A DNA stretch of 64,000 bases from Phragmitibacter flavus (GTDB lineage Bacteria > Verrucomicrobiota > Verrucomicrobiia > Verrucomicrobiales > Verrucomicrobiaceae), in contig NZ_VAUV01000014.1 in assembly GCF_005780165.1 (NCBI RefSeq), positions 62,001 to 126,000 of the forward strand. Reading direction: 5' to 3'. A program made the translations under genes and the position numbers. How positions within the stretch are numbered: the first letter of the stretch is position 1; the number at the start of each line of letters is the position of its first letter. The notes under the pieces were generated by a model. The model was not told the DNA's origin. It made no database searches and saw only the letters and a program-made list of their open reading frames with translations. Below, one piece after another: positions 1-64,000 of this stretch.

Positions 1-1
1 G

Positions 2-355
2 GTGGTGTTGAGTCTGGATGAGAAGGTGGGCATGCTGCAGGCGAGGGCGGTGGCGCGTGGGCTGGCGATGCCGATGTTGAATCGTTTGGACAGGTGGGTG
101 GATGGGGCGCTGGCAGCGTTGGCGGCGGTGTTGTGTTATGTGGGAATGCTGGGCAGAGGGCGGTTTGGAGCTCTGATTTTTGGGTTGGTGGTGTTGGTGG
201 CGGGCACGGGGTTGAGTCTTGGTTTTTTCCAGATGCAGTTGGTCTGGTGGTCGCCGGTGCTGGCATTTGGACTGGTCGCAGTGTCGGTGTTGTTTTGTTT
301 TGTGTGGCCTCACCATGGGGTTGAGGAGGCGGAGAAGGAGACACAAACCAGTTGA
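2..355 (+). CDS. C-terminal part of an integral membrane protein (5'-truncated by window edge)
   Basis: The frame is open to the first bases of the window, so the GTG at its beginning may be internal and the gene probably starts outside. The visible 117 residues hold about three hydrophobic segments (roughly residues 33-51, 54-75 and 79-103) and a short acidic tail. I do not recognise the family; a C-terminal membrane anchor of a sensor is possible but unsupported. Its stop codon lies just upstream of the metallo-beta-lactamase gene on the same strand, so the two may be co-transcribed. A purine-rich stretch (GGAGAAGGAG, 331-340) near the end could serve as a ribosome site for a TTG at 352 in the next frame. 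Confidence 0.5.
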   Translation: MVLSLDEKVGMLQARAVARGLAMPMLNRLDRWVDGALAALAAVLCYVGMLGRGRFGALIFGLVVLVAGTGLSLGFFQMQLVWWSPVLAFGLVAVSVLFCFVWPHHGVEEAEKETQTS

Positions 356-393
356 CACTGAACGGGTCTGGTCGCTTTCTGAAAGTGCTACAC

Positions 394-1755
394 ATGGGAT
401 TTACTTTTAAGAACCTAACCCGCCAGAGGGCTATTGGCGCCAATTCATATCTGATCAGCAATGGCAAGCAGCGGTTCGTGCTGGATGCGGGGTCAAATCC
501 AAAGGACAAGGGGCATGAATCGTTGCCGAATTATGCGGCGGTAACTCCGGATTCGCTGGACGCGATCATTCTGACGCATGCGCATCATGATCACATTGGG
601 TCATTGCCAGTTTTACAGCGGATGCAGCCCAAAACTCCGGTTTACATGACGGAGCCGACGGGGGAAGTGGGCGCGGGGATGTTGCACAATTCGGTGAATG
701 TGATGACGAGTCAGCGCGAGGAGTTGGGCATCCAGGAGTATCCTCTGTTCACGCATCGGGAGATTGACGGCATCAAGGCGCAGTGGTTTTACCGGGATTT
801 GCGTCATCCGTTTGTGGTGCCGGATACCGATGTGGAATGCACTTTTTTTGATGCGGGTCACATCATGGGTTCGGTGGGGGTTTTGATGAAGCAGGGTGGA
901 AAGAGCCTCTTCTACACCGGTGATGTGAATTTCGAGGATCAGACCATTACACGTGCGGCGGACTTCCCGACGGAGCCGGTGGACGTGCTGGTGATGGAGA
1001 CGACGCGTGGCGATTATGTGCGTCCAGAAGGGTTTACTCGCAGGGCGGAGAAGGAGCGGCTGGCGAAGGTGATTCGTGAGACGTTTGAGAGGGATGGGGC
1101 GGTGTTGATGCCGGTGTTCGCCTTGGGCAAGAGCCAGGAGTTGCTGGTGATGCTGCATGAGTTGTGGCGCATGGAATTGATTCCCAAAGTGCCGGTGTTG
1201 ATTGGCGGGTTGAGCGCGAAGGTGACGGTGGAGTATGACCGGTATGCGTCGAAAACGCGCCGGAACTACGAGGGGTTCCAAATTTTTGAGGACATGGACA
1301 TGCTGGTAGCGCCGCGCAGGCGTAAGAAGGAGCTGAGTTGTTCACCGCACACAATTTATGCGCTTTCGAGCGGGATGATGAGTGAGGGAACGGTGTCGAA
1401 CAAATTTGCGCGGGGATTTTTGGACAATCCGCGCAACACGGTGGCGTTTGTTGGTTACACGGATGGGGCAACGCCAGGCTGGCGGGTGCGCAATGGCAAG
1501 CCCGGGGAGATGATTTCGCTGGATGCGACTTTGCCGGAGGTTCAGCTGAACTGCCGGGTGGAGAGTTTTGATTTTAGCGCGCATGCGCCGCGCGAGGATT
1601 TGGTGGAATATGCGCGCAAGTTACAGCCGAAGAAAATCTTGCTGGTGCATGGGGATGAGCCGGCGCAGGACTGGTTTGCGAGTGCGCTGAAGGCAGCGAT
1701 GCCGGAGTGTGAGGTGATTTTGCCTGATCCCGGGAAAGAGATCGAGTTGTGGTAA
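394..1755 (+). CDS. MBL-fold beta-CASP metallohydrolase (RNA-processing exonuclease-like)
   Basis: A 453-residue two-domain metallo-beta-lactamase of the beta-CASP type, the group that includes CPSF73/YSH1-like nucleases. The metal-binding signature HAHHDHIGS is near residues 63-71, followed by DAGHIMGS and YTGDVN. The beta-CASP insert carries the family-like run FALGKSQELL and YALSSGMMSEGTVS. The C-terminal zinc-site segments DFSAHAPREDL and LLVHGDEP are present, so the enzyme looks intact. Predicted role is cytoplasmic RNA, or less likely DNA, hydrolysis; the substrate cannot be read from sequence. I chose the ATG whose product begins MGFTFKNLTRQ because related proteins start at this strand; a TTG 42 bases upstream (352) with a purine-rich site before it is the alternative. 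Confidence 0.85.
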   Translation: MGFTFKNLTRQRAIGANSYLISNGKQRFVLDAGSNPKDKGHESLPNYAAVTPDSLDAIILTHAHHDHIGSLPVLQRMQPKTPVYMTEPTGEVGAGMLHNSVNVMTSQREELGIQEYPLFTHREIDGIKAQWFYRDLRHPFVVPDTDVECTFFDAGHIMGSVGVLMKQGGKSLFYTGDVNFEDQTITRAADFPTEPVDVLVMETTRGDYVRPEGFTRRAEKERLAKVIRETFERDGAVLMPVFALGKSQELLVMLHELWRMELIPKVPVLIGGLSAKVTVEYDRYASKTRRNYEGFQIFEDMDMLVAPRRRKKELSCSPHTIYALSSGMMSEGTVSNKFARGFLDNPRNTVAFVGYTDGATPGWRVRNGKPGEMISLDATLPEVQLNCRVESFDFSAHAPREDLVEYARKLQPKKILLVHGDEPAQDWFASALKAAMPECEVILPDPGKEIELW

Positions 1756-1788
1756 GAGGGTCTTTTTGGGAGGCTTTGGGATGGGAAA

Positions 1789-1834
1789 GCGGTGAAAATC
1801 ACCGCACTCCTAAAGGGGCGAAGTGAAACTTCGC
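1789..1834. terminator. Two adjacent hairpins between convergent genes
   Basis: Two perfect 7-bp stems with 3-base loops stand side by side: GCGGTGA-AAA-TCACCGC (1789-1805) and GCGAAGT-GAA-ACTTCGC (1818-1834). The second is flanked by GGG and CCC that could extend it past a small bulge. They sit between the convergent ends of the metallohydrolase and secretin genes, so a bidirectional terminator is the simplest reading. There is no long T run. They also resemble the short intergenic hairpins seen elsewhere in the window. Confidence 0.5.
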
Positions 1835-1849
1835 GGCCCTTCTCAATGC

Positions 1850-4288
1850 TCAACGTGCGGCCGCAGTGGCTTCTGGCAGGGTTGAGAGAACGCGATTGCC
1901 GGCGGGGTCAATGACTTTGACGGTCACGAAGAACAGCACGTTCTTGCGTTCTGATTGCTTGACCTTGCTTTGGAAGGCGCGACCCACGAGAGGGACGTCA
2001 CCCAAAAGCGGAACCTTGTCATTGATTTCGTTGATTTTTTCGAACATCACGCCGCCGAGGACCACCGTCTGGCCATCCCATACGGTGACCGAGGTGTTCA
2101 CCTTGTTCAGGCTGAAAATCGGCTGCAGGATGTTGTTGGGGACGTCGTAGGGGATCAACTGTCCAAAACCGCCAACCGTGGTTCCGGTGATGGCGGAGCC
2201 GTAATTGATAAACCCTTCAAATTCGGTGGAGCTGGGAACGAGACTGAGCTCAACCGTGCGGTTGTCGGCTCCGATCAAGGGTTCAACTTCCAACACGATG
2301 CCAACGTCACGCATTTCAAAGGCGGTGGGAGTGGAGGGGGTGATGGGAGTGCCGCCGCTGCCACGCACGGTTTGCGGGATTTGTGGGGGATCGAACTCCG
2401 TCGGATAACGGAATTCGCGGCTGACGGTGACACTGGCACGCTGACCGCTTTTGGCAACCACGCTGGGAGCGGCGAGAAAATCGACGCCTTTGCTTTGAGA
2501 CAGCGAGCGGATGACCATTTGGAACTGAGGATCGGTGAAAACGCCGGAGACGGCGAACTGGCCGGGGGAACGGGCATCGGTGGCCTGGGTCGAGACGCGT
2601 CCGATAAGCGAGTCGATGGAAGGAACGCCCTGGATGGCCCCGGAACTGCGCAGGCCGGCGGTGACGGGGTTGGCTCCGATGGGGCTGCCATCGAGGTTGG
2701 TGAAAGGGAACTCTTCGCCAGTGAAGGTAGAACCACGCTGGTTGCCGACATTGCCTCCGCCGCCGAAGATGCGCTCGTTGGCACCGGGGACATCGAACTG
2801 GCCGAGCAGCCAGTCGAAACCGAGTTCACCGAGCCGGGTTTCGTTGACCTCGATCATGCGCACCTGAATCTCCACTTGTTTGGGGGTGCTGCTTTGGGCT
2901 TGTTCCACGATGCTTTCGACGAGGGCGAGATTTTCAGCCGTATTGCGCACGATGAGGGTGCTGGAGGCGGGTTGGAAGGTGGCGCTGGCGCCTTCAGGGA
3001 AGGGAATGCCACGTTGCTCGAGGACTTCACGGGCGCCGAGACGGCGGACGATGATGCCGCTGGTGGCACCCGCTCCGGGTTCAAAGGGATTGGCGGGGGT
3101 GGTTGCTGCGGAGTCGATGGGGGCGTTGGAGATGAAATCAGGCGGAACGCGGAAGGCGCGGCTGGTGAGGGTGGCGTCCCGTTCGGTGAGGGAGGTGATC
3201 GTCACAGCATAGTCGTCGACACGGTAAACGGTGCCGGTGTTTTGGGTGGCGTAGCGTAGGACTTCGTCGAGGGGGATTTCTCCGAGGTCGAGGGTGATGG
3301 TTTTGTTGCGGGCTTCGGCGGGGACTTTGAGGACAAAACTGATTCCCTGTCTGGTTGGGTCAATTTCGCGGCTGCGGATGCGGAGGAATTCGATGACTTC
3401 ATCAAGCGAAGCATCTTGGAGGGTGACACGCGGGAGGATGAGGGTGCGCAGCCGGGTGGCGATGGAGTCGCGCATGGTGACGCCGGTGCCTTCGATGGCG
3501 GTGCCGCCGAAAAGATTGGAGACGTCGGCAATGGGGGCTTCCCAAGCCTCGTTGACGGCGTTGAGAGCCTTGGCGCGGGTGTGGTCCCGGGCGGTATCGA
3601 AATATCGACTGCGGTGCATTTCGGCCTGTTCCATGCCCCGACGGGCGGCGCTGTTGTAGCTGTCGATGCGCAGAACGTCCATGAAACGCCGGTTCGCATT
3701 GTCGTAATCGCCCAAATTGATGAAGCTGTAGGCTTCGCGCAGAAGAATGTCGACTCTGTTGACCTTGTCGACGTGCTCCGGGGTGAGAGCGGGCTCGAAG
3801 TGGTCGGGATCGTTGAGTTTTTCGCTGAAGGCTGCCGCCTCGGCATTGTCGGGATCAAAGTTGTCCGCCAGGATGCTCTGTAGAAGAGTGCGGGATTCGG
3901 CGTAACGACCGTTGTCGGCGAGTTTTTTGGCCTGGGCGTTGGCGGCAAGGGAATATCCGTCGCGTGCCTGGGATTTCAGTTCGGCGGTAAAAGGGGCCTG
4001 GGGCAGGCTGTCCCAAGATTGGCGGTAAAGCCGCATGGCTTCTTCGTATTCGCCCTTTTCATAATGCAGGGCGGCCTGGGTGTGCAGGGTTTGGGATTGA
4101 TTGACGAGGGCTTCCCGGCGGGCAATCTCCCGGTTGGCGGCTCCCTGGACATTGCCTGCGGTGGAACCTGGACCGGCCCATGAGGTGGTTCCGGCGTGGA
4201 CAAGAAAGAGGCAGGTGAGCGCCAAAACACTTCCAGAGCGAAGTCCGAGATCTTTGATTGGGGAGTGTTGGATGGATGATGGCAACAT
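1850..4288 (-). CDS. TPR-containing secretin, Amuc_1098-like type IV pilus outer-membrane protein
   Basis: An 812-residue exported protein. A signal peptide is evident near residues 17-39 (hydrophobic run ending SWA). TPR-like helices occupy about residues 45-220 and include the tetratrico-type segment YEKGEYEEAMRLYRQSW. A secretin N0/STN-like domain follows near 285-370 (LDEVIEFLRIRSRE, then DEVLRYATQNTGTVY). The secretin pore domain fills the C-terminal half, ending with the signature VPLLGDVPLVGRAF near residue 760. This order (TPR, STN, secretin) is that of the Verrucomicrobia Amuc_1098 family and of PilQ/GspD relatives. Expected to form an outer-membrane ring for type IV pili or type II secretion. 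No pilM, pilN or pilO-like genes are next to it, which is unusual. It is divergent from the following gene. Confidence 0.82.
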   Translation of the reverse strand: MLPSSIQHSPIKDLGLRSGSVLALTCLFLVHAGTTSWAGPGSTAGNVQGAANREIARREALVNQSQTLHTQAALHYEKGEYEEAMRLYRQSWDSLPQAPFTAELKSQARDGYSLAANAQAKKLADNGRYAESRTLLQSILADNFDPDNAEAAAFSEKLNDPDHFEPALTPEHVDKVNRVDILLREAYSFINLGDYDNANRRFMDVLRIDSYNSAARRGMEQAEMHRSRYFDTARDHTRAKALNAVNEAWEAPIADVSNLFGGTAIEGTGVTMRDSIATRLRTLILPRVTLQDASLDEVIEFLRIRSREIDPTRQGISFVLKVPAEARNKTITLDLGEIPLDEVLRYATQNTGTVYRVDDYAVTITSLTERDATLTSRAFRVPPDFISNAPIDSAATTPANPFEPGAGATSGIIVRRLGAREVLEQRGIPFPEGASATFQPASSTLIVRNTAENLALVESIVEQAQSSTPKQVEIQVRMIEVNETRLGELGFDWLLGQFDVPGANERIFGGGGNVGNQRGSTFTGEEFPFTNLDGSPIGANPVTAGLRSSGAIQGVPSIDSLIGRVSTQATDARSPGQFAVSGVFTDPQFQMVIRSLSQSKGVDFLAAPSVVAKSGQRASVTVSREFRYPTEFDPPQIPQTVRGSGGTPITPSTPTAFEMRDVGIVLEVEPLIGADNRTVELSLVPSSTEFEGFINYGSAITGTTVGGFGQLIPYDVPNNILQPIFSLNKVNTSVTVWDGQTVVLGGVMFEKINEINDKVPLLGDVPLVGRAFQSKVKQSERKNVLFFVTVKVIDPAGNRVLSTLPEATAAAR

Positions 4289-4432
4289 TTAATGGCGCTA
4301 GAAAAAGGCGATTAGAGCGTATTTCGTGGAGGATGACAATCCCTCAACCATGATTTTTATTATGATGTTTGATGACGAGGGCAAAATGGTGGTCACATTG
4401 TGAACACGTCACCCCCCGCGCTATCTAGATAT

Positions 4433-5638
4433 ATGAATGGTTTATTTCGTTGTTTCGTTTTTGGAGCTATTTTTGGGATTTTGCCGAATTTGAATTCGTT
4501 GCTTCTGGCAGAGGAGGCTGCGAAACCTGTGCCGGAGATTTCTGGAAAAGTGTATCCGTCCAAACCGGGGCCTTGGGGCAACCTTTTTTACTATTACATT
4601 TATCTGGAGGCTCCCGCCGATTTTGTTAACCGATTTCCGATGCCCAATTCGGTGACCCGGTGGAGCTTTCCAGGATCGAGTGTGAGCGATTTGAAGAAGC
4701 TTTTTACCAAGGCGGGGTTGGCGCAGGCATTGCAGGATTATTTGCTGGATGGGGATCGGTTGCTCAATGAGGACGGCATCTTGACGGTTTTCCCTCCGCT
4801 GCCGGATCTGGAGGCGTTGACGCAGGAGCAGCGCTCGGTGATTTATTCTGAACTGGGTCGGCATGTGATCAATCCTTATCATCATGAACCGGTGCTGATT
4901 CACGGGGGTGACATTGAGGACTGGTTGAAGGGCTCACGCCTGCGCGATGAGTTGCGGGAGTCGATCAAACGCATGACCTACATGCGCGGCAATCAGCTTG
5001 CTTTCAGTGATCTGGCAGCGGTGCTGAACTACACCAGCTCGGCGGAGGAGGCGGGTGACTTTTTCAAGACCATCACGAGGATGCGCACCATGATTGTCAG
5101 GCTTCAACTCAGTGAGGACGACGACCTGGAGGCGCTGGCGGGCTATTGGACCGGGCGGCATCGTTACAAGGACATTTTGCCGATTTTGTCCTCGGTTGCG
5201 GAAACGGAGGAGGTGGCGATGATCGATGTGGTGCATTTGCTCCCTTCGATGGCGCGGCGTTATTTGTATACCTATCCGCCGGTGGATCTGGCGATGAACG
5301 GTCGGATGCCGGACTGCCACTGGACATCACTGAATTTTTTCAATCACTGGGCGAGGCAGTATTATTTGGATACCCGTCTGGCCGCGAGCGCGATTCTTCA
5401 GGATTACGAGGAGGTGAAGGGGGCCTATGAATTTGGCGATGTGCTGATGTTCATGGATGGGGACAGTGGCAATGCGATCCATTCATGCGTGTATGTGGCG
5501 GATGACATTGTGTTCACCAAGAACGGGGAGAACATGGTGGCACCGTGGCTGCTGATGAAGCTGGAGGATGTGCGAAAAGTCTATTTCCATGCGAACCCTG
5601 GCCGGGTGGATGGCTATCGTTTGAAGAGGCGGGAGTAA
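4433..5638 (+). CDS. Secreted protein of unknown function with NlpC/P60-like Cys/His pair
   Basis: About 400 residues, beginning with a signal-peptide-like segment (MNGLFRCFVFGAIFG, cleavage probably near LLLAEE). I do not recognise the family over most of its length. Near the C-terminus, DCHWTSLNFF (Cys about residue 295 from this start) is followed some 55 residues later by FGDVLMF and IHSCVYVADDIVFTKNG. This spacing of Cys, Asp-containing strand and His resembles NlpC/P60-type papain-fold hydrolases, so a wall peptidase or amidase is possible, but this is inference. A GTG 33 bases upstream (4400) is an alternative start; I preferred the ATG because it puts the signal peptide at the N-terminus. 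No convincing Shine-Dalgarno precedes either. Confidence 0.6.
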   Translation: MNGLFRCFVFGAIFGILPNLNSLLLAEEAAKPVPEISGKVYPSKPGPWGNLFYYYIYLEAPADFVNRFPMPNSVTRWSFPGSSVSDLKKLFTKAGLAQALQDYLLDGDRLLNEDGILTVFPPLPDLEALTQEQRSVIYSELGRHVINPYHHEPVLIHGGDIEDWLKGSRLRDELRESIKRMTYMRGNQLAFSDLAAVLNYTSSAEEAGDFFKTITRMRTMIVRLQLSEDDDLEALAGYWTGRHRYKDILPILSSVAETEEVAMIDVVHLLPSMARRYLYTYPPVDLAMNGRMPDCHWTSLNFFNHWARQYYLDTRLAASAILQDYEEVKGAYEFGDVLMFMDGDSGNAIHSCVYVADDIVFTKNGENMVAPWLLMKLEDVRKVYFHANPGRVDGYRLKRRE

Positions 5639-5736
5639 GGTGGAGAAGTGGTTAAAAGGGCGCCCGAATGTGTTTTTTCGACGTTTTATGATGGCATCTA
5701 ATGCCTAAACCGCTTTAATGACGGTCAATTGCTACT

Positions 5737-6420
5737 GTGATTGACTTCATTCGCGAGACCCTATCTTTGCACAATCTGCCGGTGACGATGCTGCTGGGCA
5801 TGGTGACCATGTATTGGCTGCTGGTGATTGTTGGGATTCTGGACAATGATTTTGAGGGGGGGGTGGATGGGGATGTCTCGAATCACGGCACCCTGGGAGG
5901 GGCAGGGATGTCGGGCGGGCCGGAAAGTAAAAAGGGAGGGATCTTGAATTTCGGCCATGCGCCTCTTAGCATCGTAGGAAGTTTCCTGGCGATTTTCATG
6001 TGGCTGATTTCGCTTTGGGGAAATTTTTATCTCAATGGGGAGCCGGGGGATCGATCGTTGATTTTGGCGGCAGTATTACTGGTCCCGAATGGAGTGATCA
6101 GCCTGCTGTTGACCCGGGTGGCGGTGATGCCGTTTGATCGTCTATTTAAGGCGATGCATGAAGGCTCGACTGAGGCCGAGGAAATCGTCGGCCGGAAAGG
6201 GCGAGTAGCTTCGGTGCAGGTGGATGAGCGGTATGGTCAGGTCGAGGTGGTGACGAATTCCGCTCCCCTGTTGGTCAATGCGCGGATTGAGGCGGGCACG
6301 CAGCCTCTCGAGCGAAACGCTGCCGTGACGGTGCTGTCGGCGGCGGATGATGGCAGCTTTTATTTTGTTCGATCAGTTTCTGAATTAGAGTCCCCACGCA
6401 ACCAGCCTTCCACTCCATGA
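5737..6420 (+). CDS. NfeD/YqiJ-like membrane OB-fold protein
   Basis: A 227-residue protein starting at GTG. Hydrophobic segments lie near residues 14-36, 72-98 and 104-128, followed by a soluble beta-rich domain (about 145-215, beginning IVGRKGRVASVQVDERYGQVEV) that resembles the OB fold of NfeD and YqiJ proteins. Its stop overlaps the start of the flotillin gene by four bases (ATGA at 6417-6420), so the two are translationally coupled. NfeD-type proteins typically accompany SPFH proteins and are thought to scaffold membrane microdomains; the order here matches the yqiJ-yqiK arrangement. The link is high-confidence from context and moderate from sequence alone. Confidence 0.75.
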   Translation: MIDFIRETLSLHNLPVTMLLGMVTMYWLLVIVGILDNDFEGGVDGDVSNHGTLGGAGMSGGPESKKGGILNFGHAPLSIVGSFLAIFMWLISLWGNFYLNGEPGDRSLILAAVLLVPNGVISLLLTRVAVMPFDRLFKAMHEGSTEAEEIVGRKGRVASVQVDERYGQVEVVTNSAPLLVNARIEAGTQPLERNAAVTVLSAADDGSFYFVRSVSELESPRNQPSTP

Positions 6421-8471
6421 TTACCGGACCCATCCTCATTGCCTGCGCCATTGGCGTCATCGTCTTCTTTGGCATCCTCGTCATGTTCTCGCGGTTTTTC
6501 CGCAAGGTGCATCAGGGTCAGGCGATTGTTCGGAACGGCATTGGCGGCACCAAGGTATCATTCAACGGCATGATCGTTGCGCCGGTGATTCATCAGGTGG
6601 AATACATGGACATCTCGGTGAAGCGCATCGAGATCGCGCGGCAGGGCAAGGAAGGGCTGATCTGTATGGACAACATCCGTGCCGACATCAAGGTGGCGTT
6701 TTTCGTGCGCGTGAACAAGTCGGATGCAGACGTTCTGCGGGTGGCGCAGTCGATTGGTTGCGAGCGTGCGTCGAGCACGGACATGATCCGGGTGTTGTTT
6801 GATGCGAAGTTTTCCGAGGCGCTCAAGACGGTGGGCAAACGCTTTGATTTTGTGCAGCTTTACAATGAGCGGGACACGTTCAAGGACGAGATTCTGAAGG
6901 TGATCGGCACGGATCTGAATGGGTTTGCACTGGACGACTGCGCAATTGATTTCCTGGAGCAGACGCAGTTGGAGAACCTTGATCCCGACAACATTTTGGA
7001 TGCGGAGGGGATCAAAAAAATCACCGAACTGACCGCGACGCAGGCGAAGCTGGCGAACCACATTCAGCGCGACAAGGAGAAGGTGATCAAGCAGCAGGAT
7101 GTGCAGGCGAGAGAGGCGATTTTGGAGCTGGAACGTCAGCTGGCGGAGACGGAATCCAAACAGATGCGGGATGTGGAGAGCGTGAAAGCGCGCGAGACGG
7201 CGGAGACGATGAAGGTGCAGGAAGAGGAGAGGCTGAAGGCGGAGCGGGCGAAGATCATTGCCAATGAGGAGATTGCGATTGCGACGGAAAACATGGAGCG
7301 TCAGGTGCTGGTGGCGCAGCGCAACAAGGAGCGCACGGATGCGGTGGAAGTGGAGCGGGTGCAACGGGATCGCGATCTGGAAATCATTGAGCGTCAGCGC
7401 TTGACGGAGCTGAAGTCGATTGAAAAAGAGAAGGCCGTGGAAATTGAGCGCAAGGCGATCCAGGATGTGATCAAGGAACGGGTGATGGTGGAAAAAACGG
7501 TGGTGATCGAGAAGGAGAAGATCAAGGACACCGAGGCGTTTGCGGGGGCGGATCGTGAGAAGCAGGTGGCGCTGACGAATGCCGAGAAGAATGCGCAGGA
7601 GCAGTTGATTCAGAAGATCAAGGAGGCGGAGGCTTCGAAGCAGGCGGCGCAATTGAAAGCGGAAGAGAGCGCATTCCAGTCGATCAAGGCGGCGGAGGCT
7701 TCGAAAGAGTCGGCGCAGCTGAAGGCGCAGGAGATTTTGACCTTGGCCGAAGCGAAGCAGGAAGCGGCGGGGATGGATGCGAAGGCGGAGAAACTAATGG
7801 CCGAGGGGACGACGGCGAAATCGGCTGCCGAAGGTTTGGGCGAAGCCCAGGTGTTGCTGGCGAAGGCGGATGCGGCGCAGAAGACGGGTCAGGTGGATGC
7901 AGAAGTGACGCAGCTCAAACTGGCGGCCGAGGCGGCGGGCATTTCGCAGAAAGCAGAGGCAATGAAGCTTTTGGAGGATGCGGGCCGTTCCCACGAAGAG
8001 TTCAAGCTGACGCTGGAGAAGGAGAAAATGGTGGAACTGGCGCAGATCAACATTCAAAAAGACATTGCCACGCAGCAGGCGGTGGTGCTGGGCGAGGCGA
8101 TGAAAAGCGCGAAAATCGAGATCGTGGGTGGCGAGGTGCAGTTCTTCGACAAGATTACCAATGCGATCGGCAATGGCCGGGCAGTGGACCGTTTGGTGCA
8201 GGGAAGCAAGACGCTGACAGATGTGAAGGAGACTTTTTTCAATGGCGATCCCGAGTATTTCAAGGCGCAGTTGCGGGGGTTGATTGACCAGTTTGGGATC
8301 ACCAGTGAGGACACGAAAAACATCAGTCTGGCGGCGCTGCTGGTGAAGTTGATGGGCGTGGCTCCAGACGGGGCGGCGCAGCAAAAACTGACGGGGCTGA
8401 TCGGGGCTGCGGGTCGTTTTGGCCTGGGTGAGGAGAGCGTGGATGCGCTGCTGGCAGCGAAGAAAAAGTAG
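6417..8471 (+). CDS. Flotillin family (SPFH / YqiK-like) protein
   Basis: A 684-residue flotillin. One N-terminal transmembrane helix (about residues 3-26) is followed by an SPFH/band-7 domain (about 30-220, including CMDNIRADIKVAFFVRVNK). A long charged coiled coil rich in Glu, Lys, Ala and Gln spans about residues 210-560, and a C-terminal flotillin-type domain ends the protein. Length and order match YqiK-like bacterial flotillins. It should anchor in the inner membrane and oligomerise through the coiled coil. The gene overlaps the upstream NfeD-like gene by four bases. A large AAA ATPase of the DUF3686 type, whose relatives I recall occurring near flotillins, lies 3.6 kb downstream, separated by regulators. 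Confidence 0.9.
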   Translation: MITGPILIACAIGVIVFFGILVMFSRFFRKVHQGQAIVRNGIGGTKVSFNGMIVAPVIHQVEYMDISVKRIEIARQGKEGLICMDNIRADIKVAFFVRVNKSDADVLRVAQSIGCERASSTDMIRVLFDAKFSEALKTVGKRFDFVQLYNERDTFKDEILKVIGTDLNGFALDDCAIDFLEQTQLENLDPDNILDAEGIKKITELTATQAKLANHIQRDKEKVIKQQDVQAREAILELERQLAETESKQMRDVESVKARETAETMKVQEEERLKAERAKIIANEEIAIATENMERQVLVAQRNKERTDAVEVERVQRDRDLEIIERQRLTELKSIEKEKAVEIERKAIQDVIKERVMVEKTVVIEKEKIKDTEAFAGADREKQVALTNAEKNAQEQLIQKIKEAEASKQAAQLKAEESAFQSIKAAEASKESAQLKAQEILTLAEAKQEAAGMDAKAEKLMAEGTTAKSAAEGLGEAQVLLAKADAAQKTGQVDAEVTQLKLAAEAAGISQKAEAMKLLEDAGRSHEEFKLTLEKEKMVELAQINIQKDIATQQAVVLGEAMKSAKIEIVGGEVQFFDKITNAIGNGRAVDRLVQGSKTLTDVKETFFNGDPEYFKAQLRGLIDQFGITSEDTKNISLAALLVKLMGVAPDGAAQQKLTGLIGAAGRFGLGEESVDALLAAKKK

Positions 8472-8543
8472 GGGTTGTGTCGATACCTCAACCAATGCGG
8501 AAGCTTTCGCAAGTGAGGGGTATCTATTCGAAGGAATAGGGTG

Positions 8544-8589
8544 TAGGGTGGTTTCGTCTGGAATCAACCAGACGAAACCAAACCCCCTA
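8544..8589. promoter_or_regulatory. Strong hairpin ending six bases before a start codon
   Basis: A perfect 13-bp stem (8549-8561 with 8568-8580; TGGTTTCGTCTGG and its complement) closes a six-base loop AATCAA. Outer TAGGG (8544-8548) can pair with CCCTA (8585-8589) across a small bulge. The structure ends just before the ATG at 8595 and covers the place where a ribosome site would be. It could end the flotillin transcript, but no T run follows; a translational control hairpin or a regulator-binding palindrome is equally possible. Confidence 0.6.
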
Positions 8590-8594
8590 TTATT

Positions 8595-9095
8595 ATGAAA
8601 ACGACGGTCGATTTGGAATCCCAATCGTTCGATGTCGAAGACGCAGGTGACGTCATTGGACTCGCGAAAACTTTGGTGAACGGAGAACACGCCGGCATTC
8701 TCAGCACGGTGGATATGGAGGGGAAACCGCAAACGCGGTGGATGTCGGCCTTCTCCTTTGATGAATTCCCGCGCTTTTATTCGCTGACGGCACCGGAAAG
8801 CCGCAAGGTGGAAGAGATTCGCCACAATCCGGCAGTGAACTGGATGTTCTTCAACAAGGATTGCAGCCTGATCCTGAATTTGCATGGCAAGGCGAGGATC
8901 GTGGAGGATGCGCCGGTATTGAAGCGCATCTGGCAGCAGGTGGTGGACATGTCGCATGTGTATTTTCTTGATCAGTATGCGAGCGGGTTGGGATTTGTGG
9001 TGATCGAGACCATGGTGGAATCGGTGATGGCAACTTCGCCGAAGAACTCGCTGAGGTTTGAGTTGGATCCGCAGGAGTTGGTGCATTTAAAGTAG
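8595..9095 (+). CDS. Pyridoxamine 5'-phosphate oxidase-fold (general stress protein 26-like) flavoprotein
   Basis: A 166-residue protein with the split-barrel flavin-binding fold of the PNPOx-like superfamily. Features include HAGILSTVDMEGKPQTRWM near residues 33-50, FYSLTAPESRKVEEIRHNPAVNWMFF near 62-87 and a central strand LILNLHGKARIVED. Such proteins bind FMN or related cofactors and act in stress responses or reduction of small molecules; the substrate is unknown. The gene is complete. Its ATG is directly preceded by a large hairpin instead of a normal Shine-Dalgarno, so its translation may be controlled. A kinase/response-regulator pair follows 29 bases downstream on the same strand and may be co-transcribed. 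Confidence 0.75.
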   Translation: MKTTVDLESQSFDVEDAGDVIGLAKTLVNGEHAGILSTVDMEGKPQTRWMSAFSFDEFPRFYSLTAPESRKVEEIRHNPAVNWMFFNKDCSLILNLHGKARIVEDAPVLKRIWQQVVDMSHVYFLDQYASGLGFVVIETMVESVMATSPKNSLRFELDPQELVHLK

Positions 9096-9124
9096 ACGTT
9101 CGAAATTGGGCAGAAGGGGGCGGG

Positions 9125-10327
9125 ATGAAAAAAAAGTTCTATGGGTTGCCTGAGGTGCGGCTTGATGCCGGGGCCATTGTGCGCGACGATCAAAGGATGA
9201 ACCCCGCTGAATCTTCATGCCCGATCCATAAGGTCACCTTACCGAAGCCTGATAAGTCCGAAGTTTTGTCGCCAAAGTCGAGTGCCCAGCTGAGGGAGGC
9301 TCTGCATGCGAGTGAGGAACGGAACCGGGCGATCCTGGACACGGCCGTGACGGCGATCATCACCATGAACGAGGAGTGCATCATTGATGGGGTGAATGCG
9401 GCGGCGGAGCGGCTTTTTGGGTATACCAAGGAGGAGATGGTGGGGAACAATGTCAAGATGTTGATGCCCAGTCCCTACCACGACAAACATGATGGTTTTG
9501 TTAAGAACTATCTCCAGACGGGGGAGAAGCGCATCATCGGGATTGGGCGGGAGGTGGTGGCGAGGCGCAAGGATGGAAGTGTGTTTCCAATGGATCTTTC
9601 GGTAGGTGAGGTGAACTTGCCGAAGGGGAGGTTCTTTACGGGGATCATTCGTGACATCACGGATCGCAAGGAGCTGGAGGAGAAAATATTGGAGATCAGT
9701 GAGGAGGAGCAGAATCGGATTGGGCAGGACATTCACGATGATCTTTGTCAGCAACTGGCGGCGATCGGATGTCTGGCGAAGGTGGCGCACACCAACTTGA
9801 AGCGCACCAACGATGCGGAGGCGGAGAGTCTGGCGGAGATTGTGCGACTGGTGTCCCAGGCGAATGCGCGGGCCCGGGAGATGTCGCGGGGGTTGGTGCC
9901 GGTGGTGTTGGATTCGGCGGGGCTGATGTCGGCATTGGAGGAGCTGGCGCGGGGGACGGAGCGAATTTTTGGCATTTCCTGCACGTTTGATTGTGATCCT
10001 CCGGTGGAGATCAACGACAACAAGCTGGCGGTGCAGCTCTACCGAATTGCCCAAGAGGCAGTGGGCAACGCGATCAAACACAGCCGTGCGGATCAGATGC
10101 AGATTGACCTGTCTTTCGATGACGGGAACATTGTTTTGGGGGTTCGTGACAACGGGACGGGGATTCCTGACCATGCATTGCGTCCGGGAACGGGAATGGG
10201 CTTGTTGACGATGAACCATCGGGCGAAGATGCTGGGTGGGACGGTCACGGTTCGACCGGATTCCCTCGGGGGAACGGAAGTGGTTTGCGTGGTGCCCCAA
10301 GTGATTCGGAATTCTACTCAGATATGA
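9125..10327 (+). CDS. PAS-domain sensor histidine kinase, NarL/DegS-type (HisKA_3)
   Basis: A 400-residue soluble kinase with no transmembrane segment. A PAS domain (about residues 65-185; AERLFGYTKEEMVGNNVKMLMP, then GIIRDITDRKELEE) resembles FixL/oxygen-type PAS domains, but a haem ligand is not proven. The dimerisation domain carries QDIHDDLCQQL with phospho-acceptor His204. The HATPase domain holds IAQEAVGNAIKHS and DNGTGIP, then GTGMGLLTMNHRA. The last codons overlap the response-regulator start (ATGA, 10324-10327), so the two are translationally coupled and almost certainly partners. A G-rich run (GGGGGCGGG) precedes the ATG. Confidence 0.88.
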   Translation: MKKKFYGLPEVRLDAGAIVRDDQRMNPAESSCPIHKVTLPKPDKSEVLSPKSSAQLREALHASEERNRAILDTAVTAIITMNEECIIDGVNAAAERLFGYTKEEMVGNNVKMLMPSPYHDKHDGFVKNYLQTGEKRIIGIGREVVARRKDGSVFPMDLSVGEVNLPKGRFFTGIIRDITDRKELEEKILEISEEEQNRIGQDIHDDLCQQLAAIGCLAKVAHTNLKRTNDAEAESLAEIVRLVSQANARAREMSRGLVPVVLDSAGLMSALEELARGTERIFGISCTFDCDPPVEINDNKLAVQLYRIAQEAVGNAIKHSRADQMQIDLSFDDGNIVLGVRDNGTGIPDHALRPGTGMGLLTMNHRAKMLGGTVTVRPDSLGGTEVVCVVPQVIRNSTQI

Positions 10328-10983
10328 AAAAGCGTGTTTTGCTTGTCGATGATCATCCCATCCTGCGCCACGGCCTGGCGCAATTGATCAGGGCAGAGCC
10401 TGATCTGGATGTTTGCGGCGGAGTCGGCAGTGCGGGTGAGGGTATGGAGGCGGTTGCGTTGCATCATCCAAATTTGGTGATTGTCGACCTCACGTTGCCC
10501 GACCGGCACGGACTGGAGTTCATCAAGGACATGCAGGTGATGCACCCGGGGGTGCTGTTACTGGTGCTTTCGATGCATGACGAGTATTTGTATGCAGAGC
10601 GTTCGTTGCGGGCGGGGGCCCGGGGATACGTGATGAAGGAGACCGCAGCGGACACGTTGGTGCATGCAGCGCGGCGTGTGCTTGATGGAGGCATTTATCT
10701 GAGCGAGCGCATGTCGGGTCACCTCCTGGAGGTCGTTACGGGCCAGCGCAAACGCTCGGGCGAAGATCCTTTGGTGTGCCTGACCGATCGTGAACTGGAG
10801 GTGCTGCAGCTGATTGGAGAAGGGAAACCGACGCGTTCGATTGCCGCCCAGTTGAACGTGAGCGTGCGCACCGTGGACGCGCACCGGGCACACATCAAAG
10901 AGAAACTGGAGTTGCCGGATGGATCGGCGCTGGTGCGATTCGCCGTCCGCTGGGTGGAGAACAAGGTTGCAGATCGGGAATAG
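10324..10983 (+). CDS. LuxR/NarL-family response regulator
   Basis: A 219-residue two-domain regulator. The receiver carries VDDHP near the N-terminus, phospho-acceptor Asp55 in VIVDLTLPD, and the conserved Lys in GYVMKE. The C-terminal LuxR helix-turn-helix begins LTDRELEVLQLIGEGKPTRS (about residues 150-205). The start is set at the ATG overlapping the kinase stop, since the product then begins MKKRVLLVDDHP as expected for the family. It should activate or repress genes in answer to the PAS kinase encoded just upstream; the targets cannot be read here, though the dyads before the following AraC-type gene are candidates. Confidence 0.9.
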   Translation: MKKRVLLVDDHPILRHGLAQLIRAEPDLDVCGGVGSAGEGMEAVALHHPNLVIVDLTLPDRHGLEFIKDMQVMHPGVLLLVLSMHDEYLYAERSLRAGARGYVMKETAADTLVHAARRVLDGGIYLSERMSGHLLEVVTGQRKRSGEDPLVCLTDRELEVLQLIGEGKPTRSIAAQLNVSVRTVDAHRAHIKEKLELPDGSALVRFAVRWVENKVADRE

Positions 10984-10990
10984 GTAGTTT

Positions 10991-11011
10991 ATTGGCACTA
11001 CCAATTTTTTT
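10991..11011 (+). terminator. Short stem-loop with T run after the response regulator
   Basis: ATTGG-CACTA-CCAAT (10991-11005) is followed directly by a run of Ts through 11011. The 5-bp stem is weak, but the position eight bases after the stop codon and the T run fit an intrinsic terminator. Confidence 0.45.
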
Positions 11012-11012
11012 G

Positions 11013-11121
11013 TAGTGTTTTACACTATAAGCTTGATACTAGGCTTCCCCATGCTACAAGCAGTGGGGGCTACGAATTTCGCACAGGCCGAAATTGCGTA
11101 AGATTAGCAGTGTTACTAATC
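11013..11121. promoter_or_regulatory. Three dyads upstream of the AraC-type gene
   Basis: Three inverted repeats occur in 110 bases: TAGTGT-TTT-ACACTA (11013-11027), AATTTCG-N7-CGAAATT (11075-11095) and GATTAG-N8-CTAATC (11102-11121). They fill the spacer between the response-regulator gene and the AraC-type regulator. They may be operators for either regulator or, in the case of the middle one, an RNA hairpin. No function is proven. Confidence 0.4.
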
Positions 11122-11137
11122 CACAAGATTAAATGCC

Positions 11138-11926
11138 ATGCCTATAAACAGAACTGATTTTGTCCAATTAATCGAAGGAAGCAGTTTGTTCACCGATTAT
11201 CAGAGAGCCTTCATGGTCGCTGCGAAGCACCGCCTGCGGCTTCGACGACCTGGAAGCGAGAGCGTGTCACCCTTGTTCTTTTTGGTGGAACTGGTGCAGC
11301 CGATTTTGGTGAGGGGGCAGGTGGTGGCCGAATTGTGTTTGGAACCCCTGCGGGTGAGTGATGAGGAGTTTGCCAGTTTTGATGACTGTGCCCGGGTGCT
11401 GCTAGATGACGGGCTTTCGGCCGTCGAAATGCGTCAGGCGCACCAAATTTTTCATGAAATCTTGGCGGTGCCCCGGGCGGAGGTGCAGGCCTTGGAGACC
11501 ATGCTGCGGCTGTTTTCGACCCAGTTGAGCGAGTTTGCCGAGAGGATGTTTTTGAATGAAACGGAGTCGGAGCCACCATCGGTTCGCAAGGCTCGTGTGT
11601 ATATTTTGAATCGCTTGAGCGAGCCTCTTTCGCTGGAAGAAGTGGCCACGGCAGCAGGTTTGAGCGCGTTCCATTTCTGCAAGGTTTTCAAGCGCACGAC
11701 GGGCATGACGTTCACGGAGTTTGTGAATCATGCGCGCATCGAACAGGCCAAGCGATTGTTGATGAAGCCTCATTCGCGGATCACGGAGATCGCGTATGAC
11801 GTTGGTTTTCAGTCGCTTTCGCAGTTCAATCGCAGCTTCAGGCGGGTTGCACGAGTGTCACCAACGGAGTTCCGTCAGCATGCGGTGAGGACGGGAAATG
11901 GGGAGCGGCCAGCACTGGCGAGTTAG
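11138..11926 (+). CDS. AraC-family transcriptional regulator with PocR-like sensory N-terminus
   Basis: A 262-residue regulator. The N-terminal 150 residues (including LFFLVELVQPILVRGQVVAE and the helical run VEMRQAHQIFHEIL) look like a PocR-type ligand-sensing domain, but only weakly. The C-terminal AraC DNA-binding domain is clear (about 153-253): two helix-turn-helices, LSLEEVATAAGLSAFHFCK with KRTTGMTFTEFVNHARIEQA, then ITEIAYDVGFQSLSQFNRSF and SPTEFR. The gene stands alone between the two-component pair and the large ATPase. Three inverted repeats lie just upstream. Effector and targets are unknown. Confidence 0.85.
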   Translation: MPINRTDFVQLIEGSSLFTDYQRAFMVAAKHRLRLRRPGSESVSPLFFLVELVQPILVRGQVVAELCLEPLRVSDEEFASFDDCARVLLDDGLSAVEMRQAHQIFHEILAVPRAEVQALETMLRLFSTQLSEFAERMFLNETESEPPSVRKARVYILNRLSEPLSLEEVATAAGLSAFHFCKVFKRTTGMTFTEFVNHARIEQAKRLLMKPHSRITEIAYDVGFQSLSQFNRSFRRVARVSPTEFRQHAVRTGNGERPALAS

Positions 11927-12057
11927 GCGGATTTGGCACGTGCCTCCGGATTTGGCCGGGGGCATTTTGCGGTCGATGACCAATCTTCGCTACGCAGGTG
12001 GTTTTTGCATGGCGTTGATCGAGGATTTGTTGAAGAGTAGGGGTCTCAACACAACGC

Positions 12058-15000
12058 ATGAGCGAGACCACCACACCGCAACCGCACCCGCAGGCACCGG
12101 AGACAAAGCTGGAAGCCGGGGCCTACGAGGTCATCCGCCAGCGCCTTGAGAAACACGGAGCGGAGTTGCAGAGGCGGCTGGACCTGCTGAATGAGGATCG
12201 GAAAAAGGTTTTTGGCGGAATTGAAACGGCGCTGCTTTCGACGTCGCGACTGACGACCGACAACAATTGTGTGCCGCAGGACATGGCGGCAATCGGGCCG
12301 AAGCGCTTTTTGTTTGGGTATAATGTTCAGCTTGGGCTGCGCTCCAGCATGAGCGTGGCGGATGTTTTCGCGGTGTATGACTATGATGTGGCGGATCATT
12401 CGTTCCACGCGAACAAGAGCGATCCGCTGGGAGACAAAACGTTTCAGGAGGATTTCGAGTATCTGTATCGGTATTACAAAAACTCATCCTTTCTAAAATT
12501 TCTGCGGATAGGGGCGCATCTCTACATGGGGATGAAGGTGGGGCGCGAGGTGACCGAGGTGAAGGTTTTCAAGTGGCAGGTGAATGATGAGTCGGGGGAG
12601 ATCAAGTATCTGGGCAACCGTTTTGATCACGAATTCGTTTTTCCGACGCATCAGGAGTTTGAGTGGAAGCGCGCGCATCGCGACATGTATCGGCACGGGG
12701 TGCATCCGCACATCAGCATTGAGGACCGGGTGTTTGTGGAAACGGTGGGCGGGGATCTGACGGTAAAGGTGGATGACAACACGGCGAGCGGCACGGGGAT
12801 TTACAGCGAGCCGGTGGACAACAAGGACCAGACGCTGGACGACGCGGAGGTTCATTATTCGATCATCGGGAATCTGATTCTGATGAAGGTGCTGCCTTAT
12901 CAGGAAAAAGTGTGGCGGCATTTGGTGTTTAATCAGCGGACGCGCGAGGTGTATCGTTTGGATAGCATTGCAGAGTCGTGCATTCTTTTGCCGGACGATC
13001 ACGGGATCATTTTTCCACGCGGTTATGTTTTGCAGACGGGTGAGGTGAAGCTGTTTGAGACGGGGTTGCCGCCGTTGCGTTTTGAGCGACGGATCGTGGC
13101 GAAGAATGGTGAGGACACGCTGTTTGTCTTCAATGATTTGGCGACGGGATCGTATCTTTTGCTGGCGTATAACTTGATCGCGCAAGGGGTGGCGACGCCG
13201 ATTGTTTGTCACGGATTCAGCTTGTTTGCTTCAGGTGAGCTGCTGGTGTTTCAGGGTCATGAGGAGCCACGCAAACATCATGTGGTGCAGGTCTGGCGGA
13301 CGCCGTTCGTCACGGAAGATGTGCCGGAAACGCAGGCGGATCAGTCGCTGCTTTCGAAAATTGGCAATGCGGACATCGTGCGTTGCATGGCGGAGTGTCG
13401 GGGGATTCTGACGCTGTTGGGCAAGGACGATTCGTTTTCGGGGTTGTATGTGGAACTGGTCCGGGTGGCGGGGGACATTGCGGACAGTTATTTTTGGATC
13501 GACCGGCCGGAGTCGCAGAACCTGAAGGAAACGTTGATGGAGGTGAAGGGCGCGGCGGAGGCGGCCTTGGGTGAGTTTGAGAAAGTGCGAAGGATGCGCA
13601 AGTCGGCGGCGGATCAGACTTCGGCATTGAGTGACGAGGTGCGCAAGACGCTGGGCGTGGCAACGGGAACGGAGCCGGACAACATCAATACCTTTGTAAC
13701 CTTGCTGGCGACCTTGCGGGAGCAGCGCGGCAAGATCATCGCGTTGCGGGATGTGAGGTATACCGATCTGGCGGCGCTGGCGAAGTTGGACGAAGGCGTG
13801 GTGCAGGCGACGGACAAGCTGTCGGAGAAGTGTGTGAATTTCCTGCTGCGAGAGGAGGCATTGACGCCTTACCGGCAGCAGATTGAAGAGCAGCAGAAAG
13901 CGGTGCCGGGCTTGCACAAGGTGGCGGATGCGGAGGCGGTGGAAAAGGCGATGTCCCAGACCAGTGGCGAGCTGGAACTGCTCATCAGCATTGTCAGTGG
14001 GTTGAAGATCAAGGATGCGACGGAGACGACGCGGATTGTTGAGAACATTTCTTCGTTGTTTGCGCAGTTGAATCAGGTGCGGTCGGTGTTGCGCAATCGT
14101 CGTAACGAGCTGGCGAAGGCGGAAGGTTCGGCGGAGTTTCAGGCGCAGTTGAGTTTGTTGAGTCAGTCGGTGTTGAACTACCTTGAGGTATGTGAGACGC
14201 CGGAGAAATGCGAGGAATCGCTGACGCGGGTGCTGGTGCAAATTGAGGAACTGGAAGGAAGGTTTGCGGATTTCGAAGAGTTTGCGATCGAGCTGGTGAA
14301 CAAGCGCGATGAGGTGCAGGGAGCGTTTGAGGCGAAACGGCAGGCGCTGGTGGATGCGCGCAACCGACGTTGTCAGGCGCTGGCTCAGTCGGCGGAGCGG
14401 ATTCTGACGAGTGTGCGCAACCGGCTGGGGGCGTTCACCAAACCCGAGGAGGTTCATGCGTGGATTGCATCGGATGTGATGGTGGCGAAGCTGCGCGATC
14501 TGGTGACCGAGTTGACGAAACTTGGCGACACCGTGCGGGCGGATGATCTCTCTACCAAGCTAAAGACCTTGCAGCAGGATTCGCTGAAGCAGATTCGCGA
14601 CAAGGCGGAGTTGTTTGTCGATGGCGGCGACTTGATTCAGTTTGGCCGTCACCAGTTTTCGGTGAACCGGCAGCCGCTGGAGTTGACGATCTTGCTCCGC
14701 GAGGATGGGCTCGCTTATCATCTGACCGGCACGAGGTTTTTTGAGCCGGTGGTGCATCCTGAGCTGGCGGGGTTGAGGTCAGTTTGGGAGCAGGCGGTGG
14801 TGTCGGAAAACGCGGAGGTTTATCGTGGCGAGTATCTGGCGTGGCAAATGGTCAAGTTGATCTCGGAACGTGGTCAGCAGGCGGTGAAGGAGTTTCTTGA
14901 AGCGGGCGATGAAGCGCGGCTGACGCAGGTGCGGGACTTCATGCATCAGCGTTACCAGGAAGGATATACCAAGGGCGTGCATGATCATGATGCGGCGTTG

Positions 15001-17142
15001 CTGGTGGTGCCGTTGCTGGAGATGCGTCGGGCCTTGGGATTGCGTCGGCATGCACCGGCGGCACGTGGACTGGCATTGACGGTTTGGCGTGCCTGGCCGG
15101 AGGGCGAGGAGAAGCAGTTGTTTGCAGCGAGGATGCAGGCGCGCGGGAGAATGCGTGTGGCGCTGGGGATGAGTGGCGAGTCGGCGGAGACGGAATTGAG
15201 GGAGCGTGTGGCACGGGCGTTGGAAGGAGCGGGGGTGACGGAGGTTTCGCCGGAAGCGGTGGCGGTGTGTTTGGTGGACGAGTTGCAGGGGTTGAGCACG
15301 GCGCATCCGCAGTTGCCGTTGACGCGGTCAAACGCGGCGGTGGACTTGTGTCAAAACTTTCGCAAGATGTTGCTGAGTCATCGTGCGGCGACGGCGTTTG
15401 ATGAGTCGCTGGCGGCGCTGGATGGACAGGCTTGGGAGCAGTTTCAGCAGACGCGGGAGTGGATCAATTCGGTGTGTCCGGGGCATGCCATCGGCGTGGT
15501 GATGGAGGCGGCGGCGTTGCTGGCGATGCAGGACAAACCACCGGCGGCATTGCCATTGGAAGCACCGAGCGAGTTCGATTTGAAGGGGTTGACCGGCACG
15601 CATGCACGCATGGAAGGCGGCGGGATGAAGCTGGATTATCATGAGTTCACGGCGCGATTGCAGCGTTACGAACGGGAGGTGGTGCCGGCGTTTGAGAGAT
15701 TCCAGGCGTTGAAGCATGAGCTGTCGGTGAAGCGTCGGCAGGAGTTGCGGTTGGATGAGTTCAAGGCGGCGGTGCTGACCTCGTTTGTGCGCAACCGTTT
15801 GATCGATGAGGTGTATCTGCCGATCATCGGGGCGAACCTGGCGAAGCAAATTGGAGCGGCGGGCCGGGATGCGCGCACGGACCGGATGGGTTTGTTGTTG
15901 CTGATCTCGCCACCGGGTTATGGCAAGACGACCTTGATGGAGTATGTGGCGAGCCGCCTGGGAATTACTTTGGTGAAGATCAATGGTCCGGCATTGGGTC
16001 ATGCGGTAACTTCATTGGATCCAACCGAAGCACCGAATGCGGGAGCGCGTGAGGAAGTCGAGAAGTTGAACCTGGCGTTGGAGATGGGCGACAACGTGAT
16101 GATTTATGTGGATGACATCCAGCACACGCATGCGGAGTTCCTGCAAAAATTCATTTCGTTGTGCGATGGTTCACGCAAGATGGAGGGTGTGTTTAATGGC
16201 AAGGCTAGGACTTATGATTTGAGGGGTCGCAAGGTGGCGGTGGTAATGGCGGGCAACCCCTACACGGGAGTGGGGGGTAAGTTTCAGGTGCCGGACATGT
16301 TGGCGAACCGGGCGGACACTTATAACTTGGGAGATATCCTTGGCGGGCATGAAGCAGCGTTTAAGGACAGTTACATTGAGAACTGCCTGACGAGTAACTC
16401 GGCGCTGTCGAGGCTGGCGGCGCGAAGTCACAAGGATGCGATGACGGTGTTGAAAATTGCGCAGACGGGGAATCGCGAGAATGCTGAATACGAAGCGAGC
16501 CACAGCGCGGAAGAGGTGAATGATTGTGTGGCGGTGATGGAGAAATTGCTGGCGGTGAGGGAGGTGATTTTGCGTGTGAACCAGGAGTATATTCGGTCGG
16601 CCGCGACGGAGGATGCGTATCGGACGGAACCGCCGTTCAAGTTGCAGGGGTCGTATCGCAACATGAACAAGATCGCGGAGAAGGTGCTGCCGTTAATGAC
16701 GGACAAGGAAGTGGCGTCGTTGATTGCAGATCACTATCGCGGTGAGTCGCAGACCTTGAGCAAATCGGCGGAAGCGAATTTGTTGAAGTGGAAGGAGCTT
16801 AACGGTTTGCTCGATGAGACCGAGAAGGCGCGATGGGAGGAAATCCGCAAGACGTTCAAGCGCAATCTGTTGTCGGGAGGCGCGGGTGAAAATGATCCGG
16901 TGTCGCGAATCACGGGGCATTTGGGAGCGTTCAGCGCCGGGTTGGAGAAGATTGAAGCCGCCGTGGTGCGGGCAGCGGAACCGGCGACCTTGGCGGACAT
17001 CACCGTTGAGCGCTTGCAGAAGATCATCGAAGGGTTGAGGGCCGTGCCGGTGAATGTGGAGATTACGGTCCAGCCAGTCGAGAAGCATGAGGAGGGCGAG
17101 CATCCCGTGGATGTGAAGCCGAAGGTGAAGCAGGGGCGGTGA
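12058..17142 (+). CDS. Giant DUF3686/AAA 'DNA repair ATPase' family protein
   Basis: A 1694-residue cytoplasmic ATPase. The N-terminal third (about residues 15-450) resembles the DUF3686 region found in proteins annotated as DNA repair ATPases. A long helical, coiled-coil-prone middle follows (about 490-900), then a mixed region to about 1250. An AAA domain has Walker A SPPGYGKTT near residues 1285-1293 and Walker B NVMIYVDDIQ near 1346-1355, with a later VVMAGNPYTG sensor-like segment. The name is conventional; a direct role in repair is not established by the sequence. From memory, relatives often sit near SPFH proteins, and a flotillin is encoded 3.6 kb upstream, so a membrane-linked stress function is plausible. 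The gene appears intact. Confidence 0.78.
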   Translation: MSETTTPQPHPQAPETKLEAGAYEVIRQRLEKHGAELQRRLDLLNEDRKKVFGGIETALLSTSRLTTDNNCVPQDMAAIGPKRFLFGYNVQLGLRSSMSVADVFAVYDYDVADHSFHANKSDPLGDKTFQEDFEYLYRYYKNSSFLKFLRIGAHLYMGMKVGREVTEVKVFKWQVNDESGEIKYLGNRFDHEFVFPTHQEFEWKRAHRDMYRHGVHPHISIEDRVFVETVGGDLTVKVDDNTASGTGIYSEPVDNKDQTLDDAEVHYSIIGNLILMKVLPYQEKVWRHLVFNQRTREVYRLDSIAESCILLPDDHGIIFPRGYVLQTGEVKLFETGLPPLRFERRIVAKNGEDTLFVFNDLATGSYLLLAYNLIAQGVATPIVCHGFSLFASGELLVFQGHEEPRKHHVVQVWRTPFVTEDVPETQADQSLLSKIGNADIVRCMAECRGILTLLGKDDSFSGLYVELVRVAGDIADSYFWIDRPESQNLKETLMEVKGAAEAALGEFEKVRRMRKSAADQTSALSDEVRKTLGVATGTEPDNINTFVTLLATLREQRGKIIALRDVRYTDLAALAKLDEGVVQATDKLSEKCVNFLLREEALTPYRQQIEEQQKAVPGLHKVADAEAVEKAMSQTSGELELLISIVSGLKIKDATETTRIVENISSLFAQLNQVRSVLRNRRNELAKAEGSAEFQAQLSLLSQSVLNYLEVCETPEKCEESLTRVLVQIEELEGRFADFEEFAIELVNKRDEVQGAFEAKRQALVDARNRRCQALAQSAERILTSVRNRLGAFTKPEEVHAWIASDVMVAKLRDLVTELTKLGDTVRADDLSTKLKTLQQDSLKQIRDKAELFVDGGDLIQFGRHQFSVNRQPLELTILLREDGLAYHLTGTRFFEPVVHPELAGLRSVWEQAVVSENAEVYRGEYLAWQMVKLISERGQQAVKEFLEAGDEARLTQVRDFMHQRYQEGYTKGVHDHDAALLVVPLLEMRRALGLRRHAPAARGLALTVWRAWPEGEEKQLFAARMQARGRMRVALGMSGESAETELRERVARALEGAGVTEVSPEAVAVCLVDELQGLSTAHPQLPLTRSNAAVDLCQNFRKMLLSHRAATAFDESLAALDGQAWEQFQQTREWINSVCPGHAIGVVMEAAALLAMQDKPPAALPLEAPSEFDLKGLTGTHARMEGGGMKLDYHEFTARLQRYEREVVPAFERFQALKHELSVKRRQELRLDEFKAAVLTSFVRNRLIDEVYLPIIGANLAKQIGAAGRDARTDRMGLLLLISPPGYGKTTLMEYVASRLGITLVKINGPALGHAVTSLDPTEAPNAGAREEVEKLNLALEMGDNVMIYVDDIQHTHAEFLQKFISLCDGSRKMEGVFNGKARTYDLRGRKVAVVMAGNPYTGVGGKFQVPDMLANRADTYNLGDILGGHEAAFKDSYIENCLTSNSALSRLAARSHKDAMTVLKIAQTGNRENAEYEASHSAEEVNDCVAVMEKLLAVREVILRVNQEYIRSAATEDAYRTEPPFKLQGSYRNMNKIAEKVLPLMTDKEVASLIADHYRGESQTLSKSAEANLLKWKELNGLLDETEKARWEEIRKTFKRNLLSGGAGENDPVSRITGHLGAFSAGLEKIEAAVVRAAEPATLADITVERLQKIIEGLRAVPVNVEITVQPVEKHEEGEHPVDVKPKVKQGR

Positions 17143-17713
17143 GGTGAGGAGTCGCCAACAAGATCGGATCATCCTACTGAAAATTCGTAGAGCTGGCTAG
17201 CGAGCCGTATCCCACGCTCCAATCCGGTCCATTAGCCTGCTTTTCTAGCTCAGGCACAAACCTTACCTGCGGTTATATTCAATAAAATCTAGGTAAAAAA
17301 TTCGTAATATCTTATTCAATTCAGGATTTTCCTGAAACATTATTAGGGATATTGAGTAACTGTAGACATGCGTCAATTTGCTTTCGCCTTACAGATCCAG
17401 GTCGTATTCCCCAGTGCCCGAAAGATTTTGGGTGTAGACGTGAGACCAGTGATTCACCCAGTTCTTGCCAAGCAAAGAGGCAAGCGTGGCGAGCCAAACG
17501 AAGATGGCTCTATGAACGGCTGTTCTAAGCTTGGCGCTTTCAGACCTGGGGTGATAAGGAATCCACCTAAAGGTCGCCGGAATCATGAGATTGATTCGCT
17601 TTGGATTTCGACGGCATCGTTCGCTGAGACGAGATCGTGAGAACCGCATTCCCTCCATGACCCACACGACATCATCAACAACCTCCCACTTACCCAGCCA
17701 TCCCCGCAGAGCC
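17143..17713. other. 571-base gap with AT-rich core, no supported gene
   Basis: No reading frame here looks like a real protein. Bases 17265-17350 are distinctly AT-rich compared with both sides (for example AATAAAATCTAGGTAAAA). The gap separates the G-skewed 0-17 kb block from the C-skewed protease operon, so it probably holds that operon's promoter and may mark an insertion boundary. I saw no clear direct repeats or integrase. Confidence 0.5.
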
Positions 17714-18208
17714 ATGAACGACGAACTTGAGGAAGAAAAACTCCGCGCTGAGACCCGTCTGATTGACGCCCAAACGGAGAAACTTAAAAAAGAGGTCGCT
17801 CCCCGGGATACTCTCACCCGCCTCGGCAGCGGCATTTTGGAGTTCGTCAAGATCACCGGCGCATTGGTCCTCGGTTTTGGCGGCATCGCCACCGCCATCA
17901 CCGGCTACCAACTCACCGAAGCAAAAAAAGAGCGGCTTGACGCGGAGATTCTCAAAAAGCAGGTCGATTTGGACAAGGTCAGCCAGACCCTCGTCGCACG
18001 AGAAACCGAGCAGAAGCAGAATGCCGAAGCCATTCAGCAAACGTTGGTGGCATTGAAGTCGCAAATTCAACAGGCCCCGGAGGGTCCAGACGCCATTCGA
18101 AAAATCGATGCCCTTCAGCTCAAAATTGAAGGTGCCCAAAAGGACTGGCTGAGCAAAAAACCCGAATACGACAAAGCCATCAGCCGCATTGAAGCGCCTC
18201 TCAAGTAA
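17714..18208 (+). CDS. Small membrane-anchored coiled-coil protein, first gene of the protease operon
   Basis: A 164-residue protein of unknown family. It opens with a charged helix (MNDELEEEKLRAETRLIDAQ), has one hydrophobic helix near residues 39-62 (KITGALVLGFGGIATAITGY), then a long charged coiled coil (about 65-125) and a Lys-rich tail. In-frame ATGs at 17657 and 17585 would add a low-complexity Ser/Thr/Arg leader that looks non-coding, so I chose the ATG before MNDELEEE. It lies 48 bases before the caspase gene. A structural or adaptor role at the membrane, next to the membrane-anchored caspase, is inference. Confidence 0.6.
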   Translation: MNDELEEEKLRAETRLIDAQTEKLKKEVAPRDTLTRLGSGILEFVKITGALVLGFGGIATAITGYQLTEAKKERLDAEILKKQVDLDKVSQTLVARETEQKQNAEAIQQTLVALKSQIQQAPEGPDAIRKIDALQLKIEGAQKDWLSKKPEYDKAISRIEAPLK

Positions 18209-18256
18209 TCCAAGAGGGAAAACCGCAGAAAGCAACCATCATCACCCTCCAACCGC

Positions 18257-20155
18257 ATGAGCCAGCCGCCCAATAATGATGCCCCGCCAGTCGCGAGGGG
18301 TGCCGTGCAAACTAAAAAACCTATGAACTACAAAGTGGGCGATTCTGTTCCCGAACTCGGCGTGAAAGTGGCTGAAATCCTTCTGAGCGCCAGAGATGTG
18401 TGCATTTTCATTGACGACAGGGGGGATCTGCAATGGCTGTTTGACAAACAGCCATCGAACAGTGCCTGGATCTACCCCCGTGTCGTGGAGTTGGAGGCCC
18501 GCTGCAAGTTTTTTCCAAACGCTAGCATCCTGCCACCCCGGTTCATACGCTGGATCAGCGCCTTCACCGAGACTCCCTCCATGGACCACCTGCGCTCCGC
18601 CAAGCGGTTTATTGGGCAGGCGATAGTTATTCTGTATACCGGAGGCCTCCGGGCTGAAGTGGAAGCCGCGTTTGCCAGTGCTGAAGCGTTCATCGTGCAG
18701 CGGGGGCGCGAAATCAGCCTCGTCTGGCTCTACGCCTCCTTCGGCCTGCTTGCCCTGATTTCGTTCATCACGCTACTGTGCTTAATATTAAGTCTCCACG
18801 AAACTCAAACTCATATCGTTCAAAAGGTGCTCACCTGCGCCTTCGCTGGTGGAATTGGGGCCTACATCTCCCGAGCCCTCGCCAGCCGAAGTGAACTGCC
18901 TTGCGATGCGAACGCTGGGAAACTTCTCCACTTTCAGGAAGCCATCCTGCGCTGGTCAGTCGGCGTCGTCGCTGGAGGGCTACTCTGTCTCCTTATCGAA
19001 GGCAAAATCCTCCTCGGCAGTCTCGGGGCAGATGCCACTGGGTTCCCCGCAATCCTCGCCCTTGCCACCCTTGCCGGCATGAGCGAGCGCTTCCTTCCCA
19101 CCCTTCTCAACCGCTTCAATGACCGGGTGGCTGATCTTGGGGGAGCTAAACCGCCACCGCCTGATCATGCCACCAAAAAAGCCGCGTTGAACAATGCTAC
19201 CAATGAATTTCGGAAATTCGAGGATGAGACCCGCGATGCCGCAGACCTTGCCCCCGCCCCGATCTCAGCGCCCAACACCATTGTTCGACAGGGAGGAGCC
19301 CGCCGTGCCCTTTGCATTGGCATTGATGAGTATCCTCAACAACAAGACAGGCTCAATGGCTGCGTGAACGACACCAAAAGGTGGGAGCGGTTTTTCAAAG
19401 ACGTCGGGTTCAAGACTGAACGCTTGCTCAATGCGGAAGCCACCCGGGACGCCATCCTTAAAAGCTTTCGTGCCTTGGTTAGCTCCGCCAAACCCGGCGA
19501 CATCATCGCTGTCCAATATGCGGGCCATGGGACCCAGGTGAAAGATTTGGATGGCGATGAAGGGAAAGCAGGTGGTCCCAACGAAGAGTGGGATGGCATT
19601 GATGAAGCACTGTGCTGCCACGAATTTCGCACCGGAAGCATTGTGCTTGACGATGACTTGAAGGAGATCGCCATCACAATCGCTCCCGGGGCCAACCTCA
19701 CATTTTTCTTCGACTCCTGCCACTCCGGCTCCGCCACAAGGGCCTCACTCACCGGACCACACGTTCCTGCGGTCCCACCCGGTGCCAAGCCCCGCAACAT
19801 CATTGCGGACGGCAACTTGAATGCAGCCCACGCGGCTTTTTATAAATCCCTGCCCAAAGAACTTCGCGCCCAGCGCAACGCCAAGCACCGGGGAGGCAAT
19901 GATCCCTACAAGGATGCCGTGGATATCCTCTTCGCCGCCGCCCTTCCGAAGCAATTTGCCTACGAGATTTCAGGGGGAGGCGTGTTCACCGAAACCGCCA
20001 TGCAGGTGCTCGCCCAAAGTGGTGAGTTTACTAACGACGGTTTCATGAATGCAGTGCGCCAGGCCTTTCCCCACAGCTTCAGCAACGCCCAGGAGCCCAA
20101 ACTTTACGCGTCACTTGATCAGAAGCTAAACCCCTTCCTCGGCGGTCTGGGCTGA
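18257..20155 (+). CDS. Membrane-anchored caspase-family (C14, metacaspase-like) peptidase
   Basis: A 632-residue protein. The N-terminal 140 residues form an unrecognised soluble domain (begins around KVGDSVPELGVKVAEIL). Hydrophobic helices follow at about 155-180, 190-208, 232-256 and 264-280. The C-terminal half is a caspase-like p20 domain: ALCIGIDEYP starts strand 1, the catalytic His424 is in QYAGHGTQ and the catalytic Cys488 in FFDSCHSGS. The DSCHSG form is typical of bacterial metacaspases. Both catalytic residues are intact. Bacterial caspases are frequent executioners in conflict and cell-death systems, usually cleaving after basic residues. The membrane segments would place the protease at the inner membrane facing the cytoplasm. 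Spaced 39 bases from the next gene. Confidence 0.88.
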   Translation: MSQPPNNDAPPVARGAVQTKKPMNYKVGDSVPELGVKVAEILLSARDVCIFIDDRGDLQWLFDKQPSNSAWIYPRVVELEARCKFFPNASILPPRFIRWISAFTETPSMDHLRSAKRFIGQAIVILYTGGLRAEVEAAFASAEAFIVQRGREISLVWLYASFGLLALISFITLLCLILSLHETQTHIVQKVLTCAFAGGIGAYISRALASRSELPCDANAGKLLHFQEAILRWSVGVVAGGLLCLLIEGKILLGSLGADATGFPAILALATLAGMSERFLPTLLNRFNDRVADLGGAKPPPPDHATKKAALNNATNEFRKFEDETRDAADLAPAPISAPNTIVRQGGARRALCIGIDEYPQQQDRLNGCVNDTKRWERFFKDVGFKTERLLNAEATRDAILKSFRALVSSAKPGDIIAVQYAGHGTQVKDLDGDEGKAGGPNEEWDGIDEALCCHEFRTGSIVLDDDLKEIAITIAPGANLTFFFDSCHSGSATRASLTGPHVPAVPPGAKPRNIIADGNLNAAHAAFYKSLPKELRAQRNAKHRGGNDPYKDAVDILFAAALPKQFAYEISGGGVFTETAMQVLAQSGEFTNDGFMNAVRQAFPHSFSNAQEPKLYASLDQKLNPFLGGLG

Positions 20156-20194
20156 GTGTCCGTTCCGCTTCCCAACTCATAGCCTCTTCCCGTC

Positions 20195-22339
20195 ATGCCC
20201 AATCAAATCACACCCGACCTCGAAAGCCTCCTCGGCAAGAGCATCATCCCTCTTTGCCCGCAGGAATTTCACGACTTCGATGCCAACCATTGCGCCCACT
20301 TTGTTGCCCACACCGGCGGCTACCAGTTCGGCTACCTTTGCCATAACATCGCAGGCTCCAACCTCCGCGGCGTGACGGTTCGCGTGCAGGAAATCTTTCC
20401 GGAATGTCCTCAAGTCGGCGCTTGGAACAACCTCCCTCAGACCGATGACGACCTCCTCGTGTTCATCACTGCTCGGCGCAACGTAAACCTCGCCAGCAAG
20501 ACCATCGAGAACGTGCCCAAAAAACACATCGGCATTCTGCGTGACGGGAAAGTCTATCATTACTCCAACACTGAGGAGAAAGTGATCAAACAAACTCCTG
20601 CGCAAGTGCTCTCCCGTTTTCGCAGCGCCTACAACGATCCCACGGTGGATTTATTCTTCGGCACGCTCCCTGCCGTCCCACGCGCTGCGGCGGTCCGCAG
20701 CATTGCTCGCTCCGGCACCCGATCTCCCTCAGCCGCAACCGCAACGGCCCGTGGGCTGACCCTGAAGCTGATCCGCAACACTTACACTGACACCAGCACC
20801 ATCGGCGAACTGAGTCTTGATGGACGATTCGAATGCTTCATCCTTGAGGACAAAGTGCGCCCCGAGAAGATCCCCGGCATTACCGCCATCCCTGCCGGCA
20901 CTTATGAAGTGCGCATCACCCACTCGCCCAAGTTTCAGCGCGACCTGCCCCTGCTCCTCAACGTGCCCAACTTCTCCGGCATCCGCATCCATGTCGGCAA
21001 CACCGCGCGCGACACCGAAGGCTGCCTGCTGCCGGGCCGCACCAAATCCGTCGACTTCGTTGGCGAAAGTCGTGCCGCCTTCGACTCCCTATTTGCCAAG
21101 CTCCGCAAAACTCAGGACGACGGCAAAAAAATCACCATCGAGATCATCGAAGCCGCACAGACCAGAGCCGCCCAAACCCGTTCCGCCGCCCCCTCCGAAC
21201 TCGCCTACTTCCGTGTCAACACCGATCCCCTGCTCATCCACGCTTCGCCAGACGCAACCGGATTGGACACCGTGGTCGGAACCCTCGACTACGGCCAGAT
21301 CGTCAGCGCCAACGTTACCAATGCCACCGAGGGAGGCATCACCGTCAAAACGGTAGGTGCCGAAAATGAACTGACCGGCGTGGTGCCAAGCGAATTCCTC
21401 GAAGCCCTTCCCGCCCCACCTTCCACCGTCGTGAGACGCGGTAGGAGAGCTGCTGCCACCCGTGGAGAAGCCGCTGTCTCAACCCTTGCCCCGAATTTGT
21501 ATCGGGTGAAACAGGACGGCACCAACCTCCGCACCGAGGCCGCCGTCCTCACTGCCCAGACCGTCATCGCCTCCCTGCCCGTGGGACATCTCGTTCGTAA
21601 GACTGGCGGCTCCAACAAACCTCTCTGGTGGGAGGTAACAACCGTGCTCCACGGCAAAGAACTCAGCGGCTTCATTCACGCCGGCCTGCTCACCGCCGAA
21701 GCCGTCGCCGTCACTGACCCGGTCCCCACAAGCGGATCCAACACTAACGTCACCATTAGCGAAAAAGCCCTGCAAATGATCATCCATTTTGAGGGCATGG
21801 ACCAGCCCTCCAAATGGCCCGGCAACTCCTCGGGAATCTCGCTGGGTCGTGGTTACGACCTTGGCCATGTCTCCGCCGACGAATTCAAAAGCGACTGGGA
21901 ACCCTATCTCACCGAAGACCAGATCAAGCGTCTGACCAAAGCCATCGGGAAAACAGGTGCCGCCGCCAAGAACATCGCCGCGCAGTTCGCCGACATCACC
22001 ATCAAACGTGCCGATGCGGACGCGGTCTTCACCAAAGCCACGCTTCCCAAGTTCAAGGCCACGACTGGCAAAGCGTTCCCTCGCATGATCACGCTGCATC
22101 CAGACGTGCAAGGGGCGCTCGTCTCCCTCGTCTTCAACCGCGGAGCCGCCATGCAAGGCGACCGCCGCCGCGAGATGCGCGAAGTGCGCGACACCGTGGC
22201 CTCCACCTCCCTGCCGAATGACATCAAGCTCCAGAGCATCGCCGCCAGCATTCGTTCCATGAAACGCCTCTGGCCCGACACCCTCGGCCTCAGACGACGC
22301 CGCGACGCCGAAGCCCAGCTCGTGGAAGAAGCGATTTGA
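20195..22339 (+). CDS. Multidomain wall hydrolase: papain-like + DUF5675 + SH3 repeats + lysozyme-like
   Basis: A 714-residue protein with no signal peptide. Residues 1-150 resemble an NlpC/P60 or CHAP-type papain fold, with Cys33 in NHCAHFVAH and His111 in KKHIGILRDGKVYHY. Residues about 183-310 match the DUF5675 domain (LKLIRNTYTDTSTIGEL through RIHVGNTARDTEGCLLPG). Two SH3-like segments follow (about 335-410 and 430-505). The C-terminal domain (about 520-705) resembles a T4-lysozyme/pesticin-type muramidase: candidate catalytic Glu533 in IIHFEGMD, then SGISLGRGYDLGH. The domain set suggests peptidoglycan cleavage at two bond types. Without an export signal it would act only after lysis or transport, or on self. 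Fusion-like build and position within the protease operon are noteworthy. Confidence 0.75.
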   Translation: MPNQITPDLESLLGKSIIPLCPQEFHDFDANHCAHFVAHTGGYQFGYLCHNIAGSNLRGVTVRVQEIFPECPQVGAWNNLPQTDDDLLVFITARRNVNLASKTIENVPKKHIGILRDGKVYHYSNTEEKVIKQTPAQVLSRFRSAYNDPTVDLFFGTLPAVPRAAAVRSIARSGTRSPSAATATARGLTLKLIRNTYTDTSTIGELSLDGRFECFILEDKVRPEKIPGITAIPAGTYEVRITHSPKFQRDLPLLLNVPNFSGIRIHVGNTARDTEGCLLPGRTKSVDFVGESRAAFDSLFAKLRKTQDDGKKITIEIIEAAQTRAAQTRSAAPSELAYFRVNTDPLLIHASPDATGLDTVVGTLDYGQIVSANVTNATEGGITVKTVGAENELTGVVPSEFLEALPAPPSTVVRRGRRAAATRGEAAVSTLAPNLYRVKQDGTNLRTEAAVLTAQTVIASLPVGHLVRKTGGSNKPLWWEVTTVLHGKELSGFIHAGLLTAEAVAVTDPVPTSGSNTNVTISEKALQMIIHFEGMDQPSKWPGNSSGISLGRGYDLGHVSADEFKSDWEPYLTEDQIKRLTKAIGKTGAAAKNIAAQFADITIKRADADAVFTKATLPKFKATTGKAFPRMITLHPDVQGALVSLVFNRGAAMQGDRRREMREVRDTVASTSLPNDIKLQSIAASIRSMKRLWPDTLGLRRRRDAEAQLVEEAI

Positions 22340-22371
22340 ACCACCACTAACATCCTCAACCAACTACTCCT

Positions 22372-23721
22372 ATGGCCAAAAAAGCAGCAAAAAAAGCAGC
22401 AAAAAAGGCAGCAAAAAAGGCAGCAAAAAAGGCAGCCAAAAAAGTGACCGGGTCAGCACCAGCGGATTGGACCATCCTGGTTTACATGGCAGGCGACAAT
22501 GATCTGGATTCCTTCGGTGGTAGCGACGTATGGGAGATGAAGCAGGTTGGCTCCAGCGACCAGTTGAATCTGATCGTGCAACGAGACACGACACAAAAGG
22601 AGAAAGCCGCCTGCCGCTACCGTTTGCGAAAAGGCACTTCTCTGCAGGAGGATGTGGTGGAGAACCTTGGCATCATCAACACCGGAGATCCTGAAGTTTT
22701 AAGAAGTTTCCTTAAGTGGGGAATTCAAAAATATCCCGCCAAACGGCTCATGGTGGTGTTGTGGAATCATGGCTCGGGTTGGGATGACACGGACATTTAC
22801 GCCGAAGCACGCAGGCGTCGTTTGATCCCTGCGTTGGTCGCCGTGGCGGATGAAGATGTGACAGCCCGACGCGCGAGTTTCACGGTGAGGCGCGGAACTT
22901 CTGCGAGTCGGAACCGGGGATCTTTTTTTCTCTCCAAAGCAGCTTTTCAGTTTGAGGGCGTTGGCGCCCAGCGCCGTGCGATCGCCTTTGACGACGGTGC
23001 ACAGGACTTTCTGGACAGCGTCGAGATGAAGGAGGTGCTCCATGAGGTAAGCAACTCCATCGGTCGCAAATTTGATGTGATTGGCATGGACGCCTGCTTG
23101 ATGAGCATGGTGGAAGTCGGCATGCAGGTCAGGGATGCCGCCGAAGTTTTCTGCGGCTCGCAGGAACTGGAACCAGCAGACGGCTGGCCCTATCAGAAGA
23201 TTCTCGCGGCCCTCGAAAAAAATCCCGCGATGGATGGCCATGCATTGTGCCAAACCATTGTGACCGAGTTTGTGAGATCCTATGCCAGTGATGAACTGGT
23301 GACACAGTCCGCTTTCGATCTGGGCAAACTCACTGCCGTGCAAACGGCAACTCATGCGCTCGGGGATTTCCTTGCGAGGGGATACAACAGAGACGATGCA
23401 GACCTGATCAGCGCGGTAGAAGGCATCTGCCGACGTGTGCAGCGGTATGACGATGGACCGAATGGCAAAGCGCAGTATGCCGACTTGAGCGATTTGGTCA
23501 TACGCCTTGCCAAAAGATATCCGCCTTGTGAGGCATTGGCAAAAGCGGTCGAGGAAGCAGTCGCAGACTGCGTGTTTTGTAATGCGGCACCGAATCCATC
23601 AGTAGCCAATTCACACGGTCTCTCAGTCTACCTTCCTCACGGCAAAGTCTCGGAGTTGTATGTGACTCTGGACTTTGCTCAAGGAGGCTGGGCCAAGTTT
23701 CTCAACGCAAGAGCCAAGTAA
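22372..23721 (+). CDS. Clostripain-family (C11) cysteine peptidase with Lys/Ala-rich tail
   Basis: A 449-residue peptidase. The first 25 residues are repeats of A-A-K-K (a histone H1-like basic tail). The C11 fold begins WTILVYMAGDNDLDSFG. The catalytic His133 is in WNHGSGW and Cys242 in IGMDACLMSMVE, both conserved, followed by SQELEPADGWPY. Clostripain enzymes cleave after Arg or Lys and are often activated by self-cleavage; a basic insert of about 60 residues between His and Cys (including RRRLIPALVAV and TARRASFTVRRG) could hold such a site, which is inference. There is no signal peptide, unlike most secreted clostripains, so it probably works in the cytoplasm. The Lys/Ala tail could bind DNA or RNA. 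It sits 32 bases after the wall hydrolase and 15 bases before the CHAT gene. Confidence 0.86.
   Translation: MAKKAAKKAAKKAAKKAAKKAAKKVTGSAPADWTILVYMAGDNDLDSFGGSDVWEMKQVGSSDQLNLIVQRDTTQKEKAACRYRLRKGTSLQEDVVENLGIINTGDPEVLRSFLKWGIQKYPAKRLMVVLWNHGSGWDDTDIYAEARRRRLIPALVAVADEDVTARRASFTVRRGTSASRNRGSFFLSKAAFQFEGVGAQRRAIAFDDGAQDFLDSVEMKEVLHEVSNSIGRKFDVIGMDACLMSMVEVGMQVRDAAEVFCGSQELEPADGWPYQKILAALEKNPAMDGHALCQTIVTEFVRSYASDELVTQSAFDLGKLTAVQTATHALGDFLARGYNRDDADLISAVEGICRRVQRYDDGPNGKAQYADLSDLVIRLAKRYPPCEALAKAVEEAVADCVFCNAAPNPSVANSHGLSVYLPHGKVSELYVTLDFAQGGWAKFLNARAK
22378..22443 (+). repeat. 12-base tandem repeat coding the Lys/Ala tail
   Basis: About five and a half copies of a 12-base unit AAAAAAGCAGCA, with a few third-position changes (AAG, GCC), encode repeated K-K-A-A. 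Such repeats vary in copy number by slippage; because the unit is a multiple of three, changes would alter tail length without a frameshift. Confidence 0.85.
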
Positions 23722-23736
23722 CAACCCCGATTCGTC

Positions 23737-26016
23737 ATGGCCAAAAAGAAGTCTTCAAAATCGAAGCCAACCGCTTCCCGCCCTGCGCAGCCCTATCAGG
23801 TGGTGCTGCGTGAGCCTGGCGGGACAACCCTCACCGCCACCGTGGTGGATCGAGTCCTTTATCCTCGAGCCCTGGCTTGGAACCGGTTGCTTGCCTCGGA
23901 CAAAGGGCGGCAGGACAACCAACAGGAAGAAGTGGTTTCATGGCGTGCCCATGCTCACAAAGCCATCCTCGATCTTGCCAGCTCTGGCCTGGTGACCCAA
24001 TCCCAAGTGGAGAAGTTCATTTCGGCGGCCGCCACCAGCGGCATCGTGGAGGTGACGATTCCGTGGGAGACGGAGAACAAGGGATGGGCGGCGCGAATCT
24101 TTCCGTGGGAAGAGTTGTTGGCCCTGGCGACCAAGGAAGAACGCATCAAAAACAAGATCAAGCATTTTACCGTGGTCCGGGTGCTTGGCGGCGTTCCCAG
24201 GAAAACTCCGACCAATCACGGTGCGCTTTTTGCCGTGACCAATGCAGCAGACGCATTGGGCTTCGACTACCATACGGAATACGCGGCGATCAAGGCGGCT
24301 TTGAGCTTGCAGATACCCATCAAGAAGGTGGATGCGCTTAGCGAGTTAAGCACCACCAGGTGTCGGTTGCTTCATCTGGTGTCGGATTACCATGAAGACG
24401 AAGAAAGCGGGGGTTCAGGGGGAGAACCGGCCAAAGTGGAACCCGTCCAACAGAACCCCATGCGGGTGGCCGAAGCCCTTGCTCAAACCGGAGCCGAAAT
24501 GATTGTTTACAGCGCCTGCTACACCGGCAGGAGACTCGCTCCTCTGACAGTAGCCCACGGGGTTAAATATGCGCTTGGATTTCATGGCATGGTGGTGGAC
24601 ACCGCCATTCCCGTTTTCTTCGGTGCATTTTATAAGGTATGGGAAAAGTCGCAAAATGTTCTCGACGCCTTTCGCGCGGGTCTCGCCGCGAATGATTTGT
24701 TACAAAGACCCGATGATCTGGGGGTAATCACTCTGTGGTCATCAGTGAGCTTGATTGCCACGACAACCGCCCCGCCCCGCCCGACTTCCCGACAGGTCTC
24801 CGCCAGCACCATCCCCACGTCGACCGCCACCGCAAAGTCTATTCCGAAGGCCGATTTGCTTAAAGCCCTTCCCGTGACCTGCGCGTTGGAGGAGACCTTC
24901 AATTACTCCTTGCTCCACAACAGCCGGGGCGGTTTGTTCAAAACCTTTGCGATCACCAAAATCAGGGCCGGGGAGATTCCTCCGCTGGAAGTGATCATCA
25001 GCCTCGACACGGGCATGGACAGACCCGCGGAATGCCGATTTTATGCCACCCTGCCAGTCGAAGCCGATCGCCAGCAGGACCTGGCATCGCAAGTGATGTT
25101 GCCGCTCGGCGGGCAAATGTTGAGGCAACGCGGAGAGTCTCTGCTTGGCACCCTGCAAATCACCATCTTCTGCGGAACCACGCGAATTTTTCATCGATTG
25201 CAATCGATCATCCTTCTGCCTTGTGACGAATGGCGGGACGATGAAACGGGCAGACACCTGTTGCCCTCTTTTGTCTTCCCGAGAGATCCTGCAGTCCGGG
25301 AGGTGATCACCACCGCCCAACCTTTTTTAAGGGCACTCAGCGATCACCCCCATGCGGGATTCGATGGATACCAGTCCAGCTTTCATCCGAGCACTTCGCG
25401 TGCGGTGGTCATGCAAACGCGTGCTTTCTGGTCGGCGATGCAGCTGGCGTTGCGGCTGGATTACGTTAATCCTCCACCCACCTACATCCGTCGTTCGCAG
25501 CGCCTGCGCACGCCTGAAGAAATCCTCCGCGCCAGACGTGGCACCTGCATTGAGCTGGCACTTTTTCTCGCGGCTTGCTGGGAACATGTCGGCATTCATT
25601 CCGTGGTGTTCCTCACCAAAAATCATGCTTTCGCCGGCTGCTGGCTGGAGGAACAGGCGAGAAGGAAGTTTCTCACCGGTTTGGATGGATTAATCGCACA
25701 TGCTTCTTTTGCGGGAGGTCTTCCCGCTGCAAAGACCGACATCGGTGGGGTTCAAAGCAAAATCAAAGAACCCTGGATGTTTGCGGAAGATTACCACCTC
25801 ACCTTGATTCGGGAAGCCATCGAACAGGGATCGTTGCTGCCACTGGAAACCACCTTCATTCCCAAGCAGCGTTCCTACACGGATGCCGTCATTGATGCGG
25901 AGAACGCGCTGATCGAGCTGACACCAGAAAACTTCGACGGCATGCTGGACGTGCAAACCGCCCGCGAAAAGGGCGTCACTCCCCTGGCCATCATTTACCA
26001 GGGAATCGTTGCCTGA
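23737..26016 (+). CDS. CHAT-domain peptidase fused to a transglutaminase-like domain
   Basis: A 759-residue protein. The N-terminal half contains a CHAT (caspase HetF-associated) fold: His213 in RLLHLVSDYH and Cys261 in VYSACYTGRRLAP, followed by GVKYALGFHGMVVD and a helical end DAFRAGLAANDLL. Residues about 365-535 form a beta-rich region I cannot name. The C-terminal part resembles the transglutaminase-like module found in DUF4011/DUF3320-type helicase proteins: GYQSSFHPS, then PPPTYIRRSQRLRTPEEIL, Cys604 in RRGTCIELALFLAACWE and His630 in TKNHAFAGCWLEE. Both putative active sites keep Cys and His. CHAT proteases and this transglutaminase type both recur in conflict systems. The combination appears unusual. 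Start chosen at MAKKKSSKS, 15 bases after the clostripain gene. Confidence 0.78.
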   Translation: MAKKKSSKSKPTASRPAQPYQVVLREPGGTTLTATVVDRVLYPRALAWNRLLASDKGRQDNQQEEVVSWRAHAHKAILDLASSGLVTQSQVEKFISAAATSGIVEVTIPWETENKGWAARIFPWEELLALATKEERIKNKIKHFTVVRVLGGVPRKTPTNHGALFAVTNAADALGFDYHTEYAAIKAALSLQIPIKKVDALSELSTTRCRLLHLVSDYHEDEESGGSGGEPAKVEPVQQNPMRVAEALAQTGAEMIVYSACYTGRRLAPLTVAHGVKYALGFHGMVVDTAIPVFFGAFYKVWEKSQNVLDAFRAGLAANDLLQRPDDLGVITLWSSVSLIATTTAPPRPTSRQVSASTIPTSTATAKSIPKADLLKALPVTCALEETFNYSLLHNSRGGLFKTFAITKIRAGEIPPLEVIISLDTGMDRPAECRFYATLPVEADRQQDLASQVMLPLGGQMLRQRGESLLGTLQITIFCGTTRIFHRLQSIILLPCDEWRDDETGRHLLPSFVFPRDPAVREVITTAQPFLRALSDHPHAGFDGYQSSFHPSTSRAVVMQTRAFWSAMQLALRLDYVNPPPTYIRRSQRLRTPEEILRARRGTCIELALFLAACWEHVGIHSVVFLTKNHAFAGCWLEEQARRKFLTGLDGLIAHASFAGGLPAAKTDIGGVQSKIKEPWMFAEDYHLTLIREAIEQGSLLPLETTFIPKQRSYTDAVIDAENALIELTPENFDGMLDVQTAREKGVTPLAIIYQGIVA

Positions 26017-26032
26017 TGAATCCCCAGCATCC

Positions 26033-26827
26033 ATGAGCAGAATCATTGTTTTTAACGCAGATGACTGGGGGCTCTCTGAACCCATTCATGAAGCGATCAC
26101 ACAGCTGCATGAAAAAAATGCGATTGATGCGGCAGGCATCATGATGGGTCAGCGATACACCCAACAAGCCGTGAACTATGCCAGAGCGAATCCCAGCCTG
26201 CGGGTGGGGCTGCACCTTTTTGCTTCGGATCGGGACTGTGCACCATGCAGCAGGCCAGCCTGGCCGCGTCTCTGGCCCGAGGACATTTTGATCAACACCA
26301 CGTTGTTCTTGCCCCATATCCAGGAGATCGCACTCGCAGAAGTGAATGCACAATTGCAAGCCTACAAAGAAACCGGGCTGCCCCTCCATTTCATCAACAG
26401 CCATTATCATTTTCATGCAAACCACCAGTTCCTTGAGCTGTTCGCTGAACAACTTGAGCACCAGTTCCCGGATTTCAAGGGATGGTTGAGATTGGGTGAA
26501 ACCCGTCTTTTCCCCTTCGCCGCGCCTGACCCGGTGATTGCCACGCGCGACTGGTTGGTGGACTTGATGGAGAGCCGCATCTTCAAACAGAATTGGAGCG
26601 GATGGCACAATGACACGCTCTGGGGTCTCGACTCCACCTTTGAAAATGACGCATCCACCATTGCCGCCGCCATTGCAAAATTGGGCAGTGGTTTCCACGA
26701 ATTTTTCTTCCACCCCGGACGCGGAAGAAAGCTCACCGACTCAAGCACTGATCAGACAGCATTGCTTGAGTTGGTCGATCTCGTTCCTCAAATCCAGCGT
26801 CGTGTCAGCGCCCTGGTCTTTCCTTGA
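26033..26827 (+). CDS. YdjC/ChbG-like polysaccharide (chito-oligosaccharide) deacetylase family
   Basis: A 264-residue protein of the YdjC superfamily. The metal-binding Asp pair is in NADDWGLSEP at the N-terminus, with VGLHLFASD near residue 60 and the His-rich INSHYHFHANHQF near 124-136. These enzymes remove acetyl groups from sugar oligomers such as chito-oligosaccharides. It lies 16 bases after the CHAT gene and 42 before the subtilase, so it is transcribed with the peptidases. Its role there is unclear; acting on peptidoglycan or lipid-linked sugars released by the lysozyme-like protein would be a logical but unproven link. Start chosen at MSRIIVFNADD, with an upstream in-frame ATG overlapping the previous stop region rejected. 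Confidence 0.82.
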   Translation: MSRIIVFNADDWGLSEPIHEAITQLHEKNAIDAAGIMMGQRYTQQAVNYARANPSLRVGLHLFASDRDCAPCSRPAWPRLWPEDILINTTLFLPHIQEIALAEVNAQLQAYKETGLPLHFINSHYHFHANHQFLELFAEQLEHQFPDFKGWLRLGETRLFPFAAPDPVIATRDWLVDLMESRIFKQNWSGWHNDTLWGLDSTFENDASTIAAAIAKLGSGFHEFFFHPGRGRKLTDSSTDQTALLELVDLVPQIQRRVSALVFP

Positions 26828-26869
26828 AATTTCAGTCTTCAGTGTCGTCAACTCAACCAGCCAAACATC

Positions 26870-28909
26870 ATGCCCACTCAGCCAACTCTTGCCGCCAGGG
26901 TGCTCTCGCCCATTCGCACCGTCATCCAGCGCATCCTCCCGGAATTCGCTGGGGAACTCCTTGGTTCCCCCGAAATCCGCGAGAAAATCGTTCTCGCGGC
27001 TGATGCCACGTTGATCAACGAATTTCCAGCGGCGAGGGCGCTTCCAGGTGAATTGCGGAGGAGAATCATTGCAAGGATTCTGGATTCCATTCTCGGCGAG
27101 CCGGACACACGTTCGCTCACCCGGGCCACTCCAACCAAGGCGGCGTTGGAGGCATTGCCATTGTCGAAAGAGGAGCTTGCTCAATTGGAAATATCCGCTC
27201 CGGGTAACAGCGTCAGGGGATTTTTAATCGACGGCCACGGCGACAATGAAGATGAAGTGGCCTCCGCAGTGAAAGATCTGCTCGGCGAAAAATGGCAAAT
27301 CACCCGCCTCGATCCTCATTTGAACTGTTATCGGGCAACCAACCCCAATGTGATATTGTCCGTTCCCGAGGCATGGTCGCTTAGCCATCAATTGGATGAG
27401 ACGAAAGCCATAGAAAATGCGGAACCTGACATCGAGTGGATTCCGGCCCCTCCGGAGATTGGTGGAGAAACACCGGATTTCCGTTCTACCGTCAGAAGCT
27501 CCGCCGGGGCAGATTCCCACCTTTCATGTTCAACTCAAATCTCCTGGCACCTGAACCTCATCAATGCGCCAGCCGCTTGGGCATTCTCGAAGCAATCGGG
27601 CAAACCGGCCCATGGCAAGGGCGTTACCATCGGGCAGTTGGACACAGGGATTACCTATCATGCGGAACTTCCAATCAACAACCAACACATCCTGCTCAAC
27701 AAGGGGCGCAATCTCTATGATCCGCAACATCCTGTCGTCGGCAACAAGCCGCTTGATCCGATGATTCAGGGCAAATTCCTGAATCCCGGACACGGCACCT
27801 CCACCATCAGCATTCTGACCGGCCACAAGAAACTCAGTGGCTCCGCGCGAGATGCAAAAATCATTCCTTTCCGGATCAATCCATCCGTGGTGCATTTTGA
27901 ACCCGTGAGGATTGCAGAAGGCATCCGGCATGCTCATGAAGCAGGGTGTGATGTGATCACCATGAGCATGGGTGGCCCGCCATCCAAGACAAAGTATCTC
28001 GACCAAGTCGTGGCACGTGCGGCGGAGGATGGGGTGATCATTTGTTGTGCGGCAGGCAACCAGATTGGATCGAACAATGTGACCCCACTTGTCGTATGGC
28101 CTGCGGCTCTTGATCAGGTGATCGCGGTGGCGGGATGCAATTGCCAGGAAGAGATCTGGAGCGGCTCTTCACGCGGCCCGGAGGTCAACATCACGGCACC
28201 CGCCCAAAGTATATGGAGGGCTGCTGCGGTCACGGGTTCACTGACTCCTGCCAATCCCCCGCCAGACGGCGTCATTCGTGGGGACGGAACATCATTCGCC
28301 ACGCCGACCGTGGCTGGACTCGCCGCCTGCTGGCTCGCCCATCACGGCGGGCGCAAAGCATTGACCAAGCACTATGGCGCAGCTAGTTACGTGCCCCAAG
28401 CCTTTGCCAAACTGCTTGAGACCGTGGCCTATCGCCGTCCTCCAGGATGGAATACCAAGTTGATGGGGCCCGGTATTCTTGATGCCAAAAAACTCCTTGA
28501 GGCACCTCTTCCAGCAAAAGGCGTCTTGGGCTGGAAAAAGAAAAAACATGCTTGGGCCGGTTCCTTCGTGGGCGGCGTGTTTCAGCTGGTTAACTCGCGT
28601 GCGTCTGTCCGCAGTGGGCCGCCCTCCCCACGGGCTCGAGCCGGGGCAACTTCCGGGGCTTCACCCGCCGGGCTGCACGGGGAGCTGGCCTACCTGCTCT
28701 TTGATCGTCCTGTGCTGGCCAAACTGTTGAACCCTGAATTGGAATTGGAAGCCAGTGATTCCCCAGCGCCCACGACGCGCCGGTCTGGTGCATCAGCTTC
28801 CACCCGGACGACCGCAGTCAATGCCCGTGCTCATGAAGAGTGTTTGGAGGATGCCGCATTGCTCCTGCGTTCCTGCGCCTCCCGGCAGCTGACCGATGCC
28901 TTGTCCTAA
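26870..28909 (+). CDS. Subtilase (S8) serine peptidase without signal peptide
   Basis: A 679-residue protease and last gene of the operon. Residues 1-110 are an unrecognised helical region; about 115-200 look like a propeptide or inhibitor-like domain (FLIDGHGDNEDEVASAV to ENAEPDIEW). The S8 catalytic triad is complete: Asp258 in IGQLDTGITY, His308 in NPGHGTSTIS, Ser475 in GDGTSFATPTVAG, and the oxyanion Asn in CCAAGNQ. The tail (about 560-679) is low-complexity and rich in Ser, Ala and Arg. No export signal is visible, so it could act inside the cell. Intracellular S8 proteases occur in several conflict systems. It is followed by a terminator-like hairpin, marking the operon end. Confidence 0.88.
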   Translation: MPTQPTLAARVLSPIRTVIQRILPEFAGELLGSPEIREKIVLAADATLINEFPAARALPGELRRRIIARILDSILGEPDTRSLTRATPTKAALEALPLSKEELAQLEISAPGNSVRGFLIDGHGDNEDEVASAVKDLLGEKWQITRLDPHLNCYRATNPNVILSVPEAWSLSHQLDETKAIENAEPDIEWIPAPPEIGGETPDFRSTVRSSAGADSHLSCSTQISWHLNLINAPAAWAFSKQSGKPAHGKGVTIGQLDTGITYHAELPINNQHILLNKGRNLYDPQHPVVGNKPLDPMIQGKFLNPGHGTSTISILTGHKKLSGSARDAKIIPFRINPSVVHFEPVRIAEGIRHAHEAGCDVITMSMGGPPSKTKYLDQVVARAAEDGVIICCAAGNQIGSNNVTPLVVWPAALDQVIAVAGCNCQEEIWSGSSRGPEVNITAPAQSIWRAAAVTGSLTPANPPPDGVIRGDGTSFATPTVAGLAACWLAHHGGRKALTKHYGAASYVPQAFAKLLETVAYRRPPGWNTKLMGPGILDAKKLLEAPLPAKGVLGWKKKKHAWAGSFVGGVFQLVNSRASVRSGPPSPRARAGATSGASPAGLHGELAYLLFDRPVLAKLLNPELELEASDSPAPTTRRSGASASTRTTAVNARAHEECLEDAALLLRSCASRQLTDALS

Positions 28910-28927
28910 TTGCACCATCCGAAAGCC

Positions 28928-28963
28928 GGGTGCTTTCAGCCATCATAAGGGAAGAAAGCACCC
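28928..28963 (+). terminator. Terminator-like hairpin ending the protease operon
   Basis: A perfect 10-bp stem GGGTGCTTTC (28928-28937) and GAAAGCACCC (28954-28963) encloses a 16-base loop. It lies 19 bases after the subtilase stop codon. No T run follows, so it may instead end RNA from both sides, as an FN3 gene converges from the right. Confidence 0.55.
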
Positions 28964-29018
28964 GTCGGTTGCCAGGCTGGCTTTTGGTGGGGCGAGCTGA
29001 AGTCAGCATTTGGTTTCG

Positions 29019-29963
29019 CTAAGGCACCAAAATGGAGGCGGTGGCGGGTAATGCGCCTTCACCCGCATCATTGAAGGCGGTGATGGTGATCTGCACGTTC
29101 GCGCCGCTGGGGAGGGCGGTGAGGGTGTATTCGCTTTCAATGACGGCGTTGGCGACCTGCACGGGGGCGGGATCGGTGCCGGAGATCTGTTTGAAGACGC
29201 GGTAGCGGGCGGCGCGGCGGGCGTCTTCCCAATCGGCGTAAACCATGCCGGCGCTGCCGGGAGTGAGGACGAGGTCGTCGATGGGGCCGGGTTGTTGTCC
29301 GTCGGCGGGGCGGTCGAAACCAAAGGCATACCAGAGCGGATCGTCGGGAGTGAGGAGTTGGGAGAGTTCGGCAAGGAGACCACTCATGCGTTTATAAAGA
29401 GTTTTTTGGGCACTGTCCCTTTCCGCCTTGGCGTTGCCCATGGCGGCGAGGCTGGCATTGGCAGCGCTGCGGGCACCAGACAGGGCGGCGATTTGCGCTT
29501 GGGCGAGGGCGGCGGTGATGTTGAGCGGGGCATTCTCGTGGGTGGGATTGGCAGTGAAATAATCGCGCAACTGGCCGAGGAGAGGCAGGGGATTATCAGG
29601 GATGGCGAGAGAGCCGCTGACGAAACCAGCGGCCTGCCACTGGCTGTTCCACTGGGTGCCGAGGTGGGGTTTGAGGATGTTGACGGCGGTGGTGGCGAAG
29701 GCCCGCGCGTTGCGTTCGGCCTGGTTTTTGAGGAGGGTTTTGGCGGGTTTCGCGGATTTGGCGGCGGTAAAGATGCCTTGTTTGCCGGGAACGGGCGGGA
29801 CGGCCGTGGGATCGCCGATGAGGTTGATGAAGTCGGTGCGAATTTTTGCTTCGGTGTTTTGGGAGAGGCTGATGGCAGCGCCGTGGGTTTGGGCACCGTC
29901 GGCGGCATCTTGGGCGAGGGAGACGATGTCGTCGTAGGAATCGGGAATTTCGTTGGAGGCCAT
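29019..29963 (-). CDS. Fibronectin type III domain protein
   Basis: A 314-residue protein. The first 190 residues are helical and Ala-rich (DYFTANPTHENAPLNITAAL, then repeated ALAQAQIAALSGA). The C-terminal 95 residues form an FN3-like sandwich (VLTPGSAGMVYADWEDARRAARYRVFK to TITAFNDAGEGALP). No signal peptide is seen. I know this architecture (Ala-rich helical domain plus FN3) from uncharacterised Verrucomicrobia proteins only in general terms. It converges on the protease operon and is preceded by a 444-base gap with no gene. Function unknown. Confidence 0.72.
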   Translation of the reverse strand: MASNEIPDSYDDIVSLAQDAADGAQTHGAAISLSQNTEAKIRTDFINLIGDPTAVPPVPGKQGIFTAAKSAKPAKTLLKNQAERNARAFATTAVNILKPHLGTQWNSQWQAAGFVSGSLAIPDNPLPLLGQLRDYFTANPTHENAPLNITAALAQAQIAALSGARSAANASLAAMGNAKAERDSAQKTLYKRMSGLLAELSQLLTPDDPLWYAFGFDRPADGQQPGPIDDLVLTPGSAGMVYADWEDARRAARYRVFKQISGTDPAPVQVANAVIESEYTLTALPSGANVQITITAFNDAGEGALPATASILVP

Positions 29964-30407
29964 GATATTTTGTATTTGTTTTTATGCATGAGATACCCCT
30001 TGGGCCTTCCCATGCATGGCCGCATCACCAGACAAAGTGGGCGGTATTGGGGAGGGTTTCGGGGGTTGTTAGGTGGCAGGGAAAGGAATTTTCACGTGCC
30101 GGTTTTTGCTTAAGCACTAGGTGGACCAGGATGCAAATGTGCTTGCTGATACCAGACGCGCAGAATTTGACGGCATAGGATTTTATCTTGATAAAGGATT
30201 CGATAAATTGTCAGAACCTCTTGAAATATGGACTCTGGGCTGTCGGATGATTGGAGGTCCGATCAATCCAGGATGAAGAAGCCCAACCGGCTCATCCAAC
30301 GGCGGGTAACGTCGTAAATTGAATTCAAGCTTCCATCCCCGCCGTGGATGGCCTAGACTTTTTCCTAGACACGTTTTTTCCGTCCTTTAACACTACGCCA
30401 AGCGCGC
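29964..30407. other. 444-base gap, presumably divergent promoter region
   Basis: No frame here looks protein coding. The stretch is more AT-rich than its neighbours around 30170-30240 (for example GATTTTATCTTGATAAAGG) and lies between divergent genes, so promoters for the FN3 gene and the DUF4375 gene are expected. I could not identify clear -35/-10 pairs. Confidence 0.4.
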
Positions 30408-30905
30408 ATGAGAGGCTACCATTCCGAAACGAATACTTGGGATTCTCCGCCCACGTTGGATGAGATCTTCCAGATTGAGGAGCCTTCAACTCTTGCAGAG
30501 GAACTCGGCTACTTCATCCTCTATAAGTTCTCCATCGCCCGTCAGAAGCTCACACCGGCGGAAGACCTGTTCCTAAAGCTTCATCACATGCTTGCGGAGA
30601 TTTGGGGCCAGGGATTCTTCGACCTTTTCTACCAGCAGTATTCGCTTTCGGACTGCGTCCGGGTCGAACAAGCACTTCGTGAAATGGGCCTTCGAACTTT
30701 GGCCGACCTGTTTGTCGAGGCCAAGGCTATCTACTTGCGCCACATGCCCGATCCTTTCTCCCTTGGCAACGCCGGGCCCGACGGTGATCGATTTGACGAG
30801 ATCGCAAAGCAGTTTACGGCCGCCGGAAGCGAGATTTTCCAGCTTCCCCTTCATCTCGGACCATATGCGCGACAGCATCAACACGAATTCCGACCAATCG
30901 CCTAA
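30408..30905 (+). CDS. DUF4375 (DMP19-like) domain protein
   Basis: A 165-residue protein. The core (about residues 55-115: LHHMLAEIWGQGFFDLFYQQYS then VRVEQALREMGLRTLADLFVEA) matches the DUF4375 pattern, in which an elderly 'NGGF.Q' motif is here changed to GQGFFDLFYQ. DMP19, a shrimp virus DNA mimic, gave the family its name, but in bacteria the function is unknown. Such genes are often near immunity or polymorphic-toxin loci. Acidic content is moderate here. It stands alone before a hairpin array. Confidence 0.6.
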   Translation: MRGYHSETNTWDSPPTLDEIFQIEEPSTLAEELGYFILYKFSIARQKLTPAEDLFLKLHHMLAEIWGQGFFDLFYQQYSLSDCVRVEQALREMGLRTLADLFVEAKAIYLRHMPDPFSLGNAGPDGDRFDEIAKQFTAAGSEIFQLPLHLGPYARQHQHEFRPIA

Positions 30906-30920
30906 TCATGCGCTGTGGAG

Positions 30921-31058
30921 TGCTGCGGCTTGCCGCAGCAGTTTCGGAACCGGCCTGCCGGTTTTGATCGAGGCGGGATCGCGACTCGCGCTGCGGCGCA
31001 GCAGGCTGCGCTCCCTACAGCTGCGGCGGGCCGCAGCAGTCCAGGACGACTTCGTCGT
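30921..31058. repeat. Array of short hairpins, REP-like intergenic element
   Basis: Five or more hairpins with 5-9-bp stems and tiny apexes follow one another: TGCTGCGGC-TT-GCCGCAGCA (30921-30940), AACCGGC-CT-GCCGGTT (30948-30963), a weaker CGCGA-C-TCGCG / GCTGC-GGC-GCAGC region (about 30969-31003), CTGCGGC-GG-GCCGCAG (31021-31036) and GACGA-CT-TCGTC (about 31045-31056). The stems differ in sequence but share the two-base apex. This resembles repeat families I associate with Verrucomicrobia intergenic regions, where pairing is kept and sequence is not. It follows the DUF4375 gene and precedes the end of the RND gene. Confidence 0.6.
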
Positions 31059-31109
31059 GGGGGAAGACTTGAATTGAGTTTGTCGGATCGATTAGGCGGT
31101 CAGGAAAAC

Positions 31110-34100
31110 TTAGCTGGCTTCGACATGGATGAGGTTTGGGGTGGACTCGGTAGTGGGTTTGGTTTTCTTCACGCCGAGCTTTTCCAGGACGACGTAGAAG
31201 ATGGGGGTGAGGAACAGGCCGAAGATGGTGACGCCGATCATGCCGGCGAAGACGGCGACGCCCATGGCTTGGCGCATTTCGGCGCCGGCTCCGGAGGCGA
31301 TCACTAAGGGGAAGACGCCGGCGATGAAGGCGATGCTGGTCATGAGGATGGGACGGAGTCGGAGACGGCTGGCTTCCAGGGCGGATTCGACGATGCCTTT
31401 GCCTTCTTCGCGGAGTTTGACGGCGAATTCGACGATGAGGATGGCGTTTTTGGCGGCGAGGCCGATCAAGACGATGAGGCCGATCTGGGTGAAGATGTTG
31501 TTGTCGCCATCGGTGAGCCAGACGCCGACCATGGCGGAGAGGAGGGCCATGGGGACGATCAACAGGACGGCGAAGGGAAGGCGGAAGCTTTCGTATTGGG
31601 CGGCGAGGACGAGGAAGACCAAGAGGATGCTGATGGGGAAGATGAGCATGCCGGTGTTGCCGACGAGGATCTTTTGATAGGTGAGTTCGGTCCAGTCGAG
31701 CACCATGCCTTTGGGGAGGGTTTCGGCGGCGAGTTTTTCCATGATGGCTTCGGCCTCGCCGGAGCTGTAGCCGGGGGCGGGCATGCCGTTAATCTCGGCG
31801 GCGCGGTAGCCGTTGTAACGCATGGCGCGGTCGGGTCCGTAGGTTTCGTTGACGCTCATGAGGGAACCGAGGGGGACCATTTCGCCGTTTTGGTTGCGGG
31901 TTTTTAAGCGGGTGATGTCGGCGGCTCCGGTGCGGAATTCGGCGTCGGCCTGGGCGATGACTTGATAGGTGCGGCCGAAGCGGTTGAAGTCGTTGACGTA
32001 AAGGGAGCCGAGGTTGATTTGCATGGTCTCGAAGATGTTGGCCAAGGGGATGCCTTGTTGTTTGGCTTTGGCTCGGTCGACTTCGGCTTCGAGCTGGGGG
32101 TTGTTGACGGTGTAGCTGGTGAAGAGGCCAGCGAGTCCGGGGGTTTGGTTGGCTTTGGCGATGAGGGCCTGGGTGGCGGTGTAGAGTTCGTCGTATCCGA
32201 GATCGGCGCGGTCGGAGACGTAGAATTTGAAGCCGCCGGTGGTGCCGAGTCCGTTGACGGGGGGCGGGGTGAAGATGGCGATGAAGGCGTCCTGGACGTC
32301 GCCGAATTCGGCTTGCAGTTGTTGGGCGATGGCGGTGCCGGAGAGTTCGGGGGTGTGGCGTTCTTCGAAGGGTTTGAGGGTGGTGAAGGCGATGCCGGAG
32401 TTGGGGCTGTTGGTGAAGCCGTTGATGGAGAGGCCGGGGAAGGCGATGACGTCGGCGACGCCGGGGTGTTTCATGGCGATCTCGCTCATGCGGCGGATGA
32501 CGGCGTCGGTGCGTTCGATGGAGGCACCTTCAGGGAGTTGGGCGAAGGCGATGAGGTATTGTTTGTCCTGGGCGGGGACGAATCCGGCTGGGACGGCGCT
32601 GAAGGATTTCCAGGTGAGGAAAAGGAGGCCGCCGTAGACGAGGAGGCCGATGGCGCTGACGCGGATGAGGCGGGCGACGCCGTTGGAGTATTGATGGGAG
32701 GCCCATTCGAAGAAGCGGTTGAAGGGTCGGAAGAACCAGCCAAAGGTTTTGTCCATGGCGCGTGAGAGCCAGTCCTTGGGGGCGTGGTGATCTTTGAGAA
32801 GGAGGGCGCTGAGGGCGGGGGAGAGGGTGAGGGAGTTGATCGCGGAGATGATGGTGGAGATGGCGATGGTGATGGCGAACTGTTTATAAAATTGTCCGCT
32901 GAGGCCGGGGATGAAGGCGGTGGGGATGAAGACGGCGGAGAGGACGAGCGCGGTGGCGACGATGGGGCCGGTGACTTCGCGCATGGCGATTTTGGTGGCT
33001 TCGACGGGGGAGTGGCCGAGGGCGATGTTGCGTTCGACGTTTTCGACCACGACGATGGCGTCATCGACGACGATGCCGATGGCGAGGACGAGTCCGAAGA
33101 GCGAGAGGGCGTTGATGGAGAAGCCGAGGGCGCTCATGATGGCGAAGGTGCCGATCAATGAGACGGGGACGGCGGCGAGGGGGATGATGGAGGCGCGCCA
33201 GGTTTGCAGGAAGATGAGGACGACAAGAACGACGAGGGCGACGGCTTCGAGGAGGGTGTGGACGACGGCTTTGATGGAGTGGCGGACGAAGACGGTGGGA
33301 TCGTAAGCGAAGGCGTAGTCGAGGCCTTCGGGGAAGTCTTTTTTGAGGACGGCCATGGTTTCGCGGACCTGGCTGGAGAGTTCGAGGGAGTTGGTGCCGG
33401 GGAGTTGGAAGACGGGCAGGCCGACGGAGGCTTTGTTGTTGAGGAGGGAACGGAGGGCGTATTCGGAGGCGGCGAGTTCGACGCGGGCGATGTCGCGGAG
33501 GAGGACGCGTTCGCCGCGGGTGCCGATTTTGATGACGATGTTTTCGAATTCTTCTTCGGTGATGAGGCGGCCTTTGGTGTTGATGAGGAGTTCGGTTTCG
33601 GCGGCGTTGGGATTGGGTTGCTGGCCGACGGAGCCGGCGGCGACCTGCACGTTTTGTTCGCGGATGGCGGCGACGACGTCGGAGGCGGTGAGGTTGCGTG
33701 AGGCGACTTTGTTGGGGTCGAGCCAGATGCGCATGGCGTAGTCGCCGGAGCCGAACAGTTGGACCTGGCCGACGCCGGGGAGGCGGGCGAGGACGTCGCG
33801 CACTTGCAGGGTGGCGTAGTTGCGGACGAAGACGTCATCATAGCGTCCATCGGGGGAGAAGAGGTGGACAACGAGGGTCATGTCCGGCGAACTTTTGAGG
33901 GTGTTGACGCCGATGCGGCGGACTTCTTCTGGGAGTTTAGGTTCGGCCTGGGCGACGCGATTTTGCACCTGGACCTGGGCTTTGTCGGGGTCGGTGCCGA
34001 GCTTGAAGGTGATGGTGAGGGTCATCACGCCATCGGTGGTGGCTTGGGAGAACATGTAGAGGGAGTTCTCGACGCCGGTGATGGCTTGTTCGAGGGGGGT

Positions 34101-34292
34101 GGAGACGGTTTCGGCGATGGTTTTGGGGTTGGCACCGGGGTAGCGGGCGGTGACGACGACGGTGGGGGGGACGACTTCGGGGTATTCGCTGACGGGGAGG
34201 AGCCAGAGGGCGATGCCGCCGATGAGCAGGGTGATGATGGAGAGGACGCCAGCGAAGATGGGGCGTTTGATGAAGAAGTCGGAGAAGTTCAT
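31110..34292 (-). CDS. RND efflux transporter, HAE1 family inner-membrane pump
   Basis: A 1060-residue AcrB/MexB-like permease. It begins MNFSDFFIKRPIFAGVLS as in HAE1 pumps, has the twelve-helix pattern with two large periplasmic loops, and retains the essential Asp pair in the fourth helix (VLAIGIVVDDAIVVVENVERN). The final helices include VLIGLAAKNAILIVEFAVKL. It exports hydrophobic compounds using the proton gradient with the periplasmic adaptor encoded upstream; an outer-membrane TolC-type partner is not in this window. A longer frame upstream would translate part of the intergenic hairpins, so I set the start at the conserved MNFSDFF. Probably in one unit with the adaptor, dehydrogenase and TetR. 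Confidence 0.93.
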   Translation of the reverse strand: MNFSDFFIKRPIFAGVLSIITLLIGGIALWLLPVSEYPEVVPPTVVVTARYPGANPKTIAETVSTPLEQAITGVENSLYMFSQATTDGVMTLTITFKLGTDPDKAQVQVQNRVAQAEPKLPEEVRRIGVNTLKSSPDMTLVVHLFSPDGRYDDVFVRNYATLQVRDVLARLPGVGQVQLFGSGDYAMRIWLDPNKVASRNLTASDVVAAIREQNVQVAAGSVGQQPNPNAAETELLINTKGRLITEEEFENIVIKIGTRGERVLLRDIARVELAASEYALRSLLNNKASVGLPVFQLPGTNSLELSSQVRETMAVLKKDFPEGLDYAFAYDPTVFVRHSIKAVVHTLLEAVALVVLVVLIFLQTWRASIIPLAAVPVSLIGTFAIMSALGFSINALSLFGLVLAIGIVVDDAIVVVENVERNIALGHSPVEATKIAMREVTGPIVATALVLSAVFIPTAFIPGLSGQFYKQFAITIAISTIISAINSLTLSPALSALLLKDHHAPKDWLSRAMDKTFGWFFRPFNRFFEWASHQYSNGVARLIRVSAIGLLVYGGLLFLTWKSFSAVPAGFVPAQDKQYLIAFAQLPEGASIERTDAVIRRMSEIAMKHPGVADVIAFPGLSINGFTNSPNSGIAFTTLKPFEERHTPELSGTAIAQQLQAEFGDVQDAFIAIFTPPPVNGLGTTGGFKFYVSDRADLGYDELYTATQALIAKANQTPGLAGLFTSYTVNNPQLEAEVDRAKAKQQGIPLANIFETMQINLGSLYVNDFNRFGRTYQVIAQADAEFRTGAADITRLKTRNQNGEMVPLGSLMSVNETYGPDRAMRYNGYRAAEINGMPAPGYSSGEAEAIMEKLAAETLPKGMVLDWTELTYQKILVGNTGMLIFPISILLVFLVLAAQYESFRLPFAVLLIVPMALLSAMVGVWLTDGDNNIFTQIGLIVLIGLAAKNAILIVEFAVKLREEGKGIVESALEASRLRLRPILMTSIAFIAGVFPLVIASGAGAEMRQAMGVAVFAGMIGVTIFGLFLTPIFYVVLEKLGVKKTKPTTESTPNLIHVEAS

Positions 34293-34317
34293 GGCGGTGG
34301 ATGGGAGGGGATGTGGC

Positions 34318-34453
34318 ACAGGCATTTTGCCTGTGGGTGGGACAGGCTTGCAGCCTGTAGGGATGGGCCGGGTGGGGATTTTGGGAAGGGAGGGGACGTG
34401 GAGACGTTCGGGACAAGCAAAATGCCTGTCTCACCCACAGGCTGAAAGCCTGT
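34318..34453. repeat. Paired inverted hairpin repeats (BIME-like) between adaptor and pump
   Basis: Four 17-base hairpins: ACAGGCATTTTGCCTGT (34318-34334), ACAGGCTTGCAGCCTGT (34342-34358), ACAAGCAAAATGCCTGT (34413-34429) and ACAGGCTGAAAGCCTGT (34437-34453). Each pair is linked by a short GGGTGG or its complement CTCACCC, and the second pair is the reverse complement of the first in order, so two head-to-head units face each other. This is the layout of bacterial interspersed REP elements. It sits between the adaptor stop and pump start, where it may influence mRNA stability. Confidence 0.7.
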
Positions 34454-34461
34454 GTCACGTC

Positions 34462-35658
34462 TTACAGGTTGGAGGCTTGTGTGACGGCGACGGAGTCGAT
34501 GGTCTCGGGGGTGACGGTCATGCCGGCGCTGACGCGTTGGAGACCGTTGATGATGATGCGGTCGGCGGGGGTGAGGCCGTCGCGGATGATGCGTTTGCCG
34601 TTGACGATGGGGCCGAGTTTGACGGTGCGATAAGCGACGGTGTTGGTGTCGTTGACGGTGAGGACGAATTTCTGGCTTTGGTTGGTGCCGATGGCGCGTT
34701 CGTTGACGAGGAGTTTGGGTTCGGCGCTGCTGATGGGGAGCATGACGCGGGCGGCGAGGCCGGGGACGAGTTTGCCGTCGGGATTGGGGAAGACCATGCG
34801 CAGGACGAGGCTGCCGGTGGCGGGATCGAGGCGGTTGTCGGAGGATTCGATGCGGCCGTGATGGGGGTAGTCGGTTTCGCCGGTGAGCTGCATGGTGACG
34901 GGGATGGCGGCTTTGTTGGTGTTGTCTTTGGCGCGGTTGATCTGGTTGAAGGTGAGCAGGGTGGCTTCGTCGACATCGGCGTAGACGTAGACGTCACCGT
35001 TGGAGACGATGGTGGTGAGCAGGGTGGCGGAGCCGGGGGCGCCGGAGATCAGGTTGCCGGAGGTGACGTAGGCACGGTTGATGCGGCCGCTGATGGGGGC
35101 GCGGACCTGGGTGTGTTCAAGGTCGAGCTGGGCGGTGGCGAGACTGGCTTCGGCGGCGAGGAGTTCGGCGCGGGTTTCGTCGAGAAGCGAGGTGCGGGTT
35201 TCGGCTTCTTCGACGGAGATGGCGCGGTTTTTGAGGAGTTCGTTGGAGCGTTGGGCGTCGCGTTCGGCGATGCGGACGCGGACTTTGGCGCGGTTGACGG
35301 TGGATTGGGCGAGGTCGAAGGCGGCCTGATACCAGCGGGGGTCGATGGTGAAGAGGAGGTCGCCTTGTTGGACGTCTTGTCCGGGGTGCAGGTTGACGGA
35401 TTGGATGTGGCCGGAGACGCGGGGGCGGACTTCGACGGTTTCGATGGCATCGACACGACCGAGGAGTTCGCGGTGTTCGACCACGTTTTGTTGTTCGACC
35501 TGGGCGACGGTGACCTTGGGGGCGGGAGATGCAGCGGCGGCAGCGGTGGCAGCGGTGGCAGCGGGTTCGCCGTTGCTGGCTCGGGCCTGGAGGATGAGGA
35601 CGGCGGCGACGAGGAGCGAGAGCACCAGGACGATGCGGAGAGATGTTTTGGTTTTCAT
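34462..35658 (-). CDS. RND efflux periplasmic adaptor (HlyD/MFP family)
   Basis: A 398-residue adaptor, start at MKTKTSLRIV. An N-terminal signal-anchor helix (VLVLSLLVAAVLILQA) is followed by an Ala-rich linker, a lipoyl/barrel-sandwich half (VSGHIQSVNLHPGQDVQQGDLLFTID), a coiled-coil hairpin (about 120-190) and the return barrel (VRAPISGRINRAYVTSGNLI), then beta-barrel and membrane-proximal domains. Length and order match AcrA-type proteins. It joins the pump encoded next to an outer-membrane channel. A longer frame upstream of this start is Ser/Pro-rich and non-coding in look, overlapping the dehydrogenase gene, so it was rejected. Confidence 0.9.
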   Translation of the reverse strand: MKTKTSLRIVLVLSLLVAAVLILQARASNGEPAATAATAAAAASPAPKVTVAQVEQQNVVEHRELLGRVDAIETVEVRPRVSGHIQSVNLHPGQDVQQGDLLFTIDPRWYQAAFDLAQSTVNRAKVRVRIAERDAQRSNELLKNRAISVEEAETRTSLLDETRAELLAAEASLATAQLDLEHTQVRAPISGRINRAYVTSGNLISGAPGSATLLTTIVSNGDVYVYADVDEATLLTFNQINRAKDNTNKAAIPVTMQLTGETDYPHHGRIESSDNRLDPATGSLVLRMVFPNPDGKLVPGLAARVMLPISSAEPKLLVNERAIGTNQSQKFVLTVNDTNTVAYRTVKLGPIVNGKRIIRDGLTPADRIIINGLQRVSAGMTVTPETIDSVAVTQASNL

Positions 35659-35710
35659 GGTGGTGATGGGTGTGCTGCGTCCGCAATTGAAGATTGGGAG
35701 CGGATGGTTT

Positions 35711-35732
35711 GGGACGCGACGCAGCGCATCCC
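35711..35732. repeat. Single hairpin between dehydrogenase and adaptor genes
   Basis: GGGACGCG-ACGCAG-CGCATCCC pairs over eight positions with one G-T pair, in the gap between the dehydrogenase stop and the adaptor start. A purine-rich run of seven Ts follows on the plus strand (about 35741-35747), but in the leftward transcription direction it precedes the stem, so an intrinsic terminator is not supported. It resembles the small dispersed hairpins elsewhere. Confidence 0.45.
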
Positions 35733-35755
35733 TACCGGATTTTTTTGATTGTGGA

Positions 35756-36511
35756 TCAGGCCAGGCCGCCGTTGACGTTGAGGAGCTCGCCGGTGATCCA
35801 GCCGGCGTCGTCGGAGGCGATGAAGGTGACGACTTTGGCGATGTCATCGGGCTGGCCGATGCGGCCGAGCAGGGTGGTGGCGACGACGTTCTTTTCCATG
35901 TCCGATCCGATAACGCCGGCGGTGTGGGTGCCTTCGGTTTCAACCATGCCGGGGTTGACGGAATTGACGCGAATCTTCCGGGCTCCGAGTTCTTTGGAGA
36001 GGACGGAGGTGATCACGTCCACGGCGGCTTTGGTGCCGGTGTAAACGGCGGTGGTGGCAAATTTGACGCTGGTGATGGTGGAGCCGATGTTGATGACGCT
36101 GCCGCCGGTTTCAGGGAAGTGTTTCACGGCTTCCTGAGTGGTGAGCAGCAGGCCGAGCACGTTGACGTCGAACTGGCGATGGAAGTGTTCGGGGGTGATG
36201 TCTTCCAAGGGGCCGAACTCGTAGACGCCGGCGTTGTTGACGAGAATGTCGATTTTACCGAAGGCGGCGACGGTTTCCGCGACGAGGCGGGTGATGTCTT
36301 CGGGTTTGGCGAGGTCGCCCTGGACGGCGACGGCTTTGCCTCCGGCGGCGGTGATTTCGGCGACGACTTGATCGGCCCCGGTTTTGCTGGAGGCGTAGTT
36401 GACGGCGACGGATGCTCCAGCGGCGGCGAGGTGCTTGGCGATGGCGGCTCCAATGCCTTTGGAGGCTCCGGTGACGAGGGCGACTTTGTTGATGAGGTTA
36501 TCGGTTTTCAT
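35756..36511 (-). CDS. Short-chain dehydrogenase/reductase (SDR), NAD(P)-dependent
   Basis: A 251-residue classical SDR. The cofactor site is VTGASKGIGAAIAKHLA at residues 13-29, LVNNAGVYEFG near 88, the catalytic Ser in INIGST, and the Tyr and Lys in VYTGTKAAVD (YxxxK) near 156-160, then SVNPGMVETE. The enzyme is complete. It resembles 3-oxoacyl reductase or glucose dehydrogenase-like members; the substrate is unknown. The gene lies between a TetR repressor gene and the RND operon, all leftward, and a copy of the TetR dyad lies 28 bases upstream of its start, so it should be repressed by TetR. Confidence 0.9.
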   Translation of the reverse strand: MKTDNLINKVALVTGASKGIGAAIAKHLAAAGASVAVNYASSKTGADQVVAEITAAGGKAVAVQGDLAKPEDITRLVAETVAAFGKIDILVNNAGVYEFGPLEDITPEHFHRQFDVNVLGLLLTTQEAVKHFPETGGSVINIGSTITSVKFATTAVYTGTKAAVDVITSVLSKELGARKIRVNSVNPGMVETEGTHTAGVIGSDMEKNVVATTLLGRIGQPDDIAKVVTFIASDDAGWITGELLNVNGGLA

Positions 36512-36538
36512 GGTGTTAGTTTGGATGAGTTACGGGTG

Positions 36539-36560
36539 TAGTTGACTGTATAGTAAACAA
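36539..36560. promoter_or_regulatory. Probable TetR operator before the dehydrogenase
   Basis: TAGTTGAC-N6-GTAAACAA matches the perfect dyad near the TetR start at six to seven of eight positions per half-site and has the same six-base spacer. It overlaps the likely promoter of the dehydrogenase gene. Confidence 0.65.
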
Positions 36561-36589
36561 AAAGCTGCGAAAAAAAGGCGGGAGCCTGC

Positions 36590-37204
36590 CTAATGAGTGG
36601 ACTCAAGGCGCTTGGCACCGAGCATGTCCATGGCGGTGTCGGGAAGGGTGCGGAGGAAGTCGAGGTCGTTGTGGATGCGCGCTTGAGTAAGGCTGCCTTC
36701 GATGAAAGCGAAGAGGGATTTTGCCTTGAGCGCGGCGTCGCCGGGAGGGAGGGTGCCTTCGGCTTGGGCGTCACGGATGGCGGACTCGTAATACCGGACC
36801 TGGCGCTGGAGGAGTTCCTTCACCTTGGTGGCAATGGCTTCATCCTGGGTGCTGACTTCGGAACCGAGGGAGAAACAGGGGCAGCCGAGTATTTGACCGT
36901 GTTCTTTCTGGATCTCCACCTGGGAATCGTAGACGGATTGAAGGGCGGCGCGGATGCGCTCAAGGGGAGGGTTGGAGGCAGAGAACAGATTGTCCAACTT
37001 GGTTTTGCCGCTTTGCTGCCAGTCTTCCTCAAGGGCGGCCACGGCGAGGGTGGACTTCGAGTCGAAGAAATAATAGAAGCTGCCTTTTTTGACGCCGGCC
37101 TTTTCGCAGATGTTGTCGATGGTGACGACGCCGTAGCTGCGTTCCCAGATAAGATCCAGCGCCGCCTTTAAAAGGCGTTCTTTTGCGTCGCTGGTGCGTC
37201 CCAT
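36590..37204 (-). CDS. TetR-family transcriptional repressor
   Basis: A 204-residue regulator. The N-terminal helix-turn-helix (VVTIDNICEKAGVKKGSFYYFFDSK, about residues 25-50) is classic TetR. The ligand domain includes GCPCFSLGSEVS near 107, typical of the subgroup with a TetR_C_33/AefR-like C-terminus that responds to small molecules or thiol-reactive compounds; the CPC motif might sense redox state, which is inference. It is divergent from trpD and encoded just before the dehydrogenase-RND genes. Perfect dyads near its own start and near the dehydrogenase start point to autoregulation and control of the operon. Confidence 0.9.
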   Translation of the reverse strand: MGRTSDAKERLLKAALDLIWERSYGVVTIDNICEKAGVKKGSFYYFFDSKSTLAVAALEEDWQQSGKTKLDNLFSASNPPLERIRAALQSVYDSQVEIQKEHGQILGCPCFSLGSEVSTQDEAIATKVKELLQRQVRYYESAIRDAQAEGTLPPGDAALKAKSLFAFIEGSLTQARIHNDLDFLRTLPDTAMDMLGAKRLESTH

Positions 37205-37215
37205 GAATGGACTTA

Positions 37216-37237
37216 TAGTTTACTAGTTGGTAAACTA
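37216..37237. promoter_or_regulatory. Perfect dyad operator at the tetR start
   Basis: TAGTTTAC-N6-GTAAACTA is an exact inverted repeat 12 bases before the TetR start codon. A near copy lies before the dehydrogenase gene. Position and symmetry fit the TetR autoregulatory operator, which could also affect the divergent trpD promoter. Confidence 0.75.
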
Positions 37238-37327
37238 CAAGCGGAAATTACAATTTTCTTGAGGTCGTGATTTCGAGCAACGAAACCGGAAGTTGCGTGC
37301 GTCGATGGATTCCTTCAAGGTGGTGAT

Positions 37328-38365
37328 ATGCAGAATTTTGTGGAACAACTTCGGAATGGGCAGGACTTGGATGCCGGGCAGGTGCATGAGGCGACGGGAT
37401 TTTTGCTGGACCCCGAGGCAGCGTCGGAGGACAAGGCCGCGTTTTTGAAGGCGCTGGCGGTGAAGGGGGAGACGGCGGGGGAGATCTCGGCTTTTGTTAA
37501 GGAATTTTTGCAGCATGCGGTGGTGCCGGGGATTGATCCGAAGTCATTGGACGGTCCGATGCTGGATGTGGTGGGCACGGGTGGGGACAAGCTGAATCTG
37601 TTTAATGTGTCGAGCACGGCGATGTTCATCCTGGCGGCGGGCGGGGTGTGTATTGTGAAGCATGGGAATCGCGGCATCACCAGCAAGAGCGGGGGCGCGG
37701 ATGTGCTGGAGGCGTTGGGGGTGAAGATTGATCTGCCTCCGGCGGAACTGGCGCGGTGCGTGCGCGAGGTGGGACTGGGTTTTGTGTTTGCGCCGTCGTA
37801 TCATCCGGCATTCAAGAGTGTGGTGGCGGCGAGAAAGATTTTGGCGGGGGAAGGGCAGCGCAGCATTTTTAATTTGCTGGGTCCGTTGTTGAATCCGGCG
37901 CGTCCGCCGTATCAGCTCTTGGGGGTTTTTGATGAGCGCTTGGTGCCGATGTTTGCGGAGATCTTGAAGGATTTGGGAAGGGAGTCGGCCTGGGTGGTGC
38001 ATGGCACGACGGCGGATGGTCGGGGCATGGATGAACTTAGCACGCTGGGAAAAAACAAGGTGGCGAAGTATTCAGCGGCGGGGATCGAGTTGACGGAACT
38101 GGACCCGCTGGCGGAAGGATTTGCTGAGGCGAAGATCGAGGATCTGGTGGGTGGCGGCGCGGTGGAGAATGCGACGATTCTTGAGGATATTCTGGCGGGT
38201 CGTTTACGCGGTCCGAAGCGCGAGATCGCGGTGCTCAACGCGGCGGCGGGTTTTGTGATTGTGGGCAAGGCAACGACGTTGCAGGAGGGCAAGGCACTGG
38301 CGGAAGAACTGATCGGGCGCGGGGCGGCGCATGCAAAATTGCAGGCGGTGCAGCAGTGGATTTGA
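37328..38365 (+). CDS. trpD: Anthranilate phosphoribosyltransferase
   Basis: A 345-residue enzyme of tryptophan synthesis that joins anthranilate and PRPP. Diagnostic elements: the PRPP/Mg site DVVGTGGDKLNLFNVSSTAM near residues 78-97, VKHGNRGITSKSGGADVLEALG near 108-129, ARKILAGEGQRSIFNLLGPLLNPA near 158-181, and VVHGTTADGRGMDELS. The start is preceded by AAGGTGG. The gene stands apart from other trp genes; its operon mates are not in the window. It diverges from tetR and could be influenced by the operator there. Confidence 0.94.
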   Translation: MQNFVEQLRNGQDLDAGQVHEATGFLLDPEAASEDKAAFLKALAVKGETAGEISAFVKEFLQHAVVPGIDPKSLDGPMLDVVGTGGDKLNLFNVSSTAMFILAAGGVCIVKHGNRGITSKSGGADVLEALGVKIDLPPAELARCVREVGLGFVFAPSYHPAFKSVVAARKILAGEGQRSIFNLLGPLLNPARPPYQLLGVFDERLVPMFAEILKDLGRESAWVVHGTTADGRGMDELSTLGKNKVAKYSAAGIELTELDPLAEGFAEAKIEDLVGGGAVENATILEDILAGRLRGPKREIAVLNAAAGFVIVGKATTLQEGKALAEELIGRGAAHAKLQAVQQWI

Positions 38366-38393
38366 TAAGGGGTGTGCGAACGCGATGGCTGGA

Positions 38394-40109
38394 TCAAACC
38401 CGTAGCCGATGAAAGGCGCGGGTGATCCAGGATCGACCGTTCCAATTGGAAACGGCGGCCTGGATTTTCGCCAAGGATTTTTCGGATTTTTGGAGATTCT
38501 TGACGCTGTCCTTTAGCTGGGTTTGGAGCTTCTTGATGTCCTGTTCTCTGGATGCCAGTTGGCTGCGCAGTTGAAAAAATTCATCGCGGAGCTCGGCGAT
38601 GGAGGATGAGATCAGGGCGGCGGCGGCGAGTTGGGGTTCGTTGAGGGCGACCCGAGCTGCTCCATTCAAAAGATGTGACCTGGCGTAGGCGTGATTGATG
38701 GCATTGCTGGTCTGTGTTTGATCGGCTGCTTGAGGACGCAAATGGTAGTAGGCGAGCGATTGAGGGACGACGAGGAAGTCGGCGCGCAAGAGGCAGCGGC
38801 GGCTGAAATCCCAGTCCTCGGCGACATCAAGGGATTCATCGTAGCCGTCCAACTCCTGCCATAGCGATTTTTCGTAGAGGAAGGAATGGATGGCCAGCCT
38901 GTTGTTCCCAAGGTGCTCGCTGAGCAGGAGACGGGTGAACCCGGGGGTGGCGAGGACTCGATGGGTCTCAACAATTTCGCCATCGGGCAGGATGTTTTCG
39001 TAGATGTAGGTGTGCTGACAGGCGGAACCGCGTGGTGACGGCTGGAGCTTGGCAAGCAGGCCGCAAGCAAGTTTTTCCAGGCATTCAGAATGCCAGGTGT
39101 CGTCGTCGTCCAGAACGATGAGCCACTGTCCCTTGGCGGTGCTGGCTCCTGCATTCAGCATGGCACCTAGCTTGGCGGTGGGCTGTGCTTCGAGTATTTG
39201 AAGGGGCAGATGTCGGCTGGGGTTACCTTCTTCAACGATGACGGGCGCATATTGAAGGGCTTCCCCATGGGCGACCACGATGAGTTCGATGTTCGGGTAA
39301 CTTTGCTGGCGCACCGAGTTGACGGCACGACGCATCATCTGCGGTCGGTTGTGGGAGCGCATGATGACCGAGATCAAGGGCAATTCAAATTCAGCAGAGG
39401 GGTCCCAGGGGACGAACTTTCGTTGTGGATCGGAGGGATGGAGCCAGTGGCCAAGGGCTTGTGGATTGCGACGAAGAAAGAGTTGTCGACCGTGTATCTC
39501 ACGATCAGTAGAATTTTGCCGCAGGTAGGTTTCATCCAGGGCGATGGAGGGGTTGAAGTGAGGGTGTGCGTGGACGAATTGAAGGTCTCTCGCGTCCACG
39601 ACGACGCCATCCCGGTAGGCGCGCAGGCTGAACTCGTCATCGGAATAGATGCCCTGATAACCTTCATGCAGAATGGCTCCTTGCTGAAGGTAGCGGGCGC
39701 GGGTGCAGATGCCCAAACAGAGGATGTCGTCACGCCGATGTCCGTCGCTGACCCGCAGCACTTTTGGTTGAGACAGATCACCAAGCCGCTTGATGATTTC
39801 CTGGTCCCATCCGGGTCGAGCTTGCCAGTCATCCGACAGCAGGATGAGGATCGAGCCCCGGGATTTGGCGGCGGCGAGATTCCAGGCAGCCACACAACCG
39901 GCATTGGTTTGATTTACGACGCAGTGGTAGAAATTAGAAAGCTGTTCAGTTGATGAAACGTCATCAGCATCAAGTGCAAAGAGGTGCTCCACCTGTTCGG
40001 GCGATTTAGCTGCTTCAAGCCAGGATTTCCGGGTGGCGGCGGCAAGTTCAGGCCGACCTCGCGTGGCATGCAGAAGTGAGATGGTCGGAGTCGATGAGGT
40101 GGAAAGCAT
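38394..40109 (-). CDS. Tandem glycosyltransferase (GT2) protein with C-terminal coiled coil
   Basis: A 571-residue protein with two GT-A-like modules. The first (about 8-210) begins ISLLHATRGRPELAAATRKSW and has LILLSDDWQARPGWD, with a DD in place of DxD. The second (about 245-460) begins ISVIMRSHNRPQMMRRAVNSV and has IVLDDDDTWHSECLEKL and an acceptor-site-like GYDESLDVAEDWDFSRR. The C-terminus (about 500-550) is a coiled coil. No membrane segment or signal peptide. It probably adds sugars to a surface polysaccharide or to protein; donor and acceptor are unknown. It diverges from a smaller glycosyltransferase gene. Confidence 0.85.
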   Translation of the reverse strand: MLSTSSTPTISLLHATRGRPELAAATRKSWLEAAKSPEQVEHLFALDADDVSSTEQLSNFYHCVVNQTNAGCVAAWNLAAAKSRGSILILLSDDWQARPGWDQEIIKRLGDLSQPKVLRVSDGHRRDDILCLGICTRARYLQQGAILHEGYQGIYSDDEFSLRAYRDGVVVDARDLQFVHAHPHFNPSIALDETYLRQNSTDREIHGRQLFLRRNPQALGHWLHPSDPQRKFVPWDPSAEFELPLISVIMRSHNRPQMMRRAVNSVRQQSYPNIELIVVAHGEALQYAPVIVEEGNPSRHLPLQILEAQPTAKLGAMLNAGASTAKGQWLIVLDDDDTWHSECLEKLACGLLAKLQPSPRGSACQHTYIYENILPDGEIVETHRVLATPGFTRLLLSEHLGNNRLAIHSFLYEKSLWQELDGYDESLDVAEDWDFSRRCLLRADFLVVPQSLAYYHLRPQAADQTQTSNAINHAYARSHLLNGAARVALNEPQLAAAALISSSIAELRDEFFQLRSQLASREQDIKKLQTQLKDSVKNLQKSEKSLAKIQAAVSNWNGRSWITRAFHRLRV

Positions 40110-40284
40110 TAAATGGAAAATAGAGAACGGAGGGTTCTAGCGGGTGACAAGCTAATGCATGAGTGCCCAAAGATTCAAGCACAGTTAAAATTACCAGGTC
40201 AGAAGGGCTATCTTGCCGTTGCCTTGGCAAGAAACGCTTTTGTTTGAAAAGTTCACGGGTTTGGTCGAAAGACGCGGCCGCACC

Positions 40285-40827
40285 ATGCTTTCAATTCTCA
40301 TTGCCACCTTGCCACAACGCGAGTCATTGTTCCTTCGATTGATCGAGGACTTAAGAAGACAAAGTGATCATCGTCCTGTGGAGGTGTTGGTGGAGGACAG
40401 TGTGGAACTCAGCATCGGTGAGAAGCGCAATCAATTGATGGGAGCAGCAAGTGGAGACTATCTTTGTTTCATTGATGATGACGACCGGATCTGTGAAAAC
40501 TATATCGATTTGTTGCTTGAGGCTATGGAGGCGGAACCGGACTGCTGCTCGTTGAATGGCATCATTACTTTTGACGGAGAGGATCCGAAGCTATTTAAGC
40601 ACTCGATCGACTATCTTGGGATTTACGAGGAAGAGGGTGTTTATTATCGTCCGCCCAACCATCTCAATTGCATTCGCACGGAGATCGCAAGAAGGTTTAA
40701 GTTCCCCGGTTTGAATTTTGGTGAGGATGCAGATTTCTGCATGCAAATGCTAAACGCTGGCGCTTTGCAGGTGGAATACAAAATTGAGCCGGTTCTCTAC
40801 TATTATGACTATGTGTCGAGTAAGTAA
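40285..40827 (+). CDS. Small GT2-family glycosyltransferase
   Basis: A 180-residue single-domain glycosyltransferase. It starts MLSILIATLPQRESLFLRLI, has EKRNQLMGAASGDYLCFIDDDDRICENYIDLL (nucleotide-sugar DxD-type site split as DDDD) and ends with NFGEDADFCMQMLNAG. It is short for a GT2 enzyme (usually over 230 residues), so it may be minimal or truncated, though both ends look natural. A longer in-frame upstream extension lacks the family's start, so the ATG before MLSILIATLP was chosen. It diverges from the tandem glycosyltransferase. Confidence 0.75.
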   Translation: MLSILIATLPQRESLFLRLIEDLRRQSDHRPVEVLVEDSVELSIGEKRNQLMGAASGDYLCFIDDDDRICENYIDLLLEAMEAEPDCCSLNGIITFDGEDPKLFKHSIDYLGIYEEEGVYYRPPNHLNCIRTEIARRFKFPGLNFGEDADFCMQMLNAGALQVEYKIEPVLYYYDYVSSK

Positions 40828-40841
40828 GGCCGCTGCAGGAG

Positions 40842-42176
40842 TTATCCCAGGCCCTCAACTTTCCAGCCTTCACGGTAGGGACGGATGAGGTTGGCGTTGA
40901 TGGTGTCGTGATTGGTCTGTTGAGTTTTGGCGTCCCAGGTGACCCACTCATTTGGGGCATGTTCGGCGAGGGTGCCGACGAGGACAACTTCGGTAAGGTT
41001 GGCGGCGTGTTTGAAGTGGGAGGTGGCAGGACGGTTGTTGATGATGGCGTCGACCCAGTCGTGATAGTGGTCCTGTTTGGGGAAGTTGCGCGGATACTTC
41101 TCGTTGGGGAAGTTCTCTTCGGGAAGGACGAAGGGACGCTGGTTGTAGGGTTTGAAGATGCTGCCTTTGTCGCCGATCCACAGTCCGCCTTGAAGCGGGA
41201 ATTTGGTGAGGGCTTTGGGCATGGGGATTTTGCTGGCGTCGGGATGATGTTCGCCGTCGAGCCAGGTGAGCTTGAGGGTGTCGCCAGCGGTAAAGGAGGT
41301 TCCGGCGAATTCGAATTCGACTTCGCGGGCTTTGGACCAGAGGCCGGTGCCGGTTTCGCCGGTGTGGGTTTGTTTGACTCGGAGGGCGGGGGAGAGCTGG
41401 AGGGCATCGACGGTGGCGTCGAAGTGATGGCACCCCATGTCGCCGAGTTCGCCGACGCCGTAGTCGCGCCAGGCACGCCAGTGTTGGGGGTGATAAGCTC
41501 CGTTGAGAAAAGGGACGGAGTCGCGCACGCCGAGCCACTTGTCCCAATCAAGGGTGTCGGGTGGGGTGTCGCCCTGAGGCGTGAGGGTGGTGTTTGTTGG
41601 CCACCAGCTGAGGGGTTTGTTTTCCCAGAGGATGATTTCTTTGATTTTGCCGATGGCTCCGGTTTGCAGAAGCTGGACCATCATGCGGCTTTCGATGCTG
41701 CTGCGGCCTTGATTGCCCATTTGGGTGATGACCCCGGCTTTTTCGGCCTCGGCAACGATGACGCGACACTCATGGACGGTGGGGGCCATGGGTTTTTGCA
41801 GGTAGATGTGCTTTTTCGCGCGAATGGCGAGCACGCACGGGGTGGCGTGCATGTGGTCGGGGGTGGCGATGGTAATGGCGTCGAATTTGCTGGAATGATC
41901 GGCAAGGAGTTCGCGCCAGTCGAGGTGCTGCGAGGCGTCGGGATAGGTCGCGGCGGTTTTTTGGAGCAGGTTTTTGTCGACATCACAAAGGGCGACGATC
42001 TTGGCTTTGGGGTGCGAAGCGATGGAACTGATGGTGCCTTTGCCCATGCCGCCGACGCCGATGCAGGCAATGTTGATCTGGGAGTTGGGGGCGGCAACGC
42101 TGGTGATGGCGGGGAATCCGATGCTGGCGGTGGCAGTGCTGGCAGCAGCGTGCTTGAGGAAACGGCGGCGATTCAT
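40842..42176 (-). CDS. Tat-exported Gfo/Idh/MocA family oxidoreductase
   Basis: A 444-residue protein. A twin-arginine signal begins MNRRRFLKHAAAST (RRxFLK), cleaved near ITSVAAPN. The Rossmann fold begins NIACIGVGGMGKGTISS, then a conserved lysine region HIYLQKPMAPTVHE. The C-terminal alpha/beta domain follows to about residue 440. Such NAD(P)-dependent enzymes oxidise sugars or sugar derivatives; Verrucomicrobia and Planctomycetes carry many exported members. No neighbours suggest a specific pathway. It is convergent with the small glycosyltransferase gene and divergent from the sensor kinase. Confidence 0.88.
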   Translation of the reverse strand: MNRRRFLKHAAASTATASIGFPAITSVAAPNSQINIACIGVGGMGKGTISSIASHPKAKIVALCDVDKNLLQKTAATYPDASQHLDWRELLADHSSKFDAITIATPDHMHATPCVLAIRAKKHIYLQKPMAPTVHECRVIVAEAEKAGVITQMGNQGRSSIESRMMVQLLQTGAIGKIKEIILWENKPLSWWPTNTTLTPQGDTPPDTLDWDKWLGVRDSVPFLNGAYHPQHWRAWRDYGVGELGDMGCHHFDATVDALQLSPALRVKQTHTGETGTGLWSKAREVEFEFAGTSFTAGDTLKLTWLDGEHHPDASKIPMPKALTKFPLQGGLWIGDKGSIFKPYNQRPFVLPEENFPNEKYPRNFPKQDHYHDWVDAIINNRPATSHFKHAANLTEVVLVGTLAEHAPNEWVTWDAKTQQTNHDTINANLIRPYREGWKVEGLG

Positions 42177-42279
42177 GGAAAAGCCTTACGAGGTGAAGGA
42201 TGGTGGACTTGCAGCACTTTGGGGTGGAGGATTGGAAGCGTGACGGCTAAAGTGGCGTTTACGACCGATTGATCTTTGA

Positions 42280-43341
42280 ATGAGCCTTGCCAATCCACAT
42301 TTGATTCTCGTGCATGGTGACGGCGTTGCCGCCGATGCGCTTTCGGCGGCGGCCGGGGTGGCGTTTGCGCAGTGGCAGTTCAGTTCGGTGGGGAGTTTGG
42401 AGGAGGCGGTGGGGCAGAGGCCGAGTCCGGCGGAGTTGCTGGTGATGGTGGACCCGGGGGATGAGGAGTGGCGTGCGGCGCGGGAGGTGGCTTTGGCGGA
42501 TGGATTGCCGAGATGGAACGTGGTGGCGCTGAGTCATGGAGCGGGTGTGGCGCTGCATCCAGAGATGATCCCGCAGGCGGAGTGGCATCCGGCGACGCTG
42601 GCAAGGTATCTGCGACATGCGCTGACGGAGTTGGATTTGCGTCGGCGTTGTTTGCGACATGAGGGGGACATGCACACGATCGCGCGCAGAATTCGTCATG
42701 ATTTGAATGCGCCGTTGAATGGCATCCTGAGCATGACGGAGTTGATTCAGGACATTGCTTCGTCGGGTGGCACGGAGGTGGCAGAACTGACGCCGTCGAT
42801 TTTTGAGGCGATCGATCGAATGGTGGCGTTGATTGATCGGGTGAGTGCAGTGGCGAAGGCGAGCAGCATGCCGCATGAACGGGAGTCGGTGCCGATGGAG
42901 GAGCCGTTGTGGGCGGCTTTGCAGAAGATGGAGTTTCAGATGTTGAAGTGTCAGGCGAAGGTGGAGTCGACAGAGGGTTTGCCGGGTGTGCACGGATCGC
43001 GCGACTGGTTGCAAATGATCTGGCAGACGCTGATTTCAAACGCCTTGAAGCACGGTGGCAAGCCGCCGTTGGTGCGTATTGGCTGGGGTGATGGGGGCGA
43101 TGGCTGGAAGTTCTGGGTGGAGGACAATGGCGGCGGGGTGCGAGAAGGGAGTCGCGATGGTTTGTTCAAGCCGTTCCATCTTTTGCATCAGGAAAACCGG
43201 GCCTATGGTTTGGGATTGTCCTTGGTGCAGAGGCTGGTGGATTTGCAGGGCGGGTATTGTGGATTCGAGGAATTGGAATCGGGATCGCGCTTCTTCTTTG
43301 TGTTGCCGAAGGACCTGCTGGCAAACACCAAGACAAATTAG
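42280..43341 (+). CDS. Sensor histidine kinase, soluble
   Basis: A 353-residue kinase. The N-terminal 120 residues (LILVHGDGVAADALSAAAG) look like a pseudo-receiver without the acceptor Asp. The dimerisation domain has phospho-acceptor His140 in RRIRHDLNAPLNG. The HATPase domain holds ISNALKHGG, VEDNGGGV and GLGLSLVQRLV. The gene lies 41 bases before the hybrid kinase, so the two should be in one operon and may share signal input or act in a relay. No transmembrane helix is visible. Confidence 0.83.
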   Translation: MSLANPHLILVHGDGVAADALSAAAGVAFAQWQFSSVGSLEEAVGQRPSPAELLVMVDPGDEEWRAAREVALADGLPRWNVVALSHGAGVALHPEMIPQAEWHPATLARYLRHALTELDLRRRCLRHEGDMHTIARRIRHDLNAPLNGILSMTELIQDIASSGGTEVAELTPSIFEAIDRMVALIDRVSAVAKASSMPHERESVPMEEPLWAALQKMEFQMLKCQAKVESTEGLPGVHGSRDWLQMIWQTLISNALKHGGKPPLVRIGWGDGGDGWKFWVEDNGGGVREGSRDGLFKPFHLLHQENRAYGLGLSLVQRLVDLQGGYCGFEELESGSRFFFVLPKDLLANTKTN

Positions 43342-43382
43342 GTTGGCTTTTTTTGTGGTTTTGTTGATGGTTGCTGACTTCG

Positions 43383-46300
43383 ATGGATCGCTCACTTCAT
43401 CCGACTGAATCAACTTACCGGGCCAGCATTTTGCTGGTGGATGAAAATGAGGCGTCGCGGGTGGCGATGGTGGAGTTATTGCAGCCCTATTTTTTCGTGA
43501 GTGCGGTCGTGAGCACCCAGGCGGGGTTGAGTGCGCTGGATCGTGGATTGCCCGACATGGTGCTGTGCGATGAGCACAATGGACCCGCGTTGTTGAAAAG
43601 CATTCGGGGCAATCCGAAGTGGGAAACGTTGCTGGTGCTGCTGCTGACAAAGTCGGGGGCAGGATCAGGGGCGGAAGAGGTGGAGTTGTTGCCTCGGCGG
43701 GTGGAGCTTTTGGCGGATGATTATCTGCCGATGCCTTGTCCGGCGCATCATTTGCTGGCGAGGGTGCAAACGCATTTGAAGAGCCGTTTGAGGAATCGGG
43801 AGATGGAGGAGCGGTTGCGGGAGAACGAGGCGATTTTGCAGAGTTTGATGATGTCGGCCACGGACTGCCTGATGATGGTGGATTTGGGCGGGGAGGTGTT
43901 GTGGATCAGCGAGAGCGGGCGTCGCAGCATGGAGATGCAGGAGGAGGTTTCGTCGGCGTGGAGGCGTCGATCATGGATGGAATTTTGGAGCGATCCGGTA
44001 ACCCAGCAGGAGGCGGCGAAGGCGATGGAGGTGGCGCGGAGGAGAGGGACGGGCAGGTTCCGTGGGCATTGTCCAACGGCCGAGGGAAATTCGCGTTGGT
44101 GGGAGGTGACGGTGACGCCGATTTTGAACGCAACAGGGCAGCCGGGGAGCCTGCTTTGTGTGATGCATGATGTGACGGAGATGATGCGTGCGGAGCAGTC
44201 GTTGCGGGAGAGTGAGTCGCGCTGGCGGGAGTTGACGCATGCGATTCCGCATCTGGTGTGGAGCTGCACGCCGGATGCGTGGACGGATTTTCTGAATGGT
44301 CAGTGGGAGGTTTACAGTGGTATTCCGGCGGAGGAAAATTTGGGGGATGCGTGGCAGACTTTGGTCCATCCTGAAGACATTGATCCGTTGAAGGAAAAGT
44401 GGAGTCGGGTGGCCGAGGTGGGGCCGAGCTTCAGTTCGGAGATGCGGATTTTGCGAAGGGATGGAGAGTATCGTTGGTTCAAAGTGAACGCGTTGCCGGA
44501 GCGCGATGTGGAGGGGCGGATCGTGAAGTGGTATGGATCGAATACGGAGATCGAAGATTTAAAGCGGGCCGAAGCGGCGCTGCGGGAGAACGAGGCGCGG
44601 TTGGCGGCGATTTTTCAACAGGCCGGGGCGGGGATTGTGCAGATGGATGCAGAGGGAAGGTATCTGATGGTGAACGATGCCTATTGTGAAATCACAGGGA
44701 GAGATCGTGGGGAGTTGATGCGTCTGACCTATAGGGACACGACGCACCCGGAGGATTTTGAGGTGTCGCTGCCGCCGTTCAATGCCTTGTTTGAAGGCGG
44801 GCCGCCGTTTGTGATCGAGAAGCGATATCTGCGTCCGGACGGGAGTCATGTTTGGGCAAGGAAGAGCCTGGTGGGGATGAAGGATGAGGGCGGGAATGTG
44901 GTGGCGGCACTGGCGATTGTGCATGATATTTCGGAGAGTCGCGAGGCGGAGAACGAGTTGCTGGATCGTGAGGCGCAATTGAGTTTGGTGACCAATCATG
45001 CGCCAGTGTTGCTGGCGCAGCTGGATGCGAATTTGCGCTACAAGTTTGTGAACCGGCATTATGCGGCTCGCTATGAGGTGACCCCGGAAGCGATGGTGGG
45101 AAAGGCGCTGCATGAGGTGATTGGGTTTGATGCGCTGCACGTGGCGATGCCGTTTATCCATCGGGTGCTCGCCGGTGAGCGGGTGGAGTATGAGCTGAAC
45201 ATTCCGTATTCAAAACTGGGCAATCGCTGGACGCATGTGGTGTATGTGCCGGACTTCAATACGGAGGGAAAGGTGGTGAGTTTTTTGGTGGTGCTCACGG
45301 ATATGACGGCGCGCAAGCAGTCGGAGCGCGAGCTGGAGCAGGCGCGCGATGAAGCATTGGCGGCGTCGCGGGCGAAGGACGATTTTCTGGCGAGGCTTTC
45401 GCATGAGTTGCGCACGCCATTGAACCCGGCGTTGCTGGTGGCGAGCGAGGCGGCGAGCAATCCCCTGCTGCCCAAAGAAATTCGCTCGGATTTTGAAACG
45501 ATCCGCAAGCATGTGGATCTGGAGGCGCGATTGATCGATGATTTGCTCGATCTGACAAGCATCACGCGCAACAAGCTGACATTGGAGTCGCGACCGGTGC
45601 ACATTCAGTCGGTGCTGGAGGACGCGATCAAAACGGTGCAGGCGGATGCGAGTCAGAAGCGTCTGCGTTTTGATCTTCGGCTCAATGAGCCGAGGGTGGT
45701 GGTGAATGGCGATGCGGTGAGGCTTCAGCAGATCGTGTGGAATGTGCTGAAAAATGCCATCAAGTTCTCTGCGGAAGGAACGACCATCCAGGTGGCGACG
45801 AGAGTGGTGGACGGTCGGCATGTCATGGAGATCCGGGACGATGGCATCGGCATGGTGCCGGAGGAACTGGAGAGGATTTTCCATGCATTTGCGCAGGGCC
45901 AGCATGCGGAGAAGTCGGCGGTGCACCGGTTTGGCGGACTGGGGCTGGGATTGACGATTTCGCGGATGTTGGTGGAATTGCACAACGGCGAAATCCGCGC
46001 GGAAAGCGGTGGCCGCGGTGAGGGATCGGCGTTTTTCATTGAGCTGCCGGTCGCAGAGTTACGGGATCGGGATCAGAATCAGGCAGAGTCGACGGCAAGG
46101 GTGGAGACGACGCGGGTGGATGTCGGAGTTGCGCCACGGCATTTGCGCATTTTGCTGGTGGAAGATCATGAGCCGACTCGTGAAGCGATGGCCTCATTGT
46201 TAAAGCGGCGTCAGCATCAGGTGGTGGCCGTGGGAAGCGTGGCGGAGGGATTGAAGGTGGCGGAGACGAACATCTTTGATTTATTGATATCGGACATCGG

Positions 46301-46496
46301 GCTGCCGGATGGGAGCGGGTATGACTTGATGGAGGCCTTGCATGGGTCCTGCGGTATTCCGGGAATCGCCCTCACAGGCTATGGCATGGAGCAGGACGTG
46401 GAGCGCAGTCGTGAAGTGGGATTTGCCACACATTTGACCAAGCCCGTGCGGGTGCAGGTGCTGGAGGAGGCGATTGTGCGTTCGTTGTCGCGATAG
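43383..46496 (+). CDS. Hybrid histidine kinase: receiver - four PAS - kinase - receiver
   Basis: A 1037-residue protein. An N-terminal receiver (about 14-130; ILLVDENEASR, Asp63 in MVLCDEHNG) is followed by four PAS/PAC modules (about 145-265, 275-395, 400-525, 530-650; one carries WSCTPDAWTDFLNGQWEVYSG typical of PAS_3). The kinase core has His674 in RLSHELRTPLN, NVLKNAIKFS and GLGLGLTISRMLVE. The C-terminal receiver has LLVEDHEP, Asp971 in ISDIGLPDG and a Lys in HLTKPV. No transmembrane helix is seen, so it senses cytoplasmic signals. Being hybrid with two receivers, it should hand its phosphate to a phosphotransferase or regulator elsewhere. A TTG 12 bases upstream is the alternative start. 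Confidence 0.88.
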   Translation: MDRSLHPTESTYRASILLVDENEASRVAMVELLQPYFFVSAVVSTQAGLSALDRGLPDMVLCDEHNGPALLKSIRGNPKWETLLVLLLTKSGAGSGAEEVELLPRRVELLADDYLPMPCPAHHLLARVQTHLKSRLRNREMEERLRENEAILQSLMMSATDCLMMVDLGGEVLWISESGRRSMEMQEEVSSAWRRRSWMEFWSDPVTQQEAAKAMEVARRRGTGRFRGHCPTAEGNSRWWEVTVTPILNATGQPGSLLCVMHDVTEMMRAEQSLRESESRWRELTHAIPHLVWSCTPDAWTDFLNGQWEVYSGIPAEENLGDAWQTLVHPEDIDPLKEKWSRVAEVGPSFSSEMRILRRDGEYRWFKVNALPERDVEGRIVKWYGSNTEIEDLKRAEAALRENEARLAAIFQQAGAGIVQMDAEGRYLMVNDAYCEITGRDRGELMRLTYRDTTHPEDFEVSLPPFNALFEGGPPFVIEKRYLRPDGSHVWARKSLVGMKDEGGNVVAALAIVHDISESREAENELLDREAQLSLVTNHAPVLLAQLDANLRYKFVNRHYAARYEVTPEAMVGKALHEVIGFDALHVAMPFIHRVLAGERVEYELNIPYSKLGNRWTHVVYVPDFNTEGKVVSFLVVLTDMTARKQSERELEQARDEALAASRAKDDFLARLSHELRTPLNPALLVASEAASNPLLPKEIRSDFETIRKHVDLEARLIDDLLDLTSITRNKLTLESRPVHIQSVLEDAIKTVQADASQKRLRFDLRLNEPRVVVNGDAVRLQQIVWNVLKNAIKFSAEGTTIQVATRVVDGRHVMEIRDDGIGMVPEELERIFHAFAQGQHAEKSAVHRFGGLGLGLTISRMLVELHNGEIRAESGGRGEGSAFFIELPVAELRDRDQNQAESTARVETTRVDVGVAPRHLRILLVEDHEPTREAMASLLKRRQHQVVAVGSVAEGLKVAETNIFDLLISDIGLPDGSGYDLMEALHGSCGIPGIALTGYGMEQDVERSREVGFATHLTKPVRVQVLEEAIVRSLSR

Positions 46497-46507
46497 AAGG
46501 AGAAAGG

Positions 46508-46571
46508 AAAGTAGAAGGCTCGTCCCGAGCCTTGGGTTGGGATGAAAGGCCCGGGACGGACCTTCTACTTT
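46508..46571. repeat. Long imperfect hairpin between the hybrid kinase and rnpB
   Basis: AAAGTAGAAGG (46508-46518) pairs perfectly with CCTTCTACTTT (46561-46571); inside, CTCGTCCCG partly pairs with CGGGACGGA, and GCCTT (46529-46533) with AAGGC (46546-46550). The element lies between the converging kinase gene and RNase P RNA gene. It may end transcription from both sides, and its sequence style suggests a dispersed repeat. Confidence 0.6.
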
Positions 46572-46592
46572 GCTTCTACGTTGATAAAAAAA

Positions 46593-47012
46593 CGGGGTCG
46601 ACCGGTGTAAGCCGGATTCTGTCTCTGTTGCCAGATGGCAGTCATTTCTCTGTGACCGGCCTTGCGACCGGCTCTCCTGCCGAGGCAGGATGCGACTAAT
46701 ACCCGAGGTCATCCCTCCGCTTGCGCGGAGTTGCGGCCAGGGCGGGCCGTTTCCTCTGTTATGTCTTGCACCGCGTGGGGTTTGTCCTGCCTCCTTCTTT
46801 ACAGTTGGAGCGGTGAGCTCTTACCTCGCCTTTTCACCCTGGCCAGCATGATTGCTCACGCTGGTGGTATGTTTTCTGTGACACTTTCCGTGACCGAAGG
46901 CTTGCGACTTCAGCCCTCGCGTTTTCACGCGACATGCTGCCCTGTGGTGTCCGGACTTTCCTCTTCGGATGATCTCGCGACCTCCCAAAGCGACCACCCC
47001 CGGCCGACCCCG
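46593..47012 (-). ncRNA. rnpB: RNase P RNA, bacterial class A
   Basis: On the minus strand, the near-universal segment GAGGAAAGTCCGGAC (ending at 46951-46965 on the plus strand) followed by ACCACAGGGCA marks the 5' core. The 3' end carries ACAGAATCCGGCTTA, another conserved element. The terminal helix P1 is formed by CGGGGTCGGCCGG at the 5' end and CCGGTCGACCCCG at the 3' end, which set the boundaries. A run of Ts follows the 3' end (plus-strand As at 46586-46592), so P1 and the T run can act as terminator. It is the catalytic RNA that matures tRNA 5' ends. Frames here are not coding. Confidence 0.95.
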
Positions 47013-47016
47013 AACC

Positions 47017-47022
47017 ATCTTA
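47017..47022 (-). promoter_or_regulatory. Possible -10 box for rnpB
   Basis: TAAGAT on the minus strand lies five bases before the P1 5' end of RNase P RNA, with TTGCGT about 20 bases further upstream as a poor -35 candidate. Position is the main support. Confidence 0.25.
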
Positions 47023-47124
47023 ACGGCGAATTCCCAAATTTGAACGCAAAATGTTGGAATTCGCTCCAATGGAATCGGAAAATTAAAAAATTCAAAATTC
47101 CCAATTCAATGCTAGCATCACCTC

Positions 47125-48183
47125 ATGTCCATCCAGACCTATAACTGGGGAAATACCCGTCGCTCGTCCTTTCAAGTGGAGCGCTGGACGTGGAGCATGC
47201 GCGGCTGGCTGTTCGTCGCCCTTTTGCTTGCCGTTCTTCTGCACTGGTGGCTGTTCCAGATTTTTGACAGCTACTCGCTCAACAAAGCTGCCACCCAGAT
47301 CATGGCTGATCCCCGGCCGGAACGGATCGCGGTCAACCCGGAGGTGCTGCAGGACAAGCCCGCCCAGCCAGTCATTCCTGACATCATCGCGCCTTCCGAG
47401 GCTCCTCCTGAACCCGAAACCAAGGCCGATTTTCAGGACATTGTCGACATGCTTCCCGATGACCGCGCGCTCGATTTGACGCCTGACGTCAGCAAGGTCA
47501 CCAATTTTATCGCGCCGGACAGCGTTCCCAACGCCACCGAACCGGCCCAATCTCCTTCGCTCGCCGCGATTGCTGACACGCTCACCGGAACCAACGACAT
47601 CGCCAGTGCTGCAGAGGCCATCAAAAGCTCGGCGCTCAACAAAGCCGTTTCCGAAAAGCAGCTCATCCTTCCCGGTCGTGAACTCGACAAGGAACTGGAG
47701 GGCATTGATGGCAAGCTGCTCGACCGCCTCAACAAAGACAGCATGGCCGGTAACGCCGCCGCCGCGAAGGTCCAGGGCTTCAGCAACCTTGATGAGCTCA
47801 TCAACCGTGGCAACAGGCTCAACGCCAGCACCGATCCGATCCTCATGCCCACCGATTTGCTGTTTCCCTATGGCAGCGCCGAGCTGGCCGACAATGCCCG
47901 CCTCAGCCTGATGAAGCTTGGTCTGCTTATTCAGCGCAATCCGAACAACCGATTCATCATCGAAGGCCACACCGACACGTTTGGCACCGACGAGTTCAAC
48001 TTCGAACTCAGCCAGCGCCGGGCGAATGCGGTGGTCAGCTGGCTCATTTCCTCCCTCCGACTCAGCACCGATCGTGTTCAGGCCGTGGGCATGGGCAAAA
48101 CTCGCACGCTTGTCGGTGGCGCGACCCCTGAACAGCAGGCCCTCAACCGCCGCGTGGAAATTAAAGTCCGTCCTTTGCGTTAA
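47125..48183 (+). CDS. OmpA-family peptidoglycan-binding protein with N-terminal anchor
   Basis: A 352-residue protein. One transmembrane helix (about residues 30-52, WLFVALLLAVLLHWWLFQIF) is followed by a long Pro/Ala-rich periplasmic linker and coil (to about 230). The C-terminal OmpA-like domain (about 245-350) has FPYGSAELADNARLSL, the peptidoglycan-binding IIEGHTDTFGTDEFNFELSQ and RRVEIKV. Being anchored in the inner membrane with a single helix, it resembles a MotB-like or Pal-linked organiser more than an outer-membrane porin; no motA-like gene is adjacent. It is followed 8 bases later by a membrane-protein gene, so they form a transcript. Confidence 0.82.
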   Translation: MSIQTYNWGNTRRSSFQVERWTWSMRGWLFVALLLAVLLHWWLFQIFDSYSLNKAATQIMADPRPERIAVNPEVLQDKPAQPVIPDIIAPSEAPPEPETKADFQDIVDMLPDDRALDLTPDVSKVTNFIAPDSVPNATEPAQSPSLAAIADTLTGTNDIASAAEAIKSSALNKAVSEKQLILPGRELDKELEGIDGKLLDRLNKDSMAGNAAAAKVQGFSNLDELINRGNRLNASTDPILMPTDLLFPYGSAELADNARLSLMKLGLLIQRNPNNRFIIEGHTDTFGTDEFNFELSQRRANAVVSWLISSLRLSTDRVQAVGMGKTRTLVGGATPEQQALNRRVEIKVRPLR

Positions 48184-48191
48184 ACCCTCTC

Positions 48192-49772
48192 ATGGCGGCC
48201 AAAAAAGCGACCAAGGCGAAGGCAAAAAGTCAACGCCTCCACATCCTCCAGTCCACCTTGTTCCGCTGGCTCATTTTCGGCCAGTTGCTCGCGTTGTTTC
48301 TCATCGCGTATGTGAAGATGGGCAGTCTGCTCATTTCACAGACCAATCACACCGACAAAAACATGTTTGGTGGCGACCAGATGCACAACATGCGTCTGGC
48401 CACCCAGGCCAAGGCAGATCTCGATCCCGATTTCACCCAGGGTTTCACGCCTGCCTTGAAGAACTTTTTCCCCCATCGCACCGATGGCGTCGTGCAACCT
48501 CTCTGGCCATGGGTGGCGGCGTGGCTGGTTGAACCGGGTCATCAAATCACTGAAGAGGTGATGGTCTCCAAACAAGGCCGGCCTGAGGACTACTCGCTCT
48601 TCAACAAAGGCCGCTGGTTCAATGTCTTCGTAACCGCGACTTTCCTCGTTTTCCTCGGCATCGCGGCCTGCAAAAAGCTCTCTCTGCCCGCTGCCTGCAA
48701 CCTCATTTTGCTTGGTGGTTTCGGCGCCTTGTTGCCCCGCGCCGCCTACTTCCAGCCGGAACCCCTTTATTTCATCTTTTTCTTCCTCACCTGGGTCGCG
48801 TGCATCAGCGCTTTGAAGAACAATTCTTTGTGGATCTATGCGGTCATCGGCGTGGTCAGCGGACTTGCCTACATGACGAAAAGTTCCATCCAGCCGCTGC
48901 TCGCCGGGTTTGTGATTGCCAGCTCTCTTCGTTGCGTGTGGGAGATCTTCAGCACCCGCAGTCAGGACCTTCAGATGTCCGGCACGCACCGCTGGCACTG
49001 GCGCAATCATGTTGTCGGACTGGTGATGCTCGGCGTCGCGCATTTCATGACCATCGGACCACGGCTCACCACTTCTTATGAGCAGTTTGGCGACATGTTT
49101 CACTCTTATCCCGCCTACTGGATGTGGATGGACGACTTCGAAGAGAAGGGATTTCAGTGGATGGTTGATCATCCCAATGCCGAAGCTCTTGCCGCCATTC
49201 CGGCCGATCAGAAACCCTCTGCGGGTAATTACGTGCGCACGCACACGCCGGAGCAAATCCAGCAGCGACTCCTCAGCGGCACCCAGGCCAAGGTCACCGA
49301 ATTCCTGCTGCCCGCCCAGACCGAGCGGAACAAGAAAATCGAAAAACAAAAACCCTGGCGCGGCATCTTTGAAGCACGCGGTTGGTATCTCGTGGCGCTC
49401 AGCGGCATCCTGTTGGTGACTCTCTTGATTCTGCCCTGGAGCGCTCCCAAAGCCCAGCACGCCGGACATCTCATCTTTAAACCCGGTATCAGTGTGATCG
49501 TCTTTTTCGTGGTCGGATCACTGGTCGGCTACACCTTGCTGTTTGGCTGGTATCATCCCATTGGGCGTGGCGACCGTTTCATGATGTCGCTGTATCTTCC
49601 GCTGGTCTTCACCCTCATCTGGGGAGCCGATTCCATCGTCAAACGCATTCAACAAAGGCAGGGTTCACGCTGGATTTTGCACGCCTATCAGACGGCCCAC
49701 TGGCTCCTCTTTGCCGCGCTCTGCTGGCGGCTTCTTGAAGTTTTTCGCATGCCGTTTTTTTACAATCGTTAG
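48192..49772 (+). CDS. Polytopic membrane protein, possibly GT-C-like
   Basis: A 526-residue membrane protein with about eleven hydrophobic helices and a Lys/Ala-rich N-terminus (MAAKKATKAKAK). Large hydrophilic loops contain Asp/Glu residues (DQMHNMRLATQAKADLDPDF after helix 1). Loop-1 acidic residues and overall pattern are like glycosyltransferase family 39/GT-C proteins, but no specific motif is certain. Role in cell-envelope sugar transfer is inference. It lies 8 bases after the OmpA-like gene and is followed directly by the HAD gene. Confidence 0.6.
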   Translation: MAAKKATKAKAKSQRLHILQSTLFRWLIFGQLLALFLIAYVKMGSLLISQTNHTDKNMFGGDQMHNMRLATQAKADLDPDFTQGFTPALKNFFPHRTDGVVQPLWPWVAAWLVEPGHQITEEVMVSKQGRPEDYSLFNKGRWFNVFVTATFLVFLGIAACKKLSLPAACNLILLGGFGALLPRAAYFQPEPLYFIFFFLTWVACISALKNNSLWIYAVIGVVSGLAYMTKSSIQPLLAGFVIASSLRCVWEIFSTRSQDLQMSGTHRWHWRNHVVGLVMLGVAHFMTIGPRLTTSYEQFGDMFHSYPAYWMWMDDFEEKGFQWMVDHPNAEALAAIPADQKPSAGNYVRTHTPEQIQQRLLSGTQAKVTEFLLPAQTERNKKIEKQKPWRGIFEARGWYLVALSGILLVTLLILPWSAPKAQHAGHLIFKPGISVIVFFVVGSLVGYTLLFGWYHPIGRGDRFMMSLYLPLVFTLIWGADSIVKRIQQRQGSRWILHAYQTAHWLLFAALCWRLLEVFRMPFFYNR

Positions 49773-49802
49773 TTGCGCGTCCGCGCCCCGCTTTTCAAGC
49801 CA

Positions 49803-50636
49803 ATGCCAAAACCGCCACCCAGCCTGATCCTCTGCTTCGACTTCGACGGCACTCTGGTCAATCATGAATCCGATCCGCAATTCCATCCTGCGATGGCTGA
49901 TGTGCTGCGTGAGTTCCGCCGTCGTGGTGCGGTTTGGGTGGTCAACACCGGGCGCAGTTTAAGCCAGACGCTCGCCGGTCTCGCTCAACACAACATTTTC
50001 CTGCTCCCCGATTTTATCATCGCCCAGGAATGCGAACTCTATCGCCCGGGATTCTTCCGAGCCTGGAGCGACTATGGTTCGTGGAATCGTCGGGCCCGGA
50101 AAGAGCATGCGCACTTCGTTTCCAAACATCAAAAATTTCTTCATGCCGTGCGTGAACATGTCGCCACCCACCCCGGGGCGGAATTCCTGCTCGGCGACCT
50201 TGGCCAGGTCGGTGTGGTGGCCCAAGACGATGTCCAGCTCGATGAGATTTGCGTGGTGATTGACCAGCTGTGCGCCAGCCAACCTGACGTGGGTTATCAT
50301 CGCAATGGTCGTTATCTGCGCTTTTCTCATGCTGACTACAGCAAAGGCAGCGCTCTGCGCGAACTGGGTCGGCTTCTCAGCGTCCCCCGCGAACGCATCT
50401 TTGCTGCCGGCGACAATTACAACGATCTTTCGATGCTCGACCCCGCCATTGCGGCCAACCTTGCCTGTCCCGGCAACGCGCTTGATCCCATCAAAGAACA
50501 CATCCTTGCCGCAGGCGGTTTTGTGGCGGAGCGCGTCGCCAGCGAAGGCATGCTGGAGGCCCTCGCGCACTTCTTCAAATCCCCACTGCCCGTCAATTTT
50601 GTGCAACCACAGTTGGACACTGACGGACTTCGTTAA
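49803..50636 (+). CDS. HAD-superfamily phosphatase (Cof/sucrose-phosphatase-like)
   Basis: A 277-residue hydrolase. Motif I is CFDFDGTLVNHE near the N-terminus (nucleophile Asp in DFDGT), motif II VNTGRS, and motif III/IV AAGDNYNDLSMLDPAI. These fit the Cof-type subclass with a C2 cap. The substrate is probably a sugar phosphate. The start was set at MPKPPPSLIL; an upstream TTG adds a leader without family features. The stop overlaps the convergent APC transporter stop by a few bases. Confidence 0.83.
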   Translation: MPKPPPSLILCFDFDGTLVNHESDPQFHPAMADVLREFRRRGAVWVVNTGRSLSQTLAGLAQHNIFLLPDFIIAQECELYRPGFFRAWSDYGSWNRRARKEHAHFVSKHQKFLHAVREHVATHPGAEFLLGDLGQVGVVAQDDVQLDEICVVIDQLCASQPDVGYHRNGRYLRFSHADYSKGSALRELGRLLSVPRERIFAAGDNYNDLSMLDPAIAANLACPGNALDPIKEHILAAGGFVAERVASEGMLEALAHFFKSPLPVNFVQPQLDTDGLR

Positions 50637-52021
50637 TCCCCCTCAGTCATCGCCTTGAATGGCTTGAGCAGGAAGAACAATCCCAGCGAAACCACCACAA
50701 TCGCCAGCGCCACCAGCGGAGCTACGTGACTCTGTGGATCCGCGCTGGTCCAGGCCGCCTGCACCCGAACGGCGATCAAAATCAAACACACCAACGCGCC
50801 CAAAATCGGCACCACCAGCGGCACCTCAAATCCTCCACGAGGTTCGCCAGGTCGCAGTTTTAGCACCAACAATGAAATATTAACCATCGTGAACACCATC
50901 AGCAACAGCAGCACCGTCGACTCCGCCAACGCCTTCACGTTGCCACTAAGGATCAATCCGGTCACCACCACAAACAACACCATGATCGCCACGTGCGGAG
51001 TCCGGCGTTTGTGATGCACCTTGCCCAAAACGGGTGGGAGCAACCCTTGCCGGCTCATCCCATACAACAAACGTGAACCCATGATGTAGTTGAGCAATGC
51101 CGTGTTCCCGATCGCAAACAAAGTGATGCCAATATAGACGGTGTCGATGTTGTTGAACCACGGTGCCGCCTTCTTCGCCACCTCCATCAAGGGTGCCTTG
51201 CTTTCGGACAGCTCCTGCCACGGAATTACCGACACCGCCGTGATCGCAACGGCCATGTAAATCATCGTTGCCACCACCATCGCCGACAGCAATCCGATCG
51301 GCACGTTGCGTTCCGGGTTCTTCACTTCCTCGCTGATGTTGAGAATGTCCTCAAACCCGATGAACGAGAAGAACATCAACACCGCCCCCTGCAGGACCAG
51401 CATCATCAAGATCGCGTTGCCAGTTTCTTCGCCAGGTTGGGCCACCGGCGTTTCCATGTAGTCCACCCCGCCCCAGAAACGCATGCCCACGGCAATGATG
51501 AACAGCAATCCCACCGCCTCCACTCCCGTGCAGAGAATGTTCAGCCACATGCTTTCGCGAATCCCGCGATAAATCACCAATCCCACCAGCAGCACAATAA
51601 AAATGGCCACCAGCTTGACCGGCAACTCCATGTTTAAGCCTCTCCCCAAAGTCTCCGCCATGGCCTGCGAGCCGGTTGCCATGCTGGTCAATCCGCTCAT
51701 CGTCACGCACAATCCCACCACATAACTCAACCATGGCCGCTTCAGCGCCCGGTGGGTCACGTAGGCCGCCCCGCCCGCCCGTGCATAACGACTGCCCACA
51801 CAGGCATAGGAAAGTCCGGTCAGCATCGCCACCACCATCGCCGCCAGAAACGCCAGCCAGATCGCATTCCCCAACGTCCCCGCCGCCTTTCCCACCAACG
51901 CATAAATGCCCGCGCCGAGCATCGAACCCAATCCATAAAGCGCGACCTGCCAGGCACCCAGCGATTTGCGCAACTCGGGCTCCTTGCCGTCATTTGAGGT
52001 AGAGATAGTAGTGGATGCCAT
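50633..52021 (-). CDS. APC-family amino acid permease
   Basis: A 462-residue transporter with about twelve helices. The family's first-helix signature appears as LYGLGSMLGAGIYALVGKAAG near residues 29-49, with SYACVGSRYARAGGAAYVTHRAL after. It should take up or exchange an amino acid or amine; specificity is not readable. It starts at ATG MASTTIS. The end overlaps the convergent HAD gene by three bases, leaving no room for a terminator. Confidence 0.9.
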   Translation of the reverse strand: MASTTISTSNDGKEPELRKSLGAWQVALYGLGSMLGAGIYALVGKAAGTLGNAIWLAFLAAMVVAMLTGLSYACVGSRYARAGGAAYVTHRALKRPWLSYVVGLCVTMSGLTSMATGSQAMAETLGRGLNMELPVKLVAIFIVLLVGLVIYRGIRESMWLNILCTGVEAVGLLFIIAVGMRFWGGVDYMETPVAQPGEETGNAILMMLVLQGAVLMFFSFIGFEDILNISEEVKNPERNVPIGLLSAMVVATMIYMAVAITAVSVIPWQELSESKAPLMEVAKKAAPWFNNIDTVYIGITLFAIGNTALLNYIMGSRLLYGMSRQGLLPPVLGKVHHKRRTPHVAIMVLFVVVTGLILSGNVKALAESTVLLLLMVFTMVNISLLVLKLRPGEPRGGFEVPLVVPILGALVCLILIAVRVQAAWTSADPQSHVAPLVALAIVVVSLGLFFLLKPFKAMTEGD

Positions 52022-52097
52022 GCAGTGAAATCAATTGAGGATTGACGAAGCCCGATGGAGGCGCACGAAGCGCGCCAGAAACCAATCCCTCCACCAC

Positions 52098-53039
52098 TCA
52101 CTGCAACTGCGTCACTGTGCAACCCTCCTTGATCAACAAATCGATCAGCCCGTTCTCGCCACCCAGATGACCCGCCCCCACCAGCACAAATGCGGTGCCC
52201 TCACCCTTCAAATGTCCCATCACGGGCTCCACCCACGCCTTGTTGCGGCGGGTCAGAAAGGCCTCCATCAGATCCGGATACTTGTCCGCATCACGAAACA
52301 AAAACTGCTGCAGCTTGTCCGCATCGCCGACACGCCAGGCCGCCAGCAACTCTTCAAAATCTTTGCCGATGGCCTCGGCTTCGCTCAAAGTCTGCAACAA
52401 CAACTCCTCCTGCAATTCCGCACTGAGACCTGCAAAAATGTTCAGTTGAAACTCCACGGTTTCCAAGCCTTCCGCCACCTTGCCATCACGCTTGGCCCTT
52501 TCTTCAAAATGCTGATCCACCCCATATCCCGGCTCCGCCCCAATCTGTTGATACTCCGTTGCTGCAATGGTCAGCGCGAGCATCCACGGCCTCATGGTGC
52601 TGAACACCTCCACCGGCTGTTGATGCTTCTTCAACCACGATTCCAGCAACGCCATCGTTGACGACGACACATGTTTCGCCAGTGCATCGTCCGGCCCGTA
52701 AGCCCCCAGTTTTTGCATCATCTGAACCGCTTTCGGATCACCATCGCTGTCCGGCGGCAGCTCAAACACCATCTTGGAACTATCGGCATAAGCCCGATCA
52801 AAAACCGTCGGCAGAGGGTGGTCCTTCTTGCGCAGCAAGTGAATGGTCCCTCCCAAATACAAATGTTTGCCGTCCTTTTCCACGATCCAAACACTCGACG
52901 GTCGATAGTTGTCCTTGCCGACCTCATCGCCTCCTTTGCAGGACAGGTGGACAAAACACGCCGCAAAAGCGCAAAGGAGAGGAGCAAGGCGAAAAAGCAT
53001 GGTGGAGCAGAGCAATACGTGAGCAAAAGCAGCATTCAT
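52098..53039 (-). CDS. TraB/GumN-family lipoprotein-like protein
   Basis: A 313-residue protein of the TraB/GumN superfamily: WIVEKDGKHLYLGGTIHLL near residue 55, the conserved GYGVDQHFEERAKRDGK, and the C-terminal VLVGAGHLGGENGLIDLL. The N-terminus has a hydrophobic run ending FVHLSC, a lipobox, so it is probably a lipoprotein. The chosen ATG is preceded by AAAAGG at good spacing; an inner ATG 39 bases on would give a more typical lipoprotein signal. Function in bacteria is unclear; a putative metalloprotease-like role has been proposed for the family. Confidence 0.8.
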   Translation of the reverse strand: MNAAFAHVLLCSTMLFRLAPLLCAFAACFVHLSCKGGDEVGKDNYRPSSVWIVEKDGKHLYLGGTIHLLRKKDHPLPTVFDRAYADSSKMVFELPPDSDGDPKAVQMMQKLGAYGPDDALAKHVSSSTMALLESWLKKHQQPVEVFSTMRPWMLALTIAATEYQQIGAEPGYGVDQHFEERAKRDGKVAEGLETVEFQLNIFAGLSAELQEELLLQTLSEAEAIGKDFEELLAAWRVGDADKLQQFLFRDADKYPDLMEAFLTRRNKAWVEPVMGHLKGEGTAFVLVGAGHLGGENGLIDLLIKEGCTVTQLQ

Positions 53040-53092
53040 GATACCTTTTTGCAATGGGTTGTTCAATCTCCGCAACAGGGAACCGCTTCACC

Positions 53093-53494
53093 TCAGTCCA
53101 GCACCAGCTCACGCAACTTCACCGTCACCTCCTCGCGGCTCAAAGCGCCTGCCGCAACGGCCAAAGTCAGGTTTTCCCAATCCACGCTGTCGGGCTTGGG
53201 GCGAAATCCATTCAGTTTAAGAAATACCAAGCAGGCACCCAATGCCGCGCGCTTGTTTCCATCAACGAAGGGATGGTTGCTGCACAGAAAAAAGAGATAA
53301 GCGGCCGCCATGTCGATCAAATCTGTGTAAGGAGATTGACCCCCGAATTCGGCCTGCGGCGCTGCCACCGCCGACTCCAGCAACGCACGATCCCGCAGGC
53401 CCTGCGATCCACCAAAACGGGCGATCGCCACCTCGTGAATCTCCGAAACCATCTCCACTGACAAGTGAAGACATCCTGTAAACTCCGCACTCAT
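53093..53494 (-). CDS. Doc-type Fic toxin
   Basis: A 133-residue protein with the Doc motif HPFVDGNKRA at residues 74-83 (HxFxDxNKR). Doc-type toxins phosphorylate EF-Tu, halting translation. The usual family start ETVSEIHEVAIARFGG-like region (here EMVSEIHEVAIARFGG) and length match Doc. The gene overlaps the upstream antitoxin gene by four bases, and both run leftward, in the order antitoxin-toxin typical of such modules. Confidence 0.9.
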   Translation of the reverse strand: MSAEFTGCLHLSVEMVSEIHEVAIARFGGSQGLRDRALLESAVAAPQAEFGGQSPYTDLIDMAAAYLFFLCSNHPFVDGNKRAALGACLVFLKLNGFRPKPDSVDWENLTLAVAAGALSREEVTVKLRELVLD

Positions 53495-53718
53495 GAGAGT
53501 TTCTTCATGGTCGTGGCATACTCCGTCATCGTTTCTTGGATGAGCGAACTCACCTCGCTCGCGCTCGGCTGTTTCCGGATGCTGGCAATCGTAATCGTCC
53601 CCCCCGCGTGAACCTCCACATTCACTTCATCCCCGGGCTTCAATCGCGCCAGTTGCAACAAGGCCGAATCAAAAATGATTCCATGGGAATTGCCGACTTT
53701 GGTGATGGTCTTGATCAT
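53491..53718 (-). CDS. AbrB/MazE-type antitoxin
   Basis: A 75-residue SpoVT/AbrB-fold DNA-binding antitoxin: KTITKVGNSHGIIFDSALLQ then ARLKPGDEVNVEV, with a short C-terminal toxin-binding tail. It overlaps the Doc gene by four bases. Most Doc toxins pair with Phd, but AbrB-type partners also occur. It should repress its own promoter; TGTAA-N9-TTACA lies just before the start. Confidence 0.88.
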   Translation of the reverse strand: MIKTITKVGNSHGIIFDSALLQLARLKPGDEVNVEVHAGGTITIASIRKQPSASEVSSLIQETMTEYATTMKKLS

Positions 53719-53719
53719 G

Positions 53720-53738
53720 TGTAATACTATGTTTTACA
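53720..53738. promoter_or_regulatory. Dyad before the antitoxin gene
   Basis: TGTAA-N9-TTACA spans the likely promoter two bases before the antitoxin ATG. It could be the AbrB-type antitoxin's operator. Confidence 0.4.
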
Positions 53739-53832
53739 TGCCCGTTCGTCAAGTCGTTCCCTCGCGAGCTTGCGCCGGGATGACTTGCGGCTTGCACTTT
53801 GCTGGCATCTCCCCACATTCATCACCCGCCAC

Positions 53833-54540
53833 ATGCAACTGACCGCCATCGTTGAAGCCCTCCTCTTCGCCACCCAGGATCCCCTGTCGGTGACGGATAT
53901 TGGACGTGCCATCCGCGAGACCGTGCGCGAAGCCAAGGAGCACGCCACCGAGAGCAGCACTCCGCTCGACGAAGAAAAAGCTGCGCTCGAAGCCCTCACC
54001 GACGAGCAGGTTCTGGCTGCCCTCGAAGAACTCGTCCGGCATTACGACGAAGACAACCGCTCCTTCACCATCGTGCAACGCAGCACTGGCTGGCGACTCT
54101 GTGCCAAAGGCGAATTCGGCGAATGGTGCCGCGCGCTCTATCCCGGCAAAAAACCTTCCCGGCTCAGCGGTCCTGCCCTCGAAACCCTGGCCATCATTTC
54201 CTACCGGCAGCCGATCACCAAATCTGCCATTGAAGCCGTCCGCGGCGTGTCGGTCGACGCCATGGTGCAGCAACTGCTCGACCGCAATCTTGTCCGAATT
54301 GAAGGCCGCGCCGATCTTCCCGGCCGACCACTCCTCTACGCCACCACTGATCTTTTCCTCGATCACTTCGGCATCCGCCATCTCGACGACCTCCCCAACG
54401 CCGCTGAATTGCGCCGCGTCAAACTCCCCACGCCGGAGGACGTTGCCAATCAATCCGCCGATGCTCCCGCCGCTCCCGCAGAACAGGAAGGCACCCTCCT
54501 TCTCGACGGCATGGAACCTTCTCCTGCCAGCGAGGCTTGA
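53833..54540 (+). CDS. scpB: Segregation and condensation protein B
   Basis: A 235-residue ScpB homologue, partner of SMC and ScpA in chromosome condensation. It begins MQLTAIVEALLFATQDPLSV, has two winged-helix domains, and keeps the diagnostic LETLAIISYRQPITKSAIEAVRGV followed by LLDRNLVRIEGRADLPGRPLLYATT. An in-frame upstream start lacks family features. No scpA is adjacent. The tail after residue 200 is Ala/Pro-rich. Confidence 0.92.
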   Translation: MQLTAIVEALLFATQDPLSVTDIGRAIRETVREAKEHATESSTPLDEEKAALEALTDEQVLAALEELVRHYDEDNRSFTIVQRSTGWRLCAKGEFGEWCRALYPGKKPSRLSGPALETLAIISYRQPITKSAIEAVRGVSVDAMVQQLLDRNLVRIEGRADLPGRPLLYATTDLFLDHFGIRHLDDLPNAAELRRVKLPTPEDVANQSADAPAAPAEQEGTLLLDGMEPSPASEA

Positions 54541-54552
54541 TCTCGCCTCGTC

Positions 54553-55008
54553 TCACTCCGAAATCACCGCCTTCGCGAACCCCTGCACCTGCAGCGAAGC
54601 CAGCACGGCAAGCAGCAAAGCCTTCACCACCTCTACGGCGATATACGCCTGATGATGCCACGATGCCGGAACCTCCTGCCCGGCCATCACCCGCAAGGTC
54701 CGCTCGTCCAGCACCGGCAGCAATCCCCAGGTCTGGAACGCCAGAATCGCGGTGATCGCCCCAAGCACCCACAAACTCCCGCGCACCCGCACCAATTTCA
54801 GCTTCAACATGAAGAACCACGAAAAACCCGCACAGACCCACTCCACACGGTTCAGCGAATCAAAAACCAGTCTTCCGATGCTCAACGCCTGCGCCAGCTC
54901 GACCCCTGGCGCCTTGAACTTCAGCGGCGCTTCGAGAAAACTCAACGCGCACACAAATCCCAGCCACAAAAAGCTGATCGCAAACGAATAGTGGGCATAC
55001 CGGCGCAT
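54553..55008 (-). CDS. Small four-helix membrane protein (DUF4149/TMEM205-like)
   Basis: A 151-residue membrane protein with four predicted helices (about residues 7-28, 60-72, 82-100, 125-145). It starts MRRYAHYSFAISFLWLGFVC. The N-terminal motif and spacing resemble DUF4149/TMEM205, but the match is by eye. Longer frames upstream translate the opposite strand and are not real. It is convergent with scpB and divergent from the DUF4126 gene. Confidence 0.6.
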   Translation of the reverse strand: MRRYAHYSFAISFLWLGFVCALSFLEAPLKFKAPGVELAQALSIGRLVFDSLNRVEWVCAGFSWFFMLKLKLVRVRGSLWVLGAITAILAFQTWGLLPVLDERTLRVMAGQEVPASWHHQAYIAVEVVKALLLAVLASLQVQGFAKAVISE

Positions 55009-55086
55009 GTCTCCATCATGCCCAAACCCCAAAAAGACACAAGTCTTCTCCTTTCGCCCCCACCCTTTATCCCTTATCCTTTCGAC

Positions 55087-56259
55087 ATGTCCATTCTCGA
55101 ACAACTCGGCGTCGCCCTCGGACTCGCCTCGCTCGCAGGGGTGAACCTCTACCTCACCGTGCTGCTCACCGGCCTGGCCATCCGTTTTGACGTCCTGCAA
55201 CTCGCCACTCATTACCAGGCCCTCGACGCCCTCGCCCATCCGATTGTGCTCGCCGTCGCCGGGGTGCTGTTCGTGATGGAATTCATCGCTGACAAAATCC
55301 CTTGGCTCGATACGCTCTGGGACACGGTTCACACCTTCATCCGCCCCCTCGGCGGCATCCTCCTCAGTCTCCAATCGCTCGGAGAAATGCCCGCCTACAT
55401 GCAGGTGGTCGCCGGGCTGGTCGCTGGCGGAGCCGCCCTTACCACCCACGGCGTCAAAGCCAGCTCCCGACTGCTCATCAATCATTCTCCCGAACCCGTG
55501 TCCAACGTCTCGGTGAGTCTGGCGGAAGATGCCGCCGTTGTCGGAGGCGTGGCACTCACGCTGCTGCATCCCGCCATCGGACTCGCTGTTTTTGCCGGCA
55601 TCCTGCTGCTCTCCTGGCTGATCTTTCCCCGACTTCTACGCGGGGCCAAGGCCACCTGGAAACTCGCCTGGCACAAGCTGCAAATGCCCGGTCGTCGCCA
55701 GCCGTTGACTTCTCCCGTCGAACTCCCTTTGCACATGGACGCCACCCTGCGCGATGTCCTGCTCTACAAAGGCGGACTCTCCGAAAAGGAAATCCGCGCC
55801 ACCATTCCGTGCCTCACCGGCAAGAGCAAAGGCATTCGTGGACTCATCCCCAATCTCGACGGCCTGCTCATCCTCACCCACGATCTCACCCACCTTTATT
55901 TCACCGCCTCCAAAGGCCTGCGCATCCGGCTCTTTCGGGTGCCCCTCATCGGATTGACCGCTGAAGTCGAATCCCGTTTCCTCAGCGAAAACCTTCTCCT
56001 GGAAACCCCGAACGTCCGCGCCATCCTACGTTTCCCGCGCGGTAGCAGCGACCTCGCCGAGACCGTCGCGCAAATCCTCCGCCAAGCAGTGGGAACCTCT
56101 GTTCCTGCGTCTCCCCAGATTGAGACAGACAAGCCGATCGTCGAAGAACCGCTGTCGATGGCACCAGATCCTGTTCCGGCCCCAACCCCTGCTCCACCCG
56201 AGCCATCCATCGCCGAGGAAACGTCTTCGTCACCTTCGCCTTCCAAATCCCAGGACTGA
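55087..56259 (+). CDS. DUF4126 membrane protein with soluble C-terminal domain
   Basis: A 390-residue protein. The N-terminal DUF4126 region (about 1-180; SLAGVNLYLTVLLTGLAIRF, FIADKIPWLDTLWDTVHTFI, GGILLSLQSLGEMP) has several membrane helices. The C-terminal half is soluble: about residues 215-335 resemble a PH-like or YcxB-type domain, then a Pro/Ser-rich tail. Function unknown. An in-frame extension upstream was rejected since it runs through the divergent gene. Confidence 0.78.
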   Translation: MSILEQLGVALGLASLAGVNLYLTVLLTGLAIRFDVLQLATHYQALDALAHPIVLAVAGVLFVMEFIADKIPWLDTLWDTVHTFIRPLGGILLSLQSLGEMPAYMQVVAGLVAGGAALTTHGVKASSRLLINHSPEPVSNVSVSLAEDAAVVGGVALTLLHPAIGLAVFAGILLLSWLIFPRLLRGAKATWKLAWHKLQMPGRRQPLTSPVELPLHMDATLRDVLLYKGGLSEKEIRATIPCLTGKSKGIRGLIPNLDGLLILTHDLTHLYFTASKGLRIRLFRVPLIGLTAEVESRFLSENLLLETPNVRAILRFPRGSSDLAETVAQILRQAVGTSVPASPQIETDKPIVEEPLSMAPDPVPAPTPAPPEPSIAEETSSSPSPSKSQD

Positions 56260-56433
56260 CCCAGCGGGTTGGGTTCATCGGCAATAATCGGCGGCTGCTT
56301 CAACAAAGAAGTTCATTTGGCGTGTTCGTCGCTTTCTTTCGGAAAATGCCCTCGTAAGCTGAATCCGTCCGGCCGAAAGCGCCCACGCATTCGATCTACC
56401 AAACACCCACCGCCAAAATCCATCCATCCCTCC

Positions 56434-57216
56434 ATGTTACTCGATTCCAGCGTTACCCTCGACTACTACGCACAAGCCCCCGTTCCCGCCATCTTCATGC
56501 TGCGTCCTCGCAGCGGCTGGGCGCAATGGATCGCCCGCGAAGAATACCTCATCACTCCCATGGTTCAGGTGGTGGAGTTCACCGATCTCTACGGCAATCT
56601 TTGCCAGAAACTGGTGATTCCCGAAGGCCCCTTCAGCATCGCCACCAAAAGCCGCGCCAATGTGCCCGACGACATCGACGTCGACGCCAGCGCCGAGATC
56701 CTGCCCGTTGCCCATCTCCCGCCCGATGTGTTACATTACCTGCTTCCCAGCCGCTATTGCCAGTCGGATCAACTGGGTGATCTCGCCACCTCCATCGTTG
56801 GCACCAATCCCACCACCTATCAACAGGTCGCCCAAATCCGCGCCTGGATCCATGCCAAGGTTACCTACGAATCCGGTGCCAGCGACTCCAGCACCTCGGC
56901 CGTTGACACCGCGCAAACTCTGCGCGGCGTTTGTCGCGATTTCGCCCATCTCGGCATTTCCCTTTGCCGCTCGATCAACGTGCCCGCCCGCATGGTGGTC
57001 GGATTCCTTCATGAACTCGAACCCATGGATTTGCACGCCTGGTTCGAAGCTTATGTCGGTGGACGCTGGTTCACCATTGACGCCACCGAAGATTTCCCCA
57101 AAGGCAACCGCATCGTGGTCGCTTACGGACGCGATGCCGCCGATGTCGCCATCTCCACCATCTTCGGGTCCATTCAGTTCAACGGGATGACCACCACCGT
57201 GACCGCCGTCAGATAA
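56434..57216 (+). CDS. Transglutaminase-family protein linked to Anbu
   Basis: A 260-residue transglutaminase-like protein. The N-terminal beta region (about 1-120) is of the kind found in bacterial transglutaminase-like proteins. The catalytic triad is visible: Cys in LRGVCRDFAHLGISLCR, His in DLHAWFEAYVGGRW and Asp in FTIDATED. Predicted peptidase or amidase of the transglutaminase fold. It lies 34 bases before the Anbu gene. In many genomes Anbu occurs with this transglutaminase, an alpha-E protein and an ATP-grasp protein; here only the first is present. The start MLLDSSVTLDY was selected. Confidence 0.85.
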   Translation: MLLDSSVTLDYYAQAPVPAIFMLRPRSGWAQWIAREEYLITPMVQVVEFTDLYGNLCQKLVIPEGPFSIATKSRANVPDDIDVDASAEILPVAHLPPDVLHYLLPSRYCQSDQLGDLATSIVGTNPTTYQQVAQIRAWIHAKVTYESGASDSSTSAVDTAQTLRGVCRDFAHLGISLCRSINVPARMVVGFLHELEPMDLHAWFEAYVGGRWFTIDATEDFPKGNRIVVAYGRDAADVAISTIFGSIQFNGMTTTVTAVR

Positions 57217-57250
57217 ACCAATTTGGTCCAAAACCTCACCTGTTAGCGCC

Positions 57251-58000
57251 ATGTCCTATTGTTTGGGAATCAAAACCAGCGACGGCATTGTCCTGGCCTC
57301 CGACTCACGAACCAGTGCCGGGGCCGATCAGGTCAACACCTGTCAGAAAATGCACTCCTTCGTCATCCCTGGCGAAAGGGTGCTGGTGGCCGTCACCACC
57401 GGGAACCTGTCGCTCAGCCAGTCCGTGTTCACCCTGCTGCGTCAGGACTTCGACCAGGGTCGCGGACTCGCCGCTGCGCCCACCTTCTATGACGCGGTCC
57501 GCGAGGTCGGTGAAAAAATCCGCCGCGTGGCCGAGCTGGATCAGGAGGCGTTGGAAAAAGCCAAGCTGCGTTTCAACGTCCACTTCATCTTGGGCGGTCA
57601 GATCAAAGGTTCCGAGCCGGAGCTTTACCTCATCTATCCCGTGGGCAATCCCATTCGTTCCACCCCCGATTCGCCTTTTTTGCAAATTGGCGAAAGCAAA
57701 TACGGCAAGCCAATCCTTGATCGAGGCATCAGCTACGAGACCACCCCCATCGAACAAGCGGCCAAGTATGCCCTCCTGTCGCTCGATTCCACCATGCGTT
57801 CCAACGCCACGGTGGGTCCACCGGTCGATTTGATGCTCTATCGCAACGACACCCTCGAAGTCACCCATCGCCGACGTTTTCAAGGACACGACAGCGACTG
57901 GATGGAACTGCACATGCGCTGGGAACAGGCCCTTCGCAAAGCCATCCATGAACTCCCCGAAGTCAACTACGATGGTCCAGCGGTGAGTCGCAACCTCTGA
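57251..58000 (+). CDS. Anbu (bacterial proteasome-like) peptidase
   Basis: A 249-residue Anbu-type protein of the Ntn-hydrolase/proteasome superfamily. It begins MSYCLGIKTSDGIVLASDSRTSAG, with KMHSFVIPGERVLVAVTTGN after, and ends near HMRWEQALRKAIHELP. The usual Anbu start is MTYC; here Ser replaces Thr at position 2, which after Met removal would be the nucleophile. Ser can serve as an Ntn nucleophile, so activity is possible. Anbu forms oligomeric rings or helices in the cytoplasm, and its substrate is unknown. It follows the transglutaminase gene and precedes a cupin gene. Confidence 0.88.
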   Translation: MSYCLGIKTSDGIVLASDSRTSAGADQVNTCQKMHSFVIPGERVLVAVTTGNLSLSQSVFTLLRQDFDQGRGLAAAPTFYDAVREVGEKIRRVAELDQEALEKAKLRFNVHFILGGQIKGSEPELYLIYPVGNPIRSTPDSPFLQIGESKYGKPILDRGISYETTPIEQAAKYALLSLDSTMRSNATVGPPVDLMLYRNDTLEVTHRRRFQGHDSDWMELHMRWEQALRKAIHELPEVNYDGPAVSRNL

Positions 58001-58063
58001 TTTCCGCCATCCGTGCGGCGCAGGTTGGTGCTGAAAACCGCGTTGCGGCTACGTTTAACCACT

Positions 58064-58414
58064 ATGATGTCCGGACCACGATTCGCTGTTGCCCAACTGG
58101 ATGAGATCACCCCCACGCCCTGCCCTTGTGGCCAGGCGCGCCGGGCCTTCAAGGAGGATTGGAACATCCTGGCAACGGTGCATTTGACGGACATCAGCGC
58201 CGATTCCCGGGCGCATTATCACAAGAAGATGACGGAGATCTACATCGTCCTTGAAGGCGAGGGTCATTTGGAAATCGACGGTCAAATCGTGCCACTAAAA
58301 CCCATGACCACCGTGATGATCCGTCCTGGCGCTGTGCATCGCGCCGTAGGCAATCTGCGCATCATCAACGTGCCCATGCCGCCGTTTGATCCGGCGGACG
58401 AATTCGAAGTGTAA
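58064..58414 (+). CDS. Small cupin-domain protein
   Basis: A 116-residue cupin. The metal-binding region is SRAHYHKKMTEIYIVLEGEGHLEIDG (H-x-H ... E), with the second box MIRPGAVHRAVG carrying the third His. It probably binds a metal ion; role unknown. The start was taken at MMSGPRF. It lies between Anbu and the thioredoxin-fold gene, all on one strand with short gaps. Confidence 0.8.
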   Translation: MMSGPRFAVAQLDEITPTPCPCGQARRAFKEDWNILATVHLTDISADSRAHYHKKMTEIYIVLEGEGHLEIDGQIVPLKPMTTVMIRPGAVHRAVGNLRIINVPMPPFDPADEFEV

Positions 58415-58451
58415 CTCAAACATCCATCCATTTAAGCTTCCCTTCCTCACC

Positions 58452-59627
58452 ATGAAAAAATCCATCGCACTCCTTCTCTCTTGCTGGCTGGCCGCTTCAG
58501 TGTTTGCCAATGCCGAAGAGTCCAAAAAGCTCCTCAACATCGGCGATGCCGCACCGGATTTTTCATTGCCAGGGATCGATGACAAAACCCACACGCTCGC
58601 GGATTACAAAGATGCGAAAGTGTTGATGATCGCCTTCATCTCCAATCATTGCCCGACTTCCCAAGGCGCTGAAGCACGCATCAAAAAATTGGTGGAGGAT
58701 TACCAGGACAAAGGGCTGCAACTGGTGGCCATCAATCCCAACCATCCCGATGCGCTTCGTCCCGACGAATTGGGCTATTCCATCTACAACGATGGATTCG
58801 AAGACATGAAGCTGCACGCCAAGGAGCAGAGCTTCAATTTTCCCTATCTGTATGACGGCGAGACACAGCAGGTGGCACGCGCTTATGGCTGCCTCACAAC
58901 GCCACATGTCTTCATCTTTGATGCCGACCGCAAACTACGTTACAAGGGTTCGTTCGATGATTCGCGTTACGGAGACCCTGCCACGGTAAAAGTGCATGGT
59001 GCGCGCGATGCCGTCGAGGCCTTGGTCAATGGTAAGGAAGTAACTCTCGCCGAGACCAAACCACATGGTTGTGCGACGAAATGGTTGACCAAAAAAGATG
59101 AGGTGGCCAAGGACGATGAAAAGTGGGAGAAGGCCAAGGTCGATGTCGAGTTCATTGACGCCCCAGGTGTGGCCGCATTGCGCAAGAACGGCACCAACAA
59201 AGTGCGCTTGATCAACGTATGGGCGACCTGGTGCAGTTCTTGTGTGGCCGAGTTCCCCGAGTTGACCAACACCGCGCGGAAGTTTGGCCTGCGCGATTTT
59301 GAATTCATCAGCATCAGCCTCGACGATGCCGCCGACAAAGACTCAGTGAAAGCTTTCCTTGAAAAGCAGCAAGCCGCCATTCCCGACAAGATCAAAAAAT
59401 CCCTGGCAGCGGAGGGTCGCACCACCAACAGTTACATTTTCAAAGGCGAAGATCAGGAGCCGATTGTCAAAGCCCTCGATCCCGAGGGGTGGGAAGGTCT
59501 CGTCGTGCCCCACACCGTGTTGGTTGCCCCCGATGGCTCCGTCATCTGGCGGCACAACGGCGAAATCGACGGCAATGTCCTGCGCGAAAAAATCCTCGCC
59601 TTCATGGGCCGCCATTACGTGCCTTGA
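58452..59627 (+). CDS. Exported protein with two thioredoxin-fold (redoxin) domains
   Basis: A 391-residue protein with a signal peptide (MKKSIALLLSCWLAASVFANA). The first AhpC/TSA-like domain (about 30-200) carries the site NHCPTSQGAEARIK, with a single Cys and no resolving CxxC. The second (about 225-390) has WATWCSSCVAEF, a standard CxxC. A conserved late cis-Pro appears as VVPHTVLVAPDG. The arrangement suggests a periplasmic peroxidase-like domain joined to a reductant-like domain, which is inference. Confidence 0.86.
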   Translation: MKKSIALLLSCWLAASVFANAEESKKLLNIGDAAPDFSLPGIDDKTHTLADYKDAKVLMIAFISNHCPTSQGAEARIKKLVEDYQDKGLQLVAINPNHPDALRPDELGYSIYNDGFEDMKLHAKEQSFNFPYLYDGETQQVARAYGCLTTPHVFIFDADRKLRYKGSFDDSRYGDPATVKVHGARDAVEALVNGKEVTLAETKPHGCATKWLTKKDEVAKDDEKWEKAKVDVEFIDAPGVAALRKNGTNKVRLINVWATWCSSCVAEFPELTNTARKFGLRDFEFISISLDDAADKDSVKAFLEKQQAAIPDKIKKSLAAEGRTTNSYIFKGEDQEPIVKALDPEGWEGLVVPHTVLVAPDGSVIWRHNGEIDGNVLREKILAFMGRHYVP

Positions 59628-59703
59628 GGGCAGCAACCCCTATACACATACCACGCTTTTGGCGCGGTGTGAAGATAACTGGAATGGCAGATGTGACCAA
59701 GCT

Positions 59704-60618
59704 TCACGCTTGTGCGCGGCGGCGTCTGCCGAAGAGACAACCTAAACCGGTGACCAACATGAGGGCGCTGGTGGGTTCTGGAACTACGACGCCAATGAAG
59801 AAACCGTTGGTGAGGTCGCCGCCTTGGGTGAAGGGGGATCCGCTATAGATGAATTCCGGAACACCGGTGGTGGTGTTGATGCTGCTATAGTGACCCTGCG
59901 TGGTGTTATAGCGGTAACCGTAGAGATCAACGCCGGTGACATCAAAAAAGATGCCGTTGTATCGGTCTCCTGCGGGTTCGATGGTCTGTTGATACTCGAA
60001 GGAGTCACCCCCATCGGTGGTGGAGTAACGCCACAGGCGGTCATGGTCGGGAGTGCCCCCGTATTGATTAAAGCCAGCAATCCACAGGTCACCGTTGGCG
60101 GCAAAGGCGATGTCGCCTAGAAACATGTCACGAACTCCAGGAAGGTTGATGTTGGTCTGATTGTTGATCACTCCTGCAGCGTCGAAGCTCACCCGGCGCA
60201 AGCTGTCGGTCCCATCGATCAGCACATAGTAAGAACCATTGTAAAAGCTGCCGCCATAAACTTCACGTGGTCCATCAAAGGACATGGTGCCGAGGTTGGT
60301 GGCCCAACCGGCGTTTACGGTTCCGGTGGCGGAGAGGGTGATGCCACTGAGATCGACGGAATAAATGGTGCGGTTTACGAGGGTGTTTCCGTGAACAAAC
60401 AAGAGTCTCTGGTTGTCGGAATCATAGGCAAGGGCGTTGCCTTCTAACGTAGAGGGCAAGCCTATCACCGTGATGGTGTTTTGGATGTTGGGATCGTCGA
60501 CTGAAAACCAAGTCAACAGGTCGTCCTGAATGGAAAATGCCACCTCCAAAGGCTGCGCCACGGCGTTTGACTGGGCGACCCAAGTCAGCAAGATCGAGAA
60601 AAGACAGAGCCTATGCAT
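59704..60618 (-). CDS. PEP-CTERM sorting domain protein
   Basis: A 304-residue exported protein with a signal peptide (MHRLCLFSILLTWVAQSNA) and a beta-propeller-like repeat core (IAFAANGDLWIAGFNQYGGT, IFFDVTGVDLYGYRYNTT). The C-terminus has VVPEPTSALMLVTGLGCLFGRRRR: the PEP motif, a hydrophobic helix and an Arg tail, typical of PEP-CTERM substrates of exosortase. It should be anchored in or transferred across the envelope and might be associated with extracellular polysaccharide. No exosortase is in the window. Confidence 0.85.
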   Translation of the reverse strand: MHRLCLFSILLTWVAQSNAVAQPLEVAFSIQDDLLTWFSVDDPNIQNTITVIGLPSTLEGNALAYDSDNQRLLFVHGNTLVNRTIYSVDLSGITLSATGTVNAGWATNLGTMSFDGPREVYGGSFYNGSYYVLIDGTDSLRRVSFDAAGVINNQTNINLPGVRDMFLGDIAFAANGDLWIAGFNQYGGTPDHDRLWRYSTTDGGDSFEYQQTIEPAGDRYNGIFFDVTGVDLYGYRYNTTQGHYSSINTTTGVPEFIYSGSPFTQGGDLTNGFFIGVVVPEPTSALMLVTGLGCLFGRRRRAQA

Positions 60619-61014
60619 GAGGAAATGTGATAGAAGTTGGGTTGTTAAGGTGGCTCCATTGATGCTCGTATTAAGGCCACTGATGGGCGGAGCGTAGCAG
60701 GCGGTTTCATTAGCACCTGTAAAAAATCCGCATTACCAACATATGCGTGCAATGTCGAAAAAAATGCGCAGGACGAGATTTATCCTCGGAGTCGTGAAAC
60801 GGTTGCACGGGTTGATGCAAGCTGAGCACCGTCTTCATCCAACAGAGAGGTGCATGCCAGCCATGGCGAGACGGACCGCATTGGACAATTCGTAAAGGAT
60901 CTTTCTCCTGGGCCCCCAAGGTCCGCCTGCCTGACGTTCCTCACATCTCCTTAAACCGACGAGTGACGGACAGGATATCCATCCCCAAACACCGGCAGCA
61001 GCAACGTTTTTTTG
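60619..61014. other. 396-base gap between two PEP-CTERM genes
   Basis: No supported gene. It should contain the promoter of the leftward PEP-CTERM gene (near 60620-60700). The right side holds the end region of the large repeat protein; I could not find a convincing terminator hairpin. Confidence 0.4.
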
Positions 61015-64000
61015 CTAGGAACGACAGCGTCTTTGCCGATTGAGGGCGAGACTGAAGCCGAAGAGAAGCAGGAGGGCTCGGGTGGGTTCGGGGACGGCGG
61101 TGCCGCTGACGACAACAATGCCGGTGTTGGTGAACTCGCTGACGTCCCAGTAGAGTCCGGCGTAGGCGCTGATGTCGGGGAGGATGAGATCGCCGCCACC
61201 GTCGCCGCCGGTGCGGAAATTGGTGCCGACATTGAAGCCGTTGTTGACGAGGGTGCCACCGAAGTCGAGGAGGTTGAAGACGTCGCCGAATTGGGGGACA
61301 TAGGTGCCGAGGGAGTCGGTGACGGCAATCGTGCCTCCGGCGTTGAGGGTGAGGGTGCCGTCGACTTGAAGATGGTCGTGGTTGCCAGGGGTGCCGGTGA
61401 CGAGCGTGATGTGGTTGGTGGCGATGGCGGCGGCCCAGGTGGTGAGGTTGCCGGTGAAACTGGAGGAGGCATTGCCGGTGGCGCTGATGATTTGGAGTTC
61501 GGCGCGGAGGGTGCTGGTGGCAGGGAGGGTGGGGGCACCGAGTTCGAGGTTGTTGGCAAAGGTGATGGTGCCGATCTGGTCACCAGCGCTGGCGAGGATG
61601 TTGGAGTTGCTGCTGCCTCCGGCTCTGAGGATGCCGGTGCTTTGCACGCTGCCGACGTTGTCGCCGAGGGTGAAGTTGCCCGTGAAGCTGCCGGTGCCGG
61701 AGATGGTGCCATCGTAAAGATAGGTGCCGCCGGTGTTGTTGTGAAAGGTGGCGGCGGTGTGGACATCGAGCCAGATGGAGTCGTCGATGGAACCGCTGGT
61801 GTTGACGATGTCGGGGGCGGTGCCGTAGCTGGCGGTGCCAAGGCGAAGGGTGCCTTGTTCGACGGTGGTTTTGCCGGTGTAAGTGTTGGTATTGTTGAGG
61901 GCGAGAGTGCCGGTGCCAGTTTTTTGGACGCCGCCGGGGGTGGCAGTGGCGGTGATGTCGGCGACTTTTTCCTCAAGGTTGTTGCTGACAATGTTGAGGT
62001 TGATGGTGGTGGTGCCGCTGGTGATGTTGAGGGTGCGTTCGGCGCCATTGAGGTTGAAGTTGGAGATGCCGAGGAGGCTGGATCCGATGATGAAGTTGGT
62101 GTTGCCGGAGGCGGTAAGGGTGCCTTGGAGGACGAATTCGCTGCCTTGGTTGGCGATGGCGTTGGCCCGGTCGAGGCGGACGTTTTTGCCTTCGAGGGTG
62201 ATGCCGCCGTTGCCCGCGATGAAGCGGGTGATGCGGGTGGCGGAGTTGCCGCCCAGGTAGAGTCCATCGTTGCCGGCACCAAAAAAGGTGGAGGTGTGGG
62301 CGGTGGTGACGCCGCTGGAGTTGATGATGTAGCGGAAGCCGGTTTCGATGACGGTGGAGGAGTTGCTGCCGCCGCCGGAGATGGCCATGAGCCCGGTGAT
62401 GTTGATGAAGCCACCGGTGCTTTGGATGGTGCCGCCGGTTTTGGTGAAGTTCTGGAAGGTTTCGTTCCTGCCGGCAAGATTCATGAAGCCGCCGGTGCTG
62501 AGGGTGATGTCGGACTGGTCGTCGATTTGCTCGTTGGTGATCCATTCCACGGCACCGCCGTTGTTGATGAAAAGGTCGCCGGCGATGGCGTTGACGTTGT
62601 TGGACTTGGCGAGGCTGATTTTGCCTTCATTGGCGTTGGTGTCGCCGCTGTAGGTGTTGGCATTGACGCCGCCGAGGCGAAGGGTGCCGGTGCCGGTTTT
62701 GGTGAGGCCACCGAGACCGACGACCGGCAGGCTGAGGGTGGTGACGTCGGTGACTGCACCGGTGATGTTCCAGGTGCGGGTGGCGTTGCCAAGGTTGAGC
62801 TGGCCGATGGCGTTGTCCACGAGGGTGCCGTCGGTGTTGAACGCGATGGAATTGATGCCGCTGGTGGTGACGTTGCCGTTGAGGAGGATTTCGTTGCCAA
62901 AGGTGCCTGCGGTGGTGGCGCGGTTGAGGGTGATGTTTTGGCCGTTCATGATGAGGCCGCCGCTGCCGATGTTGAGTCGGGTGACGGCGGTGGTGCTGTT
63001 CTGGCCGACGAGGACGGCGGGGCTGGTGCTGAAGCCGCTGGTGTCGAGGGTGTTGGTGGTGAAGGTGGAGCCGCTGCTGACGACGAGTCCGGTGCCGGTG
63101 CCGGAGAGCGCGGTGGTGCCGGTGATGGTGAGGTTGCCGTTGAGGCCGGAGGTGATGCCGTTGGTGGCACCGCTTTGGGTGTAGCTGGCGATGGTTTCGG
63201 TTCTGCCGTTGCCGGTGAACTGGCCGCCGGTGTTGGTGATGGCGGTGGTATCAGCGAGCTGGCCGTGGTCGCCGAGGCTGACGATGCCTGCGGCGATTTG
63301 CAGGGTGGTGAAGTTGATGGAGTTGGTGTCAGGGGTGACGCTGAGATTGAGGGTGCCGGCGCCGGTTTTGAGGGTGGTGCCGGTGCCGGTGATGTCGAGC
63401 CGGCCATCGAAGGTGAGGATGTCGCCGACATTGGTGACGTCGATGGTGCGGTCGGCACCGAGGTTGACGATGGGGGTGAAGGTGGGGGAGGCCGGGGTGT
63501 CGGACTGGATGAAGCTGCTGCCGGTGGAGGTGAGGGTGCCGTTGAGGTTGAGCAGGGCGCCTTTTGCATTGACGGCAGTGCCCTGGTTGAGCTGAATGAT
63601 GCGTCCGCCTAGCGTGAGACCGCCGGTGCCGATGTTGACGGTGGTGACGACGCTGGTGTTGTTGCCGCCAACGAGGAGGCCGTTGCCGCCGGTGAGGCTC
63701 ATGGAATTCACGGTGAGCTGGCCGGCGCTGTTGACGACGAACTGGTTGCCGCCGCTGATGCTGAAGGCTCCGTCCACGGTGACCGCACCGCCGTTCCCGC
63801 CGGTGAGACCGCCGGAAGTTTGGGTGTAGGAGGCGAAGGTTTCGGAGCGGTTGTTGAAGTTGATGAGTCCGCCGGAGACGGTGATGTCGGCACTGTCGAC
63901 AATCTGATGGTTGGTGGTGTTCCAGGCAAGGGTGCCGCCGGTGGAGATGTTGACGTCGTCATTGAGGGCGGTGACGCTGGTGTTTTTGGCGAGGGTGAGG
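61015..64000 (-). CDS. Autotransporter-associated repeat protein with PEP-CTERM tail (5' end beyond window)
   Basis: The reading frame is open without a stop to the right edge of the window, so this is the C-terminal 995 residues of a larger protein. It consists of many beta-helix-type repeats of the autotransporter-associated class (GTGTLNLS, TLTLNAGGTI, IDVTNVG-like strands; Asn, Thr, Gly and Ser rich). The C-terminus has the PEP-CTERM signal AVPEPTRALLLLFGF with an Arg-rich end. It should be an exported surface or matrix protein. Verrucomicrobia carry many such giants. Internal starts would truncate it and are not credible. Confidence 0.85.
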   Translation of the reverse strand, partial: LTLAKNTSVTALNDDVNISTGGTLAWNTTNHQIVDSADITVSGGLINFNNRSETFASYTQTSGGLTGGNGGAVTVDGAFSISGGNQFVVNSAGQLTVNSMSLTGGNGLLVGGNNTSVVTTVNIGTGGLTLGGRIIQLNQGTAVNAKGALLNLNGTLTSTGSSFIQSDTPASPTFTPIVNLGADRTIDVTNVGDILTFDGRLDITGTGTTLKTGAGTLNLSVTPDTNSINFTTLQIAAGIVSLGDHGQLADTTAITNTGGQFTGNGRTETIASYTQSGATNGITSGLNGNLTITGTTALSGTGTGLVVSSGSTFTTNTLDTSGFSTSPAVLVGQNSTTAVTRLNIGSGGLIMNGQNITLNRATTAGTFGNEILLNGNVTTSGINSIAFNTDGTLVDNAIGQLNLGNATRTWNITGAVTDVTTLSLPVVGLGGLTKTGTGTLRLGGVNANTYSGDTNANEGKISLAKSNNVNAIAGDLFINNGGAVEWITNEQIDDQSDITLSTGGFMNLAGRNETFQNFTKTGGTIQSTGGFINITGLMAISGGGSNSSTVIETGFRYIINSSGVTTAHTSTFFGAGNDGLYLGGNSATRITRFIAGNGGITLEGKNVRLDRANAIANQGSEFVLQGTLTASGNTNFIIGSSLLGISNFNLNGAERTLNITSGTTTINLNIVSNNLEEKVADITATATPGGVQKTGTGTLALNNTNTYTGKTTVEQGTLRLGTASYGTAPDIVNTSGSIDDSIWLDVHTAATFHNNTGGTYLYDGTISGTGSFTGNFTLGDNVGSVQSTGILRAGGSSNSNILASAGDQIGTITFANNLELGAPTLPATSTLRAELQIISATGNASSSFTGNLTTWAAAIATNHITLVTGTPGNHDHLQVDGTLTLNAGGTIAVTDSLGTYVPQFGDVFNLLDFGGTLVNNGFNVGTNFRTGGDGGGDLILPDISAYAGLYWDVSEFTNTGIVVVSGTAVPEPTRALLLLFGFSLALNRQRRCRS

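Follow-up and report, generated by a model that had tools for sequence, protein, structure and literature searches.

The window analysed here, a stretch of 64,000 nucleotides of the Phragmitibacter flavus genome, carries a tetR gene flanked by two palindromes of matching sequence and spacing, and genes for an SDR-type dehydrogenase and an RND pump read in the same direction behind it. This arrangement raises the question of which genes the repressor controls through the two sites and what kind of compound relieves that control. A preliminary description of the locus predicted autoregulation together with repression of a dehydrogenase-efflux operon, whose induction would be tied to chemical modification of a drug or substrate. 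The reading that we prefer, with a probability of roughly two in three, is that a cysteine-based electrophile sensor represses itself and an efflux-plus-reductase operon.

The gene cluster and its two operators

The features on which the argument rests are given below from right to left, in coordinates of the window.

37216 to 37237, no strand given: operator 1, TAGTTTAC-TAGTTG-GTAAACTA, an 8-N6-8 palindrome upstream of tetR
36590 to 37204, minus strand: tetR repressor gene, 204 aa, with TetR_N and TetR_C_13 domains, Cys33 and Cys108
36570 to 36576, minus strand: T7 run after tetR, considered as a possible weak terminator before operator 2
36539 to 36560, no strand given: operator 2, TAGTTGAC-TGTATA-GTAAACAA, between tetR and the SDR gene
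35756 to 36511, minus strand: SDR of the classical type, 251 aa, PRK07231 subfamily (238.5 bits over a cut-off of 215)
35711 to 35735, minus strand: dispersed 25-bp repeat, GTAGGGATGCGCTGCGTCGCGTCCC, in the gap between SDR and adaptor
34462 to 35658, minus strand: RND periplasmic adaptor, MexE/OqxA-like, with a start ATG chosen in this analysis
31110 to 34292, minus strand: RND permease, MexF/OqxB-like (RND_permease_1, 1452.7 bits over a cut-off of 1250), with a start ATG likewise chosen

Gene calls agree with the leftward order tetR, SDR, adaptor and RND pump given in the preliminary description and place all four genes on the minus strand, the starts used for adaptor and permease being internal ATGs within longer mechanical ORFs. 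The tetR gene is divergent from the upstream trpD. Its product scores 47.9 bits for TetR_N (cut-off 24) and 43.6 bits for TetR_C_13 (cut-off 27), and at the sequence level a palindromic site lies at its own likely promoter, as expected of the TetR_C_13 group; against the AcuR equivalog NF051457 it reaches 69.2 bits, under the curated cut-off of 247. The SDR (PF13561, 201 bits; PF00106, 183 bits) contains the catalytic motifs TGxxxGIG, NNAG and YxxxK as read by eye, and the closest solved chain is 4mow, a putative glucose 1-dehydrogenase. The adaptor scores above the subfamily cut-off of RND_mfp (245.5 bits over 94.9), but adaptor and permease score below the cut-offs of the named MexE, OqxA and OqxB models. 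The pump operon contains no outer-membrane partner, the gene past the permease lying on the opposite strand; 15 OEP-domain matches are found elsewhere in the genome.

Both palindromes occur with exactly the letters and coordinates first reported for them. Operator 1 matches the symmetric consensus at 16 of 16 positions, while operator 2 reads TTGTTTACTATACAGTCAACTA on the minus strand. With up to three mismatches allowed, the pattern of the preliminary description matches operators 1 and 2 only within the 64-kb window (shuffle mean 0.15). A genome-wide scan, which had been proposed as a check, was carried out over 5,910,933 bases in 44 contigs with the family consensus TWGTTKAC-N6-GTMAACWA, and returned two places with no mismatch, none with one and six with two. 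The flanking pair are the only unmismatched places. A backwards control pattern gives 18 hits per strand vs 8 per strand for the real one, so the two-mismatch places are background, and further operators in trans were rejected on the same count. Two sites paired around one tetR that are the sole perfect matches in the genome are not there by chance.

A likely tetR promoter can be read by eye on the minus strand at 37212 to 37240, with TTGTAG (37235-37240) and TATAAG (37212-37217) separated by 17 bp; it scores below the cut-off of a promoter scan that is tuned to E. coli. Operator 1 occupies the spacer between these hexamers, so that repressor bound there would obstruct the promoter of its own gene. 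Of 24 start-proximal operators, 10 are immediately preceded by TTG on their 5' side. For the promoter at operator 2, no −35 and −10 hexamers could be assigned by eye. The single weak hit of the promoter scan that overlaps operator 1 points rightward, toward trpD (37227-37254, TTGGTA-16-TACAAT; 0.6 expected), and the repressor could therefore also touch trpD. A terminator after tetR was rejected: the hairpin at the T7 run is no stronger than in shuffles (z 0.06) and the terminator scan makes no call there.

The operator pair across relatives

A search of genome contigs with the TetR protein yielded 104 relatives, and the analysis went on with the best 80 of these. By their metagenome-bin labels, nearly all of these best 80 belong to Verrucomicrobiota, two (L064 and L083) to Acidobacteria, and single records to Omnitrophota, Novosphingobium and Blastochloris. 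Each locus was scored against the symmetric 16-position consensus with an N6 spacer, over 120 bp before tetR and 200 bp after it, with dinucleotide shuffles as the control. Among the best 80 of 104 together with the window, a site matching at 13 or more of 16 positions lies upstream of tetR in 39 of 81 loci and downstream in 42 of 81, where shuffles predict 0.28 and 0.36, and sites of 15 or more are present at 14 loci upstream and 8 downstream, vs 0.0 by shuffles; many of the relatives are near kin rather than independent, so these locus counts overstate the number of events. Position is equally specific: across the best 80 of 104 loci, sites of 14 or more number 47 in 27,600 bp of tetR-flanking DNA vs 1 in 947,809 bp elsewhere, so that 47 of 48 sit in the 345 bp flanking tetR per locus.

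At either position, no more than about half of the 81 loci (the best 80 of 104 plus the window) reach 13/16; those that fall below are mostly from a Prosthecobacter-like group, together with loci cut by contig ends. Upstream sites of the Prosthecobacter-like group are weaker or look shifted, as in forms such as TTGAC-N-GTCTAG. In Opitutaceae (L037 6965-6990, L039, L054), the operators before tetR take the form GTTGACTA-N7-TAGTCAAC or TAGAC-N6-GTCAACTA; with this shift in spacing they look like the TAGAC-type boxes beside other TetR_C_13 regulators.

Conservation of both operator positions strengthens the predicted autoregulation and repression of the SDR-pump operon, and repression through two operators is very probable from these comparisons, which also indicate that the pair of operators long predates the P. 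flavus genome. The locus is real and its parts are ordinary; the conserved cassette is more interesting than the single locus.

The view of operator 2 as an operator for the SDR did not hold in its original form. In the two closest named relatives, both Verrucomicrobium spp. (L034 and L035) with 78% identity in tetR, the 22-mer behind tetR matches operator 2 in every letter, and the adaptor directly follows this second operator with no SDR there. Operator 2 would therefore be the operator of the pump, and the SDR a later passenger behind it. So the common layout appears to be operator, tetR, operator and then cargo, the SDR in the window having probably come to separate the pump from its operator.

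Regulator cysteines and the genes behind tetR

The regulator resembles NemR and AcuR. Among solved structures, sequence comparison puts it nearest to 3bru, with NemR (4yze) in second place, followed by PA2196; a Foldseek search with the structure model (mean pLDDT 92.9) has as its top distinct proteins PA2196, NemR and 3bru, the last being a TetR of R. sphaeroides. Cys108 aligns with the cysteine of the NemR GC motif, which we take to be Cys106 by way of a two-residue offset in chain numbering. Among the best 80 of 104 relatives, Cys108 and Cys33 are invariant (80 of 80 aligned rows for each). The position of NemR Lys175 (the partner of Cys106) is held by an arginine, Arg176 here, in all 80 of these as well; at the positions aligned with NemR Cys21 and Cys116, a conserved cysteine is absent. 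Cys33 falls within the first helix of the DNA-binding motif (residues 29-36 in the model), where the DNA-binding domains of NemR and 3bru have no cysteine.

A GC-motif cysteine is present in 3bru too, so its conservation alone does not prove electrophile sensing. Nor are the published switches of NemR transferable unchanged, because Lys175 has become Arg176 and Cys21 and Cys116 are not conserved. In the accessible portions of two reports, NemR Cys106 is described as shared by NemR homologues and crucial to how the protein responds to reactive chlorine, and Cys21 and Cys116 as required for electrophiles (PMC5297802; PMC7464077). From the alignment, a thiol switch in this TetR is likely, with a chemistry other than that of NemR.

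Two characterized regulators bear on this assignment, and a third shows a comparable release. NemR with nemA-gloA in Escherichia coli is, as here, a TetR-family protein of matching fold with a GC-motif redox cysteine, and the part of its description at hand has it controlling its own operon with an electrophile-reducing enzyme downstream (PMC5297802). Apart from the cysteine and lysine positions given above, the two systems differ in that the NemR cargo is an Old Yellow Enzyme and a glyoxalase whereas the cargo here is an RND pump and an SDR, and in that two separate operators flank tetR here. AltR, a NemR homologue from the alt thiosulfinate-tolerance cluster of Pantoea, has like the present TetR an 8-N6-8 inverted-repeat operator ending in AC-N6-GT (CAATCTAC-N6-GTAGATTG); according to the available part of that account, it is autoregulated, acts at several operators per cluster and depends on one essential conserved cysteine, Cys100, but it differs in half-site letters and cargo and its inducer is known (PMC13178969). 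DitR, as an excerpt of its report describes it, is a TetR whose two cysteines mediate the release of a transporter operon upon diamide treatment (PMC9342713). In a limited literature search, nothing relevant was found by way of a published account of the system described here.

The genes behind tetR provide a second line of evidence. Cargo was counted by tblastn on the same strand downstream of tetR in the best 80 of 104 loci: a pump lies behind tetR in 56 of 80 and an outer-membrane gene in 41, and the remaining genes are thioredoxin (10), an Old Yellow Enzyme relative (7), a nitroreductase (7), the SDR of the window within 6.5 kb (8), another SDR (4) and an Fe-ADH (2). Grouped by content, these best 80 of 104 comprise 46 loci with a pump only, 10 with a pump and a redox gene, 12 with a redox gene only and 12 with neither, several of the last stopping at a contig edge; a redox gene is present in 22 of 80, and 12 of those 22 have no pump. 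Old Yellow Enzyme, nitroreductase, thioredoxin and dehydrogenases are the set expected of an electrophile or thiol-stress regulon (cf. nemRA-gloA); the operon in the window itself holds none of the first three. The word "drug" in the preliminary description is probably too narrow, as the kin of the regulator and its redox cargo point to reactive electrophiles or thiol stress. Its proposal that the dehydrogenase modifies the drug or substrate is a sensible conjecture, which the comparisons among relatives move in the direction of electrophile stress. As a separate observation, tblastn places a small protein of ~100-123 aa just behind tetR and ahead of the adaptor in 10 of the best 80 of 104 loci (L048, L050, L051, L052, L060, L073, L087, L098, L100, L113); the L048 copy has no Pfam match.

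We propose a model whereby a TetR of the NemR/AcuR kind would bind the two 22-bp operators as dimers, repressing tetR at operator 1 from inside the spacer of its own promoter and the promoter of an SDR-adaptor-RND operon at operator 2. Reactive electrophiles or thiol-damaging compounds would modify Cys108, perhaps together with Cys33, upon which the dimer would leave the DNA and both operators would be released. The reductase/dehydrogenase and the MexEF/OqxAB-type pump would then be made, and the compound reduced and expelled. On the comparative evidence, thiol or electrophile sensing is somewhat favoured; a direct action of the SDR on the inducer is doubtful.

The same operators and autoregulation would be expected of an ordinary ligand-binding multidrug repressor of the TetR family, in which a non-reactive inducer occupies the pocket and Cys108 is structural. 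The pump homologues are indeed of the multidrug MexEF/OqxAB types, the regulator scores with AcuR-like models (AcuR-like regulators have a small-molecule ligand), and 46 of the best 80 of 104 loci have a pump with no redox gene detected. Two cysteines invariant in 80 of 80 rows (best 80 of 104) speak against such a repressor, however, and the 12 loci that pair the regulator with redox enzymes and no pump are hard to fit to drug efflux, making this alternative rather unlikely.

Taking the electrophile sensor as the preferred reading, one may tentatively see in these loci a phylum-wide thiol-switch regulon of Verrucomicrobiota reaching Acidobacteria-labelled bins, in which a fixed two-operator cassette is combined with swapped cargo (pump, pump plus reductase, or reductases alone) and with a switch that would differ in chemistry from that of NemR because the lysine partner is always arginine. 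What the analysis adds, for a regulator conserved across a phylum in which regulation has been little studied, is an operator consensus grounded in comparative counts together with the prediction of a sensor cysteine. MexEF-type pumps would thereby be linked with electrophile stress and not with drugs in themselves. If this is true, the natural purpose of these pumps becomes directly testable.

Linkage of the SDR to the regulator and the pump

An SDR of ~60% or greater identity is located near tetR in 12 of the best 80 of 104 loci, one of which (L042) has a 23-residue end piece only and two of which (L098, L113) have the SDR upstream. It stands at the tail of the pump operon in L036 and L067, where it overlaps the RND stop by 4 bp, while in L037, L039 and L041 a thioredoxin gene stands between tetR and the SDR and no pump was detected. 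Within 300 bp before the SDR, none of the 12 loci that carry it (L042 with its end piece only) has a site of 12 or more, and at 19 unlinked SDR loci the sites of 12-13 fall mostly within the SDR or TetR coding span. An operator of its own upstream of the SDR wherever it is located was accordingly rejected, none being present in the 12 tetR-linked loci. The SDR, lacking its own operator in relatives, would thus be controlled by operon membership, and co-transcription with the pump is predicted in the window.

Of 67 Verrucomicrobiaceae genomes, 14 contain a match to the SDR at E 1e-70 or better, and none of these matches apart from that of the window is at the tetR place. The closest kin of the window SDR (82% and 77-78% identical; L119, L120) are unlinked to this tetR and form with it a clade of three (support 100/99). 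Both are immediately preceded by another TetR, of the TetR_C_13 type (L119 1067-2744, L120 1070-2747) and 28% identical to that of the window, with TAGAC-type inverted repeats before it (TTTAGACC-N4-GGTCTAAA) and after it (TAGACGAC-Y-GGTCTA): the same layout is built here from another regulator. A TetR lies within ~2 kb at 6 of the 19 unlinked SDR places and is absent from that distance at 13; about 0.12 would be expected by rough arithmetic from 58 TetR_N matches in 6 genomes totalling ~43 Mb, the six places representing perhaps two or three independent events. The SDR family is, on this count, recurrently found with TetR regulators. At L121, an OsmC-like gene then follows the SDR.

These data bear on whether the SDR has any functional tie to efflux or is an unrelated passenger whose arrival between operator 2 and the adaptor was accidental. 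Such an accident would account for its absence from that place in L034 and L035 and for nearest homologues that are unlinked to this tetR; these unlinked homologues and the 13 of 19 unlinked copies with no TetR nearby also weigh against the preferred reading. An accident would not explain why the family stands beside this tetR in 12 of the best 80 of 104 loci, in several positions, or why 6 of 19 homologues elsewhere in the family Verrucomicrobiaceae adjoin another TetR vs ~0.12 expected, and we consider it unlikely.

The 98-bp gap between SDR and adaptor contains the 25-bp repeat and a hairpin stronger than in shuffles (z −2.88). The repeat is found at 16 places in the genome with up to three mismatches (control 0), some copies being inverted pairs ~100 bp apart, and is thus a REP-like dispersed element. 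That operator 2 controls the SDR only, with a separate pump promoter in this gap, is unlikely: the repeat and its hairpin would suit such a division, but no operator was found in the gap, a promoter scan (tuned to E. coli, and blind to the likely tetR promoter as well) gives no sigma-70-like site there, and in close relatives operator 2 directly precedes the pump. Several inverted ACAGGC...GCCTGT copies between adaptor and permease (34270-34480) look like a second dispersed repeat.

Two other pump systems come close to the arrangement in the window. MexS-MexT-MexEF-OprN of Pseudomonas aeruginosa has the pump type found here; its activator MexT belongs to the LysR type, and MexS is not known to be an SDR like the one in the window. 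In the available part of one report, MexS is an oxidoreductase believed to remove toxic metabolites that induce MexEF-OprN (PMC10848761). SmeU1-V-W-U2-X of Stenotrophomonas, in the portion of its account that could be consulted, differs in its regulators (the LysR-type SmeRv and AzoR, with no TetR) and in having its own outer-membrane gene, but as in the window its SDR genes share an operon with a MexEF-like RND pump, and its induction is linked to superoxide via SoxR (PMC12189255).
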